In this document: positions 1-64,000 of the stretch, one piece after another
Numbering within the stretch: position 1 is the stretch's first letter
How the letters are laid out: each line of letters opens with the position of its first letter
From: Clarkia xantiana subsp. parviflora
Taxonomy: Eukaryota > Streptophyta > Magnoliopsida > Myrtales > Onagraceae
Reading direction: 5' to 3'
NCBI GenBank assembly: GCA_036873135.1
Contig: JAPTYO010000007.1
Span: 60,808,383 to 60,872,382 of the forward strand
Length of the DNA: 64,000 nucleotides
Translations under genes and position numbers: made by a program
Notes under the pieces: model-generated
The model's database searches: none
The model's input: only the letters and a program-made list of their open reading frames with translations
What the model was told of the DNA's origin: nothing

Positions 1-177
1 CGTTCACATATTCACATACTCATACTTGTTTGCCAGTCTATACCGAGATACTCATTTAAGCATCGGAGAGGGATTCTGGGTCACCGCCCGGTCTATCCCC
101 TTCTTGCAGGATTACTTGGAGCGAAGAAGTTCGGATTTCCGTCAAGGACGTACCGAAGTTCCAACCGTGATCCAACA
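1..177 (+). repeat. 5' LTR of element A, 3' part only
   Basis: Matches 13409-13585 with three substitutions (at about 127, 156 and 167). It ends in CA at 177, immediately before the primer binding site. The rest of this LTR, including its TATA box, lies left of the window. Confidence 0.95.
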
Positions 178-178
178 T

Positions 179-194
179 TGGCGCCGTCTGTGGG
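179..194 (+). promoter_or_regulatory. Primer binding site of element A
   Basis: TGGCGCCGTCTGTGGG starts two bases after the LTR end. The TGGCGCC start is the usual form in plant Tat and Athila elements, where a tRNA 3' end primes minus-strand synthesis. The exact tRNA is not assigned here. Confidence 0.85.
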
Positions 195-213
195 AACGAA
201 GCAAAAAGGAAAA

Positions 214-1853
214 ATGACTTCTACCCATTCGATGGCTGGCAAGCAAAAGAAGAGACAAGGACAATCCGGCGGTTCCCGCCACCCTGCTGGGACTCTGAAT
301 TCAGGGCCGCCGGAGCGCACTATTGATCGGAATGATCCACCCCCTGTTGTTTCTCAAACAAGGGGGCATCATGATGATCGCAAAGATTCCATCCGAAACT
401 CGTCGGAAAGCCGGGAAGAGGTCCCACGAAAGAACCAGGATGCACCTGCAAAGCCGGACATGGCAAAGGCCGTGATGGACGCCATGCCAGTATTTATGGA
501 AGCTATGGAGGCTCCCTTGGACCAAAGGGAGGCCGCCAAGAAGAAGGAGGAAGAGTTGCCTCCACCTCCGCCGATGGAGAATCGGGTCGGGCAGGAGGCC
601 CAGCCCGAGCACCAGGACAAGAGCAAGGAACCTGCCCTATCGGAGCAGTTCGTGGTCGATGGGCCTGGGCCTGTGCAGCATAGGACCATTCCTCTCAATG
701 GCCCCATCACCCCCGATCAAGTGGTGAAGATTGTGAACATTTGCATGGGCGACCAGAAGAAGATGATGTCGGAGCTCAGGGACCGATCCACTCATCCCTT
801 CGTCCCCCGATTTGTGAACACCACTGCCCCGCCGAGACTGGGCATCCCGACAATTAAGGAGTATGATGGCGAGGGAGATCCCGTTCGTCATGTCCAGAAG
901 CATGTCATGGCTTGTCTAGGCAGAGCCCGAATGATGATATAGTGTGCGTCTTGTTCCCAGGCACACTTGGTGAGATGGCCCTGACGTGGTTCTTCAGCTT
1001 TCCCCCAGGATGCATCTCTAGCTGGACTCAGATGCATGACCGCTTCATCCAGCAGTACCAGGGCCGTCGGCGCCTCTTGAAAAGCGTGAGATCCTTGGCT
1101 GAGGTGGTACAGAGGCCCGACAAATATCTGGCACATTACTACCAGAGATACACTGCCAGCGTGGCCCAGATCGATGAGGAAATGTCGGAGGGAGAGACCA
1201 TCCGCACTTTCATTCGGAACCTAACAGCACCGTATGGTTCCGACCTAATGCACAGCGTGGCTGAGAAGGCTGTGTGGAACATGGAGGCGCTGCAGAAGAG
1301 GGTGAAGCTGCAAATCGACGTCCAGGAGTCGAAGATAGCTGCCGGAGACCTTGATCCTCTGAAATCAAACAAGGGGAAGCAGTCATTCAAACCCTCGGAC
1401 GATCGCTGGAGGAAAGATAAACCCGAGAGCAGTCGGGGTCGAGGCCGTCTCGATCGGAGGGAAGACAAGGGTTCCTCGAAGTCGAACAAGCGAGAGGACC
1501 ACTATACCCCTCTTATTTGTTCCATGAGTGCAGTATATGCGGTGATGGATCGACAGGGTATCGCCAGATACCCCCCGAAAAAAGATGGAGAGTCCATGGG
1601 AGCCCGCACGGATCGTTATTGTCGCTTTCACCGTGCCAACGGTCACGACACTAACCATTGTCGGGAGTTGAAGAAAGAGATTGAGAAGCTGATCCAGAAG
1701 GGGAAGCTCAAGAAATTTGTGGCTGGACAGCAGGGCCGACCCGTTCCCGGTCCCGATCGCGGTCCAGTTCCCGATCCCGTGATCGATCCCCGAAGAAGGA
1801 TAAGCCCGAGTCTTCCAATGCCCGCAAGGAGAAGCGGGGAACTATTAATGTGA
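214..1853 (+). pseudogene. gag: Element A gag, frameshifted
   Basis: Gag would form the virus-like particle and package RNA. An ATG at 214 opens a frame ending at 942 (HVMACLGRARMMI then stop), where the homologous D protein continues. The remaining gag lies in a frame from 912 to 1853. A single-base indel near 930 therefore splits it. The second piece has the gag core (EGETIRTFIRNL) and a zinc knuckle CRFHRANGHDTNHC of form CX2HX4HX4C, where His replaces the second Cys of the common CCHC knuckle, as is usual in Tat gag. After about 1735 a second frameshift throws the Arg/Ser-rich tail out of frame. D (49079 on) and H (60694 on) carry the unbroken counterpart. Confidence 0.9.
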
Positions 1854-4674
1854 TTCACGGAGGACTTGCTGCAATAGGAGATACTACGGCAGTTCGGGAG
1901 GTCTATGCTTCTCGGATTCCCATTGCTGTGGTGCTGGGCAAGAGGGCCCGAAATTGGACTCCGAAAGAAGAAATGGTGATTCCCTTCTCAGCGGAGGACC
2001 TGATAGGTGTGGAGACCCCGCACAATGATGCCTTGGTCGTGACCCTGAACGTGGATGGGTACGAGATGAAGCGGATCCTAATCGACGGAGGGAGCTCCTC
2101 CGATATTCTGTTCATGGACGCACTACAAGCCATGGGGAAAACTAAAAATGACTTGAAGCCTGCGGACTTCCCGATGGTCGGATTTCTGGCTCTACCTCTT
2201 ACCCGGTCGGGGTGATTACCTTACCGGTCGAGTTCGGGAGTGGTTGGAAGTCGGAGAAGAGGAACGTAGAGTTCGTGGTGGTCGAGTCTGCGGGGACCTA
2301 CAATGCCATTATCGGGAGGACTACCATCAACCCGCTGGGGTCAATTGCCTCAACTGTCCATCAGAAGCTGAAGTTCCCGACTGACCACAGAATCGGGGAG
2401 GTCCAGGGCGATCAGATAGCTTCCAGGAGGTTCTATGTCAATGCCACCCGGAGGAGAAATCGGGAGGCTATGACTGTATTCCAGACTGACGCTGATCCTC
2501 GAGAGGAGTTCGGGCGTCCCGCCCCAATGGAAGATTTGAAGGAGGTCGAGATTGATGGACCTCAGAGGAAGGTGAAAATCGGGTACGCTCTGACTGAGGA
2601 GACGGCCCGAGAATTGATTGGTCTGTTGAAGGAGTTCAAGGAGCTGTTCGCCTGGTCCCCGAGTGACATGCCAGGAATCAGCCCCGATGTGATTACTCAT
2701 GAGCTGAAGATTGATCCCGCGATCAAGCCGATTACACAGAGAAGGCGCCCGATGGGTGCCGACAAGAAGATTGCGATCCAGCAAGAGGTGGGCAGGTTGC
2801 TCGATGCTGGATTCATTAAGGAGCTCCGATTCCAGACCTGGGTCGCCAAGCCAGTCCTGGTGAAGAAGAGCAATGGCAAATGACAGATGTGCGTTGACTT
2901 TCGCGACCTGAACAAGGCATTCCCGAAGGATTGCTATCCGCTCCCGAGGATCGACCAGCTGGTGGATGCCACATCGGGACATGAGCTGTTGAGCTTTATG
3001 GATGCTTACTCTGGCTACAATCAGATCAAGATGTCTAAGGAGGATGCCCCCTATACCGCCTTCTATGCTGATAGTGACATCTATCATTATGATGTTATGC
3101 CATTTGGACTGATCAATGCAGGTGCAACTTACCAGAGGATGGTGAACAAGCTCTTCGGGGACATGCTGGGAAAAACAATTGAGGCCTATGTGGACGACAT
3201 GCTGGTGAAGTCCCGACAGGCCGAGGATCATGTTCACAACTTGGCCATAGCATTCGAGCGGATGAGGCTCCATCAAGTTCGCTTGAACCCTACCAAGTGT
3301 GCCTTCGGAGTGCACTCAGGGAAGTTCCTGGGCTTTATGGTGAGCCAGAGGGGAATCGAAGTCAACCCTGAGAAGCTGAACGCGATCGAAGAGATGAAGT
3401 CCCCGATTAACCATCGGGAGGTGCAGGTGCTGAACGGCCGACTGGCCGCGATGAATCGCTTCCTGTCCAAGGCAAGCGACCGATCCATGCGTTCTTTGAA
3501 GTATTGAGGGCCAACAAGAAGTTTGAATGGACTGCCAAGTGTGAAGAGGCGTTCCAGGCACTCAAGCAGCACCTTCGCACCCTCCCGCCATTGGCGAAGC
3601 CCATCCCAAGCGAGCCACTCTATCTGTATTTGGCTGTTTCTGAATTTGCTGTTAGCTCTGACTTAGTGAAAGTTGTAGAGGGTAACCAAGCCCCCGTCTA
3701 TTATGTAAGCAAGGCATTCGCCAAATCTGAAAGGAATTATCCCGCCGTTGAGAAGTATCTCTATGCGTTGATTGTTACTGCTCGGAAGCTAAAGCCTTAC
3801 TTCCACGCGCATGAGATTACGGTTTTGACGAATTAGCCCTTGAAACATTTTTTGAACTGACCTGATGAGTCGGGGAGATTGGTGAAATTGGCAGTCGAGC
3901 TTAGTGAGTTCCACATTCACTTTGCTCCGAGAATGGCTATTAAGGGCCAGGCGTTGGCGGATTTCATAGCAGAGTCTACAGCCCCCGATCTAGAAGAAGC
4001 AGGCCCTGTAGAGGGGGCAACCACGGAGGTCCCGATAACAGAGCAGTCAGAACAGCCCGACGCCGAAAATACTTGGGAGATGTACACCGATGGCTCCTCA
4101 AATTCAGAAGGATCGGGAGCAGGTTTCGTACTGATACCACCAGACGGAGGCGAGCCCCTCCGATATGCCTTGGCCTTGACATTTAGGGCCACCAACAATG
4201 AAGCTGAATATGAGGCTCTCATAACTGGCCTCAAGATTTCTAATTGCTAAAGGAACGGGAGTTGGTCACTTAAAGGTGAAGTGTGATGCTAGCCTGATTG
4301 TGAACCAAGTCCAGGGGCGATACGAAGCAAAGAGCCCGATGATGAAAAAATACCTTCAGGAGGTTCAAACCCTGAAGGAGAGTTTCAAGAGCTTCGCTAT
4401 TGAAGCGATCCCGAGGGAGGATAATGTGGAAGCAGATGCCTTGAGCATGTTCGCCTTGGGGGCACCCCTCGATGAAAGTCGGAAAGTGCATTTCTTGGAG
4501 AAAGTGATCCTGTCAACCACCGATCAGTTGGAGGTTTGTGCCATTGAGATCGGGTCGGAGGAGCCCACTTGGATGACCCCGATAGCCGCGTATCTGACTA
4601 CGGGGGGCCGGGGACAGTCCCCGATGATGAAGTGGCAGCTGGCAAAATACGCCGAATCGCGCCCAATTACGTGA
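1850..4674 (+). pseudogene. pol: Element A protease, reverse transcriptase and RNase H region, multiply broken
   Basis: The protease motif LIDGGSSSDILF lies near 2080-2115, with DGG at the active site as in D. A frameshift near 2190 and a TGA at 2881-2883, where D has Trp, precede the RT. The RT piece 2887-3507 retains FMDAYSGYNQIKM and YVDDMLVKS. A frameshift near 3490, a TAG at 3834-3836 (D has Gln) and a TGA shortly after (D has Arg) break the gypsy RNase H. A second RNase H begins WEMYTDGSSNSEGSG near 4073 and contains ATNNEAEYEALITGL. It is broken by a frameshift near 4245, with another near 4605. The number and spread of lesions rule out function. Confidence 0.9.
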
Positions 4675-5810
4675 TGGTGGACAATCAGCTGTACAAAAAG
4701 GGATATTTAACTCCTTATCTGAAATGCGTGGCTGAGCCTGACACAGGTCGGATCCATAGAGAAGTGCATGAAGGATATTTGGATTGTCATGAAGGAGCCC
4801 GATCCATCGTGAGGAAAGTGCTGAACCTGGGCTATTACTGGCCCTCGATGAACAAGGAGGCAACGATGCTAGTCCGATCATGTGACGCCTGCCAGAAGTA
4901 CGCCCCGAATATCGTGGCCCCAGCTGCCGATCTGACGTCCATCAAGAGTGCTTGGCCCTTCGCGCAGTGTGGAATTGACCTGGTGGGACCCCTCCCAGTT
5001 GCAAAAGGTCAGTGTCGATATTTAGTCGTGGCTATTGATTATTTTTCAAAATGGATAGAAGCCAAGGCATTGGCCAAGACAACGGGGAACCATATCCTCA
5101 AATTCCTCCAGACCCATATCATATCCAGATACGGGATCCCCAAGGTGGTGATCAGCGATAACGGCCCCCCGTTTAATGGGGCCCAGTGGAAGGAGTACTT
5201 GGAGGAACTGAAAATTGAGAATCGGACAGCTTCCGTCCGTCATGCTCAAACCAACGGACAGGTGGAATCAGCCAACAAGATCGTAATGGATGGCCTGAAG
5301 AAGAGGGTCCATGCTTTGAAGGGCAAATGGCTGGATGAGCTGGAAAATGTGCTTTGGGCTGTTAGAACAACGCCCAAACGATCAACTGGGGAGACTCCGT
5401 TTGGCCTTGTTTATGGCACAGAAGCAGTTGCTCCCGTCGAAATAGCTGTGGTATCCCATCGGACGAGGCATTATGAACCTCTATCGAATGATGAAATGAG
5501 GCGTCTGGACTTGGACTTGGTCGAAGAAAAGAGGCGGAGTGCCAAGGAGGCCCAGGCTCGGATGCGTTTGGCAACAGCCCGATATTATAATCGACGAGTC
5601 AAGTCTCGACAGTTCTTTGTCGGGGAACTGGTCTGGCGTCGGAACGAATTCACCCTTTTGGATCGGATCAACAAGATGTCACCAAAATGGGAAGGGCCTT
5701 ATAAGGTCGTGGGGATGCCAGCTCGGAATGCGTACAAGTTGGAAGACCTCGATGGAAATGTGTTGAAACATTCTTTTAGTGGCGAACACTTGAAGAAATG
5801 TCATGTTTGA
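4655..5810 (+). CDS. Element A integrase, the only intact pol domain of this copy
   Basis: An uninterrupted frame runs to the TGA at 5808-5810. In order it has an HHCC zinc finger (HEG, CHEG, later CDAC), then a DDE catalytic core: Asp in CGIDLVGPLP, Asp in ISDNGPPFNG and Glu in NGQVESANK. The C-terminal region ends HSFSGEHLKKCHV. Integrase inserts the retrotransposon cDNA into the host chromosome. In a live element it would be cut from the Gag-Pol polyprotein, and here no start codon of its own is expected. The visible open frame begins earlier (about 4569), but upstream of about 4605 it is out of register with D because of a frameshift. Confidence 0.85.
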
Positions 5811-5817
5811 TGTTAAT

Positions 5818-5998
5818 TCGCCTTCAGTGGTGAAAGTTATTTATTAAGTCGCCTTCAGTGGTGCAAGTTATTTATTAAGTCGCCTTCAGTGGTGCAAGTT
5901 ATTTATTAAGTCACCTTTAGTGGTGCAAGTTATTTATTAAGTCGCCTTCAGTGGTGCAAGTTGTTTATTAAGTCGCCTTCAGTGGTGCAAGTTTAGCC
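5818..5998 (+). repeat. Tandem array, 31-bp unit, after element A pol
   Basis: Six consecutive copies of a 31-bp unit with core CGCCTTCAGTGGTG start just after the pol stop codon. One unit reads CACCTTTAGTGGTG, keeping a short inverted pair (CACC with GGTG). Tat and Ogre elements are known for hypervariable tandem repeats between pol and the 3' LTR. Confidence 0.9.
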
Positions 5999-6054
5999 AT
6001 CAATGAATAAAGAGGTTGCTTCCGACAAGTCCATTCTAAGACTTATTATTCTAA

Positions 6055-6378
6055 GTATGCTTAAATCGCCTTAAGTGCTGTAGCTAAATTGCCTTAAGTG
6101 GCATGTTTCCGCCTTAAGTGGCATGATTAAATCGCCTTAAGTGGCGTGGTTCCGCATTAAGGGGCACGATTAAATCACCTTAAGTGGTGTGGATAAGTTG
6201 CCTTAAGGGGCACGAGTAAATCGCCTTAAGTGGTGTGGAAAAGTTGCCTTAAGGGGCACGATTAAATCGCCTTAAGTGGCATGATTAAATCGCCTTAAGT
6301 GACGCGTCGAAATTACTCTTAAGTGACATGATCGAATTGCCTTAAGTGGCGTAGTTAATTCACCTTAAGTGGTGCAGT
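6055..6378 (+). repeat. Tandem array, about 23-bp unit, element A 3' region
   Basis: About thirteen degenerate copies of a 23-24-bp unit with core CGCCTTAAGTGGCG. Units vary but often keep inverted ends: TGCC with GGCA, CGCC with GGCG, CACC with GGTG. The core is nearly that of the 31-bp array immediately upstream and of the array in D at 55229-55531. Confidence 0.9.
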
Positions 6379-7349
6379 GATGATCGGGACCAAAAGAGAT
6401 TGATATTATAAAGATCTGGGAGGTTCGCGACAAAGAAGGAAATTACAAGGATTCGAAAAATAAAGCAATCAAGCTTGATCCTTGGCAGCGTCGAGGGTAG
6501 CAGGATCCACGAGGTCTGTGGTAGAAGGCTCCGTGGTCGGGGGACCGGACTCTGGAAGATTGGCCGCGGGAGGATCGGACTCGGGGAAGTCAGCCGGTGA
6601 AGGGTTGATCATCGGGGGCTCAGTTGTCGGGAGTTCTGCACTTGGAAGTTCCACCGTGCCTTTAGCACCCGCAGCCCCCTCGGGAGTGTTGGCCCCGTCA
6701 CTCTCCTCAGAAAGGTTTAAGTACCTCTCCGCGAAGGAGGCGAGGGTCTAAGACTTGGTGAAATCGATGGCACCACCATACTCCAGATGGAGCTCTTCAA
6801 CAGCATTAAGCAGGGTGGTCTCCACCACCGCTGTACAGAACTTTACCGCGTCCAGTTGGAAAGCCTCGGAGCCCCGATAATCTTCCCGTCCCTTGGCCTC
6901 AGCCTCGGCCAGCTTGGTGGGGAACTCAGCAAGTTCTCGCTCCATCTGCTGGGACTGGTTGGAGAGAAGGGCCTTCTCAGCCTCCAGCCCCGCCTTGGAA
7001 TTCTCGAGGGCCTTCTTCTCGGCTTCCAGCCCCGCCTTGGCATCCTCGAGGGCCTTCTTCTCAAAGACATGCCTGTCCCGATCCTCCACGCGCCCCCGCT
7101 GCTCCTCACTGAGCCTTTGGCGCTCCTGCTTGAGCAGCCTCTCAAAATCGTGGACCTGCCTCAAGAGGTCCCGAGTCTTCTGGTTAAGAAGGGCTGCTCC
7201 TTAACCAACTTCCCCTTTGACGACTCGGAGGCAGCCAGATCCTCCTCGAGCTTAGCCAAGACCTCGGGGGACGCCTTGGCTCGCTCCTCCTTCAGGGCCT
7301 CCTCCAAGGCCAGGATATACCCGAAGCAGCGGTGCTGGTCCGCCATTTC

Positions 7350-7424
7350 CTGTAGAAAAGAAGGGAGGTCAGTACATGAGAGTATTCTACATTATATACT
7401 AAGTGTGAAAACAGGAAGACTTAC
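7350..7424 (-). other. Intron 3 of the element A antisense gene
   Basis: Donor GAG|GTAAGT at 7424 and acceptor TTCTACAG at 7350 give a 75-bp intron. Phase 0 is kept on both sides. The same position in D holds an 85-bp intron with donor GTGAAA and acceptor TTTTAG. Confidence 0.7.
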
Positions 7425-7836
7425 CTCTACACGGTGAACGGCCATAGCGCGAATGTCCGCATGAATGTCCTCGGAGGCCAAGGAGAGTGGAAGCTTCATA
7501 GACGGCGGAACTGAACCTGCCAGTAGGTGCAGACCCAGTTCCGGTGACAAATTGTCCCGACGTAGCGGAACCCCCTGTAGTGACTCGATCGAGGTCCAGG
7601 GAGCTGCCGCCTGGTCGGGGGCATAAAGCCAATAGAAGCTCCCGTCTAAGGGGAGAGGAGGAGGAACGGCCTGAGCGTCGGAGGTGCGTGCCTCCGAGCC
7701 GCCATGAGAACCCGGCGAAAGCTGCTGCGCTGGAGAAGATGGAGGCAGCCCTTCGGAAGTTGGCTCCAGCGGGGTCTGCCTCGCCCCCCGACGACGAACC
7801 AGGGGCTGGCCTTCGCTTGCCTCCTCAGAAGAATGG

Positions 7837-7841
7837 GAGAC
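7837..7841. repeat. Left target site duplication of the chimeric element
   Basis: GAGAC here is repeated at 10952-10956. Removing the insert and one copy restores the antisense exon 3 reading frame, so this is the genuine insertion boundary. Confidence 0.9.
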
Positions 7842-8118
7842 TGTTACGTGAATGGAGATGAGAATGAAGGGTAGAAGATGAGAATATGAGGGAAGGTTAG
7901 AAGAAGACAGAAGAGATAGTGAGAAACAGATAGAATTTGGCAAATTGTACTATATTCCTCTCCATCATTGTCTCAGTACATATATTGCCGTAATACATAA
8001 AATACTAATTATTCATCAATAGACCATTATACTCTAGCTAATTACTTATTTAGTCCCTCTAATTCTTTATTCATCATAAAAGTCCCCCAGCTACTAGATA
8101 ATAGGATGATACGTAACA
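7842..8118 (-). repeat. 3' LTR of the chimeric element (Reina-like)
   Basis: 277 bp bounded by TGTTACGT and ACGTAACA, an 8-bp terminal inverted pair. On the - strand it is preceded by a purine tract at 8119-8133. No partner copy exists at the other end of the insertion. Confidence 0.85.
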
Positions 8119-8133
8119 TACCCCACCCCTAAG
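8119..8133 (-). promoter_or_regulatory. Polypurine tract of the Reina-like half
   Basis: On the - strand the sequence AGGGGTGGGG lies directly against the LTR start. This is the usual primer site for plus-strand DNA synthesis. Confidence 0.75.
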
Positions 8134-8147
8134 AACAATCCTTGTCC

Positions 8148-10436
8148 TCAAGGATCGATAGAAGGAAAAGCAGACTTGAGGAAGGACCAATCATCCCAAG
8201 TTGCATCATCCGTTCCCAAGTTAGTCCATTGCACCAACACTTGTCGAATCTCGTTTCCTTTTCTGAAAATCACACGCTCCCCTAGCAAGGCCGCTGGAAG
8301 GGTAATGAATTCTCCATGGCTATTTGTTGTTGGAAGGTCCGTAACGGTAGTCACTCGACGTCCAACCGTCTTCTTCAACAATGAAACTTGGAACACCGGG
8401 TTAATGGAAGATGAGGAAGGTAGGTCTAACTTGTAAGCGACTTCACTGATATGAGCAACAACTTTAAAAGGGCCGTAGTAACGGGCCGATAACTTCAAGT
8501 TCTTACGCAGAGCTAACGACGATTGACGATATGGCTGCAATTTCACGTAAACCAAATCTCCCACCACGAAAGACCGTTCAGACCGTTTCTTGTCGGCTAA
8601 TCCCTTCATACGACTTTGCGCTTCTTGGAGATTCGACATGAGAAGACGAGTAATAGTCTTGCGATCTTGCACCACCTCATTCACTTTGTCCACGGTAGAG
8701 GCCTCAACAATGTCCCAAGAGGTAGTTGGTGGAGTATACCCATAGAGTGCCTCGAAGGGACTCATCTTTGTCGCTGAATGGTAATTGGTATTGTACCAAA
8801 GTTCAGCTAGGGGAATCCATTTTGCCCAGCGTCGAGGGTATTGGCCAGTCATACAACGCAAGTACGTCTCGAGGCATTGATTCACTCGCTCGGTCTGTCC
8901 GTCCGTTTGTGGATGATATGCGGAGCTCAATCGTAACTGCACCCCCAACAACTTGAAGAGCTCTTGCCAAAACAAACTTGTGAATATCTTATCCCTATCA
9001 AAGACAATGCTTTGGGGTATACCATGAAGTTTAACAACACTATCCAAAAACATTTGTGCCACTACCGAAGCCGTGAAAGGGTGAGAAAGTGGAACAAAGT
9101 GGGCATACTTGGTGAATCTGTCCACAACCACCAAAATAGAGTTCTTGCCTAAGGATGTTGGCAGGATTTCAATAAAATCCATCGTTACGTGTTGCCAAGC
9201 TTGTTCCGGAACGGAAAGAGGTGCAAGTAGTCCCGGGTTCGCCACATGTTCAACCTTATAGCGTTGGCAAGTGTCACACGAACGAACCCATTCTTGTATA
9301 TCTGATTTCATGTTCTTCCAATAGAAATGCCTTTTGATCCTTTGATATGTTACTGTCACCCCCGAATGACCCCCTTCAGCGGAGCCATGTAACGAGGATA
9401 AAATAGTAGTCCGCATCTCTGCGCCCGACCCAACGAAAACCTTATTTTTGTAACGAATGACTCCATTCACATAAGACCAAGGCGAGACTAATGATCCTGA
9501 ATTCTCCTTTAATGTGGCTATCAAGGCAGCAGCTTCAGAATCTCCCTCATAGCTACGTTGAACATCTTGTAACCACAATGGGGAAACCACGGAGATAGCG
9601 AAACTGGATGCGGGTATTCGCGAGAGCGCATCTGCAGCAATATTCTCTCGTCCTTTCCTATAACAAATAGTATAATCAAGTCCCAACAACTTACTGAGGC
9701 CTTTCTTTTGTATGGAAGTGGTGATTTTTTGATCCAGCAAAAATTTGAGACTTTCATGATCTGTTTGGATGGTGAAGGGAGTTCCAAGGAAGTAGTGTCT
9801 CCATTTAGTGACTGCCATTAGTATAGCTAGATATTCCTTCTCGTATATAGAGAGATCCGCATTCCTTCCATTTAGTGCCTTACTGAAGAAGGCGATAGGA
9901 CGACCTCGCTGAGATAAGACCGCCCCCACTCCATTCGTACAAGCATCTGTCTCCAATGTGAATGAATGAGAGAAGTCGGGTATCACTAGGACTGGAGCTT
10001 CCGCTAGAGACTGTTTAAGAGTGGAGAATGCTCGTGTAGCTTCAATACCCCAAGACCAACCATCCTTTTTTAGTAGCTCTGTGAGTGGTTTGCTAATAGC
10101 TCCAAAATGACGAACAAATTTTCGATAATAGCCCGCCAAACCTAAAAATCCACGCAGCTCCTTAACGCTCTTTGGAGTTGGCCATTCAACTATTGCCCGG
10201 ACCGTGTCGGGGTCCGTTCTAAGACCATCCGCGGTGATAATATGCCCGAGATACTCAATGCTTTCTCTCCCAAAGGAACATTTAGAACGTTTAGCAAATA
10301 AATTTTGTTCTCGGAGAATTGCAAGGACTTCATAAAGGTGTCGACGATGCAGCTCCAATGATCGACTGTAGATGAGAATATCGTCGAAGAAAACGAGGAA
10401 AAACTTGCGTAACAATCTTTCAAAGACAGTATTCAT
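8148..10436 (-). CDS. pol: Chromovirus pol, C-terminal two thirds: partial RT, RNase H, integrase, chromodomain
   Basis: An uninterrupted 762-residue frame. It begins within RT: upstream codons read FHFEFRVIPFGLTNAPATF and the frame stays open into the TRIM LTR. RT catalytic residues are FFDD at about residues 16-19, where YVDD or FVDD is usual. RNase H follows (ETDACTNGVGAVL), then an integrase zinc finger (GGHSG, CDTCQ) and a DDE core (VTMDFIEILP, FDRDKIF, TDGQTERVNQ). The C-terminus has a chromodomain-like segment (VLVQWTNLGTDDATWDDW) that in this clade directs integration to particular chromatin. Gag, protease and the RT fingers are absent, so it cannot be autonomous. The lack of stops over 2.3 kb suggests a fairly recent insertion. 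Confidence 0.88.
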   Translation of the reverse strand: MNTVFERLLRKFFLVFFDDILIYSRSLELHRRHLYEVLAILREQNLFAKRSKCSFGRESIEYLGHIITADGLRTDPDTVRAIVEWPTPKSVKELRGFLGLAGYYRKFVRHFGAISKPLTELLKKDGWSWGIEATRAFSTLKQSLAEAPVLVIPDFSHSFTLETDACTNGVGAVLSQRGRPIAFFSKALNGRNADLSIYEKEYLAILMAVTKWRHYFLGTPFTIQTDHESLKFLLDQKITTSIQKKGLSKLLGLDYTICYRKGRENIAADALSRIPASSFAISVVSPLWLQDVQRSYEGDSEAAALIATLKENSGSLVSPWSYVNGVIRYKNKVFVGSGAEMRTTILSSLHGSAEGGHSGVTVTYQRIKRHFYWKNMKSDIQEWVRSCDTCQRYKVEHVANPGLLAPLSVPEQAWQHVTMDFIEILPTSLGKNSILVVVDRFTKYAHFVPLSHPFTASVVAQMFLDSVVKLHGIPQSIVFDRDKIFTSLFWQELFKLLGVQLRLSSAYHPQTDGQTERVNQCLETYLRCMTGQYPRRWAKWIPLAELWYNTNYHSATKMSPFEALYGYTPPTTSWDIVEASTVDKVNEVVQDRKTITRLLMSNLQEAQSRMKGLADKKRSERSFVVGDLVYVKLQPYRQSSLALRKNLKLSARYYGPFKVVAHISEVAYKLDLPSSSSINPVFQVSLLKKTVGRRVTTVTDLPTTNSHGEFITLPAALLGERVIFRKGNEIRQVLVQWTNLGTDDATWDDWSFLKSAFPSIDP

Positions 10437-10494
10437 GAGAGCTTGGAAGGTGGCGGGTGCATTCGTAAGGCCAAAAGGTATAACACGAAACTCA

Positions 10495-10606
10495 AAATGG
10501 AAGAGCCCAACCCAATAAACTAGTCTATTAGGTGGGAGGACCCATTTGGCTTATATACACCACATATGTTGGTTGCCCAACCGATGAGGTATATTAAACC
10601 ATGACA
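10495..10606 (-). repeat. Second TRIM-like LTR copy, truncated at the fusion
   Basis: Matches 10840-10951 with a few substitutions. On the - strand it starts TGTCATGGTTTAATAT at 10606 but lacks the terminal TTTGTAACA. At that point the sequence passes into RT codons. Confidence 0.85.
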
Positions 10607-10828
10607 ATCGTTCCTCCTTAAGGAGACCGACGTCCTCGTTGGTCACGGTCACGTTGGTCACGGCTGGCTTCCTCCAGGCCACCACTCCGTGAGCCACCAC
10701 TACGATCCCTTGTTGGTCACGGCCACGTCGGTCACGGTCACGTTGGTCACGGCTGGCTTCTCCAGGCCACCACTCCGTGAGCCACCGCTCCGTGGGCCAC
10801 CACTCCAAGGTCTGGCTCTGATACCAAT
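10607..10828 (-). repeat. TRIM-like internal region with direct duplication
   Basis: About 220 bp between the two short LTRs. A roughly 90-100-bp segment rich in GGTCACGTTGGTCACGG and CCACCACTCCGTGAG occurs twice. No ORF is evident, as expected for TRIM elements. Confidence 0.7.
10813..10826 (-). promoter_or_regulatory. Primer binding site of the TRIM-like half
   Basis: On the - strand TGGTATCAGAGCCA starts two bases after the LTR end. It fits the standard site complementary to initiator Met tRNA. Confidence 0.85.
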
Positions 10829-10951
10829 TGTTACAAACCAAATGGAGGAGCCCAACCCAATAAACTAGTCTATTAGGTGGAAGGACCCATTTGGCTTATA
10901 TACACCACATATGTTGGTTGCCCAACCGATGTGGGATATTAAACCATGACA
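10829..10951 (-). repeat. 5' LTR of the chimeric element (TRIM-like, 123 bp)
   Basis: On the - strand it starts TGTCATGG and ends TTTGTAACA, with a TATATAAG box and the ATATCCCACATCGG block often seen in short plant LTRs. It abuts the GAGAC target duplication at 10952. Confidence 0.85.
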
Positions 10952-10956
10952 GAGAC
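10952..10956. repeat. Right target site duplication of the chimeric element
   Basis: GAGAC, identical to 7837-7841. Confidence 0.9.
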
Positions 10957-12389
10957 GTCCAGATCAACCACCCGACGGAATTGGCCGTCCGTCGGGGCGT
11001 CCTCGGTCCCCGATCTTGTCGGGGCAGGAAGCGACAGGAGGGGTTCTCCGACCTGGGCGTCGGAGGGTGGCGTTCCTGCTGAAGCTCCAGCTCCCGATTG
11101 ACCTGCAGCTGGAGGACGATAAGCTTCAGAAATAAAGTCAGGAAGCTGATCAGGATCCTTACACCAGATGACGCGACGGGAAAGGTACTGGTCCTTCCCG
11201 TAATAATTGTAGTATCCCGCTTTGAGAATGCGGGGAGTTTCTCCTTGTAGGATGCGTTTGATCCCTTCGATTCGGGCTCCCTTATCGGAGGGGATTAACT
11301 CATCGGGAATACGCCTCCTGTATAATCGAATTGCTGAGCGGAGTTGTTTACCTTCCTCGGGAGTCTTGGTGTTGAAGATTTGCTCCATCTTCTCCACTCG
11401 GGCCCGCTTGATTTGCTCCGAGGTGGGAGGTGCCGATGAGGAGGCGGCCCTCATTGAAGACTTCCTCTTCCTTGCGGGGCGTGGGACAGCATCAGTCTCT
11501 GCCTGCTTAAGCACGAGATTGGTCAGCAGTGACACTTTCTTAGCTGCAAAGATGAAAACGAAAGTACAGTTAGAATATTACCCAAGGGACGAGGTTAGAA
11601 GGGTCTTCGAAGAGTTGACCCCCGGAGACGATATCAAGGAGTCGGATCCCGGTCAGAACCAGGTCCCACTCCCCGATGGAGTTGGCGTCGAGGGGAGCGA
11701 AAGAGTCCCCCAATGATAAAGCTGGATGCAGTGGAGAATCTGGAAATCCTCCTCGGAGTAAGTGTGGAAAGCGGGGGCAGGGTCCGTTTCGACCTCCCAT
11801 CGGGGCCACGGAATAGAGCTGTTTCGGATGAAGAAATAACTCCTCTTCCAACCGCTGTTATCGGGCCCCGAATCAGTGATGAGCCCCCGACCCTTGGCAA
11901 CCTTCCAGGTATCACCATTCCAGCTGTACCGAGAGAGCTGCGCCTTGCTCCACTTAGGCATCCACGGATAGAAGGCACAGACCCCGACGTCATTGCACTT
12001 TAGCCCATAGAAGGTTTGGAAAAGTCGGAGGCTATACGGCCATTGTTGGCGGAGGCAAAGCACGCGAAAGGCATTCCACACGCGGATGGCATGGGGGGAG
12101 AAAGTAGTCAGATGAGTTTTGTAATATTTACACATCTCGAATATGTCCCCACAGAAGGGGAATTGGATCCCTGACGATATTTGCCCAGTAGAGACAAATA
12201 CCTCCCCTTCCCGGGGACGAGTGGCCACAGGGTCACCCGGCACGCGGGGCCAAAGAAAAGGGAAGCGAGGCTCCCAGGTGGAAGTAATGCACCCCTCTCG
12301 GAGAGCTGCATCATAGGCAGTATCGGAAATCTCATTGCAAGCATAATCGAACTTGAAGGGCTTCCTCCCCCCAGAACTGGACTCACCGT

Positions 12390-12494
12390 CTAGAAAAGGC
12401 ACAGTCAATTTCCGCAAAAGTTCGGGTAAGTTAATTGAGATAAAAGAAAAACTATACTAACAAGTCTCTTCGGAATCGAAGGAAAAAATCTTAC
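12390..12494 (-). other. Intron 1 of the element A antisense gene
   Basis: Donor ATGTCTG|GTAAGA and acceptor TTTTCTAG|ACGG. This 105-bp intron sits after the seventh coding base, the same position and phase as intron 1 in D (58423-58340). Confidence 0.7.
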
Positions 12495-12645
12495 CAGACA
12501 TGTCGAATCGGAGAAGAAAGAATGATCCTGAGGGTCGTAGATTCCGGTCACAGGAGTGTTGATCGGAGAAAGAAAAGAGAGCTCGAGCTTTTGAAAACGC
12601 AGAGAATGAAACGGTAAAGAAGAACTGAATAGTGCCAAGATTTGG

Positions 12646-12654
12646 GGTTTTATA
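12646..12654 (-). promoter_or_regulatory. TATA box of the element A antisense gene
   Basis: TATAAAACC on the - strand, about 150 bases upstream of the ATG at 12501. D has TATAAAAGG at the same distance from its ATG, which supports a real antisense promoter internal to the element. Confidence 0.6.
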
Positions 12655-12880
12655 GGAGAGAGGACAGCCAAAGAGACGTTGCAATATCGAAAGGACTAGA
12701 GACAAAACAACTATAAAGCCCTTTTTCAGAAAAGCAGGCACGAGCACTCAAGCCGTCACATCATCACCCAAAGCATTTAATAGCTGAGTAATCGAGAAAT
12801 CTTTTCGGATTCGGTGGTTATCCTCGGAATATCGAAAGGTTCGGAGTTGGAAGACACGACGAACTATAAGTCCCTCGTGT

Positions 12881-12892
12881 CTTGGGGGCAAA
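12881..12892 (+). promoter_or_regulatory. Polypurine tract of element A
   Basis: CTTGGGGGCAAA lies directly against the 3' LTR start TGATGGG. D has the same tract at 59141-59152. Confidence 0.85.
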
Positions 12893-13585
12893 TGATGGGT
12901 TTCGATATAGCCGTTAGGCCCATTAGCGGTGACTAAACGGCGAAGTAGGCCCGCTGGGCCCTAAACGAGGCTTAGAAGACCAATACGAAGGGTCCCGACA
13001 AGGTCGGTCCCGATATATGAGCTGAACGCTCTCGATGTTATGCCTTTAAGTAGGCCCCGATGATATGCCTTTAAGTAGGCCCGATGACATGCCTTTGAGT
13101 AGGCCCCGATGACATGCCTCTGAGTAGGCCCCGATATTGAATCCCTGAGAAGATTGGCCCTGTCCCGATGACGAGGGGCCCCGAGCGGTGACCAAAGGAG
13201 ATAACTCTGGAGTCCCCGACTACCGTCGGGACTTGCCACCAGAGCACGAGGCCGAGAAATACGCCCACTATCAACATAGTGGGGAAGTGGCCGAAAAAGA
13301 CGGAACGTGGGTTACTGGCCGAGATAAGCGGAACGTGGCAGTTATCCCAACAGGTAACTGAGGTAACCCCTCCCCTATATAAAGGAAGGAGTTACCTCAG
13401 GATTGATACGTTCACATATTCACATACTCATACTTGTTTGCCAGTCTATACCGAGATACTCATTTAAGCATCGGAGAGGGATTCTGGGTCACCGCCCGGT
13501 CTATCCCCTTCTTGCAGGATTACTTGGAGCGAAGGAGTTCGGATTTCCGTCAAGGACGTACCGGAGTTCCAACCATGATCCAACA
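12893..13585 (+). repeat. 3' LTR of element A
   Basis: 693 bp, TGATGGGTTTC to GATCCAACA. It holds a TATATAAA promoter box at 13376-13383 and a run of short direct repeats (GTAGGCCCCGATGA) at about 13030-13130. TCTCC at 13586-13590 should be its target duplication; the other copy is outside the window. Confidence 0.95.
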
Positions 13586-14255
13586 TCTCCCACGAACGGG
13601 CTCTGGATGTGTGCACAGGAACGGGTATCTGTCTGTACGTTGCGAACCTTGAGACACGATCCTCGAACCGGCCTTCAACTTCCCGACTTTGATCTCTCGA
13701 AATCCGGGTCCTGCACAAGGGGCAGTAACAAGCGAGGAAAAGGGGGGGATGCTGGTTGGGCCCTCTCTGACGTTCAAGTTACAATATTTAGAGAGAGAAA
13801 GTCTTTAGAGAGAAGTCAGAGCTCGAAAAGCCAGAATGAGAGAGTTGTTTAAAATGGGAGGCCTAGGTCCCTATTTATAGGAAACCAAGGGACCGTGCCC
13901 GGTTTTGTACGGTTTGATGCCGGTTTAAAGGAAAACGTATACCGTCATCAAGATGGGCTATGCGTGCAATGACTTCTCATACTTAGAAAAATAATCGGGA
14001 TAAGCGCGCGCAGCATGTCGGTAATCCGGACCTACCCGGATTGTCTAGCAATCCAGACCGGGTCCGGATTGCCTTAGCAATCCGAACCGGCCCGGATTGC
14101 CTTAGGGCAATCCAGAAGTCCCCCGGTCCGGGTACTGCGCGTATTCCAGACCGTTTTGAACTAGGGTGTCTGCGGAAGAGTTCTTTTACGGGTTTTGGAG
14201 TATTTTGCGAGGCCCGAAATGTAAATACGAACCCGAATTGGACAGATATCTAACA
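13586..14255 (-). repeat. 3' LTR of element B, last about 37 bp removed by insertion of A
   Basis: Aligns with 22011-22653. On the - strand it starts TGTTAGATATCTG at 14255. The missing part corresponds to 21974-22010. Confidence 0.92.
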
Positions 14256-14272
14256 CTTGCCCCCGAGTCAAG
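14256..14272 (-). promoter_or_regulatory. Polypurine tract of element B
   Basis: On the - strand CTTGACTCGGGGGCAAG runs directly into the 3' LTR start. Confidence 0.75.
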
Positions 14273-15769
14273 TAGCAGTTCAAAACCCATGCTTGACTCT
14301 TTTTAAGTTAAGATATTCGTCCAATTTAGGTTCGATACTGACATCAGGGGTGGCTTGTTTGTCAATTCGATTGTAGGGTTCATAAATTGGACCAACTTTA
14401 ATTTTACGCCGTATGTACGTAATCTGTTTACAAGGTTAGCGTGGCGGACAATATGCATATAACAACATGCAATTAACGATATAGTCGCAATATCGTAATG
14501 AGTAAAATACTTGTAATTATAAAGAATTATACAACGTGATAATATCATGGTACATGACGTAAGCATATAACACGTTGTCAACATGCAGATGACGATATAG
14601 CAAATGGATGACGTAATCATGCAATAAGCAAAACACTTAGAACAATATAAAATTGGAGAGCATGTACGTAATCATGAAGCATGGTGTAAATGTGAGACAT
14701 GATGTAAACATGAAATTCATACTTAGATTATAAAAATAATCATGTAACGATCATAAATAAGAATCGTGCATAATAAATTCTATGTACGTAATATGTAATA
14801 ATAATTACGTGTAGTATGTCATGAAGCATTGTGTAGTATGTATGCAATATGAACATAGGAGAGATGCAAAGATGCTTGTAAAGGTTGCTAAGGACTTATA
14901 TGAAAATACATGAAAGTTTAGTCCTTAGCACATGTTGTAAGCACTATTAGTGAAAATTAGGAGAGAGAATACTCATTATCTTACATCCTTCATAGATAAA
15001 TCTCCAAGAAGCTCTCCACTCTTGATGAAGATTAAGCTTTTGAGATCATAAATTTAGAGAAGACACACAATAGTTGATATCAATTGGATTCCGGCCAAGG
15101 GAGGGAACAAGGTCGACGGCGCGTGGAAGAGGGATTGGCGGCGCGTGACTGGAACCACGGCGGCGCGTCATCTCGGCGGTGGCAGCGCGTGATTTTTCTG
15201 GTGTGGCACGTGTTAATTCGGACTCGCTTCGTGTTGGTGAGTTCAATTCCGTACATGGCTGGACATTTTGTGACTTCGTTTGGACTTAATTTTATCTTGA
15301 AATCATCATGTGTGTAGTCACCTTAACACTCACATAAGGTGTTTGATAAAATGCATTAGAGTAATTAGCTTTCCAAATCGGCCAAAATTTTTCTTAGTGC
15401 TGGAAATTTTTAGAAAAGTATAAATCGATTGTTATACTTCCCTTGTGCATAGTATTCATTGCCGTCATGTTGTTCCATGCTTTAGTCATCGTTTTTGCAT
15501 GCTTGATGTTGATGATGGATAGTTGTTCGGACATGATCGTTGATTGTTGTACATGGGTAATGGTAAGCTAGACAATGTGCTTTGAGCGTCGTATGTTGAT
15601 CATAAGCCACTTTCTGCAAGCATGCTAAAACACTTAGAAAATATTTTAACAATATCTAATGCTTGTTACCATAGATGTCGTCGTATGAGCTTTGTCAATA
15701 AGCGTCGTAAAAATACTTAGGAGGTATTGTGTAGAAGTTGATAATAGCTACTTGATGCATGCAATCTAT
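14273..15769 (-). other. Element B non-coding 3' internal region
   Basis: AT-rich sequence with many dispersed variants of CATGATGTAAACATG and CATGCAATA, also found in B2 at 40700-41200. A GC-rich stretch lies at about 15090-15240. No gene is supported. Confidence 0.5.
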
Positions 15770-16727
15770 CCTTGTCGACATGTATGTATGTAATGGAAAC
15801 ACTTAGAAAATATTCTTCCCTTGTCGACATGTATGTACGTACATGGAAATACTTAGAAAATATTCTTCTCTTGTCGACATCCATCCTTGTCGACATGTAT
15901 GTACGTACATGGAAACACTTAGAAAATATTAATCACTTGTCGACATCCATCCTTGTCGACATGTATGTACGTACATAGAAACACATAGGAAATATTTCTT
16001 GCTTGTCGACATCCATCCTTGTCGACATGTATGTACGTTCATGGAAACACTTAGAAAATATCTTTCACTTGTCGACATCCATCCTTGTCGACATGTATGT
16101 ATGTACATGGAAACACTTAGAAAATATCTTTCACTTGTCGACATCCATCCTTGTCGACATGTATGTACGTACATGGAAACATTTAGGAAATATTCCTCAC
16201 TTGTCGACATCCATCATTGTTGACATGTATGTACGTACATGGAAACATTTAGGAAATATTCCTCACTTGTCGACATCCATCATTGTCGACATGTATGTAC
16301 GCACATGGAAACATTTAGGAAATATTCCTCGCTTGTCGACATCCATCCTTGTCGACATGTATGTACGTACGTGGAAACACTTAGAAAATATATTTCACTT
16401 GTCGACATCCATCCTTGTCGACATGTATGTACGTACATGGAAACACTTAGAAAATATCTTTCACTTGTCGACATCCATCATTGTCGACATGTATGTACGT
16501 ACATGGAAACATTTAGGAAATATTTCTCACTTGTCGACATCCATCCTTGTCGACATGTATGTACGTACATTGAAACATTAAGGAAATATTCCTCACTTGT
16601 CGACATCCATCCTTGTCGACATGTATGTACGCACATGGAAACATTTAGGAAATATTCCTCGCTTGTCTACATCCATCCTTGTCGACATGTAGGTACGTAC
16701 ATGGAAACCCTTAGGAAATATTTCGTC
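15770..16727 (-). repeat. Tandem array, 66-bp unit, in element B
   Basis: About fourteen units of 66 bp. Each carries two copies of the perfect 8-bp palindrome TGTCGACA and a near-palindrome CATGTATGTACGTACATG, then a spacer CTTAGAAAATATT. Since 66 is a multiple of three, several frames on both strands stay open and give artefactual repeat proteins. B2 has related but scattered units at 41500-42240. Confidence 0.92.
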
Positions 16728-17149
16728 CTTGTAATCATGTATGTTGCGAGTATGAGCTCCATGTCGTCATGGAAGTCGATGTGTTGAGAGGGTTGCCCCT
16801 CCTTGTATGATGGATGTTGCACGAAGATTATTAGGTCATTGCGTACATAGTTATCTCAGATGATGCGTGTTTCGCACTGATTGGATTGTTGGTTGCATTT
16901 TCCAGGATATCAGATCTTGATATCTTCTTGTCGGAATTAATCTTCCCACGGCTGTTATCATGAGTAAGTCTACTATTTCCATTCCGTGAGTAACTCTGTG
17001 TATGGATGTCGACATGGTTGAGCAGCTAAATAATACACCAAGTGTAGATGTTGATGTCCTTGCTTGATTAATTGATATCGGTACACATATACGTCCTTCT
17101 GAAGATTTGGTATGTTAATGATCTTTATGACTTGTATCATGTTGTAATG

Positions 17150-17745
17150 TAGTTCAGACTGATGGAAAAAGCTCGTCTTTGCAGATAGCCGATGTATACA
17201 GTAATCCGCTTGTTGGAAGGAATGTCCGTACAATTGCCCCCGCTACTCTGGAGTCTCTGGACATGGTCGCGGTAAAGGACTTGTGAGTAAGGCACCTCCT
17301 TGTATCTTCTTTGAACTTGTTAATTTTCCAAGTTGTTGCTTTCATGTTGCTGAACGCGTGGTTGCAGTTCCTAGTTTTAGCACAATTCTCAAAAGATCCG
17401 ACGCAGGGGCGCGTTCCTCGAGCGATTCTAAGTTCTTAATGCCGAGTACGACCGTGCTAACTCCTTCTTGCGATAAAGAGAATAGAGTTGAGGGTCGTGC
17501 GGTGGTGCCTTCTGCCCCCCGGTCGAGGGACCAGCCCAAGGAGGAGCGTTCCTCCCATTGAGGTAAGCGGCGTTTACTTCTTCACACTTGAAACTTGATC
17601 TTGAAGATGGCTGATTTTGATGCACGCATTGCTGATTGTCGCGCTTATGTTGAAGAGCTATGTCGTATTGAAGTTGAAGCGACCATTATTGCCGTGTCTT
17701 TTGTGCGGATGACGACATTGCATTTGATGTTGACATTATGAACTC
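17150..17745 (+). other. Possible antisense coding segment in element B with splice-like sites
   Basis: Opposite to the element's own sense, the + strand reads a plausible open stretch from about 17155 (KSSSLQIADVYSN) to 17285. A GTAAGG donor and a GTGGTTGCAG acceptor near 17370 follow, then an open stretch (FSTILKRSDAGARSSSDS) to a GAGGTAAGC donor at about 17565. After that comes an ATG block reading MADFDARIADCRAYVEELC. The last block recurs at about 23016 with conservative changes. The layout parallels the antisense gene of A and D, but no sequence relation was seen. Gene status is tentative. Confidence 0.3.
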
Positions 17746-19719
17746 TTTGCCATAGATCCTTGGAGATGATGTTATCTCTTGGTTGGTGTCAGGTTGTCTG
17801 CTTCCAGCATGTTGAACCCTTTGTGAATGGGTTGATGTTGTTTTGAGGTTTTCGATAAATCTTTGTTCATGACTTTGCTTTCATGGTATTTCATCACTTG
17901 GACCTGTTTTCAATAATAATAAACATGTGATAACTTGTTAGTAATATTTCATACCTTGCGTTAATTTCATTGTCCGTATGTATTGGACTTTCATGATAGG
18001 ATTGAATTCTTTGTAGTGATGGATAAAACATACGATGTTGCGACTTGCGCATTGCAGGGTGTTATGTACACTTGGTACTTGTAGCATTGCAGGTAGTAAT
18101 GTACTTGGCACTTGGCCTTTGACATGTAGCAGTGTCGTCTTGACGTAGCAAGACTTAAGTTTATACCGTCTCTTAGTTCCACTCTAAGGCGACGTTGTTG
18201 CAAGATACTTCTTGCTGATTTTGTTGTTTTGGCGTTATATGCTAAAGAGAAAGATAACGTTATACAAGACTCGACTTGTAAGTTTGATGAGTTTTGTACA
18301 AGTTTTGCTTTTATAAGTGTATAACATGAAGCTATCCTTTTTCAGGCATAAGTCTTCATGGTGTATGAACCCTTAAGAGAGTATACATACTTTTAGTGTG
18401 TGGGGTTGTCGTCTATTAAGAGGATTTCCGCCACGGTGGGGTGATCAGTCCCATAATGTATTTGACATCCTATTTTTATTCAGGGAATGGCTATGAACAT
18501 GAGGATTTGCCAAAAGGATTTCACAACATGCCATTTTTTAGAAGTAAACATGGGGTTTGCCCTTTTGAAGAGGATGTCGCAACATGTTACTTTTGATAGA
18601 TGTGAACATGGGTTTTGTCCCTACTAGGAGGATATTGCACCATGTCACTTTTAGAATAGGGTTTGGTTTTCTTCCAAGGCATTATATGTTATCGACGTTG
18701 TTCCTGAGTGAATGACTTTTGAATAGAGAATTTTTATAAGTTCCTTGTTGTTGATAATGCGCAAGTTGTTATTGCGTGATGTAAGCTGACTGTGTTCATA
18801 GCATCATGGCTTTTTTTTGTCAGTACCTTCTTGAGATAGACGCCGTTATGGATGGAGAGATAAACTCCCTGTTGATGTAGATAATAGGTATGATGGCGTT
18901 GTGTGCCATAAATCCCTCCTTGAACATAATGCTTAGCTTGTATTGTTGAAGTAGATATTATGTGCATAGGTTACTACTTGGCATAATTCCAATGTAGTAA
19001 TCATAGTGTAGTATGTACCTACGAACAGAGTTGTGCTTTGTCAGATAGTTGCAATGTTTCCAAGTTTGCAAAAATATGGAGTTATGAAATTTTCTTTTTA
19101 GTAATGCATATAATAGATAAAGTAAAGGAGTCTGATACGAGTACTCCTTGTTTGTGCAGGAAACTTGCCTAAGTGCGGACGCGATAGGTGCGGATCGTGA
19201 CAGGTGCGCATATGTTGGGAGCTGAGCTTTTCCAAGTATCACCCGCTATATGTGATTGTGAATATGTATGTATGAATAGCGACTATGCATTATTGTATGC
19301 GTCCTCTAGTTAATACGCGTTGATGCCTCCTTAGCATGATGTACATGCCTATATATGATCATTGCTTGGTGTTTCCTTCTTAGAAGAATGGTACCGCGTG
19401 TTCTTGCAATTATTCGTTTCTTCACTTCGTTGGAATGTCGAGCACTTGTCAGCTTGGTGTCCCCCAAGTCGCTTGGCAGTCGTACCGCTGTTTCCTGATG
19501 GTTTCTATTACTTCATCTTCTGACAGTGATGCGCCTACTTGGACCATCCTTTCTGGCTCATCTATCTTGATTTCTTGTAATGCTTCAACAAGAGCAGGAC
19601 GTGCATGATCTACCCTTGGGTTTTCATCAATGACGGGAATTCCGCAATTGTTTGTCTTGACATTATGTTGGAGTGCAACCTTGTAGCAGTCTTTTGATAG
19701 CTGTTGATCTCCCTTTATT
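17746..19719 (-). other. Element B internal region without recognised genes
   Basis: About 2 kb of T-rich sequence on the + strand with no recognisable pol motif, where RT and integrase would lie in an autonomous element. Part (to about 19060) is shared with the fragment at 22963-24338. Confidence 0.4.
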
Positions 19720-19941
19720 TCACCAATTCCTACCTTTGTTGGAAACTTGATCTTTTGGTGTGATGTTGACGCTTATCATACCCCACTTGTTCATGGTTGT
19801 ATACCCTAGGATTCCATTATATGCGTCAAGCTTTTCTACGATCACGAACGGAACGCTGATTTGGAGTTGTCGCTCTCCTTCTCCTATTGCACATTGCGCG
19901 GTGTTGAATTTAATGTGCTGGTTTTGCGATGTATGCTTCAT
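19720..19941 (-). pseudogene. Element B protease remnant
   Basis: The frame reads FVIVEKLDAYNGILGYTTMNKWG, matching the C-terminal half of a Tat protease (compare FVVVESAGAYNAIIGRTTINPL in D). The catalytic DGG part is not seen in this frame. It lies downstream of gag in element sense, as expected. Confidence 0.65.
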
Positions 19942-20658
19942 GTGTTCACTTTCAAGGGGCCTGGGTTTATTTGATGTGTTTCTTCATACACTTGTGACTC
20001 TTCCCGAGGTTGTGTCTGTATGACGATTGTGCACATGGTTGAGAGATGTTATACTGGTGGAATCCTCATCATCTCCTTTGTTTTGGCCGAAGATTAGGTT
20101 TCGCTGTCGGCGTACGTTTTAAGTGGTACGATCCTTCTTGTGTTCTTGACAAGGGTAAACTTGCTGGATGTTGGAAATAATTCTCTAACTCTTTTCTCAT
20201 GATGGGTTTGGCACAGGCGTGCGTATAACATAGGAGCGTATCCTGAATTCCTATCTTCCACAATGTTGATGAAGTTGTCACTTGGGTGATGCCCCCGTCT
20301 TGTTTATTATTGCAGCGCGATTTTTAGTCTTGTGCGTATAGAATTCTTGAGGCTCCGTTGCATGGGGGATGTTGTATGGCCTAAGCCATTTGTTGTTCCT
20401 AGTGCGATAGCTTGTGTTGTTGACGCAATTAATATGTGCGTAGTTGTTACTTGGCGTTATTCCAAGGTAGTATGCATGATATAGTAATGTACCTACGAAA
20501 GTAGATTTAACCTTCATTAGATATTTGGAGTTCGTACAACTGATCGCTCCTTTTGAATAGTACTAAAGCTAATAAACATAAGTTGTACTTAATCTAAGAA
20601 GACTTAAAGTAGATATGCAAAAATTGAGATAAATGGATTGATGATGTGTTTGACGTCT

Positions 20659-21817
20659 TCATAGGTGATTTGTCGGCAAGTTGATTCTGCCACGTGCCAC
20701 ATAGTTCCTCAGTGCATCTAGCGTGTTGAGCTCTTCAATATCCACCTTTGTGGATGAACAAATGTTGGTGTTATGCCCCTTAGTTTCATGGTGCATGCAT
20801 CGTTCTTCAACGTTCTTGCCAAGAAAGGCAGTCATTGGCTCAAGTGGACGGTGAAGTTTGTTTTCCGAGAGTTTGAAATTTGTTTTCTCCACCTTCGTGC
20901 TCCAAAGACTGTATAAGTTGTCATAATTGGTTCCATGAATGACGTTGTTTTTCCCGCGCTTGGCGAGAGGTGGATTATCATTCGCCTTTTCTTTTCCTTT
21001 GCCTTTTCCTGAAGACTCCACATGAGACTTCTTTTGATGCTTATTGCCTTGGTCGATATGCTTCTTCATTTCTCCTTTTAAGATTAAGTTGTTTACATGA
21101 AACCTTAATCCAACACAGCTTTCCGTCTCGTGGCTATACACTTCGTGATGTTCACACCATTTGCTTTCATCTTTTCCCAATGGGCCCTTGCGGAAATTAG
21201 AGGGCTTTATCCACATCTTGGTCTCCTTTATCTCTTTCAAGATGATGGACAGCGGTGTGTTCAATGGAACACATTTGGCGAGATTGGTCCTTTTGAACCT
21301 TTGGACGTCTAACTGGAATGGCCTCTTTTGTTGTGGTTGTCTCTTTTCCCAGGAAGCGTCTATCTTTTTCTCAATTATTGCCTCCAAGGTTCTTGTTGTA
21401 AGTCTCGTGATTGGGACATCATCGTCATTAACATGTTTTTTCGGTCCATCCTTGTGACGGATGTCAGCAGCGTCTTGGCTTGTCCTTGTGGAAGAACCTT
21501 CCTTGTGTATTTTTGAGTGGGAAGAATGCTGCGAACATGTCTTTATGCATGTGCAAATGATCCTGCTGACTTGTTGCCTGCTTCTGTTTGTTGGCTGCTG
21601 TTTTCTTCCAACGAACATGATTTCTTCTTTCTTCCGATGGACTGACGTCATCAGGAAGAGGTTGATTGCGTGCCATAGCTTGCTGCTGCACTCTGTCAGC
21701 TGGCATCCCGTATGGGAACTCTTCATTGATCCTCGTCCTTCTCTCGAACTCGTGTGCTGATGCATTATTCTGAACTTCGGGACCGTGCTGTGCGGAAGGC
21801 ACGTTTGCGGTTGACAC
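20659..21817 (-). pseudogene. gag: Element B gag with two zinc knuckles, frameshifted
   Basis: The N-terminal part reads best in one frame (21817 to about 21470: EFERRTRINEEFPYG) and the C-terminal part in another (about 21470 to 20659), implying a frameshift. The second part matches the Tat gag C-terminus (VPLNTPLSIILKEIKE) and a knuckle CEHHEVYSHETESC (CX2HX4HX4C) followed by a helix. About 100 residues later a second knuckle CMHHETKGHNTNIC follows, then VDIEELNTLDALRNYV. Two such modules are not seen in A, D or H. The product would bind RNA in a particle. Confidence 0.75.
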
Positions 21818-21954
21818 GGATGAGGCGGTAGACTCTGCGTCTGGAATGTGAGAAGGTCCTGGTTGGCTTCTTGTCGGCTTCTGCTTGCTTGCACCCGCCT
21901 TCTTCGTTCGTCTTCATGTCATATCTTGCGGTATGGAACGGCTTTTTGTTCGAA

Positions 21955-21971
21955 TCACGCTGACGGCGCCA
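21955..21971 (-). promoter_or_regulatory. Primer binding site of element B
   Basis: On the - strand TGGCGCCGTCAGCGTG begins two bases after the 5' LTR end. Confidence 0.8.
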
Positions 21972-21973
21972 AA

Positions 21974-22653
21974 TGTTATGTTCGCTTCCACTTGGATAAC
22001 TTCGTGGTTCTCTCCCACGAACGGGCTCTGGATGTGTGCACAGGAACGGGTATCTGTCTGTACGTTGCGAACCTTGAGACACGATCTTCGAACCGGCCTT
22101 CAACTTCCCGACTTTGATCTCTCGAACTTCGGGTCCTGCACAAGGGGCAGTAACCAGCGTGGAAAAGGGGGGGATGCTGGTTGGGCCCTCTCCGACGCTC
22201 AAGTCACAATCTTTAGAGAGAGAAAGTCTTTAGAGAGAAGTCAGAGCTCGAAAAGCCGGAATGAGAGAGTTGTTTAAAATGGAAGGCCTAGGTCCCTATT
22301 TATAGGAAACCAAAGGACCATGCCCGGTTTTGTACGGTTTGATGTCGGTTTAAAGGAAAACATATACCGTCATCAAGGTGAGCTATGCGCGCACTGACTT
22401 CTCATACTTAGCAAAATAATTGGGATAAGCGTGCGGAGCATGTCGGTAATCCGGACCGGGTCTGGATTGCCTTAGCAATCCGAACCGGCCCGGATTGCCT
22501 TGTGGCAATCCAGAATTCCCCCGGTCCGGGTACTGCGCGTATTCCGGACCGTTTTGGACTTGGGTGTCTGCGGAAGAATTCTTTTACGGGTTTTGGAGTA
22601 TTTTGCGAGGCCCGAAATGTAAATACGAACCTGAATTGGACAGATATCTAACA
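21974..22653 (-). repeat. 5' LTR of element B
   Basis: 680 bp; on the - strand TGTTAGATATCTG to GAACATAACA. It holds several copies of GGTCCGGATTGC and related pieces. Flank GTTAC at 22654-22658 would be its target duplication; the partner is outside the window. Confidence 0.92.
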
Positions 22654-22962
22654 GTTACCTAAAAGATTAAGAAAATATATTGTCGAAATTTGTTTCCCTA
22701 TTAAAGATATTGACAATAAATAAATAATATATATATATATATATATGTTGGGGCCGAAATTTATATATATGTATATATATTGTTGATTGATTTACATCAT
22801 ATAGATAGAATCTTGTCAATAAATATATATATATATATATATAGATGTGTGCCAAAATATATATATATATATTTACAATATTGGATTCGGCTCAACCCAT
22901 GTGTGATTAATGGGCCAGTCCAATTTGCTAAACCAGATTAGAATAAAACCAAGCCGGATTTT
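22654..22962 (+). repeat. Fragment similar to the leader of copia element C
   Basis: Resembles 25788-26170: the same AT-rich runs around TTGTTGATTGATTT, CAATAAATATATAT and a later GGGCC/AAACC/CCGG stretch, with many changes. It joins a B-type fragment at about 22963 within CCCATTGAG. Confidence 0.65.
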
Positions 22963-24338
22963 CCCATTGAGATAAGCGTTGTTTGTTTCTTCACACTTGA
23001 AGCTCTAACTTGAAGATGGCTGATTTTGATGCATGCATTGCTGCTTGTCGCGCCCATGTTATAGAGTTATGTTGTATTGAAATTGAAGCGGCCATTCTTG
23101 CCGTATTTTTGTGAGGATGACGACATTGCCTTTGATGTCGTCATTATGAACTCTTTGCCTTAGTTCCTTGAAGATGACGTTACCTCCTGGTTGGTATTAA
23201 GTTGTCTGCTTCCAGCATGTTGAAACTTTTGAGTTATCTTCACAGTTTGTATGTATTGGACTTGCATGATAAGATATATATCCTTAGATGATGAGCATGA
23301 TGTTCGTAGTTGCGACTGTATGTCGCGCATTGTTGAGTGTAATGAGCGCCCCTCTTGGTTAGATTCCAAGGCATGGCAAGATGCGTACACTAGGTACTTG
23401 TAGCATTGCATGTAGTAATGTACTTGGCACTTGGCCCTTGACATGTAGCAGTGTCGTCTTGAAGAAGCAAGACTTAAGTTTATACCGTCTCTTAGTTCCA
23501 CTCTAAGGCGACGTTGTACAAGACTCGACTTGTAGGTTTGGTGAGTTTTTCAAACAGGGTGCGCTCTTGCTAGCGTTTTTGAATGAAGCCTGCCCACTTA
23601 AGGTGTAGTTCTTCCTTATGTCTGCATCCTTAAGAGGATATGTATAGTTTGATTGTACATGAAGCCATCCTAACAAGGAATGTATCTTCATGGCGTATGA
23701 ACCCTTAAGAGGGATATACATACTTTGTAGATGTGTGGGGTTGTCGTCTAACAAGAGGACTTCCGCCACGATGGGGTGATCAGTCCCACCTAAGTGCCGC
23801 ATCCTGGTTTGTATGCAGGGAATGGCTATGAACATGAGGATTTGCCTCTAAGAGCATTTCGAAGCATGCCATTTTTTAGAAGTAAACATGGGGTTTTCCC
23901 TTGCAAAGAGGATATCGCAGCATGCTACTTTTGATAGTAAATCTTGGTGTTTATCCAAGATATTGCTTGTTGTTGACGCCTTTGGAATAGTCGTCACTTT
24001 GAGTATAGAATTTTATAAGTCCCTTTTTGTAGATAACCCGCAAGTTGTCATCGCCACATATAAGTTGACTGTGCACAAAGCGCGATGGCTTTGTGTTGCC
24101 GACATCTTCTTGATATAGACGTCTTTATAGATGGAGAAATAAACTCCTTGTTGATGTAGATAATAGGTATGTCAGCGTTGTATGCCATAAGTCCTTCCTT
24201 GAACATAATGCTTAGCTTGTATTGTTGAAGTAGATACTATGCGCATAGGTTGCTACCTGGCGCAATTCCCATGTAGTAATCATTGTGTAGCATGTACCTA
24301 CGAACAGAGTTGTGTTTTGTCAGATAGTTGCAATGTTT
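22963..24338 (-). mobile_element. Fragment of a second B-type element interior
   Basis: Diverged copy of 17556-19060, lacking LTRs and target duplications. It keeps blocks such as GCTGATTTTGATGCA and CGACATTGC. Its presence between two copia-type pieces points to illegitimate recombination or a deletion scar, not a clean insertion. Confidence 0.75.
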
Positions 24339-24485
24339 GCCTAGGGTTGTTTGTTTATAAACATTAGGGTCTGATTTGCAATTCATGCTTATATTCAATT
24401 ACGCAAACTTCTAGACATGAATCCTAGGAATTTTCACCATCACAACATGTCTATCCTATAAGCATATGGTGATGGGCGGCATAAT
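24339..24485 (-). repeat. Inverted copy of a copia leader segment
   Basis: Reverse complement similarity to 26635-26779: both contain ATTTGCAATT, CTAGACATGAATCCTAGG and CATGTCTATCCTA. The arms flank about 2.1 kb that includes the copia LTR and primer site. Confidence 0.65.
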
Positions 24486-24529
24486 TGGTAGCCCATAATA
24501 TGTATAGTTTACCTAAAGAAATTAGGTAA

Positions 24530-25269
24530 ATGTCACATTAAGGTAATTGGGCTAGACCCAAATCCCGATTGACATGAGAGGCCCAAATTATGGGCCTCGC
24601 CTATGTATGGCCGGCCGAAATACCGAGTGTGGGCAAAGTGGACTTTTGTCGTGATTTTACTTAATTCTCTCCGTTGACTTTCTCTCTCCATCCTTCGGAT
24701 GTGGAAGAAAGGGCACTTCTATATATAATAGAACCAGAACGTGAGGGAAGAAGAGTTGTCAGGATAGAAAGGGGAAAGGAAAAGGCTTGCAAAGAGTGCA
24801 AAGGCAAGCAATCTCGCAAGCTTCAGTTTGAAAGCAAGATGAGGATTAGAAGACGGATTTACCAATGTCCTCCTCCTATAAATACATGGTGTAAGGGGAT
24901 TTTTAGTGTTATTCACAATTCCCTTTAAGTGGTGTTTTAGAGAGAAAAACCCTCAACCCTACACCAACTAGGTTTCGGCCGAACCTACCTTCTCCCAAGG
25001 GTGTTACAATTTGCTTTCCAAGCAAATACTCCAGAGATCTGTCCCCGTGCCAAGAATCGATCAGAGGCTATGCTGTGGAGCTAGTAATGTAGGGCTTCTC
25101 TAACAAGAACCTCTACGGGTCCCGATCGGAGGATCGTGAACTCCCTCCTGAGAAGATCTTGGGTCTACGGATCATCTTAAAGGTATGTGCGAATCTTCCG
25201 CTGCATAATTCCGATTACTAGCATGTACTTTGTTTAAGTATCTGTAGTGATTACTCTCCGTAATCTAAC
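24530..25269 (+). repeat. Putative 5' LTR of copia element C
   Basis: Starts TGTCACATTAAGG and ends CTAACG before the primer site. It contains CTCCTATAAATAC (TATA-like, about 24869) and a pyrimidine-rich leader. No second copy is visible to confirm the boundaries. Confidence 0.45.
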
Positions 25270-25272
25270 GAA

Positions 25273-25285
25273 GGTATTCAGAGCC
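25273..25285 (+). promoter_or_regulatory. Degenerate copia primer binding site
   Basis: GGTATTCAGAGCC resembles the common TGGTATCAGAGCC (initiator Met tRNA) with one extra T. Confidence 0.5.
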
Positions 25286-25289
25286 TGTG

Positions 25290-28200
25290 TTAGGAGTTCA
25301 TGATTGTGATTAATTGGTATTCTTGAAATTTGAAATAAAAAAAAATTGATAATTTTAAAAGAAAATTTAAATTTTTCATTTTTTTAGGTGTTGTTGGTGA
25401 AACCGAAATTTTGATGATGTTCTTGGTTAAATTGACGTTCATGATCTTCAAGAAAAGTGTAATATTTATCAAAATCAAACATTGAATTATAGATCTTATT
25501 AAAATTTGATCTTGAAATATGACCACTTTTTCCCAATTACATGTTTATTTCGGCCAAACCCTAAAATTACAAGGTAAAATTTTTAATTTCTTAGGCTCCA
25601 AGAAAGCTTATTTCAGCCTAAATATCAAAATAATATTGTTTACCATATTTTAATATTTAATTAAAGTAACAATATATCTATAATTGGGAACATTAAGATA
25701 GATTCACATTAATATATAGAAATATATATCACTATCAATATATCTAAATATTCAATAGGGTTAAAGATATTATTGATAGATTTTAGTTGCCTAAAATATT
25801 GAGAAAATATATTGTCAATATATTTGTTATCCTATTTAAGATATAGACAATAAATAAATATATATATATTATATATTGTGTCGATTTTTCATATATATAT
25901 ATTGTTGATTGATTTCATCTTATAGATAGAATTTTGTCAATAAATATATATATGCTTTTAATATGGTCCAAAATTTATATATATATGTTTGATATTGGAA
26001 ATTATTTTATATAATTAATGTTACTTGGTGGCTAAGTTAAATATTTTTGGACTTTAAAATCCTACTTGGGCCACAAGTAAACATTTCGGTCCAACCTTTG
26101 AAATTTTAATTATTGGGCCTGTCTTATATGTCAAACCGGGATGAAATAAAACGGAACCGGGTTTTCTCAATCGGTTCGACCTAGTCAGGTCGGGTCGAAT
26201 CGGGGTAATTAAGTGGATCTAACCGAACCGGTTTTGTGTGTTGAACCAAACCAAGCCCTATTTTATTGGACCGGTTCAGATCGAACCAGATTTTAAAAAT
26301 AAAACTGGACCGAACCGAACCGGATTTATCAGACTGGACCGAACCGGACCGAAATGATTTTAAAAACCGAATTCAAGTCAATTAAATAAAATAGGGTGGT
26401 CAAGTTTTAAAATCCAAATGTTTTTGAGCCTCTAAATGGACTACACAGTGCTCATAGGGTTGCTAACCTTAATGCCTTGTTTCGATTATGGGGATGGATC
26501 TCGGAGATGCATGTTTTTGGGACTGAATTAATTAGAGGGCTGAATTGCAATTGTTTATTATTCAATAAATATATTAATGCATGATTAGAAATGTTGTCTT
26601 AACTTGGTCAAGCTATCTGGATATTACATGTTGTGGGCGGAGCCTTGGTTAAATATATGGAATGCGCACTAGGATAGACATGCTGTGATGGTTGGAAATG
26701 CCTAGGATTCATGTCTAGAATGTTGCGTGATTGAATATAAGCTTCAATTGCAAATCATCCCCTAATGTTTAAAATTATTTTAAAATCAAAAACCGGTCGC
26801 CAAATATGTATGATGGATGTGAATGATTCATGTTTGACACGTATGCAAGAATGTTGAGGATATAGACCCATTTCATAATTTACTTGGAAGTAGAATTTTG
26901 TATGCAAGCATGAGTTCCTCGGAACATTAGACGCATGACGCGTAAGCATGAGTGTGGTTTTTTTGATGAATGTTACTTGCATATGATAATTACATGGTTG
27001 GTAGAATTATATATGCATGAGAGAATTCATCGGAATATTTTCCAAAATACAAAGGGCCTTGGGAAAGCCAAGATCGAGTATGCTTGTTTTAAAATTCTCG
27101 TTACGGTAATTTGCGATTAAAACCGTTTTAAAAGACTGATCTATTGGATTGAAAATTATGGTAATGTGAACTCTTTCACAGCCATCTTCCATTGGTTTAC
27201 TGGTGGTCGGTTGGTTTAGATGACATAGGAATCATTATTTGTCGGATTCTATCTTAATAGATATCTGATGTATGCAATTCTCTCTCAAAATGTTTTTGTC
27301 TCCCTGATTTATTGCTTTATCATCGATGTGTTAGTATGAATTGGTTGAATTAGTGCGATTCGATATTTCTCGCAATCTTGATGGTATGAATCGTGATGAA
27401 TAAAAGGAGTACGTGTTGAACTCTCCACTATGATTCCGAAAAGCGGAGAGGACAATGAGAAACGAATGTAATAATTTTTTTCACCAAGCATGGGAGCAGG
27501 TTCTTTGATGATCTGAACAAATATGTGGTGATACATTCAACCTTGGTAAAAAGGGGGTTGAAGAAGACTTCAATTGCAACCATGCAATGTTGCAGCTTAA
27601 TATCCCTTTGCATCCCCCTCGGTGGAAGCAAGGTTGCAAGAGCTAAATGTTTCGGTTAAACATGATGGTCTTCTTTCTTTTTATGGATGTTGGCGTAAAA
27701 CCCGCATCAGATCTTCAGAATGAAAGGTCAACATGGAAAAGATGTATATGGTTGTCTGATATTAACAGGACTCAATGATCTTGAGCCTAAGCAAGTACAG
27801 TAACCACAGTAGTAAAAGGTTTTATACGATAAGTAAACCATGTTGGGTTCGAAGAAGTCAACCATACTGGGTTAAACCATGACCCATATATTATAGAGAG
27901 AACTAGACCATAAAGATCTTATACGATAATCTGGTGGGTTAAACCATGATTAAGTGCGTCTCAAGTACGCCTCCTAAGTCATGTGTATGAAGCGGTAAAA
28001 TGTTTTATACAGACACAGATCATTTGACGTGATTCACTCGTGAATTTACTAAGATGTGATGTTCAACATTGCTTAAAGTTCTCGACTATCTATGCGACAA
28101 TCATGGATCAAATACGCGATCTTCAGATCAAGAACCCTACCATTGTCATTTATCGTTCGTTTGTGTTACTAAAATATTAGTTATTTCGAGATTCAGATTT

Positions 28201-28370
28201 ATTGAATAAAGTAGTTTCCGTTCGATTCGAAATGTGATCTACTTGTTAAAATTTATCGACCCGGTTAAGAGGGATCGATCCGAAACAAAATTTCGGCTAG
28301 ATAAAAGTGGTCGAATAAAACGAAACGATTCACGTACTCCGTCATCTCAGTCAGGACAACTGAACTTAAC
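25290..28370 (+). other. Copia C interior left of element E, no gene recognised
   Basis: Very AT-rich to about 26000, then a stretch repeating AACCGAACCGG-like motifs (26140-26360), then sequence with short open frames only. It probably includes the remains of gag, but no motif can be identified. Confidence 0.4.
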
Positions 28371-28375
28371 ATACA
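28371..28375. repeat. Left target site duplication of element E
   Basis: ATACA, repeated at 36363-36367. Confidence 0.95.
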
Positions 28376-29829
28376 TGTCGGACCTAAAATCCGACCTAAG
28401 GCGAATTACGTTTTGAAAACGTTACAATTTTGAAAGAGTCGCCACTAGTTAATTATTAGGCTAACTAGAATCCTAAATTGCCTAGGAGAAATAATAATGA
28501 AAAAAAACGCCTAGGTTTAGAAATTGATCTACGATCAAAGAGATTCAGTTTCGGGGGTTCTATTACGGAAATAAAAGCATTTTAAAATCCGCCCTATCGG
28601 TACTCAATTCACCTAACTTGCCATATATTTATTTATTTTTCAGTTTCTTTATTTAAAAAAAACAATGATTCAGTTATATGTACATGTAAAAAAAAAAAAA
28701 ACAATATTGGTATACAAGGATTAAAGAAACAATAATTCAAAGTTCTACATAATTCAAAGTTCAATTATATTATGGTTTCTTTGCATATGCTACTTATTAC
28801 TTGGATAATTAATGGAAAAAAAATATATATATATAAAGCAGCTTTTGGTTACATCATAATCTAATAATTAACTAATAAAACATGAAGATGTAAATAATAA
28901 GAATAACAGATGCGAAACCAACTTAAACCAGCACAACAATCAACCAGTGGTAGTAATTAACAAATGCTTTCTAATTTATATAATTATCGGACTCAATCTC
29001 ATTCGCACAACCTTATCAATATTAGTTAAAATCAGAGACCAAGTCTAGCATTGAAAAAAAAATAAAAAATAAAAAATAAATCCAGCAACAGCAAGACAAA
29101 CCATCGTAGTAATATTTAGCACCTGTAACAACTGCCATCAAAATCACAGCCGTAGCAATTAAGGGACTACCTAGACGGAAAGTGAAGGTCACCGACCGGA
29201 GCAGCAGCGACCTGGGGTGGAGCAGCGGCAGCCTGGGCGGAGCAGCGGCGGTCGGATCGTGATGCAATAAAGGTCCAGGCGGCAGATGGAGCTCCGGGCG
29301 GGAGAGGACAGCGACGCTAGAGGTCCTGGTCTGGCTGGAACAGGCGATTCCGATAACGACTCTGACGATGGCGGGCCTCTAGCAGCAGCGACGTGTCCGG
29401 TACGATCTCCGGCAAGGCTGGAAGAACTGCAGAAGGTCACCGACGACAGCAACAAAAAAAAAAAAACCGGCAGCCCTTAGGGAGATAAATAATTTTTTGC
29501 ACGCAGAACGAGATCCCTTTATTTTATTGCTTTTCTGTTTTTTATTGTGTCCCCCTTTTACATATAAATTAGACCCATATATATAGTACTTAAACCTAGT
29601 CTAATTAAGCAGTAAATAATACTGATTTATTCTCCTAATATACTCTAAATATTCTAGATAATTAATACAAATATTCAGCAAATATACACTGCAATAAATA
29701 CAGATAACTATCCTAATATTGCTCTGAGCATCTTTGGAAGTTTCGCGACTAGCCAAATTTAGACATTTCCTCATTTAGGTGCGCCGCACGTCACGCGAGC
29801 CGAGCGTGGTCCAAAATTAAGTGTTTACA
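28376..29829 (-). repeat. 3' LTR of element E
   Basis: 1454 bp; on the - strand TGTAAACACTTAATTTTGG to TAGGTCCGACA. A TATATATATGG box lies at about 29575-29586, followed in element sense by a GC-rich island (29465-29165) and an AT-rich remainder. Open frames in the island are not credible genes. Confidence 0.95.
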
Positions 29830-29845
29830 GTTTGCCCCTCTTTGG
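29830..29845 (-). promoter_or_regulatory. Polypurine tract of element E
   Basis: On the - strand AAAGAGGGGCAAAC runs into TGTAAACAC of the 3' LTR. Confidence 0.75.
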
Positions 29846-29984
29846 GCGGATTCCCGTAGAACGTGTTCGAGGGGATTCGTCCAAAGACAAGGAAACACCG
29901 AATTTTGGATGATAATTCTGTCTCTCTTTTGAGTCTTCGAGTCTTCAAGGAGCTCCTGGCTTATTAGAGATGATGCGAAAAAGT

Positions 29985-30660
29985 TAAACTTCTGTCGGCG
30001 GTGCCCCTGTTGGCGGTGCCTTCGTTGGTGGTGCAGAAAATAAAGCCTCCAGTGGCGTGCGGAAAAGTAAAATCTTGATCGATGATGCCTCTAGTGGCGA
30101 GCGACAAGAAAAAGCCTCCAGTGGCGTGCAATAAAGTAAAACCTTTGGTGATGATTGGTAACATAAGACCTCTACGTCAGACAGTACCAACAACCTCTGG
30201 TGACGCCTCTAGTGGCGAGTGGTAACGGAAAAACCTCTACTTCAGACCGCACCGGAAAACCTCTGGTGATATCTCTGGTGGCGGAAGACCTCTACGTCAG
30301 ACCGTCTCGGAGAACCTTTGGTGATGCCTCTAGTGGCGAGTGGTAACGGAAGACCTCTACGTCAGACCGTACCGGAAAAACCTCTGGTGATATCTCTGGT
30401 GGCGGAAGACCTCTACGTCAGACCGTACCGGAGACCCTTTGGCGATGCCTCTAGCGGCGTATGGTAACGGAAGACCTCTACGTCAGACCGTACCGGAAAA
30501 ACATTTGGTGATATCTCTGGTGGCGGAAGACCTCTACGTCAGACCGTACCGGAGACCCTTTGGCGATGCCTCTAGCGGCGTATGTCGGAGAAGAGCCTCT
30601 AGTGGCGTCCGTTGGAGAAGTGCCGCGTCCGTTGGAGAAGTGCCTCTATTGGCGCGACTT
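29985..30660 (-). repeat. Tandem array, about 121-bp unit, in element E
   Basis: Units built from modules such as CCTCTAGTGGCGAG, GACCTCTACGTCAGACCG and CCTCTGGTGATATCTCTGG. Four long units lie at about 30200-30600, with shorter modules before them. Open frames here follow the repeat and are not considered genes. Confidence 0.85.
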
Positions 30661-31127
30661 ACGAAGGCTGAATACTAAGGCTTCATTCGTCGGGGGTGGC
30701 TCTCAGAAAGCTGGAAAACTTCAGATCCTGATTGTCGGTTGTGACTTGTAGGAACAGACTGTAACAGCCCTACTCATCCTTGGAATACGACCTGCGAGAG
30801 CAGACTGTAACCGTCTCGCTTGCCGTCAAATTGACTCTGGAAGACACTGCTTGTGCATGAGTGTTTGTCCCTAATTTTTGCCTAAATTGTGCATTGTGCG
30901 ACAACCTAGCGGGATTTTTTTCTCTTTTTTTTTTCTTTTTCTTTTTTCTTTTTTTCTTCTCCTTTTGCCACGGCCGATTGAGAGATTTTCGACCGTGCCC
31001 CTCGGTTTTTTTTCTCTCCTTTTGCCATGATTGCAATTTCTGAACTTGCAACCATGCCTCTCATTTCCTGAATTTGCCTAGGCCGCCCTTTCGGGTTTTC
31101 AACCTAGCGGAAGCACTCTTTATTTGG

Positions 31128-31815
31128 TAGCCGATTAAACGGTGGTTGTGACCCGTACTTTATTTTCCGCCTCGATGCGGGAGTATTTGTAGCCATTTGG
31201 AGGGTAGCTGCGACCCTTTTCTCACCGTCTTCAATGTTGCGGGAGCTTTTTGATTGTAGCCATTTGGAGGGTGGCTGTGGCCCTTCATTCCTCGTCTCTG
31301 ATCCGGGAAACACTATTTGTATGTAACCATTTTGAGGGTGGTTGTGGCCCTTTCACTTAATATCCGTCATCGATGTTTCGGGATTGCTCTTTTGACTGTA
31401 GCCGTTTGAGGGACAGCTGTGACCCTTTCTTTTACTCTCCCGCCCTCACCGGCTTCGCGGGATCACTCTTTTTGTGTAGCCATTTTTTTAAGGGTGGCTG
31501 TGGCCCTTTTTATTCACTTGCCCTCACAGGGTTCGCGGGGTCACTCTTTTATTTGTAGCCGTTTGGAGGGTGGCTGTGGCCCTTTCACCTATTTCCCGCT
31601 TTTGATGTTGCAAGAGCGCTCTTTATCTGTAGCCATTTGAAGGGTGGTTGTGGCCCTTTCTTTATAGTCGTTTTAGGGACGACTGTGACCTTTTTTATTT
31701 GTAGTTGATTTAGGGACAACTGTGACCCTTTTATTTCTTCACTGCTCTCACAAGAATTGCGCGAACACTCTCTTTATTTCTCTGTAGCCAATTAAAGGGC
31801 GGCTGTACCCTAAAG
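31128..31815 (-). repeat. Hairpin-unit tandem array in element E
   Basis: About eleven units, 35-80 bp apart, each with a short inverted pair around a GAGGG or TAGGG loop. On the + strand the arms read AGCCA/TGGCT, AACCA/TGGTT, AGTCG/CGACT and AGTTG/CAACT. Arm changes compensate each other. The same family is in element F at 46675-46992 in opposite orientation, that is, the same element sense. Confidence 0.85.
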
Positions 31816-31828
31816 AAAATGATTTTTT

Positions 31829-31883
31829 TGCTTTTTTTTTTTTTTTTTTTTGCTTCTTTTTTTTTTGCTTTTTTTTTTTTTTG
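31829..31883. repeat. Poly-T tract
   Basis: Long T runs broken by GC, adjacent to the hairpin array in element E. Low complexity. Confidence 0.9.
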
Positions 31884-32059
31884 AAAAAGAAAATCTAACG
31901 AAAATAATCAACAACAATTATGTACATGCCCCCTAGTGGCAGATTGAAAAAACCTTCTAGAGAACGACTCAGTTAATTGAGTCTAAACGTCGGTCGTGTC
32001 GACGCCTTGGATGGACCCTACGTCCAATGAATGACATAGCCAGCGATTTATAATCTCGG

Positions 32060-32392
32060 CTTCTCAAGTGCCCCGGCTATTGCTCAATCTCGTATGGGGA
32101 TGCCCCATAGCTAGCACCAATCGGGTTAGGCTCGTCACATTCTGTATGAATGGTCTGGTTGATGAACACACATGGATGGTGTTGAGTTCGGCACAGTAGT
32201 ACGAAAATGGTAAATTTGGGCATAGATATCGCATGAGGTATCGGGGATAAATTCGACAGCTTGCGGCGAGCAAAGGGCCGCGCACGAGATGTGCTCTTCA
32301 GGGGCTTTGATTATGATGATTATCCAAACTGCACAATGATTAAGGAAAAACTCAAATTTCGGGGATAAAATGATCACAACTTTTCTTACCTG
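32060..32392 (-). other. Segment conserved between E and F with a 61-bp intron-like insert
   Basis: On the - strand CAG|GTAAGAAAAG (32389) to TTGTGCAG|TTTGG (32329) matches a 62-bp counterpart in F (45912-45973). The following stretch reads LNTIHVCSSTRPF in one frame and LNTIHAGSLIRPF in F. It could be a decayed spliced gag exon or only a conserved RNA segment. A stop precedes the shared frame in E. Confidence 0.45.
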
Positions 32393-32879
32393 GGTGTTGG
32401 ATTTTTTTCTAGTGGGGAAATGTTCTCGCTATGCGACTGGACCTGCTGCGTCCTGATTTTCCCGCTCCATCTAGAAATCACAACTTGCATATGAGCACCT
32501 GCCGGAAAGTAAAAGCCCATGGACCTCTGTCGGAAGGCACCAACGATAATGCTTCATTTGCTTGACATCTCAAACGATCATTGATCGGCACATTGAATCT
32601 TCTGGGGACACTCGATGATCTCTTGATATTTTCCATCTCCTGATATGTCCGATCTCAAAGGGAGATGCCCCATGATTACCGCTGAACGGTTTAGATCTCA
32701 CCGTAAAACAGATGTACGGCTGGGTTTGGGGACGCGTATGAATTCCACATATGGTAAGTGACATGTAAGTTCTTTGGGTCAGTCACATTTCACGTGGTTG
32801 CGACCTCGGTCGAAATGGTCGTCTTATCTGCAAAAAGATTAGGGACACTCAAATCTCAAGGAAAAATCAAGTATAATTC

Positions 32880-34480
32880 ACCGTACCTGAACGTTGGGTA
32901 TCCCGAGGGCGCAATTCGTGCTTCGTGCAACTGGATGGATGCACGTTTCTTTTTTGTTGCCCCATTTAGGCCGACACAACTTGTATGTGCGGGATACCTA
33001 ACCAAGGGTACCTGAAAAGACCAGACACGAAAGTTAGTATAAAGAATCAAATGAGTCATGCATGATCTTTCGGAAAACTTCTAATGTCATTCATTTCATA
33101 ATTTTGATTACATTTCAGAAAGAACCAAAATTTATGATCTAAGGTGTTTTGCACTAGCTTGTAGTTTTGCTGAATTCGCTGAGTGCACTATCTGGCTCGA
33201 ACGCAGGACAGATGCTCAAAACAAAGTTTTTTTAAAAAGGTTTTCTCGTCCTTTGTTTAAACTCGAATAGTCGCACTCATCTGCTCAGTTAGACTATTTT
33301 TTTGAGAAATATAAGAATTAAATCTTTTTTTTTTTTTAAACACTAGCTCATGCGAATGTTGAAATGAAGATCTTGCCGAAAAAGTGTAACACCTTGGATA
33401 AACTGAATGACACTTTGAATTTTTTTAAATGCTCATGCATGCTCGAAAGTTACAGTTCTACTTCTAATAAATTTACAACTTACAACCAGTTTACCTGAAT
33501 AATGCATATGTACAAAATGAAAAATCCAGGTAAATTTTTTTATAAAAACAAATGCAAATGCAAATGCATGTTTGGAATCAAAAGTTCAACAACTATGAGA
33601 TGTACATGAGATGAAAGTTGTACAGTTAAGAAAACTTACAAGTTACCTGAATTTTTTTCGTTTTTTTTTTTATGAGGAAAAAAAAAAAAACAATGCATCC
33701 TAGTTGCTTAAAATTTAAAAAAGATAATCAAGAAGTTTTTTTTTTTTTTTTAAATGCATATGAGATGCACAAAAAAAAAAATAAATAAATACAAGATGCA
33801 AACTTAAAAACGAAAGTTCTACAACTAAGAAAAATTTCAATTTACCTGAAAGGTTTTTCCGAAAATAATGCATATGAGATGCACATCTCCCAGCAAAAAA
33901 AAAAAAAAAAAAAAAAAAAAGAGATGCACATCTTTTAAAAAATCAGGTAAAATGTTTTTTAAACAAAGAGCCCTAAAACTAAGAGAGCTTACGATTTATC
34001 TAAAAAGTTTTTTTAAATTAATACATACTGGATGCATTATTTAAAATAAATTAATTCAGGTAAAAAGTTTTTGAAATGATGCATGTGGAATGCACGTTCG
34101 AAATTAGAAGCTCTAATAGCTAAAGGGGAATTTTCCAAAAATGTTTTTTTTACATGCGCGACGCGCTAACCAAAATCACAACTTACCTGAAGAATTTTTT
34201 TAAGAAAAAAAATGCGTATGAAACACAAATTTGAAATAAAAGAAAAAATTCAGGTAAGAAGTTTTTTTTTTTTTTAAAAAAAAACAATGCATACAAAATG
34301 CATGTTCGGAAAGAAAATTTCTAAATGTCCGATTACTTAGCTGAAAAAAAAAAGTTTTTTTTTGTTTTTTTTAAAAAATGCAAGAAGATGAATGCATGAG
34401 AATAAAAATTACACAGTTAAAAAAGAACTTACACCTTTCCTGACGACTCTCTTTCTTACAACAACAAAAAAACACGGATA
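32880..34480 (-). repeat. Element E leader with repeated CAGGTAA motifs
   Basis: Degenerate repeats with poly-A/T runs, ATGCATATGAGATGCAC-like blocks and recurrent splice-donor-like CAGGTAAGT or CAGGTAAA on the - strand (for example at 34189, 33848, 33649, 33499). Inverted copies (TTCAGGTAA on the + strand) alternate with them. No gene is seen. Confidence 0.7.
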
Positions 34481-34499
34481 AAACACAACATGTTAGGGG

Positions 34500-34905
34500 G
34501 TAAAAAAAATGTGTGGCTTTGCTCTACAAGGTAGGTTCCACTGATAGGTTCCCGACAAGGTGGTTTCCTCACCCCATCACAGGGATCATAAGACCTTCAC
34601 AAGCGAGTGGAGTTGTTCTGAGTCGTTCCGGCGGCTCGGCCGCGCGGTCGTACCCTTACTAACTCTCCGGGGTTCCTAGTTGCCCTGGGATTTAGGCATT
34701 TTGGACATTACACTAAAGTGGGTGTGCGAATTCAAATAATGCCACAAAAAGAAAATGTCAATTAATTACTCTAAAATTATGTACCTGTCACACAAAAAAA
34801 CAAAGTTAGAATGGTGAAGATAATGAAATATGAAAACTCAAAAAACATGGCAATAAGCGAATACAATGAGCCCGAACCCTCTAAATTCTCCCCAGCAGAG
34901 TCGCC
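34500..34905 (-). other. Conserved leader next to the primer site of element E
   Basis: Closely matches F 44069-44465, including AAACCACCTTGTCGGGAACC and GGAACCTACCTTGTAGAGC. The LTRs of the two elements are much more diverged. It is a candidate packaging or dimerisation region. Confidence 0.55.
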
Positions 34906-34906
34906 A
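34890..34906 (-). promoter_or_regulatory. Primer binding site of element E
   Basis: On the - strand TGGCGACTCTGCTGGGG begins three bases after the 5' LTR. This form is associated with Arg-tRNA priming in Ogre-type elements. Confidence 0.8.
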
Positions 34907-34909
34907 AAT

Positions 34910-36362
34910 TGTCGGACCTAAAATCCGACCTAAGGCGAATTACGTTTTGAAAACGTTACAATTTTGAAAGAGTCGCCACTAGTTAATTATTAGGCTAACT
35001 AGAATCCTAAATTGCCTAGGAGAAATAATAATGAAAAAAAACGCCTAGGTTTAGAAATTGATCTACGATCAAAGAGATTCAGTTTCGGGGGTTCTATTAC
35101 GGAAATAAAAGCATTTTAAAATCCGCCCTATCGGTACTCAATTCACCTAACTTGCCATATATTTATTTATTTTTCAGTTTCTTTATTTAAAAAAAACAAT
35201 GATTCAGTTATATGTACATGTAAAAAAAAAAAAAAAACAATATTGGTATACAAGGATTAAAGAAACAATAATTCAAAGTTCTACATAATTCAAAGTTCAA
35301 TTATATTATGGTTTCTTTGCATATGCTACTTATTACTTGGATAATTAATGGAAAAAATATATATATATAAAGCAGCTTTTGGTTACATCATAATCTAATA
35401 ATTAACTAATAAAACATGAAGATGTAAATAATAAGAATAACAGATGCGAAACCAACTTAAACCAGCACAACAATCAACCAGTGGTAGTAATTAACAAATG
35501 CTTTCTAATTTATATAATTATCGGACTCAATCTCATTCGCACAACCTTATCAATATTAGTTAAAATCAGAGACCAAGTCTAGCATTGAAAAAAAAAATAA
35601 AATAAAAAATAAATCCAGCAACAGCAAGACAAACCATCGTAGTAATATTTAGCACCTGTAACAACTGCCATCAAAATCACAGCCGTAGCAATTAAGGGAC
35701 TACCTAGACGGAAAGTGAAGGTCACCGACCGGAGCAGCAGCGACCTGGGGTGGAGCAGCGGCAGCCTGGGCGGAGCAGCGGCGGTCGGATCGTGATGCAA
35801 TAAAGGTCCAGGCGGCAGATGGAGCTCCGGGCGGGAGAGGACAGCGACGCTAGAGGTCCTGGTCTGGCTGGAACAGGCAATTCCGATAACGACTCTGACG
35901 ATGGCGGGCCTCTAGCAGCAGCGACGTGTCCGGTACGATCTCCGGCAAGGCTGGAAGAACTGCAGAAGGTCACCGACGACAGCAACAAAAAAAAAAAAAA
36001 CCGGCAGCCCTTAGGGAGATAAATAATTTTTTGCACGCAGAACGAGATCCCTTTATTTTATTGCTTTTCTGTTTTTTATTGTGCCCCCTTTTACATGTAA
36101 ATTAGACCCATATATATAGTACTTAAACCTAGTCTAATTAAGCAGTAAATAATACTGATTTATTCTCCTAATATACTCTAAATATTCTAGATAATTAATA
36201 CAAATATTCAGCAAATATACACTGCAATAAATACAGATAACTATCCTAATATTGCTCTGAGCATCTTTGGAAGTTTCGCGACTTGCCAAATTTAGACATT
36301 TCCTCATTTAGGTGCGCCGCACGTCACGCGAGCCGCGCGTGGTCCAAAATTAGGTGTTTACA
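34910..36362 (-). repeat. 5' LTR of element E
   Basis: 1453 bp, nearly identical to 28376-29829. The TATA box is at about 36109-36119 and the GC-rich island at about 35700-36005. Confidence 0.95.
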
Positions 36363-36367
36363 ATACA
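36363..36367. repeat. Right target site duplication of element E
   Basis: ATACA, identical to 28371-28375. Confidence 0.95.
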
Positions 36368-37929
36368 CATCGATTGCGTAGCTAGATCGAAAGATTTAGT
36401 GTTTCTTAATTTTTAGCACTCCATTGAATGAAATAATCAGTAATGATGATCATGTGCGAAACCGATTGGATTAAATTGAATTAAATTCAGAAATGAAACG
36501 ATTTAACCAAGGGTTAAAACTTCGGTAAAATTGCGCTACGTGCAAGTGGACCTCGAAAAAGGAACACATCGTTTCAAAGTATGAGTTTAATAATGAAGTG
36601 TTTAAATGATGATGTGCTGAATTTTCGTCTGCATTCCTAAGGAAAAAACTTATTGATAACCTTTACATCGGTAAGAAGTAGGCTTTAGAAGCTACCACGA
36701 CCTTGTAAAAGTATCGACTGACGCATAAGGTGAAAACCTAAAATGCTCAGTTCGGAGATGGGATAAAATCTCTGAGATAAGTTTGCAAACGAAGATGGAT
36801 GAAGTCGGTTAAACGATTTTCCTTCAATACGCCTTGAACGAAAAGTCAGGGTAAGCATTCAAATTAACTCAAACACTTCTAGAAGCATAGTATATAAAAA
36901 TAATGTTGGAGTCACTTGATCAGCTGTTCCCTAAAGGATGATGAGAAGTGATTCACATTCATGTAAAACTATGTTCCACTAAAATAGGTAAGACACGACA
37001 CCATAAATGCTAAAAAGTGATAATGAGTTAAATCATATCACCATGTGACATTAATTTGCGCACTAAACACGTATTTAGGACAAGAGTATGTCAACTACTC
37101 TTTGAAAGTACATGTTTACAGCTTAGAGACATGGTGTCGTGGTCGAACATGTAACAATAAATACTTGAGGATTAATTTTCCGATGCATTGACAGTTCTAG
37201 AATAATGAGTCTTGATCAAACCAAGAGCAAGATATTACGATATCAGGTCCCACTTAATTCGAGTGGGAGAGATTTGAACCAGCAACTCAAGTGAATGACA
37301 TGGTAAATGATAATGGGAACATTTTCATAATAAATCCAGTTGGAGGACTAAACACCTACCACAAGTAATCACTGTTGCTGTTTGGACGAATCAAGTTGAA
37401 CCTGATTATCGTAATGCTGAACCAGGATTGCCACAACTACCTATACTACCCATAGTTCCCAGTGGGAGTGATCCGAAAAACTTGGTTCCAGATCCTAGTG
37501 ATTAAGGAATTCATCTTGGAAGTAAAACTCTGAGACCGAGAAGTCGTTCAAGGAAAGGTGTTGGTTATGGTTTAAGCACTGCTCTTTTACCCAATAGAAG
37601 TGATGCTCCGATAAGAAGCGTTATTTCAAGTGGGAGAATTGATCCGAATTGGAAGAAATTATCTGATAAGAGGCATTATTCCGAGTAGGAGAGACGTTAA
37701 GACTCAAAGACGGGATAAACAAGCCTAAACGAAAGTCAAAGGCATCGAACTTCTCCAAAGAAGTATCCCATCTAGAAGGGTGATGACTTCACTCTAACAA
37801 TTGTTGGCCTGCATTGGAAAGACCTCAAGTGGAGAAATGGAGGAAAATAATAAATGAGAAAAATCACCTAAATGAAAGCCATTATAGTCAATAGTTGATT
37901 TACCTACTAACCACAGGGGCATAAGGATA
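36368..37929 (+). other. Copia C interior right of element E, no gene recognised
   Basis: Degenerate sequence where integrase and the integrase-RT linker should lie. A few phrases such as GTGGGAGAG recur. No frame longer than about 60 codons and no motif can be supported. Confidence 0.4.
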
Positions 37930-39255
37930 CGGTGAGTCCTGAAAGAAGGCTCACCACTGATGGAAAAGGTCGAGCGATACAAAGCTCGACTTGTTGCGAA
38001 AGGCTATACCCAACTTCACAGAGTGGACTTTGACGAAACATACTCACCACCTGAGCATAAAACCACGGTGCAGGCCATTCATGGTCCTGGTCGCAGGTTT
38101 CAATTTCGAACTGCACCAAATGGGTATTAAGACCGCATTCCTCCTCGAAAACCTGGAGAGAGAGATCTACATGGAGCAACAAGAGGGCTTCATTACTCCA
38201 GGTCTAAGTATGTCATCTTAACCCTATGCGTGGACGACATACTCATTGCTGTAAACGACATGAGTTTTATGAATAAGTCAAAGTCCTGGTTGGCATCTTT
38301 ATTTGAGATGAAGGACATGGGATAGGCCACGTATATCTTAGGCATTAAGACTGCTAGAGATCGGGCTACCCGGAAATTATGTCTATCTCAAGAAGCTTAT
38401 ATCAACAAATTGTTGAAAAGATTCAGATTACAGGATGCCAAAATCTGTGGATACGCCGGTGATATTTGTGTGCTCACTGTCAAAACGTGACGGCCCCAAG
38501 AACCTGGCAGAGCGTAAACAAATAGTGTGCAGGATGTTTTAACACGGTCGGTAGTTTGTTTTACACCATGCAATGCACCCGTCCGGATATCTGTTACGCC
38601 GTAGGCCTAGTAACACGTTTTCTATTAGATCCTGGCCATCAAAATTTAAAGACTATAAAACCAATAACTCGTTATCTGAAAAGGTACTGCCGACTACGAT
38701 CTGTGCTATGAGGGAACTAAGTTAGAATTGACCGATTACATTGACGCCGACCGTGGTGGCGATCCGGATGATCGTAAGTCCACCACAGGGGGAGTGTTCC
38801 TCCTTGCTAATGCCACCATTTCATGGACGAGCAAGAAGACAACTTGTGTCGCGCTTTCCACGATGGAATCGGAATTCGTAGCTCACTCTGAGAATGCACA
38901 GGAAGCGGTCTAGCTCTAAAGGCTTCTAACTGCGCTGCTTGGTGGCGATGTCGAGAACAAACCCGTGAAGGTCTTCTCTGACAGTGAAGCAGCCATTGCG
39001 GCAACAAAAAATCTGAACTACCATAGTAGGACAAAACACATTGATATGAAATATTTTTATGCTAAATCTATGGTAGAAGACAATATAATCACTATGGAAT
39101 GCTTGTCCACCAATAACATGGTAGCGGACCCATTAACTAAACCACTACGAAGGGAAATATTCGAAAAGCACGTAAAACTGCTTGGATTGCGTAGGGTTCT
39201 AGAAATTGAATGCATCTGTGATAGCATTTTGATATTAGAAAGTTACATTTTGTAA
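37930..39255 (+). pseudogene. pol: Copia C reverse transcriptase and RNase H remnant
   Basis: Recognisable pieces in shifting frames: RT start YKARLVAKGYTQ, then FELHQMGIKTAFLLENLEREI (38100-38165) and a VDDIL catalytic region near 38230. Next come LFEMKDMG and LSQEAYINKLL. RNase H fragments are DRKSTTGGVFLLANATISW (38770 on) and AIAATKNLNYHSRTKHIDMK (38990 on), then MVADPLTKPL. Several stops and frameshifts separate them. Copia RT makes cDNA from element RNA; this copy is dead. Confidence 0.85.
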
Positions 39256-39860
39256 GCGAAAGAATTGCAACTGATTTTTTGATCAATCGACGTCATAATG
39301 TTTTGATTACATCAGATTTACGGTCTATAAACTAAGTCGTAGGAGGACGCAATCCTCTGCCAAACTATGTTGAATGTGGACCTTACCTAGTCACACAGGT
39401 ACGGTAGTATTGCGGTGGAGGGAGGCCTCTACCAAGCAAGACTGGCTAAGAGTCAGAGGGATAAACCTTATTAAGAAAGACGATTATCTAGTTTCGAAGT
39501 AACTCGACATGATCTTTATTTTGTATATCGCCGTGATGAACTTCGTTCGTCATTAAACCACATTCTGGGCCAGATGAGAATCTGTGATAGCATGATTGAC
39601 ATATCCCTTTCTTGTCAACCCAAAAGGTTCAGGTATGCTATCAACGCGTGCTTCATACTACGCGTACCACGTTCGACCACGGGGTCACAGCTCAGTTGTG
39701 CTAGGAAGGAATCCTCGCGATTATGGCGGGCGCAAACTTCTTCACCTCGAGTGTGTGATTGATCCCAGCAGCCTTGGAGAAGTGTTCCTATGAGGAAATT
39801 AGGCAAAAGGAGAATTATCAGTTGACCTTGGATACAGTGTGACACTATATAAATGTTGTT
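39256..39860 (+). other. Copia C 3' flank, no feature recognised
   Basis: About 600 bp between copia RNase H and the B2 LTR. It may include the copia 3' non-coding region, but no polypurine tract or LTR copy of 24530-25269 was found. Confidence 0.35.
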
Positions 39861-40524
39861 TGTTGAGATCGTTTCCACTTGGGATATCTCGAACTGCTTT
39901 TCAGGGACCTCGATCCTCGATCCACAAACTGACTTCGGCTTCTACCTCGATCCCCGAGCAAACTTTGATCTCTGTCTCAATCTTCTATACGCCAGTCCTG
40001 CAGAGCGGGCGGTAACCAGCATGGAGAGGGGGGTGGTGCTGGTTGTGCCCTCTCCGATGCTAAAGTCAGGATTTTAGAGAGAGAAAGTTTAGAGAGTGGT
40101 CAGAGCACAAATAGCTAATTCTCCAGAGTTTTTAGTTAACCCATAAAATGGGAGGTCTAGGTCCCTATTTTTAGGAAACCCGAGAACCTTACCCGATTTA
40201 ATGTCGGTTTATAGGAAAACGCTTACCGACATCAAGGTTGGCTATGTGCGCATTGACTTATTATACTTAGAAAAAATAGGAGTAAACACGCAATACTAGT
40301 CGGTAATCCGGACCATGTCGACATCCGACATGGTCCGGATTGCTTAGGCAACCCGGACTTGTCCGGTTTGCCTTAGGGCAATCCGGAAGTCCCCGGTCCG
40401 GGTGCGGCGCGCATCCGGCTTGTTTTGACCCGGTGTAACTGCGGTAAAATCCGTTTTTGTGGTTATGGCGTGTTTGCGAGGCCCGAAACGTAAATACGAA
40501 CCCGAATTTGACAGATATCCAACA
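39861..40524 (-). repeat. 3' LTR of element B2
   Basis: 664 bp. On the - strand TGTTGGATATCTG to CGATCTCAACA. Shared with B are CTTCCACTTGG, ATGGGAGG(T/C)CTAGGTCCCTATTT and GACAGATATC. Confidence 0.88.
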
Positions 40525-42384
40525 CTTTTCCCCGAGTTAAGTAGCGGTTCAAAACCCCTGCATGACTTTATTTAAGATATGATATTCGTCCAATTTAGGT
40601 TCGGCCTGTTTGTCAATCGAATGCGTGGAGCACAAATTCGTCCATCTTTATTTTTTCGATGAACGTACATCATATGTTCACGGGGTTAGCATAACAGACG
40701 GTGTACATATAATAATGTGTAGTTAACGACTTATTCGTAATAACATGCAATAAGCGAGATACTTGGAATAATAAATAAACATGCAACGTGGTGTCATCAT
40801 GGTTCGTGATGTAAACGTGTAACATGATGTTAACATAGAGATGACAACATAGCACATGGATGACATAATCGTTTAATGAGAAAAATACTTAGAGCAATTT
40901 AAAATTGAAGAGCATGCCTTTTCAACATGAAGCATGATGTAAACATAGAAAATGATATAAGCATGTAATAAGATGTAAACATGCAATACATACTTAGATC
41001 ATAAAAATAATCATGTAGCAATCATAAGTTAAAATTATGCACACATAAAAATAATAACATGCATAATAGCCTATACGTACGCGACATGCGATAATGATCG
41101 TACGTAGCGCGTCATGCAACATTAGGGAGCATGTACATAATGCAAGCATAAGAGAGATATTAACATGCTCATACATGATGCAAGGGACTTGTGCGAAAAT
41201 AGATATGTGTTTAGTCCTTAGCACATGGAGTAGACACTATTAGTGAAAATTAGGAGAGAGAATAGTCATTAGCTTACATCCTCCTTTGATAGTTTTCCAA
41301 GAAGCTCTCATTGTTTGTTGAAGAAGAGCCTTATGCATAGTATTCATTGCCGACATGTTGCTTCATTCCTCAGCCGTTGTTTTAGCATGCTCGATGTTGA
41401 CGATCGGTAGTTGTTCGTACATGGTCGTCAATGGTTGTGTGTTGGTAGTGATGCCTTAGGCAATGTGCGTTGAGCATCATGTATTGATCATTGGTCCCTG
41501 TCTGCAAGCATGCTAAAACACTTAGAAAATATTTCAATAATATCTAGTGCTTGTTACCATTGATGTAGTCATATGATTCTTGTCGACCGCATGCATAGAA
41601 ACACTTAGAAATTAATTCGTAGTAATTGATGTTTTCCAGTTGATGTGCGTTATCCGTCGTCATGCTAATATACTTGGAGAATACTCCTAGATAGTTGATT
41701 CAATGCCGCTTGTTGATTGTTGACATCAAGGAAATACTTAGACAATATTTTCTGACGGTTGATTTCTTGTCGCATATAGTCCCATGTCGTATGTGAAATA
41801 CTTAGAAAATATTTCAGCCATATCTTGCTGCATGCCGACACCTTGTCGTACATAGATATTTTATAGTATGCTGACGGCTTGTTGTATGTTGACACGTAGT
41901 AGCATGTTGACACTTAGTAGCATGCTGACCGCTTACAATATGCTGACTGTCATCATGAGCAAAACACTTGGAAAATATTCCTTGATGGTCGACACCTTGT
42001 TATGTATCGATTGCTGACATAGTGGAACACTTAAAACATATTCCTTGATAGCTGACATCTTGTTGTACGTCGACAGCTGTATGCGCGAGCTCGTATGTAC
42101 GTGCTTGTATGTGTGCACTTGCCCCCACACTTAGAATCTTTTATATATCCATTTCTATGCGCGCTGTATCCATAGACTTGATGTAGAGATATGGTGCATG
42201 TCGTAGGCTGTCATGGTAAAACACTTAGAAAATATTTCGTCCTTGTTATCATGAGTAAGTCCACTATTCCCATTCTGCGAGTAACTCTATGTCCAGATGT
42301 CGACATGGTTGAGTAGCTAAACAATGCACCAAGTGTAGATGTTGACGTCTTTGCTTGATTAATTGATGTCGGTATTCATATACT
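40525..42384 (-). other. B2 non-coding interior
   Basis: A TCGGGGAAAAG-type purine tract beside the LTR, then AT-rich sequence with CTTAGAAAATATT and TGTCGAC-type motifs scattered at 41500-42240. This resembles a collapsed or ancestral form of the B array. No gene is seen. Confidence 0.6.
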
Positions 42385-44049
42385 TGTAAACACTCGATTT
42401 TGACCCAGACGTAACGACGTTATACATGATACGTCAAATTCTGGACACGTCAAGCCACAAAGTCTCCAAAAATGCTCAAGGGCACATTAGGGAAATTATT
42501 TAAAATATATTTTAAATTATTTCGAATATATTTAACATTTTCGGAATATTTAAAAATATATATATAATAATTAGTTTTTTTTTTAAGAAAATTATTTGTA
42601 AGATATTTATCTCCAGATATTATTTTTTATTCAAAAAATAATTATCTGTAAAGATATATATCCTTAGGAATATTCTCTAGAATAATTATCTGTTAGCATT
42701 TTTTTATTTAAATTCTATCTGTAATCCAGAATAGGTTTTTAGTATAAATAGGGGTCTAGGTTTACATTGTAAAGGACACAGAAAAACACCACAATATCAA
42801 TAACACATTGTTTCCTTGGTATCCGCACGACTTTTGTCTTTTTGTGCTTTAGTTTTTTCTTTATTAAAAAAACTTTTTTTTTTTTATTGTTTTCAGCCGT
42901 GAGGATTGAGGACCACCTCCGGACGCCGGACCGTCCGAGATACAACGTGCTCTTCCGCCCAGCTTGCCACGCCGCCCACCGCCACTTCTCCGGTACCGGT
43001 CGGCCGGCCGCCCTTCTCTCTCTATCTATCCTTCTCTCTCCTTCTTTCTCTCTTCCTCTCCTTCTCTTCTCTCTCTCTCCTCCCTTCCCCGGCGGAACCA
43101 CCGGCCAGCCCTCCAAGCCCACCGCTCCGTTTCTCGCCCAGACCACGCCGCCGGGACCCGTGAACCCCCGCCGCGCCTCCGGAGGGCTGCCCTGCCATCG
43201 TCTGCATCTGCTTCTTGCCGAAGCTCCGCCGCACCCGTCCCGTCTGCTTCTGTTCCTGGCGACCCGTGCGCCCCTGAGTCCCGCGCCGTTCGTACCCCGC
43301 CCTGCTGCCTGGCTCGTCCCGCCGTCGAGCCCCGTTCCGGCCGTCCACCGTTGCCCCATCACTCCGGCGTCCAGGTGCCGATCCACTCCTTCTTTCTCTT
43401 TTTTTTTTTTTTTTTTTTTTTTATTTTTTTATTTTATTAATTTTAATACTTACTGATTTATTTATTTATTTTTGTATTTATTATTAATAGATTAAAATAA
43501 TTAGACTAATTTTAATTTTGTTGTAAGTAAATAATGCTAATCACATTATAATATTGTTTATTTTATCATATTTTTTTAGATTTAATTTGACAAAAGTAAT
43601 CTGAATAACCGATTAATTTGAGTTAGTTAAATAATAAAAAATGGTTAATCATGTATATCTCATCATGTTTTGATTGATTAAAACGAAAAATACTTAATTG
43701 TGCATACTCGTCATTTTTGTTCACGTCAAATTTAATTATGTATGATAGTTGTTAATGTTATTAGGTCATTCATATGCATAACTAATTCATAGTTATTAAC
43801 GATGAAAATTGGCAAATGAGTTAATTGAGTACCGAAAGGGCGTATTTAAAATTTATATTTTTAAATTCGTAATAGAACCCCCGAACTCGAATTTCTGATT
43901 GTAGACTGACTTTATGCCTAGGTGCTTAATTCGTTATTCAGATAGGTAATTTAGGATTCTAGTTAGCCTAATAATTAACTAGTGGCGACTCTTTCAAAAT
44001 CCCACGTTTTTTAAACGTATCCGCCTTAGGTCAGATTTTAGGTCCGACA
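42385..44049 (+). repeat. 5' LTR of element F
   Basis: 1665 bp, TGTAAACACTCGATTTTGACC to TAGGTCCGACA. It shares its ends with E but little of the middle. TATAAATA is at 42743-42750. A GC-rich, CT-repeat island (42895-43390) has long open frames in several phases on both strands, so none is called a gene. Confidence 0.85.
42743..42750 (+). promoter_or_regulatory. TATA box in the element F LTR
   Basis: TATAAATA followed by GGGGTCTAGG, in the usual place within the LTR. Confidence 0.55.
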
Positions 44050-44052
44050 ATT

Positions 44053-44069
44053 TGGCGACTCTGCTGGGG
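44053..44069 (+). promoter_or_regulatory. Primer binding site of element F
   Basis: TGGCGACTCTGCTGGGG, identical to that of element E, three bases after the LTR. Confidence 0.82.
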
Positions 44070-44465
44070 AAAATTTAAAGGGTTCGGGCTCATTGTATTC
44101 GCTTATTGCCATGTTTTTTGAGTTTTTATTTTTTATTATTTTCACCATTCTAACTTTGTTTTTTTATGTGACAGGTACATATTTTAAGAGTCATTAACTA
44201 ACGTTTTTTTTGTGGCATTGTTTGAATTCGCACACACCCACTTTAGTGTAATCTCCAAAACGCCTAAAACCCAGGGCGACTAGGAACCCCGGAGGTTTAG
44301 TACGGTACGACTGGAGCGGCTGGGCCGCCTGTACGGCTCGGAAAAACTCCACTCGCTTGTGAATGTCTTATGATCCCTATGATGGGGGTGAGGAAACCAC
44401 CTTGTCGGGAACCTATCAGTGGAACCTACCTTGTAGAGCAAAGCCACACATTTTTTACCCTAAAA
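44070..44465 (+). other. Conserved leader of element F
   Basis: Counterpart of E 34500-34905. It carries CGGGAACCTATCAGTGGAAC and a GC-rich inverted stretch near 44310-44345. Confidence 0.55.
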
Positions 44466-44559
44466 TGATCTTTTTTTTTTTGTTGTAAATGTTATCATAC
44501 GACTGTTTGTATAGCTTTTATTTCTCATGCATTAATCTCATTGTATTTAAAAAAAAAAA

Positions 44560-45700
44560 ATAACCTCTTACCTATATTTTCGTTCTAAGTATGCGTTTCA
44601 TGCGCATTATTAAAAAAAAAACATCCAGGTAAGTTGTAACTCAAGATTAGCGCATATTTCATACATTATTTTCAAAAGATATTTCCATGAGAAATTTAAC
44701 TCTCTTTTAGCTATTAGAGCTTCTAATTTTAAAATGCATTTTGTATATGTTATTTTCAGAAAAAATCAAAAAAACATTTTTAGCTAATTAGTTAATCCCT
44801 TAGTTGTAGATTTTTATTTCTAAACATGTGTTTCAGATGCATTGTTTTTTTAAAAAAAAACCTTACCTAAATTTTTATTTTAAATATGCGTCTCATGCGC
44901 ATTATTTAAAAAAAAAACTCTCAGGTAAGTTGTAATTTTTGTTAGTGCGTTACGTATGCATTACTTAAAAAAACATTTCAGAAAAATCAATTTATTTAGC
45001 TATTAGAGCTTCCTTTCGAACATGCATTTCATATGCATTTTTTTTCTAAAAAAACCTCTTACCTGAATTTTTATTTTTAACATGTGTTTTGTACGCATTA
45101 TTTTTGAAAAAAAATTTCAGGTAAGTTGTAATTTTGGTTAGTGCATTGTCTATGCATTGCTTAAAAAAAAAAATATGTTAGGAAAATTGTGATTCCTCTT
45201 TAGCTATTAGAGCTTCTAATTTCGAACGTGCATTCCATATGCATCATTTTAAAAAACTTTTTAACTGAATTGTTTTATTTTTAATAATGCATCATATATG
45301 CATTAATTTAAAAAAAAAAAACATTTTAGATAAACCCAAAGCTCTCATAGTTTTAGGGCTCTTTGTTTAAAAAATATTTTAGTGCATATCATATGCATTA
45401 TTTTCGAAAAAAAAACTTTCAGGTGAATTGTAATTTTTCTCAGTTGTAGAACTTTCATTTTTAAGTTGGCATCTTGTATTTACTTTTGTGCATCTCATAT
45501 GCATCCTTTAAAAAAAAAAATTTCGCCTGATTCTTAATTTTGAGCAACCAAGATGCATTGATTTTTATTCCCTCGTTAAAAAAAAAAAATAATAATAATC
45601 TTTTCAGATAACTTGTAAATTATCTTGACTGTAGAACTTTCATCTCAAGTACGCATCTCATGTGCATTGTTTTAGGAAAAATAATCTGTTGATTGACTGT
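44560..45700 (+). repeat. Element F leader repeats with splice-donor-like motifs
   Basis: Degenerate units of about 200-300 bp, each with CAGGTAAGTTGTAA or a variant (44626, 44922, 45118, 45420), an inverted TTACCTGAATTTTT-type block and ATGCATT palindromes between A/T runs. Confidence 0.75.
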
Positions 45701-45844
45701 ACACATTCTTAGTCTTAGAACTTTTAGTTTCAAACATGTATTCCATGTGTTGTTTTCAAAACTACTTACCCATAATGTTTTATTTCAAGCATGTGTTTCA
45801 TACGCATTATCTTTTGGAAAAAACTTTTCGTGTAAGAGAAAGAG

Positions 45845-46285
45845 AATCAGGACATGCAACAGGTCCAGTCGCATAGCGAGAACATTGCCCACTGAAAAAT
45901 CCAACTCCCAGGTAAGAGAAGTTGTGATCATTTTTATCCCCGAAATTTGAGTTTTTCCTTACTCATTGTGCAGCTTGGATAATCATCCAAATCAAAACTC
46001 CCGAAGAGCACATCTCATGTACGGCCCTTCGCTCGCCGACCATTTTTATGCCAGTTATCCCAGATACCTCGGACGATGTCTATGCCTAAGTTTACCATTT
46101 ACGGACTACTGTGCCAAACTCAACACCATCCATGCGGGTTCATTAATCAGGCCATTCGCCCAGCATGCGACGAATTATGAAGCAGTCAGATATAGCCGTG
46201 GGGCATCCCTGTTAAGATCAAGCATGGTTGAAGATAGAAGACATCCAAAGATCTTCCTATTAAAAAAGATCGAGATTCCATGAAG
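45845..46285 (+). other. Conserved segment with 62-bp intron-like insert in element F
   Basis: CAG|GTAAGAGAAG (45912) to TTGTGCAG (45973), then an open stretch to about 46283 that includes LPFTDYCAKLNTIHAG. Element E has the same arrangement with a 61-bp insert. It may be a spliced exon of an ancestral gag. It matches nothing in A, B or D. Confidence 0.45.
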
Positions 46286-46674
46286 ATCGACCGTTCTAAT
46301 GAAATAGCATTTGAGAGGAAGAAGAAGAAGAAATTATTGTCGGTGTCGTCCACCCATTGAAAGGATCCTCCATTCAAGACATCGACATAATCAACTTATT
46401 TGACAAGTTTTCCTCCGGAGAAGTTCTGAGAAATTAAAAGGTTTAATCTGCTAGTAGGGGCATGTAACATAGTTGTTGTTGATTAGTTTCTGTAGATTTT
46501 CTTTCCATTTGAAAAAAGAAAAAAGAGAGAAAAAAATAAATTCACGGTAGGTTGAAAACCTATGCAAAAGTCAAGGAGAGGGGCATGATTGAAAACCCGC
46601 AGGGGCAGTCATGGAAAAAGGTGAGATGAAAAAAGAAAAAAAGCAAAAAACAAAAAAAACTTAGTTTTCTTTAG

Positions 46675-46992
46675 GGTCACAGCCGCCCTTTAATCGGCTA
46701 TAGGAAAATAAAGAGAGTGTGTGTGCTAATATTGTGAGAGTAGTGAAGAAATAAAAGGGTCACAGTTGTTCCTAAATCAACTACAAATAAAAGGGTCACA
46801 GTCATCCCCAAAATGACTATAAAAAAAGGGTCACGGCCACCCTCAAATGGTTACAGATAAAGAGCGCTCCCGCGGAGAATAAGTGAAAGGGCCACAGCCA
46901 CCCTCCAAACGGCTAAAGATAAAAGAGTGACCCCGCGAATCCTGTGAGGGCGGGAAAATAAAAAGAGCCATAGTCGTCCCTAAAACGACTAC
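46675..46992 (+). repeat. Hairpin-unit array in element F
   Basis: At least seven units. Arms read AGCCG/CGGCT, AGTTG/CAACT, AGTCAT/ATGACT, AGCC/GGCT and AGTCGT/ACGACT. Most units have AGGG before the hairpin and CCCT in its loop. The array is cut by element G. Confidence 0.85.
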
Positions 46993-48307
46993 TGTCGGAC
47001 CTAAAATCTGACCTAAGGCGATATACGTTTTGAAAACGGTGGATTTTGAAAGAGTCGCCCCTAGTTAATTATAAGGCTAACTAGGATCCTAAATTACCTA
47101 AGTGAATAATGAATTAAACACCTAGGCATAAAATCTGTCTACAATCAGAAATTCGAGTTCGGGGGTTCTGTTACGAATTAAAACACGTGAAATTTAATTA
47201 CGCCCTTTCGGTACTCGATCTACAAATTGCCATATTATTTTTAAAATATATACATAATTTCAAATTAATTAAAACAGTGAAATAAAGATTAAATACATTA
47301 GTAAGAAATTATCGACTAAAAAAAAAAAGTGATCCTACGTAGATAAGACTTATAATTAATTAGCAAAATAACTTAAAACCCTAACCATTATCAAACTTAT
47401 AAAAAACACATTAAATCATAATTTCTAATTAAACTATTCAACATATAATAATAAAATAATAATAATATAAAGAATTACTCTCATCTCTCTCATACACCAT
47501 AATAATAATATAATAATACAAAGAAATGGACTTTACTTACAGGGGAGTAGGAGTAACAGCAATCGCAATCGGGAAAGACAGCAGCCAGCAACGGAAGACT
47601 ACGGCAGTAAATGGATTCCCTACTAAACAAAAGCAGTCATAGACAGCCAGCAATGGGTGGCCAAGCAGTGAATAGCCAGCAGCAGCAGCGGGAGCGGATT
47701 CCGACGAGTCGAAGGCGGGTACTGGCTGGCTTACTTTTCCGTCGGAAAAGGGGAAGGGCGGATCGGAAGCTGGTGACGACGAGCGGGGCAGACTCGAGGT
47801 GATGGAGGAGAGCGAGGACGGGCAGCGGACTGCAATGGTTGGCGCTGATGGTGCGAGGAGGGCACAACTTCGGTCATCTCTGGGTTTGACAATTCAGCAG
47901 CAGCAACATCGGGGGAAGCAGCGAGGTCAGCGAGGTCAACGACGTCGAGGACGATAGTGGGTCGTGGTGGCTTGGCACCGGGCAAGGATGGTCAGAAGTG
48001 GTCCGGCGATGGTGTGGATGGAAAATGAACGACGATGGGTGAGTCGATGGCAGCAACAGGGAAGTCACGGTAGGGGAGTCACGCAGAAGAGAGAGAGAGA
48101 GAGAGAGAGTTAGCAGGCAGCGACGAGGTCGAAGCTGCGGTGTGGTTGGAGCTCCGGCAAGGGCGTCGGCACGGACGGGGCTGGCTAGATCGATAGGTAT
48201 ATCTCTGGTGAGGAATGTAGATCTGCATTCACCGTACTCCACCTTCTCCGATCCAGTGTGCGAAAGCTCATTCCCGGGGTCTACGATGCAATGGTTTATC
48301 TTCTAAC
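46993..48307 (-). mobile_element. Element G: LTR related to E and F, left part
   Basis: Starts TGTCGGACCTAAAATC, the inverted end of the E/F type, and follows E for several hundred bases before diverging. A GC-rich island (47560-48240) with an AG/CT microsatellite at about 48091-48112 resembles that of F. ACTAC at 46988-46992 is the candidate target duplication. It is interrupted by D and continues at 59848-59912, where H interrupts it again. No credible gene. Confidence 0.75.
48303..48307. repeat. Left target site duplication of element D
   Basis: CTAAC, repeated at 59848-59852. Confidence 0.95.
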
Positions 48308-49024
48308 TGATGGGTTCCGATGTAATCGCTAGCCCCGTTAACAGCCACTGGACGGCGATTAGGTCCAGTGGGCCTCGTGAAAAGCCTTGAAGGCCCAGAG
48401 GCCCAGCACGAAGGGTCCCGACTTTAGCGGTCCCGATGAATGAGCTGAACGCTCCCGATAATAAAGCCCCGCAGAGGCTGGACCTGTCCCGTAGAGACTG
48501 AAGGTCCTGGGTGGTGATCTAGAATGAGACAACTCTGGAGTCCCCGACAGGAGTCGAGACTTGTGATCAGAGGATAAGACCGAGAAACCCGCCTACTAGA
48601 TGAGAGTAGTGGGAAGACGGTTAAGATATAGATAATCTCCCCCGAGATACGCAGGGCGTGCCCGAGATACGCGGAGGTATGGGTAAGATACGCGGAGCGT
48701 GGGGCGAGATATACGGAATCCTAGCTGAGATATACGGAATCGTGGCGAGATACACGGAATCGTGGGTAAAACTGCCAAGCGCAGTAACAGGTAACTGAGT
48801 AACACCTCCTCCTATATAAAGGAGGAGGTTACCTCAGAAAATCATCTACGCTAATACGAACTTAGACTTTTTGCTCACCACCCATTGATCACCGTACTCA
48901 TTTAAGCATCGGAGAGGGATTCTGGGTCACCACCCAGGTCATCCCCTTTTGCAGGATTACGCGGAGCTCAGGAGTCCAAAGCTTTCCGTCAAGGACGTAA
49001 CGGAGCTTCGCCCGTGATCCAACA
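48308..49024 (+). repeat. 5' LTR of element D
   Basis: 717 bp, TGATGGGTTCC to GATCCAACA. TATATAAA at 48813-48820 lies inside a palindrome (CCTCCT, AGGAGG). A set of GAGATAC(A/G)CGGA repeats lies upstream of it. One extra unit accounts for most of the length difference from the 3' LTR. Confidence 0.95.
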
Positions 49025-49025
49025 T

Positions 49026-49041
49026 TGGTGCCGTCTGTGGG
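49026..49041 (+). promoter_or_regulatory. Primer binding site of element D
   Basis: TGGTGCCGTCTGTGGG. A and H have TGGCGCC, so this copy probably suffered C-to-T change at a CpG after insertion. Confidence 0.85.
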
Positions 49042-49078
49042 AAGCTTACGAAAAGCCAAAATAGCTTCTACCAGATCA

Positions 49079-52000
49079 ATGGCCGGTGGTGGCAAGAAGA
49101 AGCAAGTTCAGGCTGGCAGTTCTCGTCCCGCAGGAACTGTGAACTCCCCGTTGCCAGAACGCGTTGTTGAACAGGGTGAGAACCCTGCTCTCTCCCAGAC
49201 AGGGGGGCAAGGTGATGGCTATGAGGTCTCAGTCCGAGACGCTGAGACGAACAGGCAGGATGTCCCGCGTAGGGAGGAAGATGAGGCTCCCCCAAACCCG
49301 GTGGGCCATGGAAGAGAAGGAGTCCCGCGAAGGGAAGAAGGGTCGTCTTCGAACTCGGAGTTGGCCAAGGCAGTAGCGGAGGCTATGCCCATGTTCTTGG
49401 CCGCCATGGAGGCCTTGCTGGACAAAAGAGAGGCCGCCAGAAGGGCGGAGGAGTTGCCTCCACGAGAAGAATTACCACCACCCCCGCCGAGGGTGGACCC
49501 GGAGGAACAGGAGGTTCCGCTCAGGAATAAGGGCAAGGAACCGGCACATCTGGAGAAGTTCGTGGTCGACGGCCCCGGACCAGTGCAGAACAGGACCATT
49601 CCTCTGAATGGCCCCATCACCCCCGATCAGGTGGTGAAGATCGTGAGCATCTGCATGGGTGATCAGAAGCAGATGACATCGGAGCTGAGGGATCGGTCCA
49701 GCCATCCTTTCGTTCCACGACTGATAGATACCGTAGCCCCGCCCGGGCTAGGCATTCCGACCATCAAGGAGTACAATGGTGAAGGGGACCCAGTTCGCCA
49801 TGTGCAGAGGCATGTCCAGGCCTGTATGGGACGAACATCGAACGATGACCTCATATGCTCATTGTTCCCGATAACCCTGGGAGAAAGGGCCATGACTTGG
49901 TTCTTCAGTCTCCCTCCAGGAAGCATCACCTGCTGGGCCGATATGCACGACCGCTTCATCAAGCAGTATCAAGGTCGAAGGCGTCTTCTGAAGAGCGTGA
50001 GATCCCTGACTCAGGTGGTGCAGAGGCCCGACGAATCGTTGGCATACTACTACCAGCGATTCACGGCTAGTGCCGCGGAGATTGATGAAGAAATTTCGGA
50101 GGGTGAGACCATCCGCACTTTCCTGCGGAACTTGAGCGCTCCGTACGGATCCGACCTAATGCATAGCGTCGCCGCGAAGGCTGTGTGGAGTATGGAGGCC
50201 CTGCAGGCGAGGGTGAAACAGCAAATCGACGTCCAGGAGTCGAAGATTGCTGCTGGAGAACTCGATCCCCCGAAGTCGGGAAGAGGAAAGCCATCGTCCA
50301 AGCTGTCGGATGATCGCAAGGGGAGCGACAAGTCGGAGGGAAGTAGGAACCGTGGTCGTTCCGATAAAAGAGAAGACAAGCGTCCTCCGAGGAAGGACAA
50401 CCGAGAGGGTCGGTTTGTTCTCATCAATAGCTCGATGACCTCTGTGTTAGCTGTGATGGACAGACAGGGTCTCGCTCGATACCCCCCGAGAAAAGAAGGC
50501 GAATTCCTAGGAGGCCGTCCTGACCGTTACTGTCGCTACCATCGAGCCAATGGTCACGACACTGAGAACTGTCGGGAGCTGAAGAAGGAGATTGAAAAGT
50601 TGATCCAGAAGGGAAAGCTGAAAGAGTTCGTCGGGAAGGGTCGGTGCCGATCCCGTTCCAGAAGTCGGTCACGATCCCGTTCCAAGTCCCGCGACCGATC
50701 CCCGAAGAAGAAGAAGGTCGAACATGAGGCCTCGGGTTCAGGTGCCCGTAAGGAGAGGCGCGGAACTATCAACGTCATCCATGGAGGAATGGCGGGGGGA
50801 GGAGATACCTCTGCCTCTCGGGAGAACTACGCTTCCCGCATATCTGCCGCGGTGGTGCTAGGCAAACGGTCCCGGTCGTGGACCCTGAAGGAAGAAATGG
50901 TAATTTCGTTCTCGAAGGAGGATCTAATAGGCGTGGAGAGCCCTCACGACGATGCCTTGGTCGTGACCCTGGACGTGGACGGATTCGAGATGAAGCGGAT
51001 CCTGATAGACGGAGGGAGCTCCTCCGATATTCTTTTCTTGGACGCACTGGAAGCCATGGGAAAGACGAAGAAGGACCTGACGCAGGTGGACTTCCCGATG
51101 GTGGGATTCTCTGGCTCCACTTCCTACCCGTTGGGAATGATTACCTTACCAGTAGAGTTTGGTAGTGGCTGGAGAATGGAGAGGCGAAACGTGGATTTCG
51201 TCGTCGTGGAGTCCGCGGGGGCATACAACGCGATCATCGGGAGGACCACCATCAACCCTCTCATGGCAGTCGCCTCGACGGTCCACCGGAAGATGAAGTT
51301 CTCGAGTGACAATGGGGTCGGAGAGGTCAAGGGCGACCAGGTGGCATCGCGAAAATGCTATGTTAACGCCACCCGACGGAGAAGAAGGGAGGCCATGACT
51401 GTCCTTCAAACCGATACCGATCCTCGAGAGGAGTATGGGCGCCCCGCCCCCATGGAGGATTTGAAGGAAGTGGAGATCGATGGGCCTCAGAGGAAGGTGA
51501 AGATCGGCTCTGCTTTGTCGGAGGAAAGAGCCCGAGAGTTGATCGACCTCTTGAAGGAGTTTAAGGAGTTGTTTGCCTGGTCCCCGAGTGATATGCCAGG
51601 AATCAGCCCCGACGTGATAGTGCACGAGCTGAAGATAGACCCCGCAATCAAGCCTATCGCGCAGAGAAGGCGTCCGATGGGCGCGGACAAGAGGATCGCG
51701 ATCCAGCAGGAGGTGGGCAGACTGCTCGATGCTGGATTCATCAAGGAACTCCGATTCAAGACTTGGGTGGCTAACCCAGTGCTGGTGCGAAAGAGTAACG
51801 GAAAGTGGCGGATGTGTGTCGACTTCCGCGACTTGAACAAAGCCTGTCCGAAGGACTGCTACCCGATGCCGAGGATCGACCAGCTGGTGGATGCCACATC
51901 GGGACATGAGCTGCTGAGCTTCATGGATGCCTACTCCGGGTACAATCAGATCAAGATGGCGAAGGAGGATGCCCCTCACACAGCTTTTTACGCTGACAGT

Positions 52001-53095
52001 GACGTCTACCATTACGACGTGATGCCCTTCGGATTGATCAATGCCGGAGCAACTTACCAGCGGATGGTGAACAAGTTGTTCGGGGACATGCTGGGGAAAA
52101 CCATGGAGGCATATGTGGATGACATGCTGGTGAAGTCCCGACAGGCAGGAGACCATGTCCAGAACTTGGCGGCAGCATTTGAGCGGATGAAGTTCCATCA
52201 GGTTCGGCTGAACCCCGACAAATGTGCCTTTGGCGTGAACTCGGGGAAGTTCCTAGAGTTCATGGTGAGCCAGAGAGGAATCGAGGTGAACCCCGAGAAG
52301 CTGCGAGCAATCGAGGAGATGCAGTCCCCGAAGACTCATCGGGAGGTCCAGGTGCTGAATGGCCGGTTGGCCACGATGAATCGCTTCCTATCCAAGCCGA
52401 GTGACCGAGCCATGCCATTTTTTGATGTGCTGAGGGCCCATAAGAAATTCGAATGGACTGACAAATGCGAGGAGGCGTTCCAGGTACTCAAGCAACACCT
52501 CCGTACCCTTCCGCCGTTGGCGAAACCAGTTCCAGGCGAGCCGCTTTATCTCTATTTGGCGGTTTGTGATGTGGCTGTTAGTTCTGTTCTGATTAAAATT
52601 GTCAAGGGCAACCAAGTGCCTATCTATTATGTAAGCAAGGCGTTTGCCAAGTCTGAAATAAACTATCCCGCTATTGAGAAGTATCTCTTCGCGTTGATTA
52701 TTGCCGCTCGAAAGCTACGACCTTACTTCCATGCCCATGAAGTCACAGTATTGACCAATCAGACCCTGAAACACTTTTTGAACCGACCGGAGGCGTCGGG
52801 GAGATTGGTGAAATGGGCCATCGAGCTGACGGAGTTCCGCATTCATTTCGCTCCAAGAACCGCTATTAAGGGCCAGGCATTGGCAGATTTTATAGCTGAG
52901 TCTACGGCACCCGATCTGGAAGTAACGGGTCCCGCAGAGGGGGCAACCATGGAAGAAGTCCCGACAACAGAACAACAGCAAGAACAGCCAAATGAGGAGA
53001 ATACTTGGGAGATGTACACTGATGGTTCATCGAGTGTAGAAGGCTCGGGGGCAAGATTCATATTGATACCGCCCGGTGGAGGCGAGCCCCTATGA
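49079..53095 (+). CDS. gag-pol: Element D Gag-protease-RT-RNase H polyprotein, ended by a nonsense codon
   Basis: The ATG at 49079 (MAGGGKKKQ) is preferred; the open frame extends up to the LTR without another ATG. 1338 codons in one frame, so Gag and Pol are fused. Domains: gag core; zinc knuckle CRYHRANGHDTENC at 485-498 (CX2HX4HX4C); an Arg/Ser-rich tract at about 523-542 that may bind RNA; protease with catalytic Asp 644 in LIDGGSSSD; RT with Asp 950 in FMDAYSGY and YVDD at 1012-1015; gypsy RNase H about 1150-1270; and the start of a second, archaeal-type RNase H (YTDGSS, Asp 1315). TGA at 53093-53095 stands where A has CGA, a C-to-T change. Dual RNase H is a known trait of Tat/Ogre elements. 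Confidence 0.95.
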   Translation: MAGGGKKKQVQAGSSRPAGTVNSPLPERVVEQGENPALSQTGGQGDGYEVSVRDAETNRQDVPRREEDEAPPNPVGHGREGVPRREEGSSSNSELAKAVAEAMPMFLAAMEALLDKREAARRAEELPPREELPPPPPRVDPEEQEVPLRNKGKEPAHLEKFVVDGPGPVQNRTIPLNGPITPDQVVKIVSICMGDQKQMTSELRDRSSHPFVPRLIDTVAPPGLGIPTIKEYNGEGDPVRHVQRHVQACMGRTSNDDLICSLFPITLGERAMTWFFSLPPGSITCWADMHDRFIKQYQGRRRLLKSVRSLTQVVQRPDESLAYYYQRFTASAAEIDEEISEGETIRTFLRNLSAPYGSDLMHSVAAKAVWSMEALQARVKQQIDVQESKIAAGELDPPKSGRGKPSSKLSDDRKGSDKSEGSRNRGRSDKREDKRPPRKDNREGRFVLINSSMTSVLAVMDRQGLARYPPRKEGEFLGGRPDRYCRYHRANGHDTENCRELKKEIEKLIQKGKLKEFVGKGRCRSRSRSRSRSRSKSRDRSPKKKKVEHEASGSGARKERRGTINVIHGGMAGGGDTSASRENYASRISAAVVLGKRSRSWTLKEEMVISFSKEDLIGVESPHDDALVVTLDVDGFEMKRILIDGGSSSDILFLDALEAMGKTKKDLTQVDFPMVGFSGSTSYPLGMITLPVEFGSGWRMERRNVDFVVVESAGAYNAIIGRTTINPLMAVASTVHRKMKFSSDNGVGEVKGDQVASRKCYVNATRRRRREAMTVLQTDTDPREEYGRPAPMEDLKEVEIDGPQRKVKIGSALSEERARELIDLLKEFKELFAWSPSDMPGISPDVIVHELKIDPAIKPIAQRRRPMGADKRIAIQQEVGRLLDAGFIKELRFKTWVANPVLVRKSNGKWRMCVDFRDLNKACPKDCYPMPRIDQLVDATSGHELLSFMDAYSGYNQIKMAKEDAPHTAFYADSDVYHYDVMPFGLINAGATYQRMVNKLFGDMLGKTMEAYVDDMLVKSRQAGDHVQNLAAAFERMKFHQVRLNPDKCAFGVNSGKFLEFMVSQRGIEVNPEKLRAIEEMQSPKTHREVQVLNGRLATMNRFLSKPSDRAMPFFDVLRAHKKFEWTDKCEEAFQVLKQHLRTLPPLAKPVPGEPLYLYLAVCDVAVSSVLIKIVKGNQVPIYYVSKAFAKSEINYPAIEKYLFALIIAARKLRPYFHAHEVTVLTNQTLKHFLNRPEASGRLVKWAIELTEFRIHFAPRTAIKGQALADFIAESTAPDLEVTGPAEGATMEEVPTTEQQQEQPNEENTWEMYTDGSSSVEGSGARFILIPPGGGEPL

Positions 53096-54735
53096 TATGC
53101 CTTGGCGTTGACGTTCAAAGCCACCAACAACGAAGCGGAGTATGAGGCTCTCATCACAGGCCTTAAGATTGCCAAGGGTACGGGGGTCGATCATTTAAAA
53201 GTAAAGTGCGATGCCAGCTTGGTTGTAAATCAAGTCCAGGGGAATTAAGAAGCCAAGAGCCCAACAATGAAGAAGTATTTGCACGAGGTGCAGACTTTGA
53301 AGGGAAGTTTCAAAAGCTTCGATATCGAGGCAATCCCGAGGGAAGAGAACGCGGAAGCAGATGCCTTGAGCAAGTTCGCTCTGGGAGTGGTCCCTGAGGA
53401 GAATCGGAGGGTGCATTTCCTAGAAAAGGTGATTATCTCAAACATTGATCCGGCGGAGATCTGTGCTATTGAGACAGGATCGGAGGAAGAAGAGAAGCCC
53501 ACGTGGATGACCCCGATGGTCACGTATCTGACTACAGGGACACTCCCCGATGATAAAGTGGCAGCGGTCAGGCTGCGTCGGATTGCGGACAACTACGCGA
53601 TGGTGGACAACCAATTATACAAAAAAGGGTACGTAAAGCCTTTCTTAAAATGCGTAGCAGAACTTGACACGAAGCGGATCCTGAGGGAGCTACACGAGGG
53701 AGTCGCGGCCTGTCATGAAGGGGCCCGATCTCTAGTGAGGAAGGCATTGAACTTAGGCTACTATTGGCCCTCGATGAACAAGGAAGCGACCGCGATGGTC
53801 CGATCCTGTGATGCATGCCAGAGGTACGCTCCAAATATCGTGGCTCCCGCTGCGGACTTGATGCCCATCAGAAGTGCATGGCCCTTCGCACAATGGGGGA
53901 TTGACTTGGTGGGACCTCTTCCCCAAGCGAAGGGTCAGTGCAAGTACTTGCTCGTGGCCATCGACTACTTCTCAAAATGGATAGAGGCTAAAGCATTGGC
54001 CAGGACGACGGGGCAGCAGATCCTCAAGTTCCTCCAAACTCAGATCGTATCCCGGTACGGGGTTCCTCGAGTGTTGATCAGCGACAATGGCCCTCCGTTC
54101 AATGGGGCTCAGTTGAAGGAGTACCTGGAAGGATTAAACATTGAGCATCGGACCGCTTCAGTCCGCCACGCCCAGACCAATGGCCAGGTAGAGTCAGCCA
54201 ACAAGATCGTGATGGATGGCTTGAAGAAGAGAGTCTATGCCTTGCAGGGCCATTGGCTGGATGAACTCGAGAATGTGCTATGGGCTGTGAGAACAACACC
54301 CAAGCAATCAACAGGAGAAACTCCGTTTGGCCTGGTTTATGGCACGGAGGCAGTCGCTCCCGTGGAGATAGCGGTGGCGTCCCACCGCGCGAAATATTAC
54401 GAGCCTCTGACAAATGAGGAAAGGAGACGTCTGGATTTAGACCTACTCGAGGAGAAGAGGTGGAAGGCTGATGAAGTCCAGGCCCGAATGCGTTTGGCAA
54501 CAGCCCGATATTATAATCGGCTTGTCAGGTCCCGACAATTCTTCGTGGGAGAACTTGTGTGGCGAAGGAATGAGTTTGTTCATCAAGATCAGATCAACAA
54601 GCTGTCACCAAAATGGGAAGGACCTACAAGATCGTGGGGATGCCAGCGCCCAATGCATACAAGTTAGAGGATCTTGAAGGCAAGACGTTGAAGCATTCCT
54701 TCAGTGATGAACACTTGAAGAAGTATCATGTTTGA
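53096..54735 (+). pseudogene. pol: Element D rest of second RNase H and integrase
   Basis: Continues the same frame after the TGA. RNase H motif ATNNEAEYEALITGL is followed by a second stop, TAA at 53246-53248 (A has Tyr). From 53267 the frame is open to 54667. Integrase has an HHCC finger (LHEGVAACHEG, CDAC) and catalytic Asp at 53903, Asp at 54083 and Glu at 54191, a D-D(35)-E spacing. A one-base deletion near 54627 shifts the frame just before the C-terminal domain, which can be followed in another frame to HLKKYHV at about 54735. A's integrase (4655-5810) shows the undamaged form of this end. Confidence 0.92.
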
Positions 54736-54928
54736 TATGAAGCCGCCACGAATGGCGCAAATTGTCTATCAATAAAATCCGATGTAAGCCTACTTTGAAT
54801 TATTAGTGAATAAAAGAAGTTGCCTTCCGATCAAATTGCTTTCAAATTTATTCTAACTGTTAATAAGACGTCCTGAGTGACGCGACAAAAGCCTTCCGAG
54901 GTACGATGAAAGCCCCGCGGAAGGGACG

Positions 54929-55170
54929 CGTAAGTCGTCTATATGGCGCGGCCAAAAGCCTTAACAGGTATGGACAAAAGCCCTACGGGGTACACGTAAG
55001 TCGTCTATATGATGCAACCAAAAGCCTAGGTATGAAAAGACCCTGATGGGTCCGCGTAAGTCGTCTATATGATGCGGCCAAAAGCCTTAACGGGTATGAA
55101 AAAGCCTTAACAGGTCCGTGTAAGTCGTCTATATGATGCGACAAAAAGCCTTAACGGGTACGACTAAGCC
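54929..55170 (+). repeat. Tandem array, about 60-bp unit, in element D
   Basis: Four units starting GTAAGTCGTCTATATGATGC and containing AAAAGCCTTAACGGGTA. Each unit carries one GTAAGT. Confidence 0.8.
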
Positions 55171-55228
55171 GTCCAGTAGAGACGCAATGAAAGCCCTAAA
55201 GGGTGTGAAAATAGCCTTGAAAGGCAGG

Positions 55229-55531
55229 GACGAGAAGCCTTAAGTGGTGAAGTCCCGATTGGACGAGAAGCCTTAAGTGGTGAAGTCCCGATTGGACGAG
55301 AAACCTTAAGTGGTGAAGTCCCGATTTTGGACGAGAAACCTTAAGTGGTGAAGTCCCGATTTTGGACGAGAAGCTTTAAGTGGCGAAATCTCGATTTTGG
55401 ACGAGAAACCTTAAGTGGTGAAGTCCCGACTGGACGAGAAACCTTAAGTGGTGAAGTCCCGATTTTGGACGAGAAACCTTAGGTGGTGAAGTTCCGATTG
55501 GACAAGAAACCTTAAACGGTAAAATCTCGAG
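55229..55531 (+). repeat. Tandem array, 33-35-bp unit, in element D
   Basis: Nine units of GACGAGAAACCTTAAGTGGTG plus GAAGTCCCGATT(TT). The core CCTTAAGTGG is shared with the 23-bp and 31-bp arrays of A although period and flanks differ. Confidence 0.9.
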
Positions 55532-56444
55532 TAAAGCGTCGGAAGGACGTATGAAGTCATTTTAATGGCGCATCGGAACGTTCTGAGTAACGAATTTAAA
55601 GCCGCTTTAGATAAAGTGCAAACGAGTATCGGTGCCAAAACAGATATAAAGGCTAGAAGGCCAAAGAGGTTCGATACAAGAGATAAAGGAGAAAGACAAC
55701 AAGGACTAAAAGATGTAAATATTAAGCTTGATCCTTGTTGGAAGATGGATCCTCAGCAGCATCGGAGGGAGCAAAGTTCGGAGGGGCCTGGGCGGAAGGC
55801 TCCGCGGCTGGCGGAGTCGGGTCCACGGCAGCGGCCTCTTCACTCTCCGCGGGGAGGTTGAAGTATTTCTCCGCGAAGGGGGCGAGGGTCTCGGATTTCT
55901 TGAAGTCGATGGAATCCTCGTATGCTGTGTAGAGCTCTTCGACAGCATTGAACAGAACGTTCTCCACCTCGGACTTACAGAACTCTACAGCAGCCACCTT
56001 GAATTCTTCAGAGTCCCGATACTCCTCGCGGCCCCGCAAGCGGCCCTCCTCGAGGCCCTGAGCCTTTGCCTCAACCAGCTTGGCAGAGAACTCAGCCCTC
56101 TCCGCCTCAAACTTTGCCTTGGCCTCCGCGAGAAGATCCGCGAAGACGTTTTTCTCATGAACGAGCTGCTTTTTCTCCGCCTCATTTCGCTGCTGATCCG
56201 CTTGGACCATCTTCCGCTCCCGACGCATGACAGCCTCATGGTCGTGGACCTTCTTGAGCAGGCCCGAGGTCATCTCGTCTAGGAGAGCTTTTTCCTTGGC
56301 CATCTTGTTCTTGGCCGCTACAGCCTCGTCGAGTTCCACCTGGAGCTTGGCTAAAGCATCAGGGTTTGACTGGGCCTCTGCCGCTTCCAAAGCACCCTTC
56401 AGGGCCAAGATAAGGCCGAAGCAACGCTGTTGGTTTGCGGTGTC

Positions 56445-56529
56445 CTAAAAGAAGAAAAGGAAAAGAGCAAGACGTAAGCAATCGAAGATAAAAGTAATGA
56501 AGAAAATGAAACAAGAATAGAAGTTTCAC
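56445..56529 (-). other. Intron 3 of the element D antisense gene
   Basis: 85 bp, donor GAG|GTGAAA, acceptor TTTTAG|GAC, phase 0. It matches the position of the 75-bp intron in A. Confidence 0.7.
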
Positions 56530-58339
56530 CTCCATCCGACGGATGGCCATGTCGCGAATCTCCTCCTCAAGGTCCTCCCGCGCGAAGGACAGGGGCCGCC
56601 TCAAGGCTGGAGGAACACACCCCGCCAGCAGATGCAGGGCCAGCCCAGGATCAAGCTCTCCCCGGCGAAGTGGAACCCCTCGAAGGGACTCGATCGGGTT
56701 CCAAGGCATCATCCCCTCATCGGGGGTGAAAACCTTGTAAAGGTTTTCATCCACGGGGAGCGGGGGGATGACCCCGGAACCTTCAGCCAAAGGAGCCACC
56801 TCAACTGGCGGCTCGGGAGTTGGAGTACGAAGAACAGGAGGGGGACTCTTGGACACGTCCCTAACAGCGGGCCTCGCTTTCTTGGACCCTGACCTGCCGC
56901 GGGGAAGCAGGCCCCCCTCTTCAGGCTCCTCGGCAAAAGGAGAAGCTTCCAAATCGGTCACCTAGCGGAACTGAGCTCCCGCCGGGGCGTCCTCCAGCAT
57001 CAGTTCTTGCGGAGCTGCAGCCTCCGCTGGAATGATAGCCTCCGTCGGAGTAGGAATCTCCAAGGGACCTGCGGTGGCGGGACGAATGAAGTTAGGAAGA
57101 GTACCTTCAGGGCACCAGATGACTTGACGATCGAAATGTCAATTCTTCCCAAGGACGTTGTAGTATCCCGCCTCAAGGACGTGGGGAATTTCCCCTCGAA
57201 GGATGTACTTGATCTCTTGGACACGTGCTTTCCGATCAGCAGGGATAAACTCCTTGGGGACCAATTTTTTATATTGATTAATTGCACGAAGAACGCGCTT
57301 ACCTTCCTCGATGGTGGTGACCCCGAAGGCCCGATCTATCTCCTCCCGCCTGGTTTTCTTGGCCCCGACTTGCTCGTCGGTAGGAGGAGCAGCAGATAAG
57401 GGGGCGGAGGAGGCAGTACCCTTCTTCACCAGTTTGCGCTTCCGCTTGGAGCCACTCTGGACGGCATCAGTCTCGCCCTGCTTCAGAATGAGATGAGTCA
57501 ACAGAGAAGCCTTCTTGGCTGCAAAGGTAAAAATAAAATAGTTAGAAATATTACCCAGACGACTAAATCTGCAGAAACAGAGTCAAGGAGCCGAACTCCG
57601 ATAGCAATCAGGTTCCGCTCCTGGAGCTTGTTGGCATCGATGGGTATGAAATTGTCCCCCCAGCGGTAGAGTTGAACCATCTGGAGGGTGTTGAGATCAT
57701 CCTCAGTATAATCCTGGAGCTTGGGGGCAGGGTCCGCCACGACCTCCCATCGAGGCCAGGGGACAGAGCTATGCTAGACGAAGAAGTAGTACTTCTTCCA
57801 GCCACTATTATCGGACCCAGAGTCACGAATCAACACCCGATCTTTGTGGAACTTCCAAGTTTCGCTGTCCCAGCCGAAACGTGAGAGTTGCTCATTTGTC
57901 CACTTGGGGAGTCGGGGGGAGAAGGAGCAGACACCGGCTTTGTTGCACTTCATGCCGTAGAAAGTGCGGAACAACAGAAGACTGTACGTCCACTGCTGGC
58001 GATGGCATAGGAGCTGGAAGGCATTCCACACGCGGATGGCGTGTGGAGAAAAAGTACAGGGGTGCGTTTTGTAGAAGTTGCACATCTCCACCATATTTCC
58101 ACAGAAGGGGAACCGAATCCCCGCGCTTATTTGTCCGGTGGAAACAAACACCTCACCTGCCCGAGGAGGCGTGATAGTGTGCTTCCTTCTACCAGCAGCT
58201 TGGGACTCGTAAGGGAAGTGAGGCTCCCAATCCGAGGTGATACACCCCTCTCTAAGGGCAGCCTCATACAAACCCTCAGATATTTCGTTGACAGCAAACT
58301 CAAAGGCGAAGGGAGCCCTAACCTCAGAACTAGCTTCGT

Positions 58340-58423
58340 CTAAAACGATTGCAGACAAGAGGAATTGAGAAAAGAAGAGTAAAACAGTAAGTAAATTACG
58401 AAAACGTGGAAAGAAGTCCTTAC
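58340..58423 (-). other. Intron 1 of the element D antisense gene
   Basis: 84 bp, donor ATGTCTG|GTAAGG, acceptor GTTTTAG|ACGAAG. Same phase and position as in A. Confidence 0.7.
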
Positions 58424-58582
58424 CAGACATGATCAGTGGTCAAAGAAGTAAGAATAAGGAAGATCGGAAAGGTTGAAGGCCTTGATCACTTGAAACACCA
58501 GGAGGAGCTGGAGGAGAGCTTCGAATGCAAGGATGGTTGAAAGCGAGAGAGTGCAGAAGAAGTGAATGAGACCAGGGTTTTA

Positions 58583-58591
58583 CCTTTTATA
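58583..58591 (-). promoter_or_regulatory. TATA box of the element D antisense gene
   Basis: TATAAAAGG on the - strand, about 150 bases upstream of the ATG at 58430, as in A. Confidence 0.6.
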
Positions 58592-59140
58592 GGCAAACGG
58601 ACAATTCAAGGGACGTAATCGTGACCGTTGAAGACGAAACGATTTGATCACAACCGTTGAACTAGGGAGACGGTACGGAGGAGACAGCTTGATGGGCTTG
58701 ATCTGCACCGTTGAAGAGGAAACGACACGATCTTAATCGACGAGATTATAGGCACGGAAGGGACGTGTATGACGTCACAGTTGCTTTTTCAGAAAAATAG
58801 CAGTCACGCTGGTTTAAACGTCGTTTCCCTATCCCTAGGCATTTAATGCTACAGTAGCCAATGAGTCTCCTTGGATTTGGCAACTGCCCATGGGGCCTGG
58901 TGGGCCCAAGGCAATCATAAGAAAGAGACTCTGATATGTAACAGTCACACGCAAAGATCAAAGCCTCCGACGGTGGTATCGGAAGGTATGAAGACAAAAG
59001 CCTCTAACCGATGTATCAAAAATTGCAAAGATCTAAGCCTCCGACGGCGGTATCGGAAGGCATGAAAGCAAAAACCTTCGACGAGAGAGGTCAAAAGATT
59101 TGGACTGGAAGACATGACGAACTAAAAGTCCCCCATGTCT

Positions 59141-59152
59141 TGGGGGCAAATG
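59141..59152 (+). promoter_or_regulatory. Polypurine tract of element D
   Basis: CTTGGGGGCAAA directly before the 3' LTR, identical to A. Confidence 0.85.
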
Positions 59153-59847
59153 ATGGGTTCCGATGTAATTGCTAGCCCCGTTAACAGCCACTGGACGGCG
59201 AGTAGGTCCAGTGGGCCTCGTGAAAAGCCTTGAAGGCCCAGAGGCCCAGCACGAAGGGTCCCGACTTTAGCGGTCCCGATGAATGAGCTGAACGCTCCCG
59301 ATAATAAAGCCCCGCAGAGGCTGGACCTGTCCCGTAGAGACTGAAGGTCCTGGGTGGTGATCTAGAATGAGACAACTCTGGAGTCCCCGACAGGAGTCGA
59401 GACTTTTGATCAGAGGATAAGACCAAGAAACCCGCCTACTAGATGAGAGTAGTGGGAAGACGGTTAAGATATAGATAATCTCCCCCGAGATACGCGGAGG
59501 TATGGGTAAGATACGCGGAGCGTGGGGCGAGATATACGGAATCCTAACCGAGATATACGGAATCGTGGCGAGATACACGGAATCGTGGGTAAAACTGCCA
59601 AGCGCAGTAACAGGTAACTGAGTAACACCTCCTCCTATATAAAGGAGGAGGTTACCTCAGAAAATCATCTACGCTAATACGAACTTAGACTTTTTGCTCA
59701 CCACCCATTGATCACCGTACTCATTTAAGCATCGGAGAGGGATTCTGGGTCACCACCCAGGTCATCCCCTTTTGCAGGATTACGCGGAGCCCAGGAGTCC
59801 AAAGCTTTCCGTCAAGGACGTAACGGAGCTTCGCCCGTGATCCAACA
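59153..59847 (+). repeat. 3' LTR of element D
   Basis: 695 bp, TGATGGGTTCC to GATCCAACA, with TATATAAA at 59636-59643. Confidence 0.95.
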
Positions 59848-59912
59848 CTAACGAATCTCATTAGAACCTCTATGCTCCTCTTCTCTTATCGAGTTGTAAC
59901 TGCAAGATCTTG
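59848..59912 (-). mobile_element. Element G remainder between D and H
   Basis: 65 bp: the right CTAAC duplication of D, then G sequence up to TCTTG, which should be the target duplication of H. Confidence 0.75.
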
Positions 59913-60639
59913 TGATGGGTTCCGATGTAATCGTTAGCCCCGTTAACAGCCAATGGACGGCGAGTAGGTCCAGTGGGCCTCGGGAAATGCCTAGAAGGCC
60001 CAGAGGCCCAGCACGAAGGGTCCCGACTTTAGCGGTCTCGATGTATGAGCTGAATGCTCCCGATGATAAGCCTCTGAGTAGGCCCTGATATGCCTTAGTA
60101 AAGGCCCCGATAATGAAGCCCCGCAGAGGCTGGACTTGTCCCGTAGAGACTGAAGGTCCTGGGTGGTGATCTAGAATGAGACAACTCTGGAGTCTCCGAC
60201 GGGAGTCGGGACTTGTGATCAGAGGATAAAGACCGAGAAATCCGCTTACTAGATAGAGTAGTGGAAGACGGTTATCCCCGAGATACGCAGGGCGTGACCG
60301 AGATACGCGAAGCGTGGGGCAAGATATACGGAATCCCGACCGAGATATGCGGAATCGTGGCGAGATACACGGAATCATGGGTAAAACTGCCAGGCGCAGT
60401 AACAGGTAACTGAGTAACTTCCCCTCCTATATAAAGGAGGAAGTTACCTCAGAAAACCCTAATCATCTAATACGAACTTAGACTCTTTGCTTACCACCCA
60501 TTGATCACATACTCATTTAAGCATCGGAGAGGGATTCTGGGTCACCACCCAGATCATCCCCTTTTGCAGGATTACGCGGAGCCCAGGAGTCCAAAGCTTT
60601 CCGTCAAGGACGTAACGGAACTTCGCCCGTGATCCAACA
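59913..60639 (+). repeat. 5' LTR of element H
   Basis: 727 bp, TGATGGGTTCC to GATCCAACA, with TATATAAA at 60428-60435. It is longer than the D LTR because of an extra GATGATAAGCCTCTGAGTAG-type stretch near 60060-60110, similar to repeats in the A LTR. Confidence 0.95.
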
Positions 60640-60640
60640 T

Positions 60641-60656
60641 TGGCGCCGTCTGTGGG
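60641..60656 (+). promoter_or_regulatory. Primer binding site of element H
   Basis: TGGCGCCGTCTGTGGG two bases after the LTR end. Confidence 0.88.
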
Positions 60657-60693
60657 AAGCTTACGAAAAGTCAAGATAGCTTCTACCAGATCA

Positions 60694-63600
60694 ATGGCCG
60701 GTGGTGGCAAGAAGAAGCAAGTTCAGGCTGGCAGTTCCCGTCCCGCAGGAACTATGAATTCCCAGTTGCCAGAACGTGTTGCTGAACAAGGTGAGAACCC
60801 CGCTCTTTCCCAGACAGGGGGGCAGGGTGATGGCTATGAGGTCTCAGTCCGAGACACAGAGAGGAACAGGCAGGATGTCCCGCGTAGGGAGGAAGATGAG
60901 GCTCCCCTGAACCCGATAGGCCATGGAGGAGAAGGAGTCCCGCGAAGGGAAGAAGGGTCGTCTTCGAACTCGGAGTTGGCCAAGGCAGTAGCAGATGCTA
61001 TGCCCATGTTCTTGGCCGCCATGGAGGCCTTGCTGGACAAAAGAGAGGCCGCCAGGAGGACGGAGGAGTTGCCTCCGCGAGAAGAGTTACCACCACCCCC
61101 GCCAAGGGTGGACCCAGAGGAACAGGAGGTTCCGCCCAGGAGCAAGGGTAAGGAGCCAGCACACCTGGAGAAGTTCGTGGTCGACGGCCCAGGACCAGTG
61201 CAGAATAGGACCATTCCCCTGAATGGCCCCATCACCCCCGATCAGGTGGTGAAAATCGTTAGCATCTGCATGGGTGATCAGAAGCAGATGACATCGGAGC
61301 TAACGGATCGATCCAGCCATCCTTTCGTGCCGCGACTGATAGATACCGTCGCCCCGCCCGGGCTAGGTATTCCGACCATCAAGGAGTACGATGGTGAAGG
61401 GGACCCAGTTCGCCATGTTCAGAGCCATGTCCAGGCCTGTATGGGACGAACGTCGAACGACGACCTCATCTGTTCATTGTTCCCGATAACCCTGGGAGAA
61501 AGGGCCATGACTTGGTTCTTCAGCCTCCCGCCAGGATGCATCACGTGCTGGGCTGATATGCACGATCGCTTCATCAAGCAGTACCAAGGTCGGAGGCGTC
61601 TTCTGAAGAGTGTGAGGTCCTTGACCCAGGTGGTGCAGAGACCCGATGAATCGTTGGCATACTACTACCAACGGTTCACTGCCAGTGCTGCGGAGATTGA
61701 TGAAGAAATCTCGGAAGGAGAGACTATCCGTACTTTCCTGCGGAACTTGAGCTCTCCGTACGGTTCCGACCTAATGCACAGCGTAGCCGCGAAGACTGTG
61801 TGGAGTATGGAGGCCCTGCAAGCGAGGGTGAAACAGCAAATTGACGTCCAGGAGTCGAAGATTTCTGCCGGAGAGCTCGATCCCCCGAAGTCGGGGAGAG
61901 GAAAGCCATCGTCCAAGCTATCGGATGATCGCAAAGGGAGCGACAAGTCGGAAGGGAGTAGGAACCGTGGTCGTCCCGATAAAAGAGAAGACAAGCGTCC
62001 TCCGAGGAAGGATAATCGAGAAGGTCGGGCTGTTCCCATCAATAGCTCGATGACCTCTGTGTTAGCTGTGATGGACAGACAGGGTCTCGCTCGATACCCC
62101 CCGAGGAAAGAAGGCGAATTCCTAGGAGGCCGTCCTGACCGTTACTGTCGCTACCATCGAGCCAATGGCCACGACACCGAAAACTGTCGGGAGTTGAAGA
62201 AGGAAATTGAGAAGCTGATCCAGAAGGGGAAGCTAAAAGAGTTCGTCGGAAGGGGGCGGTGCCGATCCCGCTCCAGAAGTCGGTCACGATCCCGTTCCAA
62301 ATCCCGTGACCGATCCCCGAAGAAGAAGAAGGTTGAGCAAGAAGCCTCAGGATCAGATGCCCGTAAGGAGAGACGGGGAACTATCAACGTCATCCACGGA
62401 GGAATGGCGGCGGGAGGTGATACCTCTGCTTCCCGGGAGAACTACGCTTCTCGCATATCTGCCGCGGTGGTGCTAGGCAAAAGGTCCCGGTCGTGGACCC
62501 TGAAGGAGGAAATTGTAATTTCTTTCTCGGCGGAGGATCGAGTAGGCGTGGAGAGCCCTCACGATGACGCCCTGGTCGCGACCCTGGACGTAAACGGATT
62601 CGAGATGAAGCGGATCCTGATAGACGGAGGGAGTTCCTCCGATATTCTCTTCATGGACGCTCTGGAAGCCATGGGAAAGACGAAGAAGGACCTCACACAG
62701 GTGGACTTCCCGATGGTAGGATTCTCTGGTTCCACCTCTTACCCGCTGGGAATGATTACCTTACCGGTGGAGTTTGGTAGTGGCTGGAAGATGGAGAAAC
62801 GAAACGTGGATTTCGTTGTCGTGGAGTCTGCGGGGGCATACAACGCTATTATCGGGAGGACCACCATCAACCCTCTTATGGCAGTAGCCTCGACGGTTCA
62901 CCAGAAGATGAAGTTCCCGACTGACAATGGGGTCGGAGAAGTCAAGGTTGACCAAGTGGCATCGCGGAAATGCTACGTTAACGCCACCCGACGGAGAAGG
63001 AGGGAGGCCATGACTGTCCTTCAGACTGATGCTGATCCTCGAGAGGAGTATGGGCGTCCCGCCCCCATGGAGGATTTGAAGGAAGATGAGATCGATGGGC
63101 CTCAGAGGAAGGTGAAGATCAGGTCTGCTCTGTCGGAGGAAAGAGCCAAAGAGTTGATCGAGCTCCTGAAGGAGTTTAAGGAGCTGTTTGCCTGGTCCCC
63201 GAGTGATATGCCAGGAATCAGTCCCGACGTGATAGTGCACGAGCTGAAGATAAACCCCGCGATCAAGCCTATCGCGCGGAGAAGACGTCCGATGGGCGTG
63301 GACAAGAGGATCGCGATCCAGCAAGAGGTGGGCAGACTGCTCGACGCTGGATTCATCAAGGAGCTCCGATTCCAGACTTGGGTGGCTAACCCAGTCCTGG
63401 TCCGAAAGAGTAACGGGAAGTGGCGGATGTGTGTCGATTTTCGCGACTTGAACAAGGCTTGCCCGAAGGATTGCTACCCGCTCCCGAGGATTGACCAGCT
63501 GGTGGATGCCACATCGGGACATGAGCTGCTGAGCTTCATGGATGCCTATTCCGGGTATAACCAGATCAAGATGGCGAAGGAGGATGCCCCCCATACGGCC

Positions 63601-64000
63601 TTCTATGCCGACAGTGACGTCTACCATTACGACGTGATGCCCTTCGGATTGATCAATGCCGGAGCGACTTACCAGCGAATGGTGAACAAGTTGTTCGGAG
63701 ACATGTTGGGGAAAACCATGGAGGCATATGTGGATGACATGCTGGTGAAGTCCCGACAGGCAGGAGACCATGTCCAGAATTTGGCGGCAGCATTTGAGCG
63801 GATGAAGTTCCATCAGGTGCGGCTGAACCCCGACAAATGTGCTTTTGGGGTGAACTCGGGGAAGTTCCTAGGGTTCATGGTGAGCCAGAGAGGAATCGAG
63901 GTGAACCCCGAGAAGCTGCGAGCAATCGAGGAGATGCAGTCCCCGAAGACTCATCGGGAGGTCCAGGTGTTGAATGGCCGGTTGGCCGCGATGAATCGCT
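60694..64000 (+). CDS. gag-pol: Element H Gag-protease-RT polyprotein, open to the window end
   Basis: The ATG at 60694 (MAGGGKKKQ) matches D. About 1102 codons without a stop. Visible in order: gag core, CRYHRANGHDTENC knuckle (about 62146), an Arg/Ser-rich tract (about 62263-62320), protease DGGSSSD (Asp at 62623), RT FMDAYSGYNQIKM (Asp at 63541) and YVDD (63727 on). The second half (RNase H domains, integrase) lies beyond the window. With an undamaged primer site and frame, H could be an active or recently active autonomous copy able to support D-like relatives. Confidence 0.95.
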   Translation, partial: MAGGGKKKQVQAGSSRPAGTMNSQLPERVAEQGENPALSQTGGQGDGYEVSVRDTERNRQDVPRREEDEAPLNPIGHGGEGVPRREEGSSSNSELAKAVADAMPMFLAAMEALLDKREAARRTEELPPREELPPPPPRVDPEEQEVPPRSKGKEPAHLEKFVVDGPGPVQNRTIPLNGPITPDQVVKIVSICMGDQKQMTSELTDRSSHPFVPRLIDTVAPPGLGIPTIKEYDGEGDPVRHVQSHVQACMGRTSNDDLICSLFPITLGERAMTWFFSLPPGCITCWADMHDRFIKQYQGRRRLLKSVRSLTQVVQRPDESLAYYYQRFTASAAEIDEEISEGETIRTFLRNLSSPYGSDLMHSVAAKTVWSMEALQARVKQQIDVQESKISAGELDPPKSGRGKPSSKLSDDRKGSDKSEGSRNRGRPDKREDKRPPRKDNREGRAVPINSSMTSVLAVMDRQGLARYPPRKEGEFLGGRPDRYCRYHRANGHDTENCRELKKEIEKLIQKGKLKEFVGRGRCRSRSRSRSRSRSKSRDRSPKKKKVEQEASGSDARKERRGTINVIHGGMAAGGDTSASRENYASRISAAVVLGKRSRSWTLKEEIVISFSAEDRVGVESPHDDALVATLDVNGFEMKRILIDGGSSSDILFMDALEAMGKTKKDLTQVDFPMVGFSGSTSYPLGMITLPVEFGSGWKMEKRNVDFVVVESAGAYNAIIGRTTINPLMAVASTVHQKMKFPTDNGVGEVKVDQVASRKCYVNATRRRRREAMTVLQTDADPREEYGRPAPMEDLKEDEIDGPQRKVKIRSALSEERAKELIELLKEFKELFAWSPSDMPGISPDVIVHELKINPAIKPIARRRRPMGVDKRIAIQQEVGRLLDAGFIKELRFQTWVANPVLVRKSNGKWRMCVDFRDLNKACPKDCYPLPRIDQLVDATSGHELLSFMDAYSGYNQIKMAKEDAPHTAFYADSDVYHYDVMPFGLINAGATYQRMVNKLFGDMLGKTMEAYVDDMLVKSRQAGDHVQNLAAAFERMKFHQVRLNPDKCAFGVNSGKFLGFMVSQRGIEVNPEKLRAIEEMQSPKTHREVQVLNGRLAAMNR

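Follow-up and report, generated by a model that had tools for sequence, protein, structure and literature searches.

One 3110-bp insertion in the genome of Clarkia xantiana subsp. parviflora carries the LTR of a TRIM at one end and the unrelated LTR of a chromovirus at the other, and a perfect 5-bp duplication, 12 of 12 empty sites and a junction unique in the genome strongly support the view that a preformed hybrid was inserted here as one unit. Few of the autonomous elements that move TRIMs are known (PMC4717578, PMC10886601, PMC9744471), and a single insertion with a TRIM end and a Ty3 end represents a record of contact between the two before integration. Such an arrangement suggests that an integrase can act jointly on two LTR ends of different kinds, and that a TRIM and a larger, enzyme-coding element meet in the same replication particle.

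Structure of the hybrid unit

The window (the whole stretch of 64,000 nucleotides that was analysed) corresponds to C7:60808383-60872382 of a genome of 695.6 Mb in 59 contigs. The unit occupies positions 7842-10951 on the minus strand as a single insertion between two copies of GAGAC (Table 1), and its parts follow each other in the order LTR_T, int_T, LTR_T without its last 11 bp, and the chromovirus from RT to the 3' LTR. The first-pass annotation of this DNA had described GAGAC on both sides, two different LTRs (123 bp, and 277 bp with TG..CA ends) and a primer-binding site for Met tRNA, all of which were borne out, the site TGGTATCAGAGCC being one that we take to be of the initiator Met type. 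A 5' TRIM LTR and a chromovirus had also been recognized and are both present, but a second TRIM LTR (10495-10606), 96.4% identical to the first, had been missed. It surfaces in the window as a 112-nt repeat with 96% identity, and the unit is therefore composed of a whole TRIM plus a chromovirus from RT to the 3' LTR. When the two kinds of LTR were used as queries in the window, the TRIM LTR detected the two TRIM LTRs only and the chromovirus LTR detected only itself.

Table 1. Coordinates of the hybrid unit and its flanking duplication within the window
Feature	Position	Strand	Remark
Target site duplication GAGAC, low-coordinate copy	7837..7841	.	Single GAGAC in 11/12 empty sites, AAGAC in 1/12
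Chromovirus-part 3' LTR, 277 bp, TG..CA	7842..8118	-	9-bp gap relative to the LTRs of L060 and L062
Chromovirus-part polypurine tract AGGGGTGGGGTA	8119..8131	-	Read from the sequence and comparison with L060
Open frame: end of RT, RNase H, integrase, SH3-like and chromodomain-like parts	8148..10550	-	Opening codons lie in the TRIM LTR
Overlap CATTT, 5 nt, at the TRIM/RT junction	10495..10499	-	Comparison with L060
TRIM 3' LTR, positions 1-112 of 123	10495..10606	-	
TRIM polypurine tract	10607..10619	-	Alignment with L009, L010 and L016
TRIM internal region, including polypurine tract	10607..10828	-	
Primer-binding site TGGTATCAGAGCC	10814..10826	-	Presumably initiator Met tRNA type
TRIM 5' LTR, 123 bp	10829..10951	-	
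Target site duplication GAGAC, high-coordinate copy	10952..10956	.	

Insertion as a single event

The host sequence around the unit consists of an ORF that runs antisense to pol in a Ty3 repeat. Among 4019 first-look candidate copies of this repeat, 40 were scored, and the 39 non-self copies showed 93-95% identity over a 604-bp flank query. Twelve of these 39 were read across the site, and the empty site was ungapped in every one, with GAGAC in 11 and AAGAC in the other. Joining the flanks in the window through one GAGAC yields an open frame. It had been claimed that removal of the insertion restores the frame of a host exon; the joined flanks are indeed open, but the supposed exon is the antisense ORF mentioned above, with thousands of candidate copies and no demonstrated gene. 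Chance agreement of 5-mers was found in 268 of 200000 random pairs in the window. Thus, the GAGAC pair, the 12/12 empty sites and the open joined frame indicate that the outer ends of the chromovirus and TRIM LTRs bound one 5-bp duplication and that the host sequence neither acquired nor lost a base.

Recombination of neighbouring elements at the DNA level would give a recombinant complex, for which no flanking target site duplication is expected, and was rejected on the basis of the perfect duplication and the 12/12 empty sites. A TRIM simply nested within the chromovirus was also rejected, because no chromovirus sequence occurs past the TRIM and the last 11 bp of the TRIM are gone. It appears improbable that the two elements were inserted side by side sharing GAGAC, and that a deletion between two copies of CATTT then removed the 11 bp of the TRIM, one duplication and the chromovirus from its 5' LTR to RT. 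Such a history would produce exactly the observed sequence if the second element struck the very 5 bp adjoining the first, and truncating recombination is said to be common in plant elements in a part of PMC11899658; yet the single-base adjacency that it requires has a rough value of ~6e-7 (~4 chromovirus copies x 101 TRIM LTR matches / 695.6 Mb), the host bases are intact in 12/12 comparisons, and the rates of private substitutions in the two parts show no significant difference (p=0.14). An assembly error or a chance arrangement, which the thousands of candidate host-repeat copies might favour, seems exceedingly unlikely given a perfect duplication at the exact LTR ends, an open joined frame, a unique junction and independent analogues that carry target site duplications.

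Parental elements

The search for full-length parents suggested by the first-pass annotation was successful, revealing a chromovirus of 5294 bp (L060) as well as other TRIM copies, which share 97-98% identity with the hybrid in their LTRs. The TRIM family has a unit of ~468 bp (LTR 123, internal region 222), and a genome search with its LTR allowing at most 3 mismatches returned 101 matches, compared with 0 for a reversed control pattern. Target site duplications were tested at 13 TRIM loci, 10 of which have a perfect 5-bp duplication, one a 4/5 duplication and two none. The family shows the features of TRIMs, i.e., a size below 1 kb, two LTRs, a primer-binding site, a polypurine tract and a 5-bp target site duplication. 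Both parents give 5-bp duplications, and therefore duplication length cannot separate copia from Ty3 in this case.

Four copies of the chromovirus in the genome are closely similar to each other (94-100% across the query, or 97% across 2159 of its bases in one case); the search otherwise returned the 5' LTRs belonging to two of the four, and short matches of 65-85%. L060 is full-length, with 286-bp LTRs that are 97.6% identical, the target site duplication CGATG and a primer-binding site of the same type as that of the TRIM in the hybrid. L062 (duplication CGATA) has lost 2 kb of its interior, with a 9-nt overlap at the deletion, L061 is truncated on its 5' side, where it abuts other sequence, and the fourth copy is the hybrid in the window. 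Capsid/gag, protease and RT domains were detected in L060, together with a chromodomain that scores 25.5 bits against a Pfam cut-off of 25.1; the open frame in the window contains RT, RNase H and integrase, with a chromodomain below the cut-off (17.7 for the whole frame and 20.6 for a C-terminal piece). The assignment to the chromoviruses (Ty3/gypsy) is based on gag, protease, the order RT-RNase H-integrase, and a C-terminal chromodomain that lies just above the cut-off in L060. The size of 5.3 kb and the short LTRs would be in keeping with the Reina lineage. A protein search with RT/RNase H gave 7575 matches; among the 120 listed, identity is at most 67%, and most cover at most 94% of the query (one covers 98%).

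Junction and age of the hybrid

The junction had initially been placed within a shared 6-nt AAATGG, which comparison with L060 corrects to 5 nt (CATTT / AAATG). An overlap of at least 5 nt would occur at a random junction with p ~0.005. The junction pattern has a single match in 695.6 Mb (at most 3 mismatches in 34 nt). Further copies of the junction had been proposed as a sign of mobility; the one genome-wide match does not support an actively spreading hybrid family, and a mobile hybrid family was rejected on this ground. Without a second copy of the junction, the hybrid itself did not spread.

The two TRIM LTRs of the hybrid differ at four sites. At three of them the odd base occurs in 0/41 other LTRs, and at the fourth the A of the 3' LTR is present in 11/41 others and absent from the closest subfamily. 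The differences thus look private, and the two LTRs were probably identical at integration and diverged later. Private substitutions amount to 6/457 in the TRIM (counted by eye, with the fourth site included) versus 17/2635 in the chromovirus (Fisher p=0.14, a test with little power here), counts that are compatible with one event and a single age.

Other chimeras of the same TRIM family

A set of 42 loci (41 TRIM loci and the window) was taken from the 101 TRIM LTR matches, partly by choosing close pairs, odd spacing and lone matches. The 5' end of the TRIM internal region was readable in 32 cases among these loci, three of which (L078, L080 and L081) have no TRIM LTR before it; as the loci were chosen non-randomly, 3/32 is not an unbiased rate. 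At three places in the 42 selected loci (L009, L075 and L080), a TRIM LTR and a primer-binding site lead into sequence other than the TRIM interior.

A parallel to the window hybrid is Z (on C3; L096 and L081), which reads CAAAA, an unrelated LTR of 323 bp (TGTTATGG..GATCGTAACA), the primer-binding site and TRIM internal region, a TRIM LTR, and CAAAA, i.e., two unrelated LTRs inside a perfect 5-bp duplication. The left end of its unrelated LTR was located by means of CAAAA together with TGTTA; when the stretch was shuffled 2000 times, CAAAATGTTA appeared in 15 cases. Another chimera, Y (on C2; L098, L080 and L099), consists of CAAAT, LTR_Y, the TRIM internal region, a TRIM LTR, the primer-binding site, int_Y, LTR_Y and CAAAT; its outer LTR_Y copies repeat each other (93%), which fixes the ends of Y independently of the duplication. 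The reciprocal arrangement is seen at L075 (on C14), where TRIM LTR, int_X, LTR_X, TRIM internal region and TRIM LTR are flanked by CTGCC and TTGCC (4/5). Y and L075 are three-LTR hetero-complexes, with duplications of 5/5 and 4/5, respectively, and in Z, Y and L075 alike the change of family occurs at the primer-binding site. These same-family chimeras lend further support to the view that the TRIM met other LTR elements prior to integration, the window alone providing a direct TRIM-chromovirus case.

A different type of join is present at L012 (on C4), where one TRIM LTR runs into the start of LTR_W, separated from it by AT alone, and another adjoins a TRIM LTR across a T; both look like the joining of unprocessed cDNA ends. 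At L078, the TRIM internal region follows foreign sequence, and the start CTTCT-TG was not found within ~990 bp upstream. L009 shows a TRIM LTR, then the primer-binding site, then non-TRIM bases.

With regard to the partners, a Pfam scan of four ORFs of X and Y gave no match, and these elements thus look non-autonomous. The interiors of X, Y and W are alike: X matches W and Y with 69-71% over ~300 bp, and Y matches W with up to 85-87% over ~300 bp. Where its polypurine tract meets its LTR, W has a stretch of 50 bp that is 80% identical to L060. Compared with the terminal 10 nt of the TRIM, the window chromovirus agrees at no more than 5-6/10, LTR_X and LTR_Z at 7-9/10 and LTR_W at 6-7/10, values that call for caution about a TRIM-chromovirus partnership.

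Possible mechanism of hybrid formation

The ordinary scheme of retroviral replication generates identical outer LTRs. Ordinary copying of one chimeric RNA would be expected to produce such LTRs and was accordingly rejected as the source of the hybrid. On balance, we lean modestly towards a hybrid linear cDNA that was made before integration by template switching, most likely in a virus-like particle containing both TRIM and chromovirus nucleic acid, and that was then inserted in one integrase event. Minus-strand synthesis would have started on the chromovirus, proceeding through its 3' LTR, integrase and RNase H; at CATTT in RT, where the overlap is directly observed, the nascent strand may have shifted through the 5-nt match to TRIM RNA or TRIM plus-strand DNA, after which the whole TRIM would have been copied. 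The TRIM 5' LTR could have been finished by plus-strand transfer at the primer-binding site common to both elements, or on a second TRIM template, and primer-binding-site junctions are present in three other chimeras (L075, Y and Z). As seen at the locus, host DNA became joined on integration to the U3 end of the TRIM and the U5 end of the chromovirus, with 5 bp duplicated. Template switching with plus-strand transfer would account for the hybrid in the window and is also consistent with L075, Y and Z. The first-pass annotation had likewise proposed a switch between co-packaged RNAs followed by integration of the hybrid. Integration as a unit stood (duplication, 12/12 empty sites, unique junction), while switching stays at plausible, because the TRIM 3' LTR is retained to 112 of 123 and cDNA-like LTR-to-LTR joins exist in the same genome.

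Template switching is favoured over the joining of cDNA ends, a choice that the sequence cannot decide. A finished double-stranded TRIM cDNA, its U5 trimmed by 11 bp, may instead have been linked through microhomology to a chromovirus cDNA truncated at its 5' end and inserted in a single integrase event, which we regard as possible but rather unlikely. In favour of this route, the TRIM has kept both of its LTRs, which probably did not differ when the molecule was inserted, and the junction is close to its outer end. End-joining also gives a simpler account of why U5 is retained in the 3' LTR of the TRIM, a 5-nt overlap suits microhomology, and L012 provides an analogue in its LTR_T|LTR_W and LTR_T|LTR_T joins with AT or T between. 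On the other hand, a double-stranded truncated chromovirus cDNA is required, and the junctions in L075, Y and Z are located at the primer-binding site, the normal site of strand transfer, rather than at LTR outer ends. It is very unlikely that a longer preformed heterodimer (a complete TRIM plus a complete chromovirus, or a read-through transcript) was integrated whole and lost its middle later; the three-LTR hetero-complexes Y and L075 do exist, and L062 of the same chromovirus family has its 2-kb internal deletion with a 9-nt overlap, but an extra step is needed and the 5' half of the chromovirus leaves no trace between TRIM and RT at the locus.

Under template switching and end-joining alike, nucleic acid of the TRIM and of the Ty3 element would have met ahead of integration. 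We infer both a particle shared by the TRIM and the chromovirus and a helper of the TRIM. Tentatively, and with confidence falling slightly short of even, it may be proposed that in this flowering plant Ty3-type (chromovirus-like) machinery mobilizes the TRIM family, and that heterologous strand transfer, chiefly at the initiator-Met primer-binding site, repeatedly yields elements with LTRs of two families that are still inserted by one integrase complex. If this is true, mixed-LTR insertions would be a physical record of the helper for each non-autonomous element, and scanning assembled genomes for unrelated LTR pairs in a shared target duplication would be a simple approach that could list helper-passenger pairs.

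Relation to known systems

Three-LTR complexes with a 5-bp target site duplication were reported by Sabot and Schulman in 2007 and attributed to abnormal strand transfer between co-packaged RNAs, with 2 template-switching versus 20 recombinant complexes in ~7 Mb of Triticeae sequence (PMC1950507). The window hybrid resembles them in its flanking 5-bp duplication and internal LTR; however, the outer LTRs of those complexes are highly similar and the partners in their four cases belong to one family, whereas the window hybrid and Z have unrelated outer LTRs and a TRIM partner. Lacking homologous outer LTRs, the unit in the window is not a member of that class. Veju_L and BARE2, plant chimeric elements credited to template switching between different elements, are comparable to the hybrid according to their description in the same paper (PMC1950507). 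For the ONSEN recombinants, Sanchez et al. 2017 (PMC5668417) credited recombination before integration to two co-packaged transcripts, the same idea as here; as described in part of that report, it took place within one family, whereas the parts joined here share just 5 nt (window) or approximately the length of the primer-binding site.

Regarding the helpers of TRIMs, 11 of 289 TRIM subfamilies had larger relatives in the study of Gao et al. 2016, those in flowering plants all being Ty1-copia, according to part of their report (PMC4717578). The portion of Kojima (PMC10886601) considered here allows for TRIM counterparts of either Copia or Gypsy type and indicates none for Cassandra, and a wheat study (PMC9744471) notes, in the part used, that helpers are hard to assign without experiments. 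The origin of tandem LTR elements is left open in the corresponding part of a 2025 survey (PMC11899658). Unrelated LTRs inside one target duplication were not found in titles and the beginnings of abstracts of the open-access literature, a scope outside which most subscription papers lie; this weakly suggests that, while template-switch complexes and tandem TRIMs are known, unrelated outer LTRs within one target duplication are new.

Tandem TRIM arrays also occur in the present genome (L010, L011 and L015), with LTRs shared in tandem as in those described in part of Gao et al. (PMC4717578). The latter arrays are composed of TRIM units, whereas the window hybrid joins a TRIM to another LTR family.

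Other joined elements in the genome

A second mixed-LTR insertion is present on contig C3, in which a foreign 5' LTR of 323 bp is followed by the TRIM interior and the TRIM 3' LTR, with perfect CAAAA duplications on both sides. On C2, a three-LTR complex enclosed by perfect CAAAT duplications has the order LTR_Y-int_T-LTR_T-int_Y-LTR_Y (T, TRIM; X and Y, foreign partners), and the reciprocal arrangement, LTR_T-int_X-LTR_X-int_T-LTR_T, was found on C14, where a Pfam scan of the two X ORFs gave no matches. In the concatemer, a foreign LTR abuts a TRIM LTR with only AT between them, and a second join links two TRIM LTRs across a T; both resemble cDNA end joins.

Joined TRIM elements and a deleted chromovirus copy (L, genome loci)
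Feature	Locus positions	Contig	Strand
Mixed-LTR element	L096 832-1001 with L081 11-492	C3:23983531-23984182	
Three-LTR hetero-complex	L098+L080+L099	C2, about 27398269-27401528	
Reciprocal hetero-complex	L075 137-1920	C14	
Concatemer	L012 2308-7055	C4	reverse
Adjoining TRIM units, opposite orientations	L009 2318-3584		
Adjoining TRIM units, opposite orientations	L027 2225-2908		
Chromovirus copy	L062 1481-4735	C26	

The chromovirus copy lacks 2 kb of its interior, deleted at a 9-nt overlap; its target site duplication, CGATA, is intact. At L009, one TRIM LTR is followed by a primer-binding site and then by non-TRIM bases.

Other repeats in the window

Direct repeats of about 1457 bp (28376-29829 and 34910-36362; 99.1% identical) probably represent a young element's LTRs. 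A tandem array at 15764-16732 matches itself every ~66 bp.
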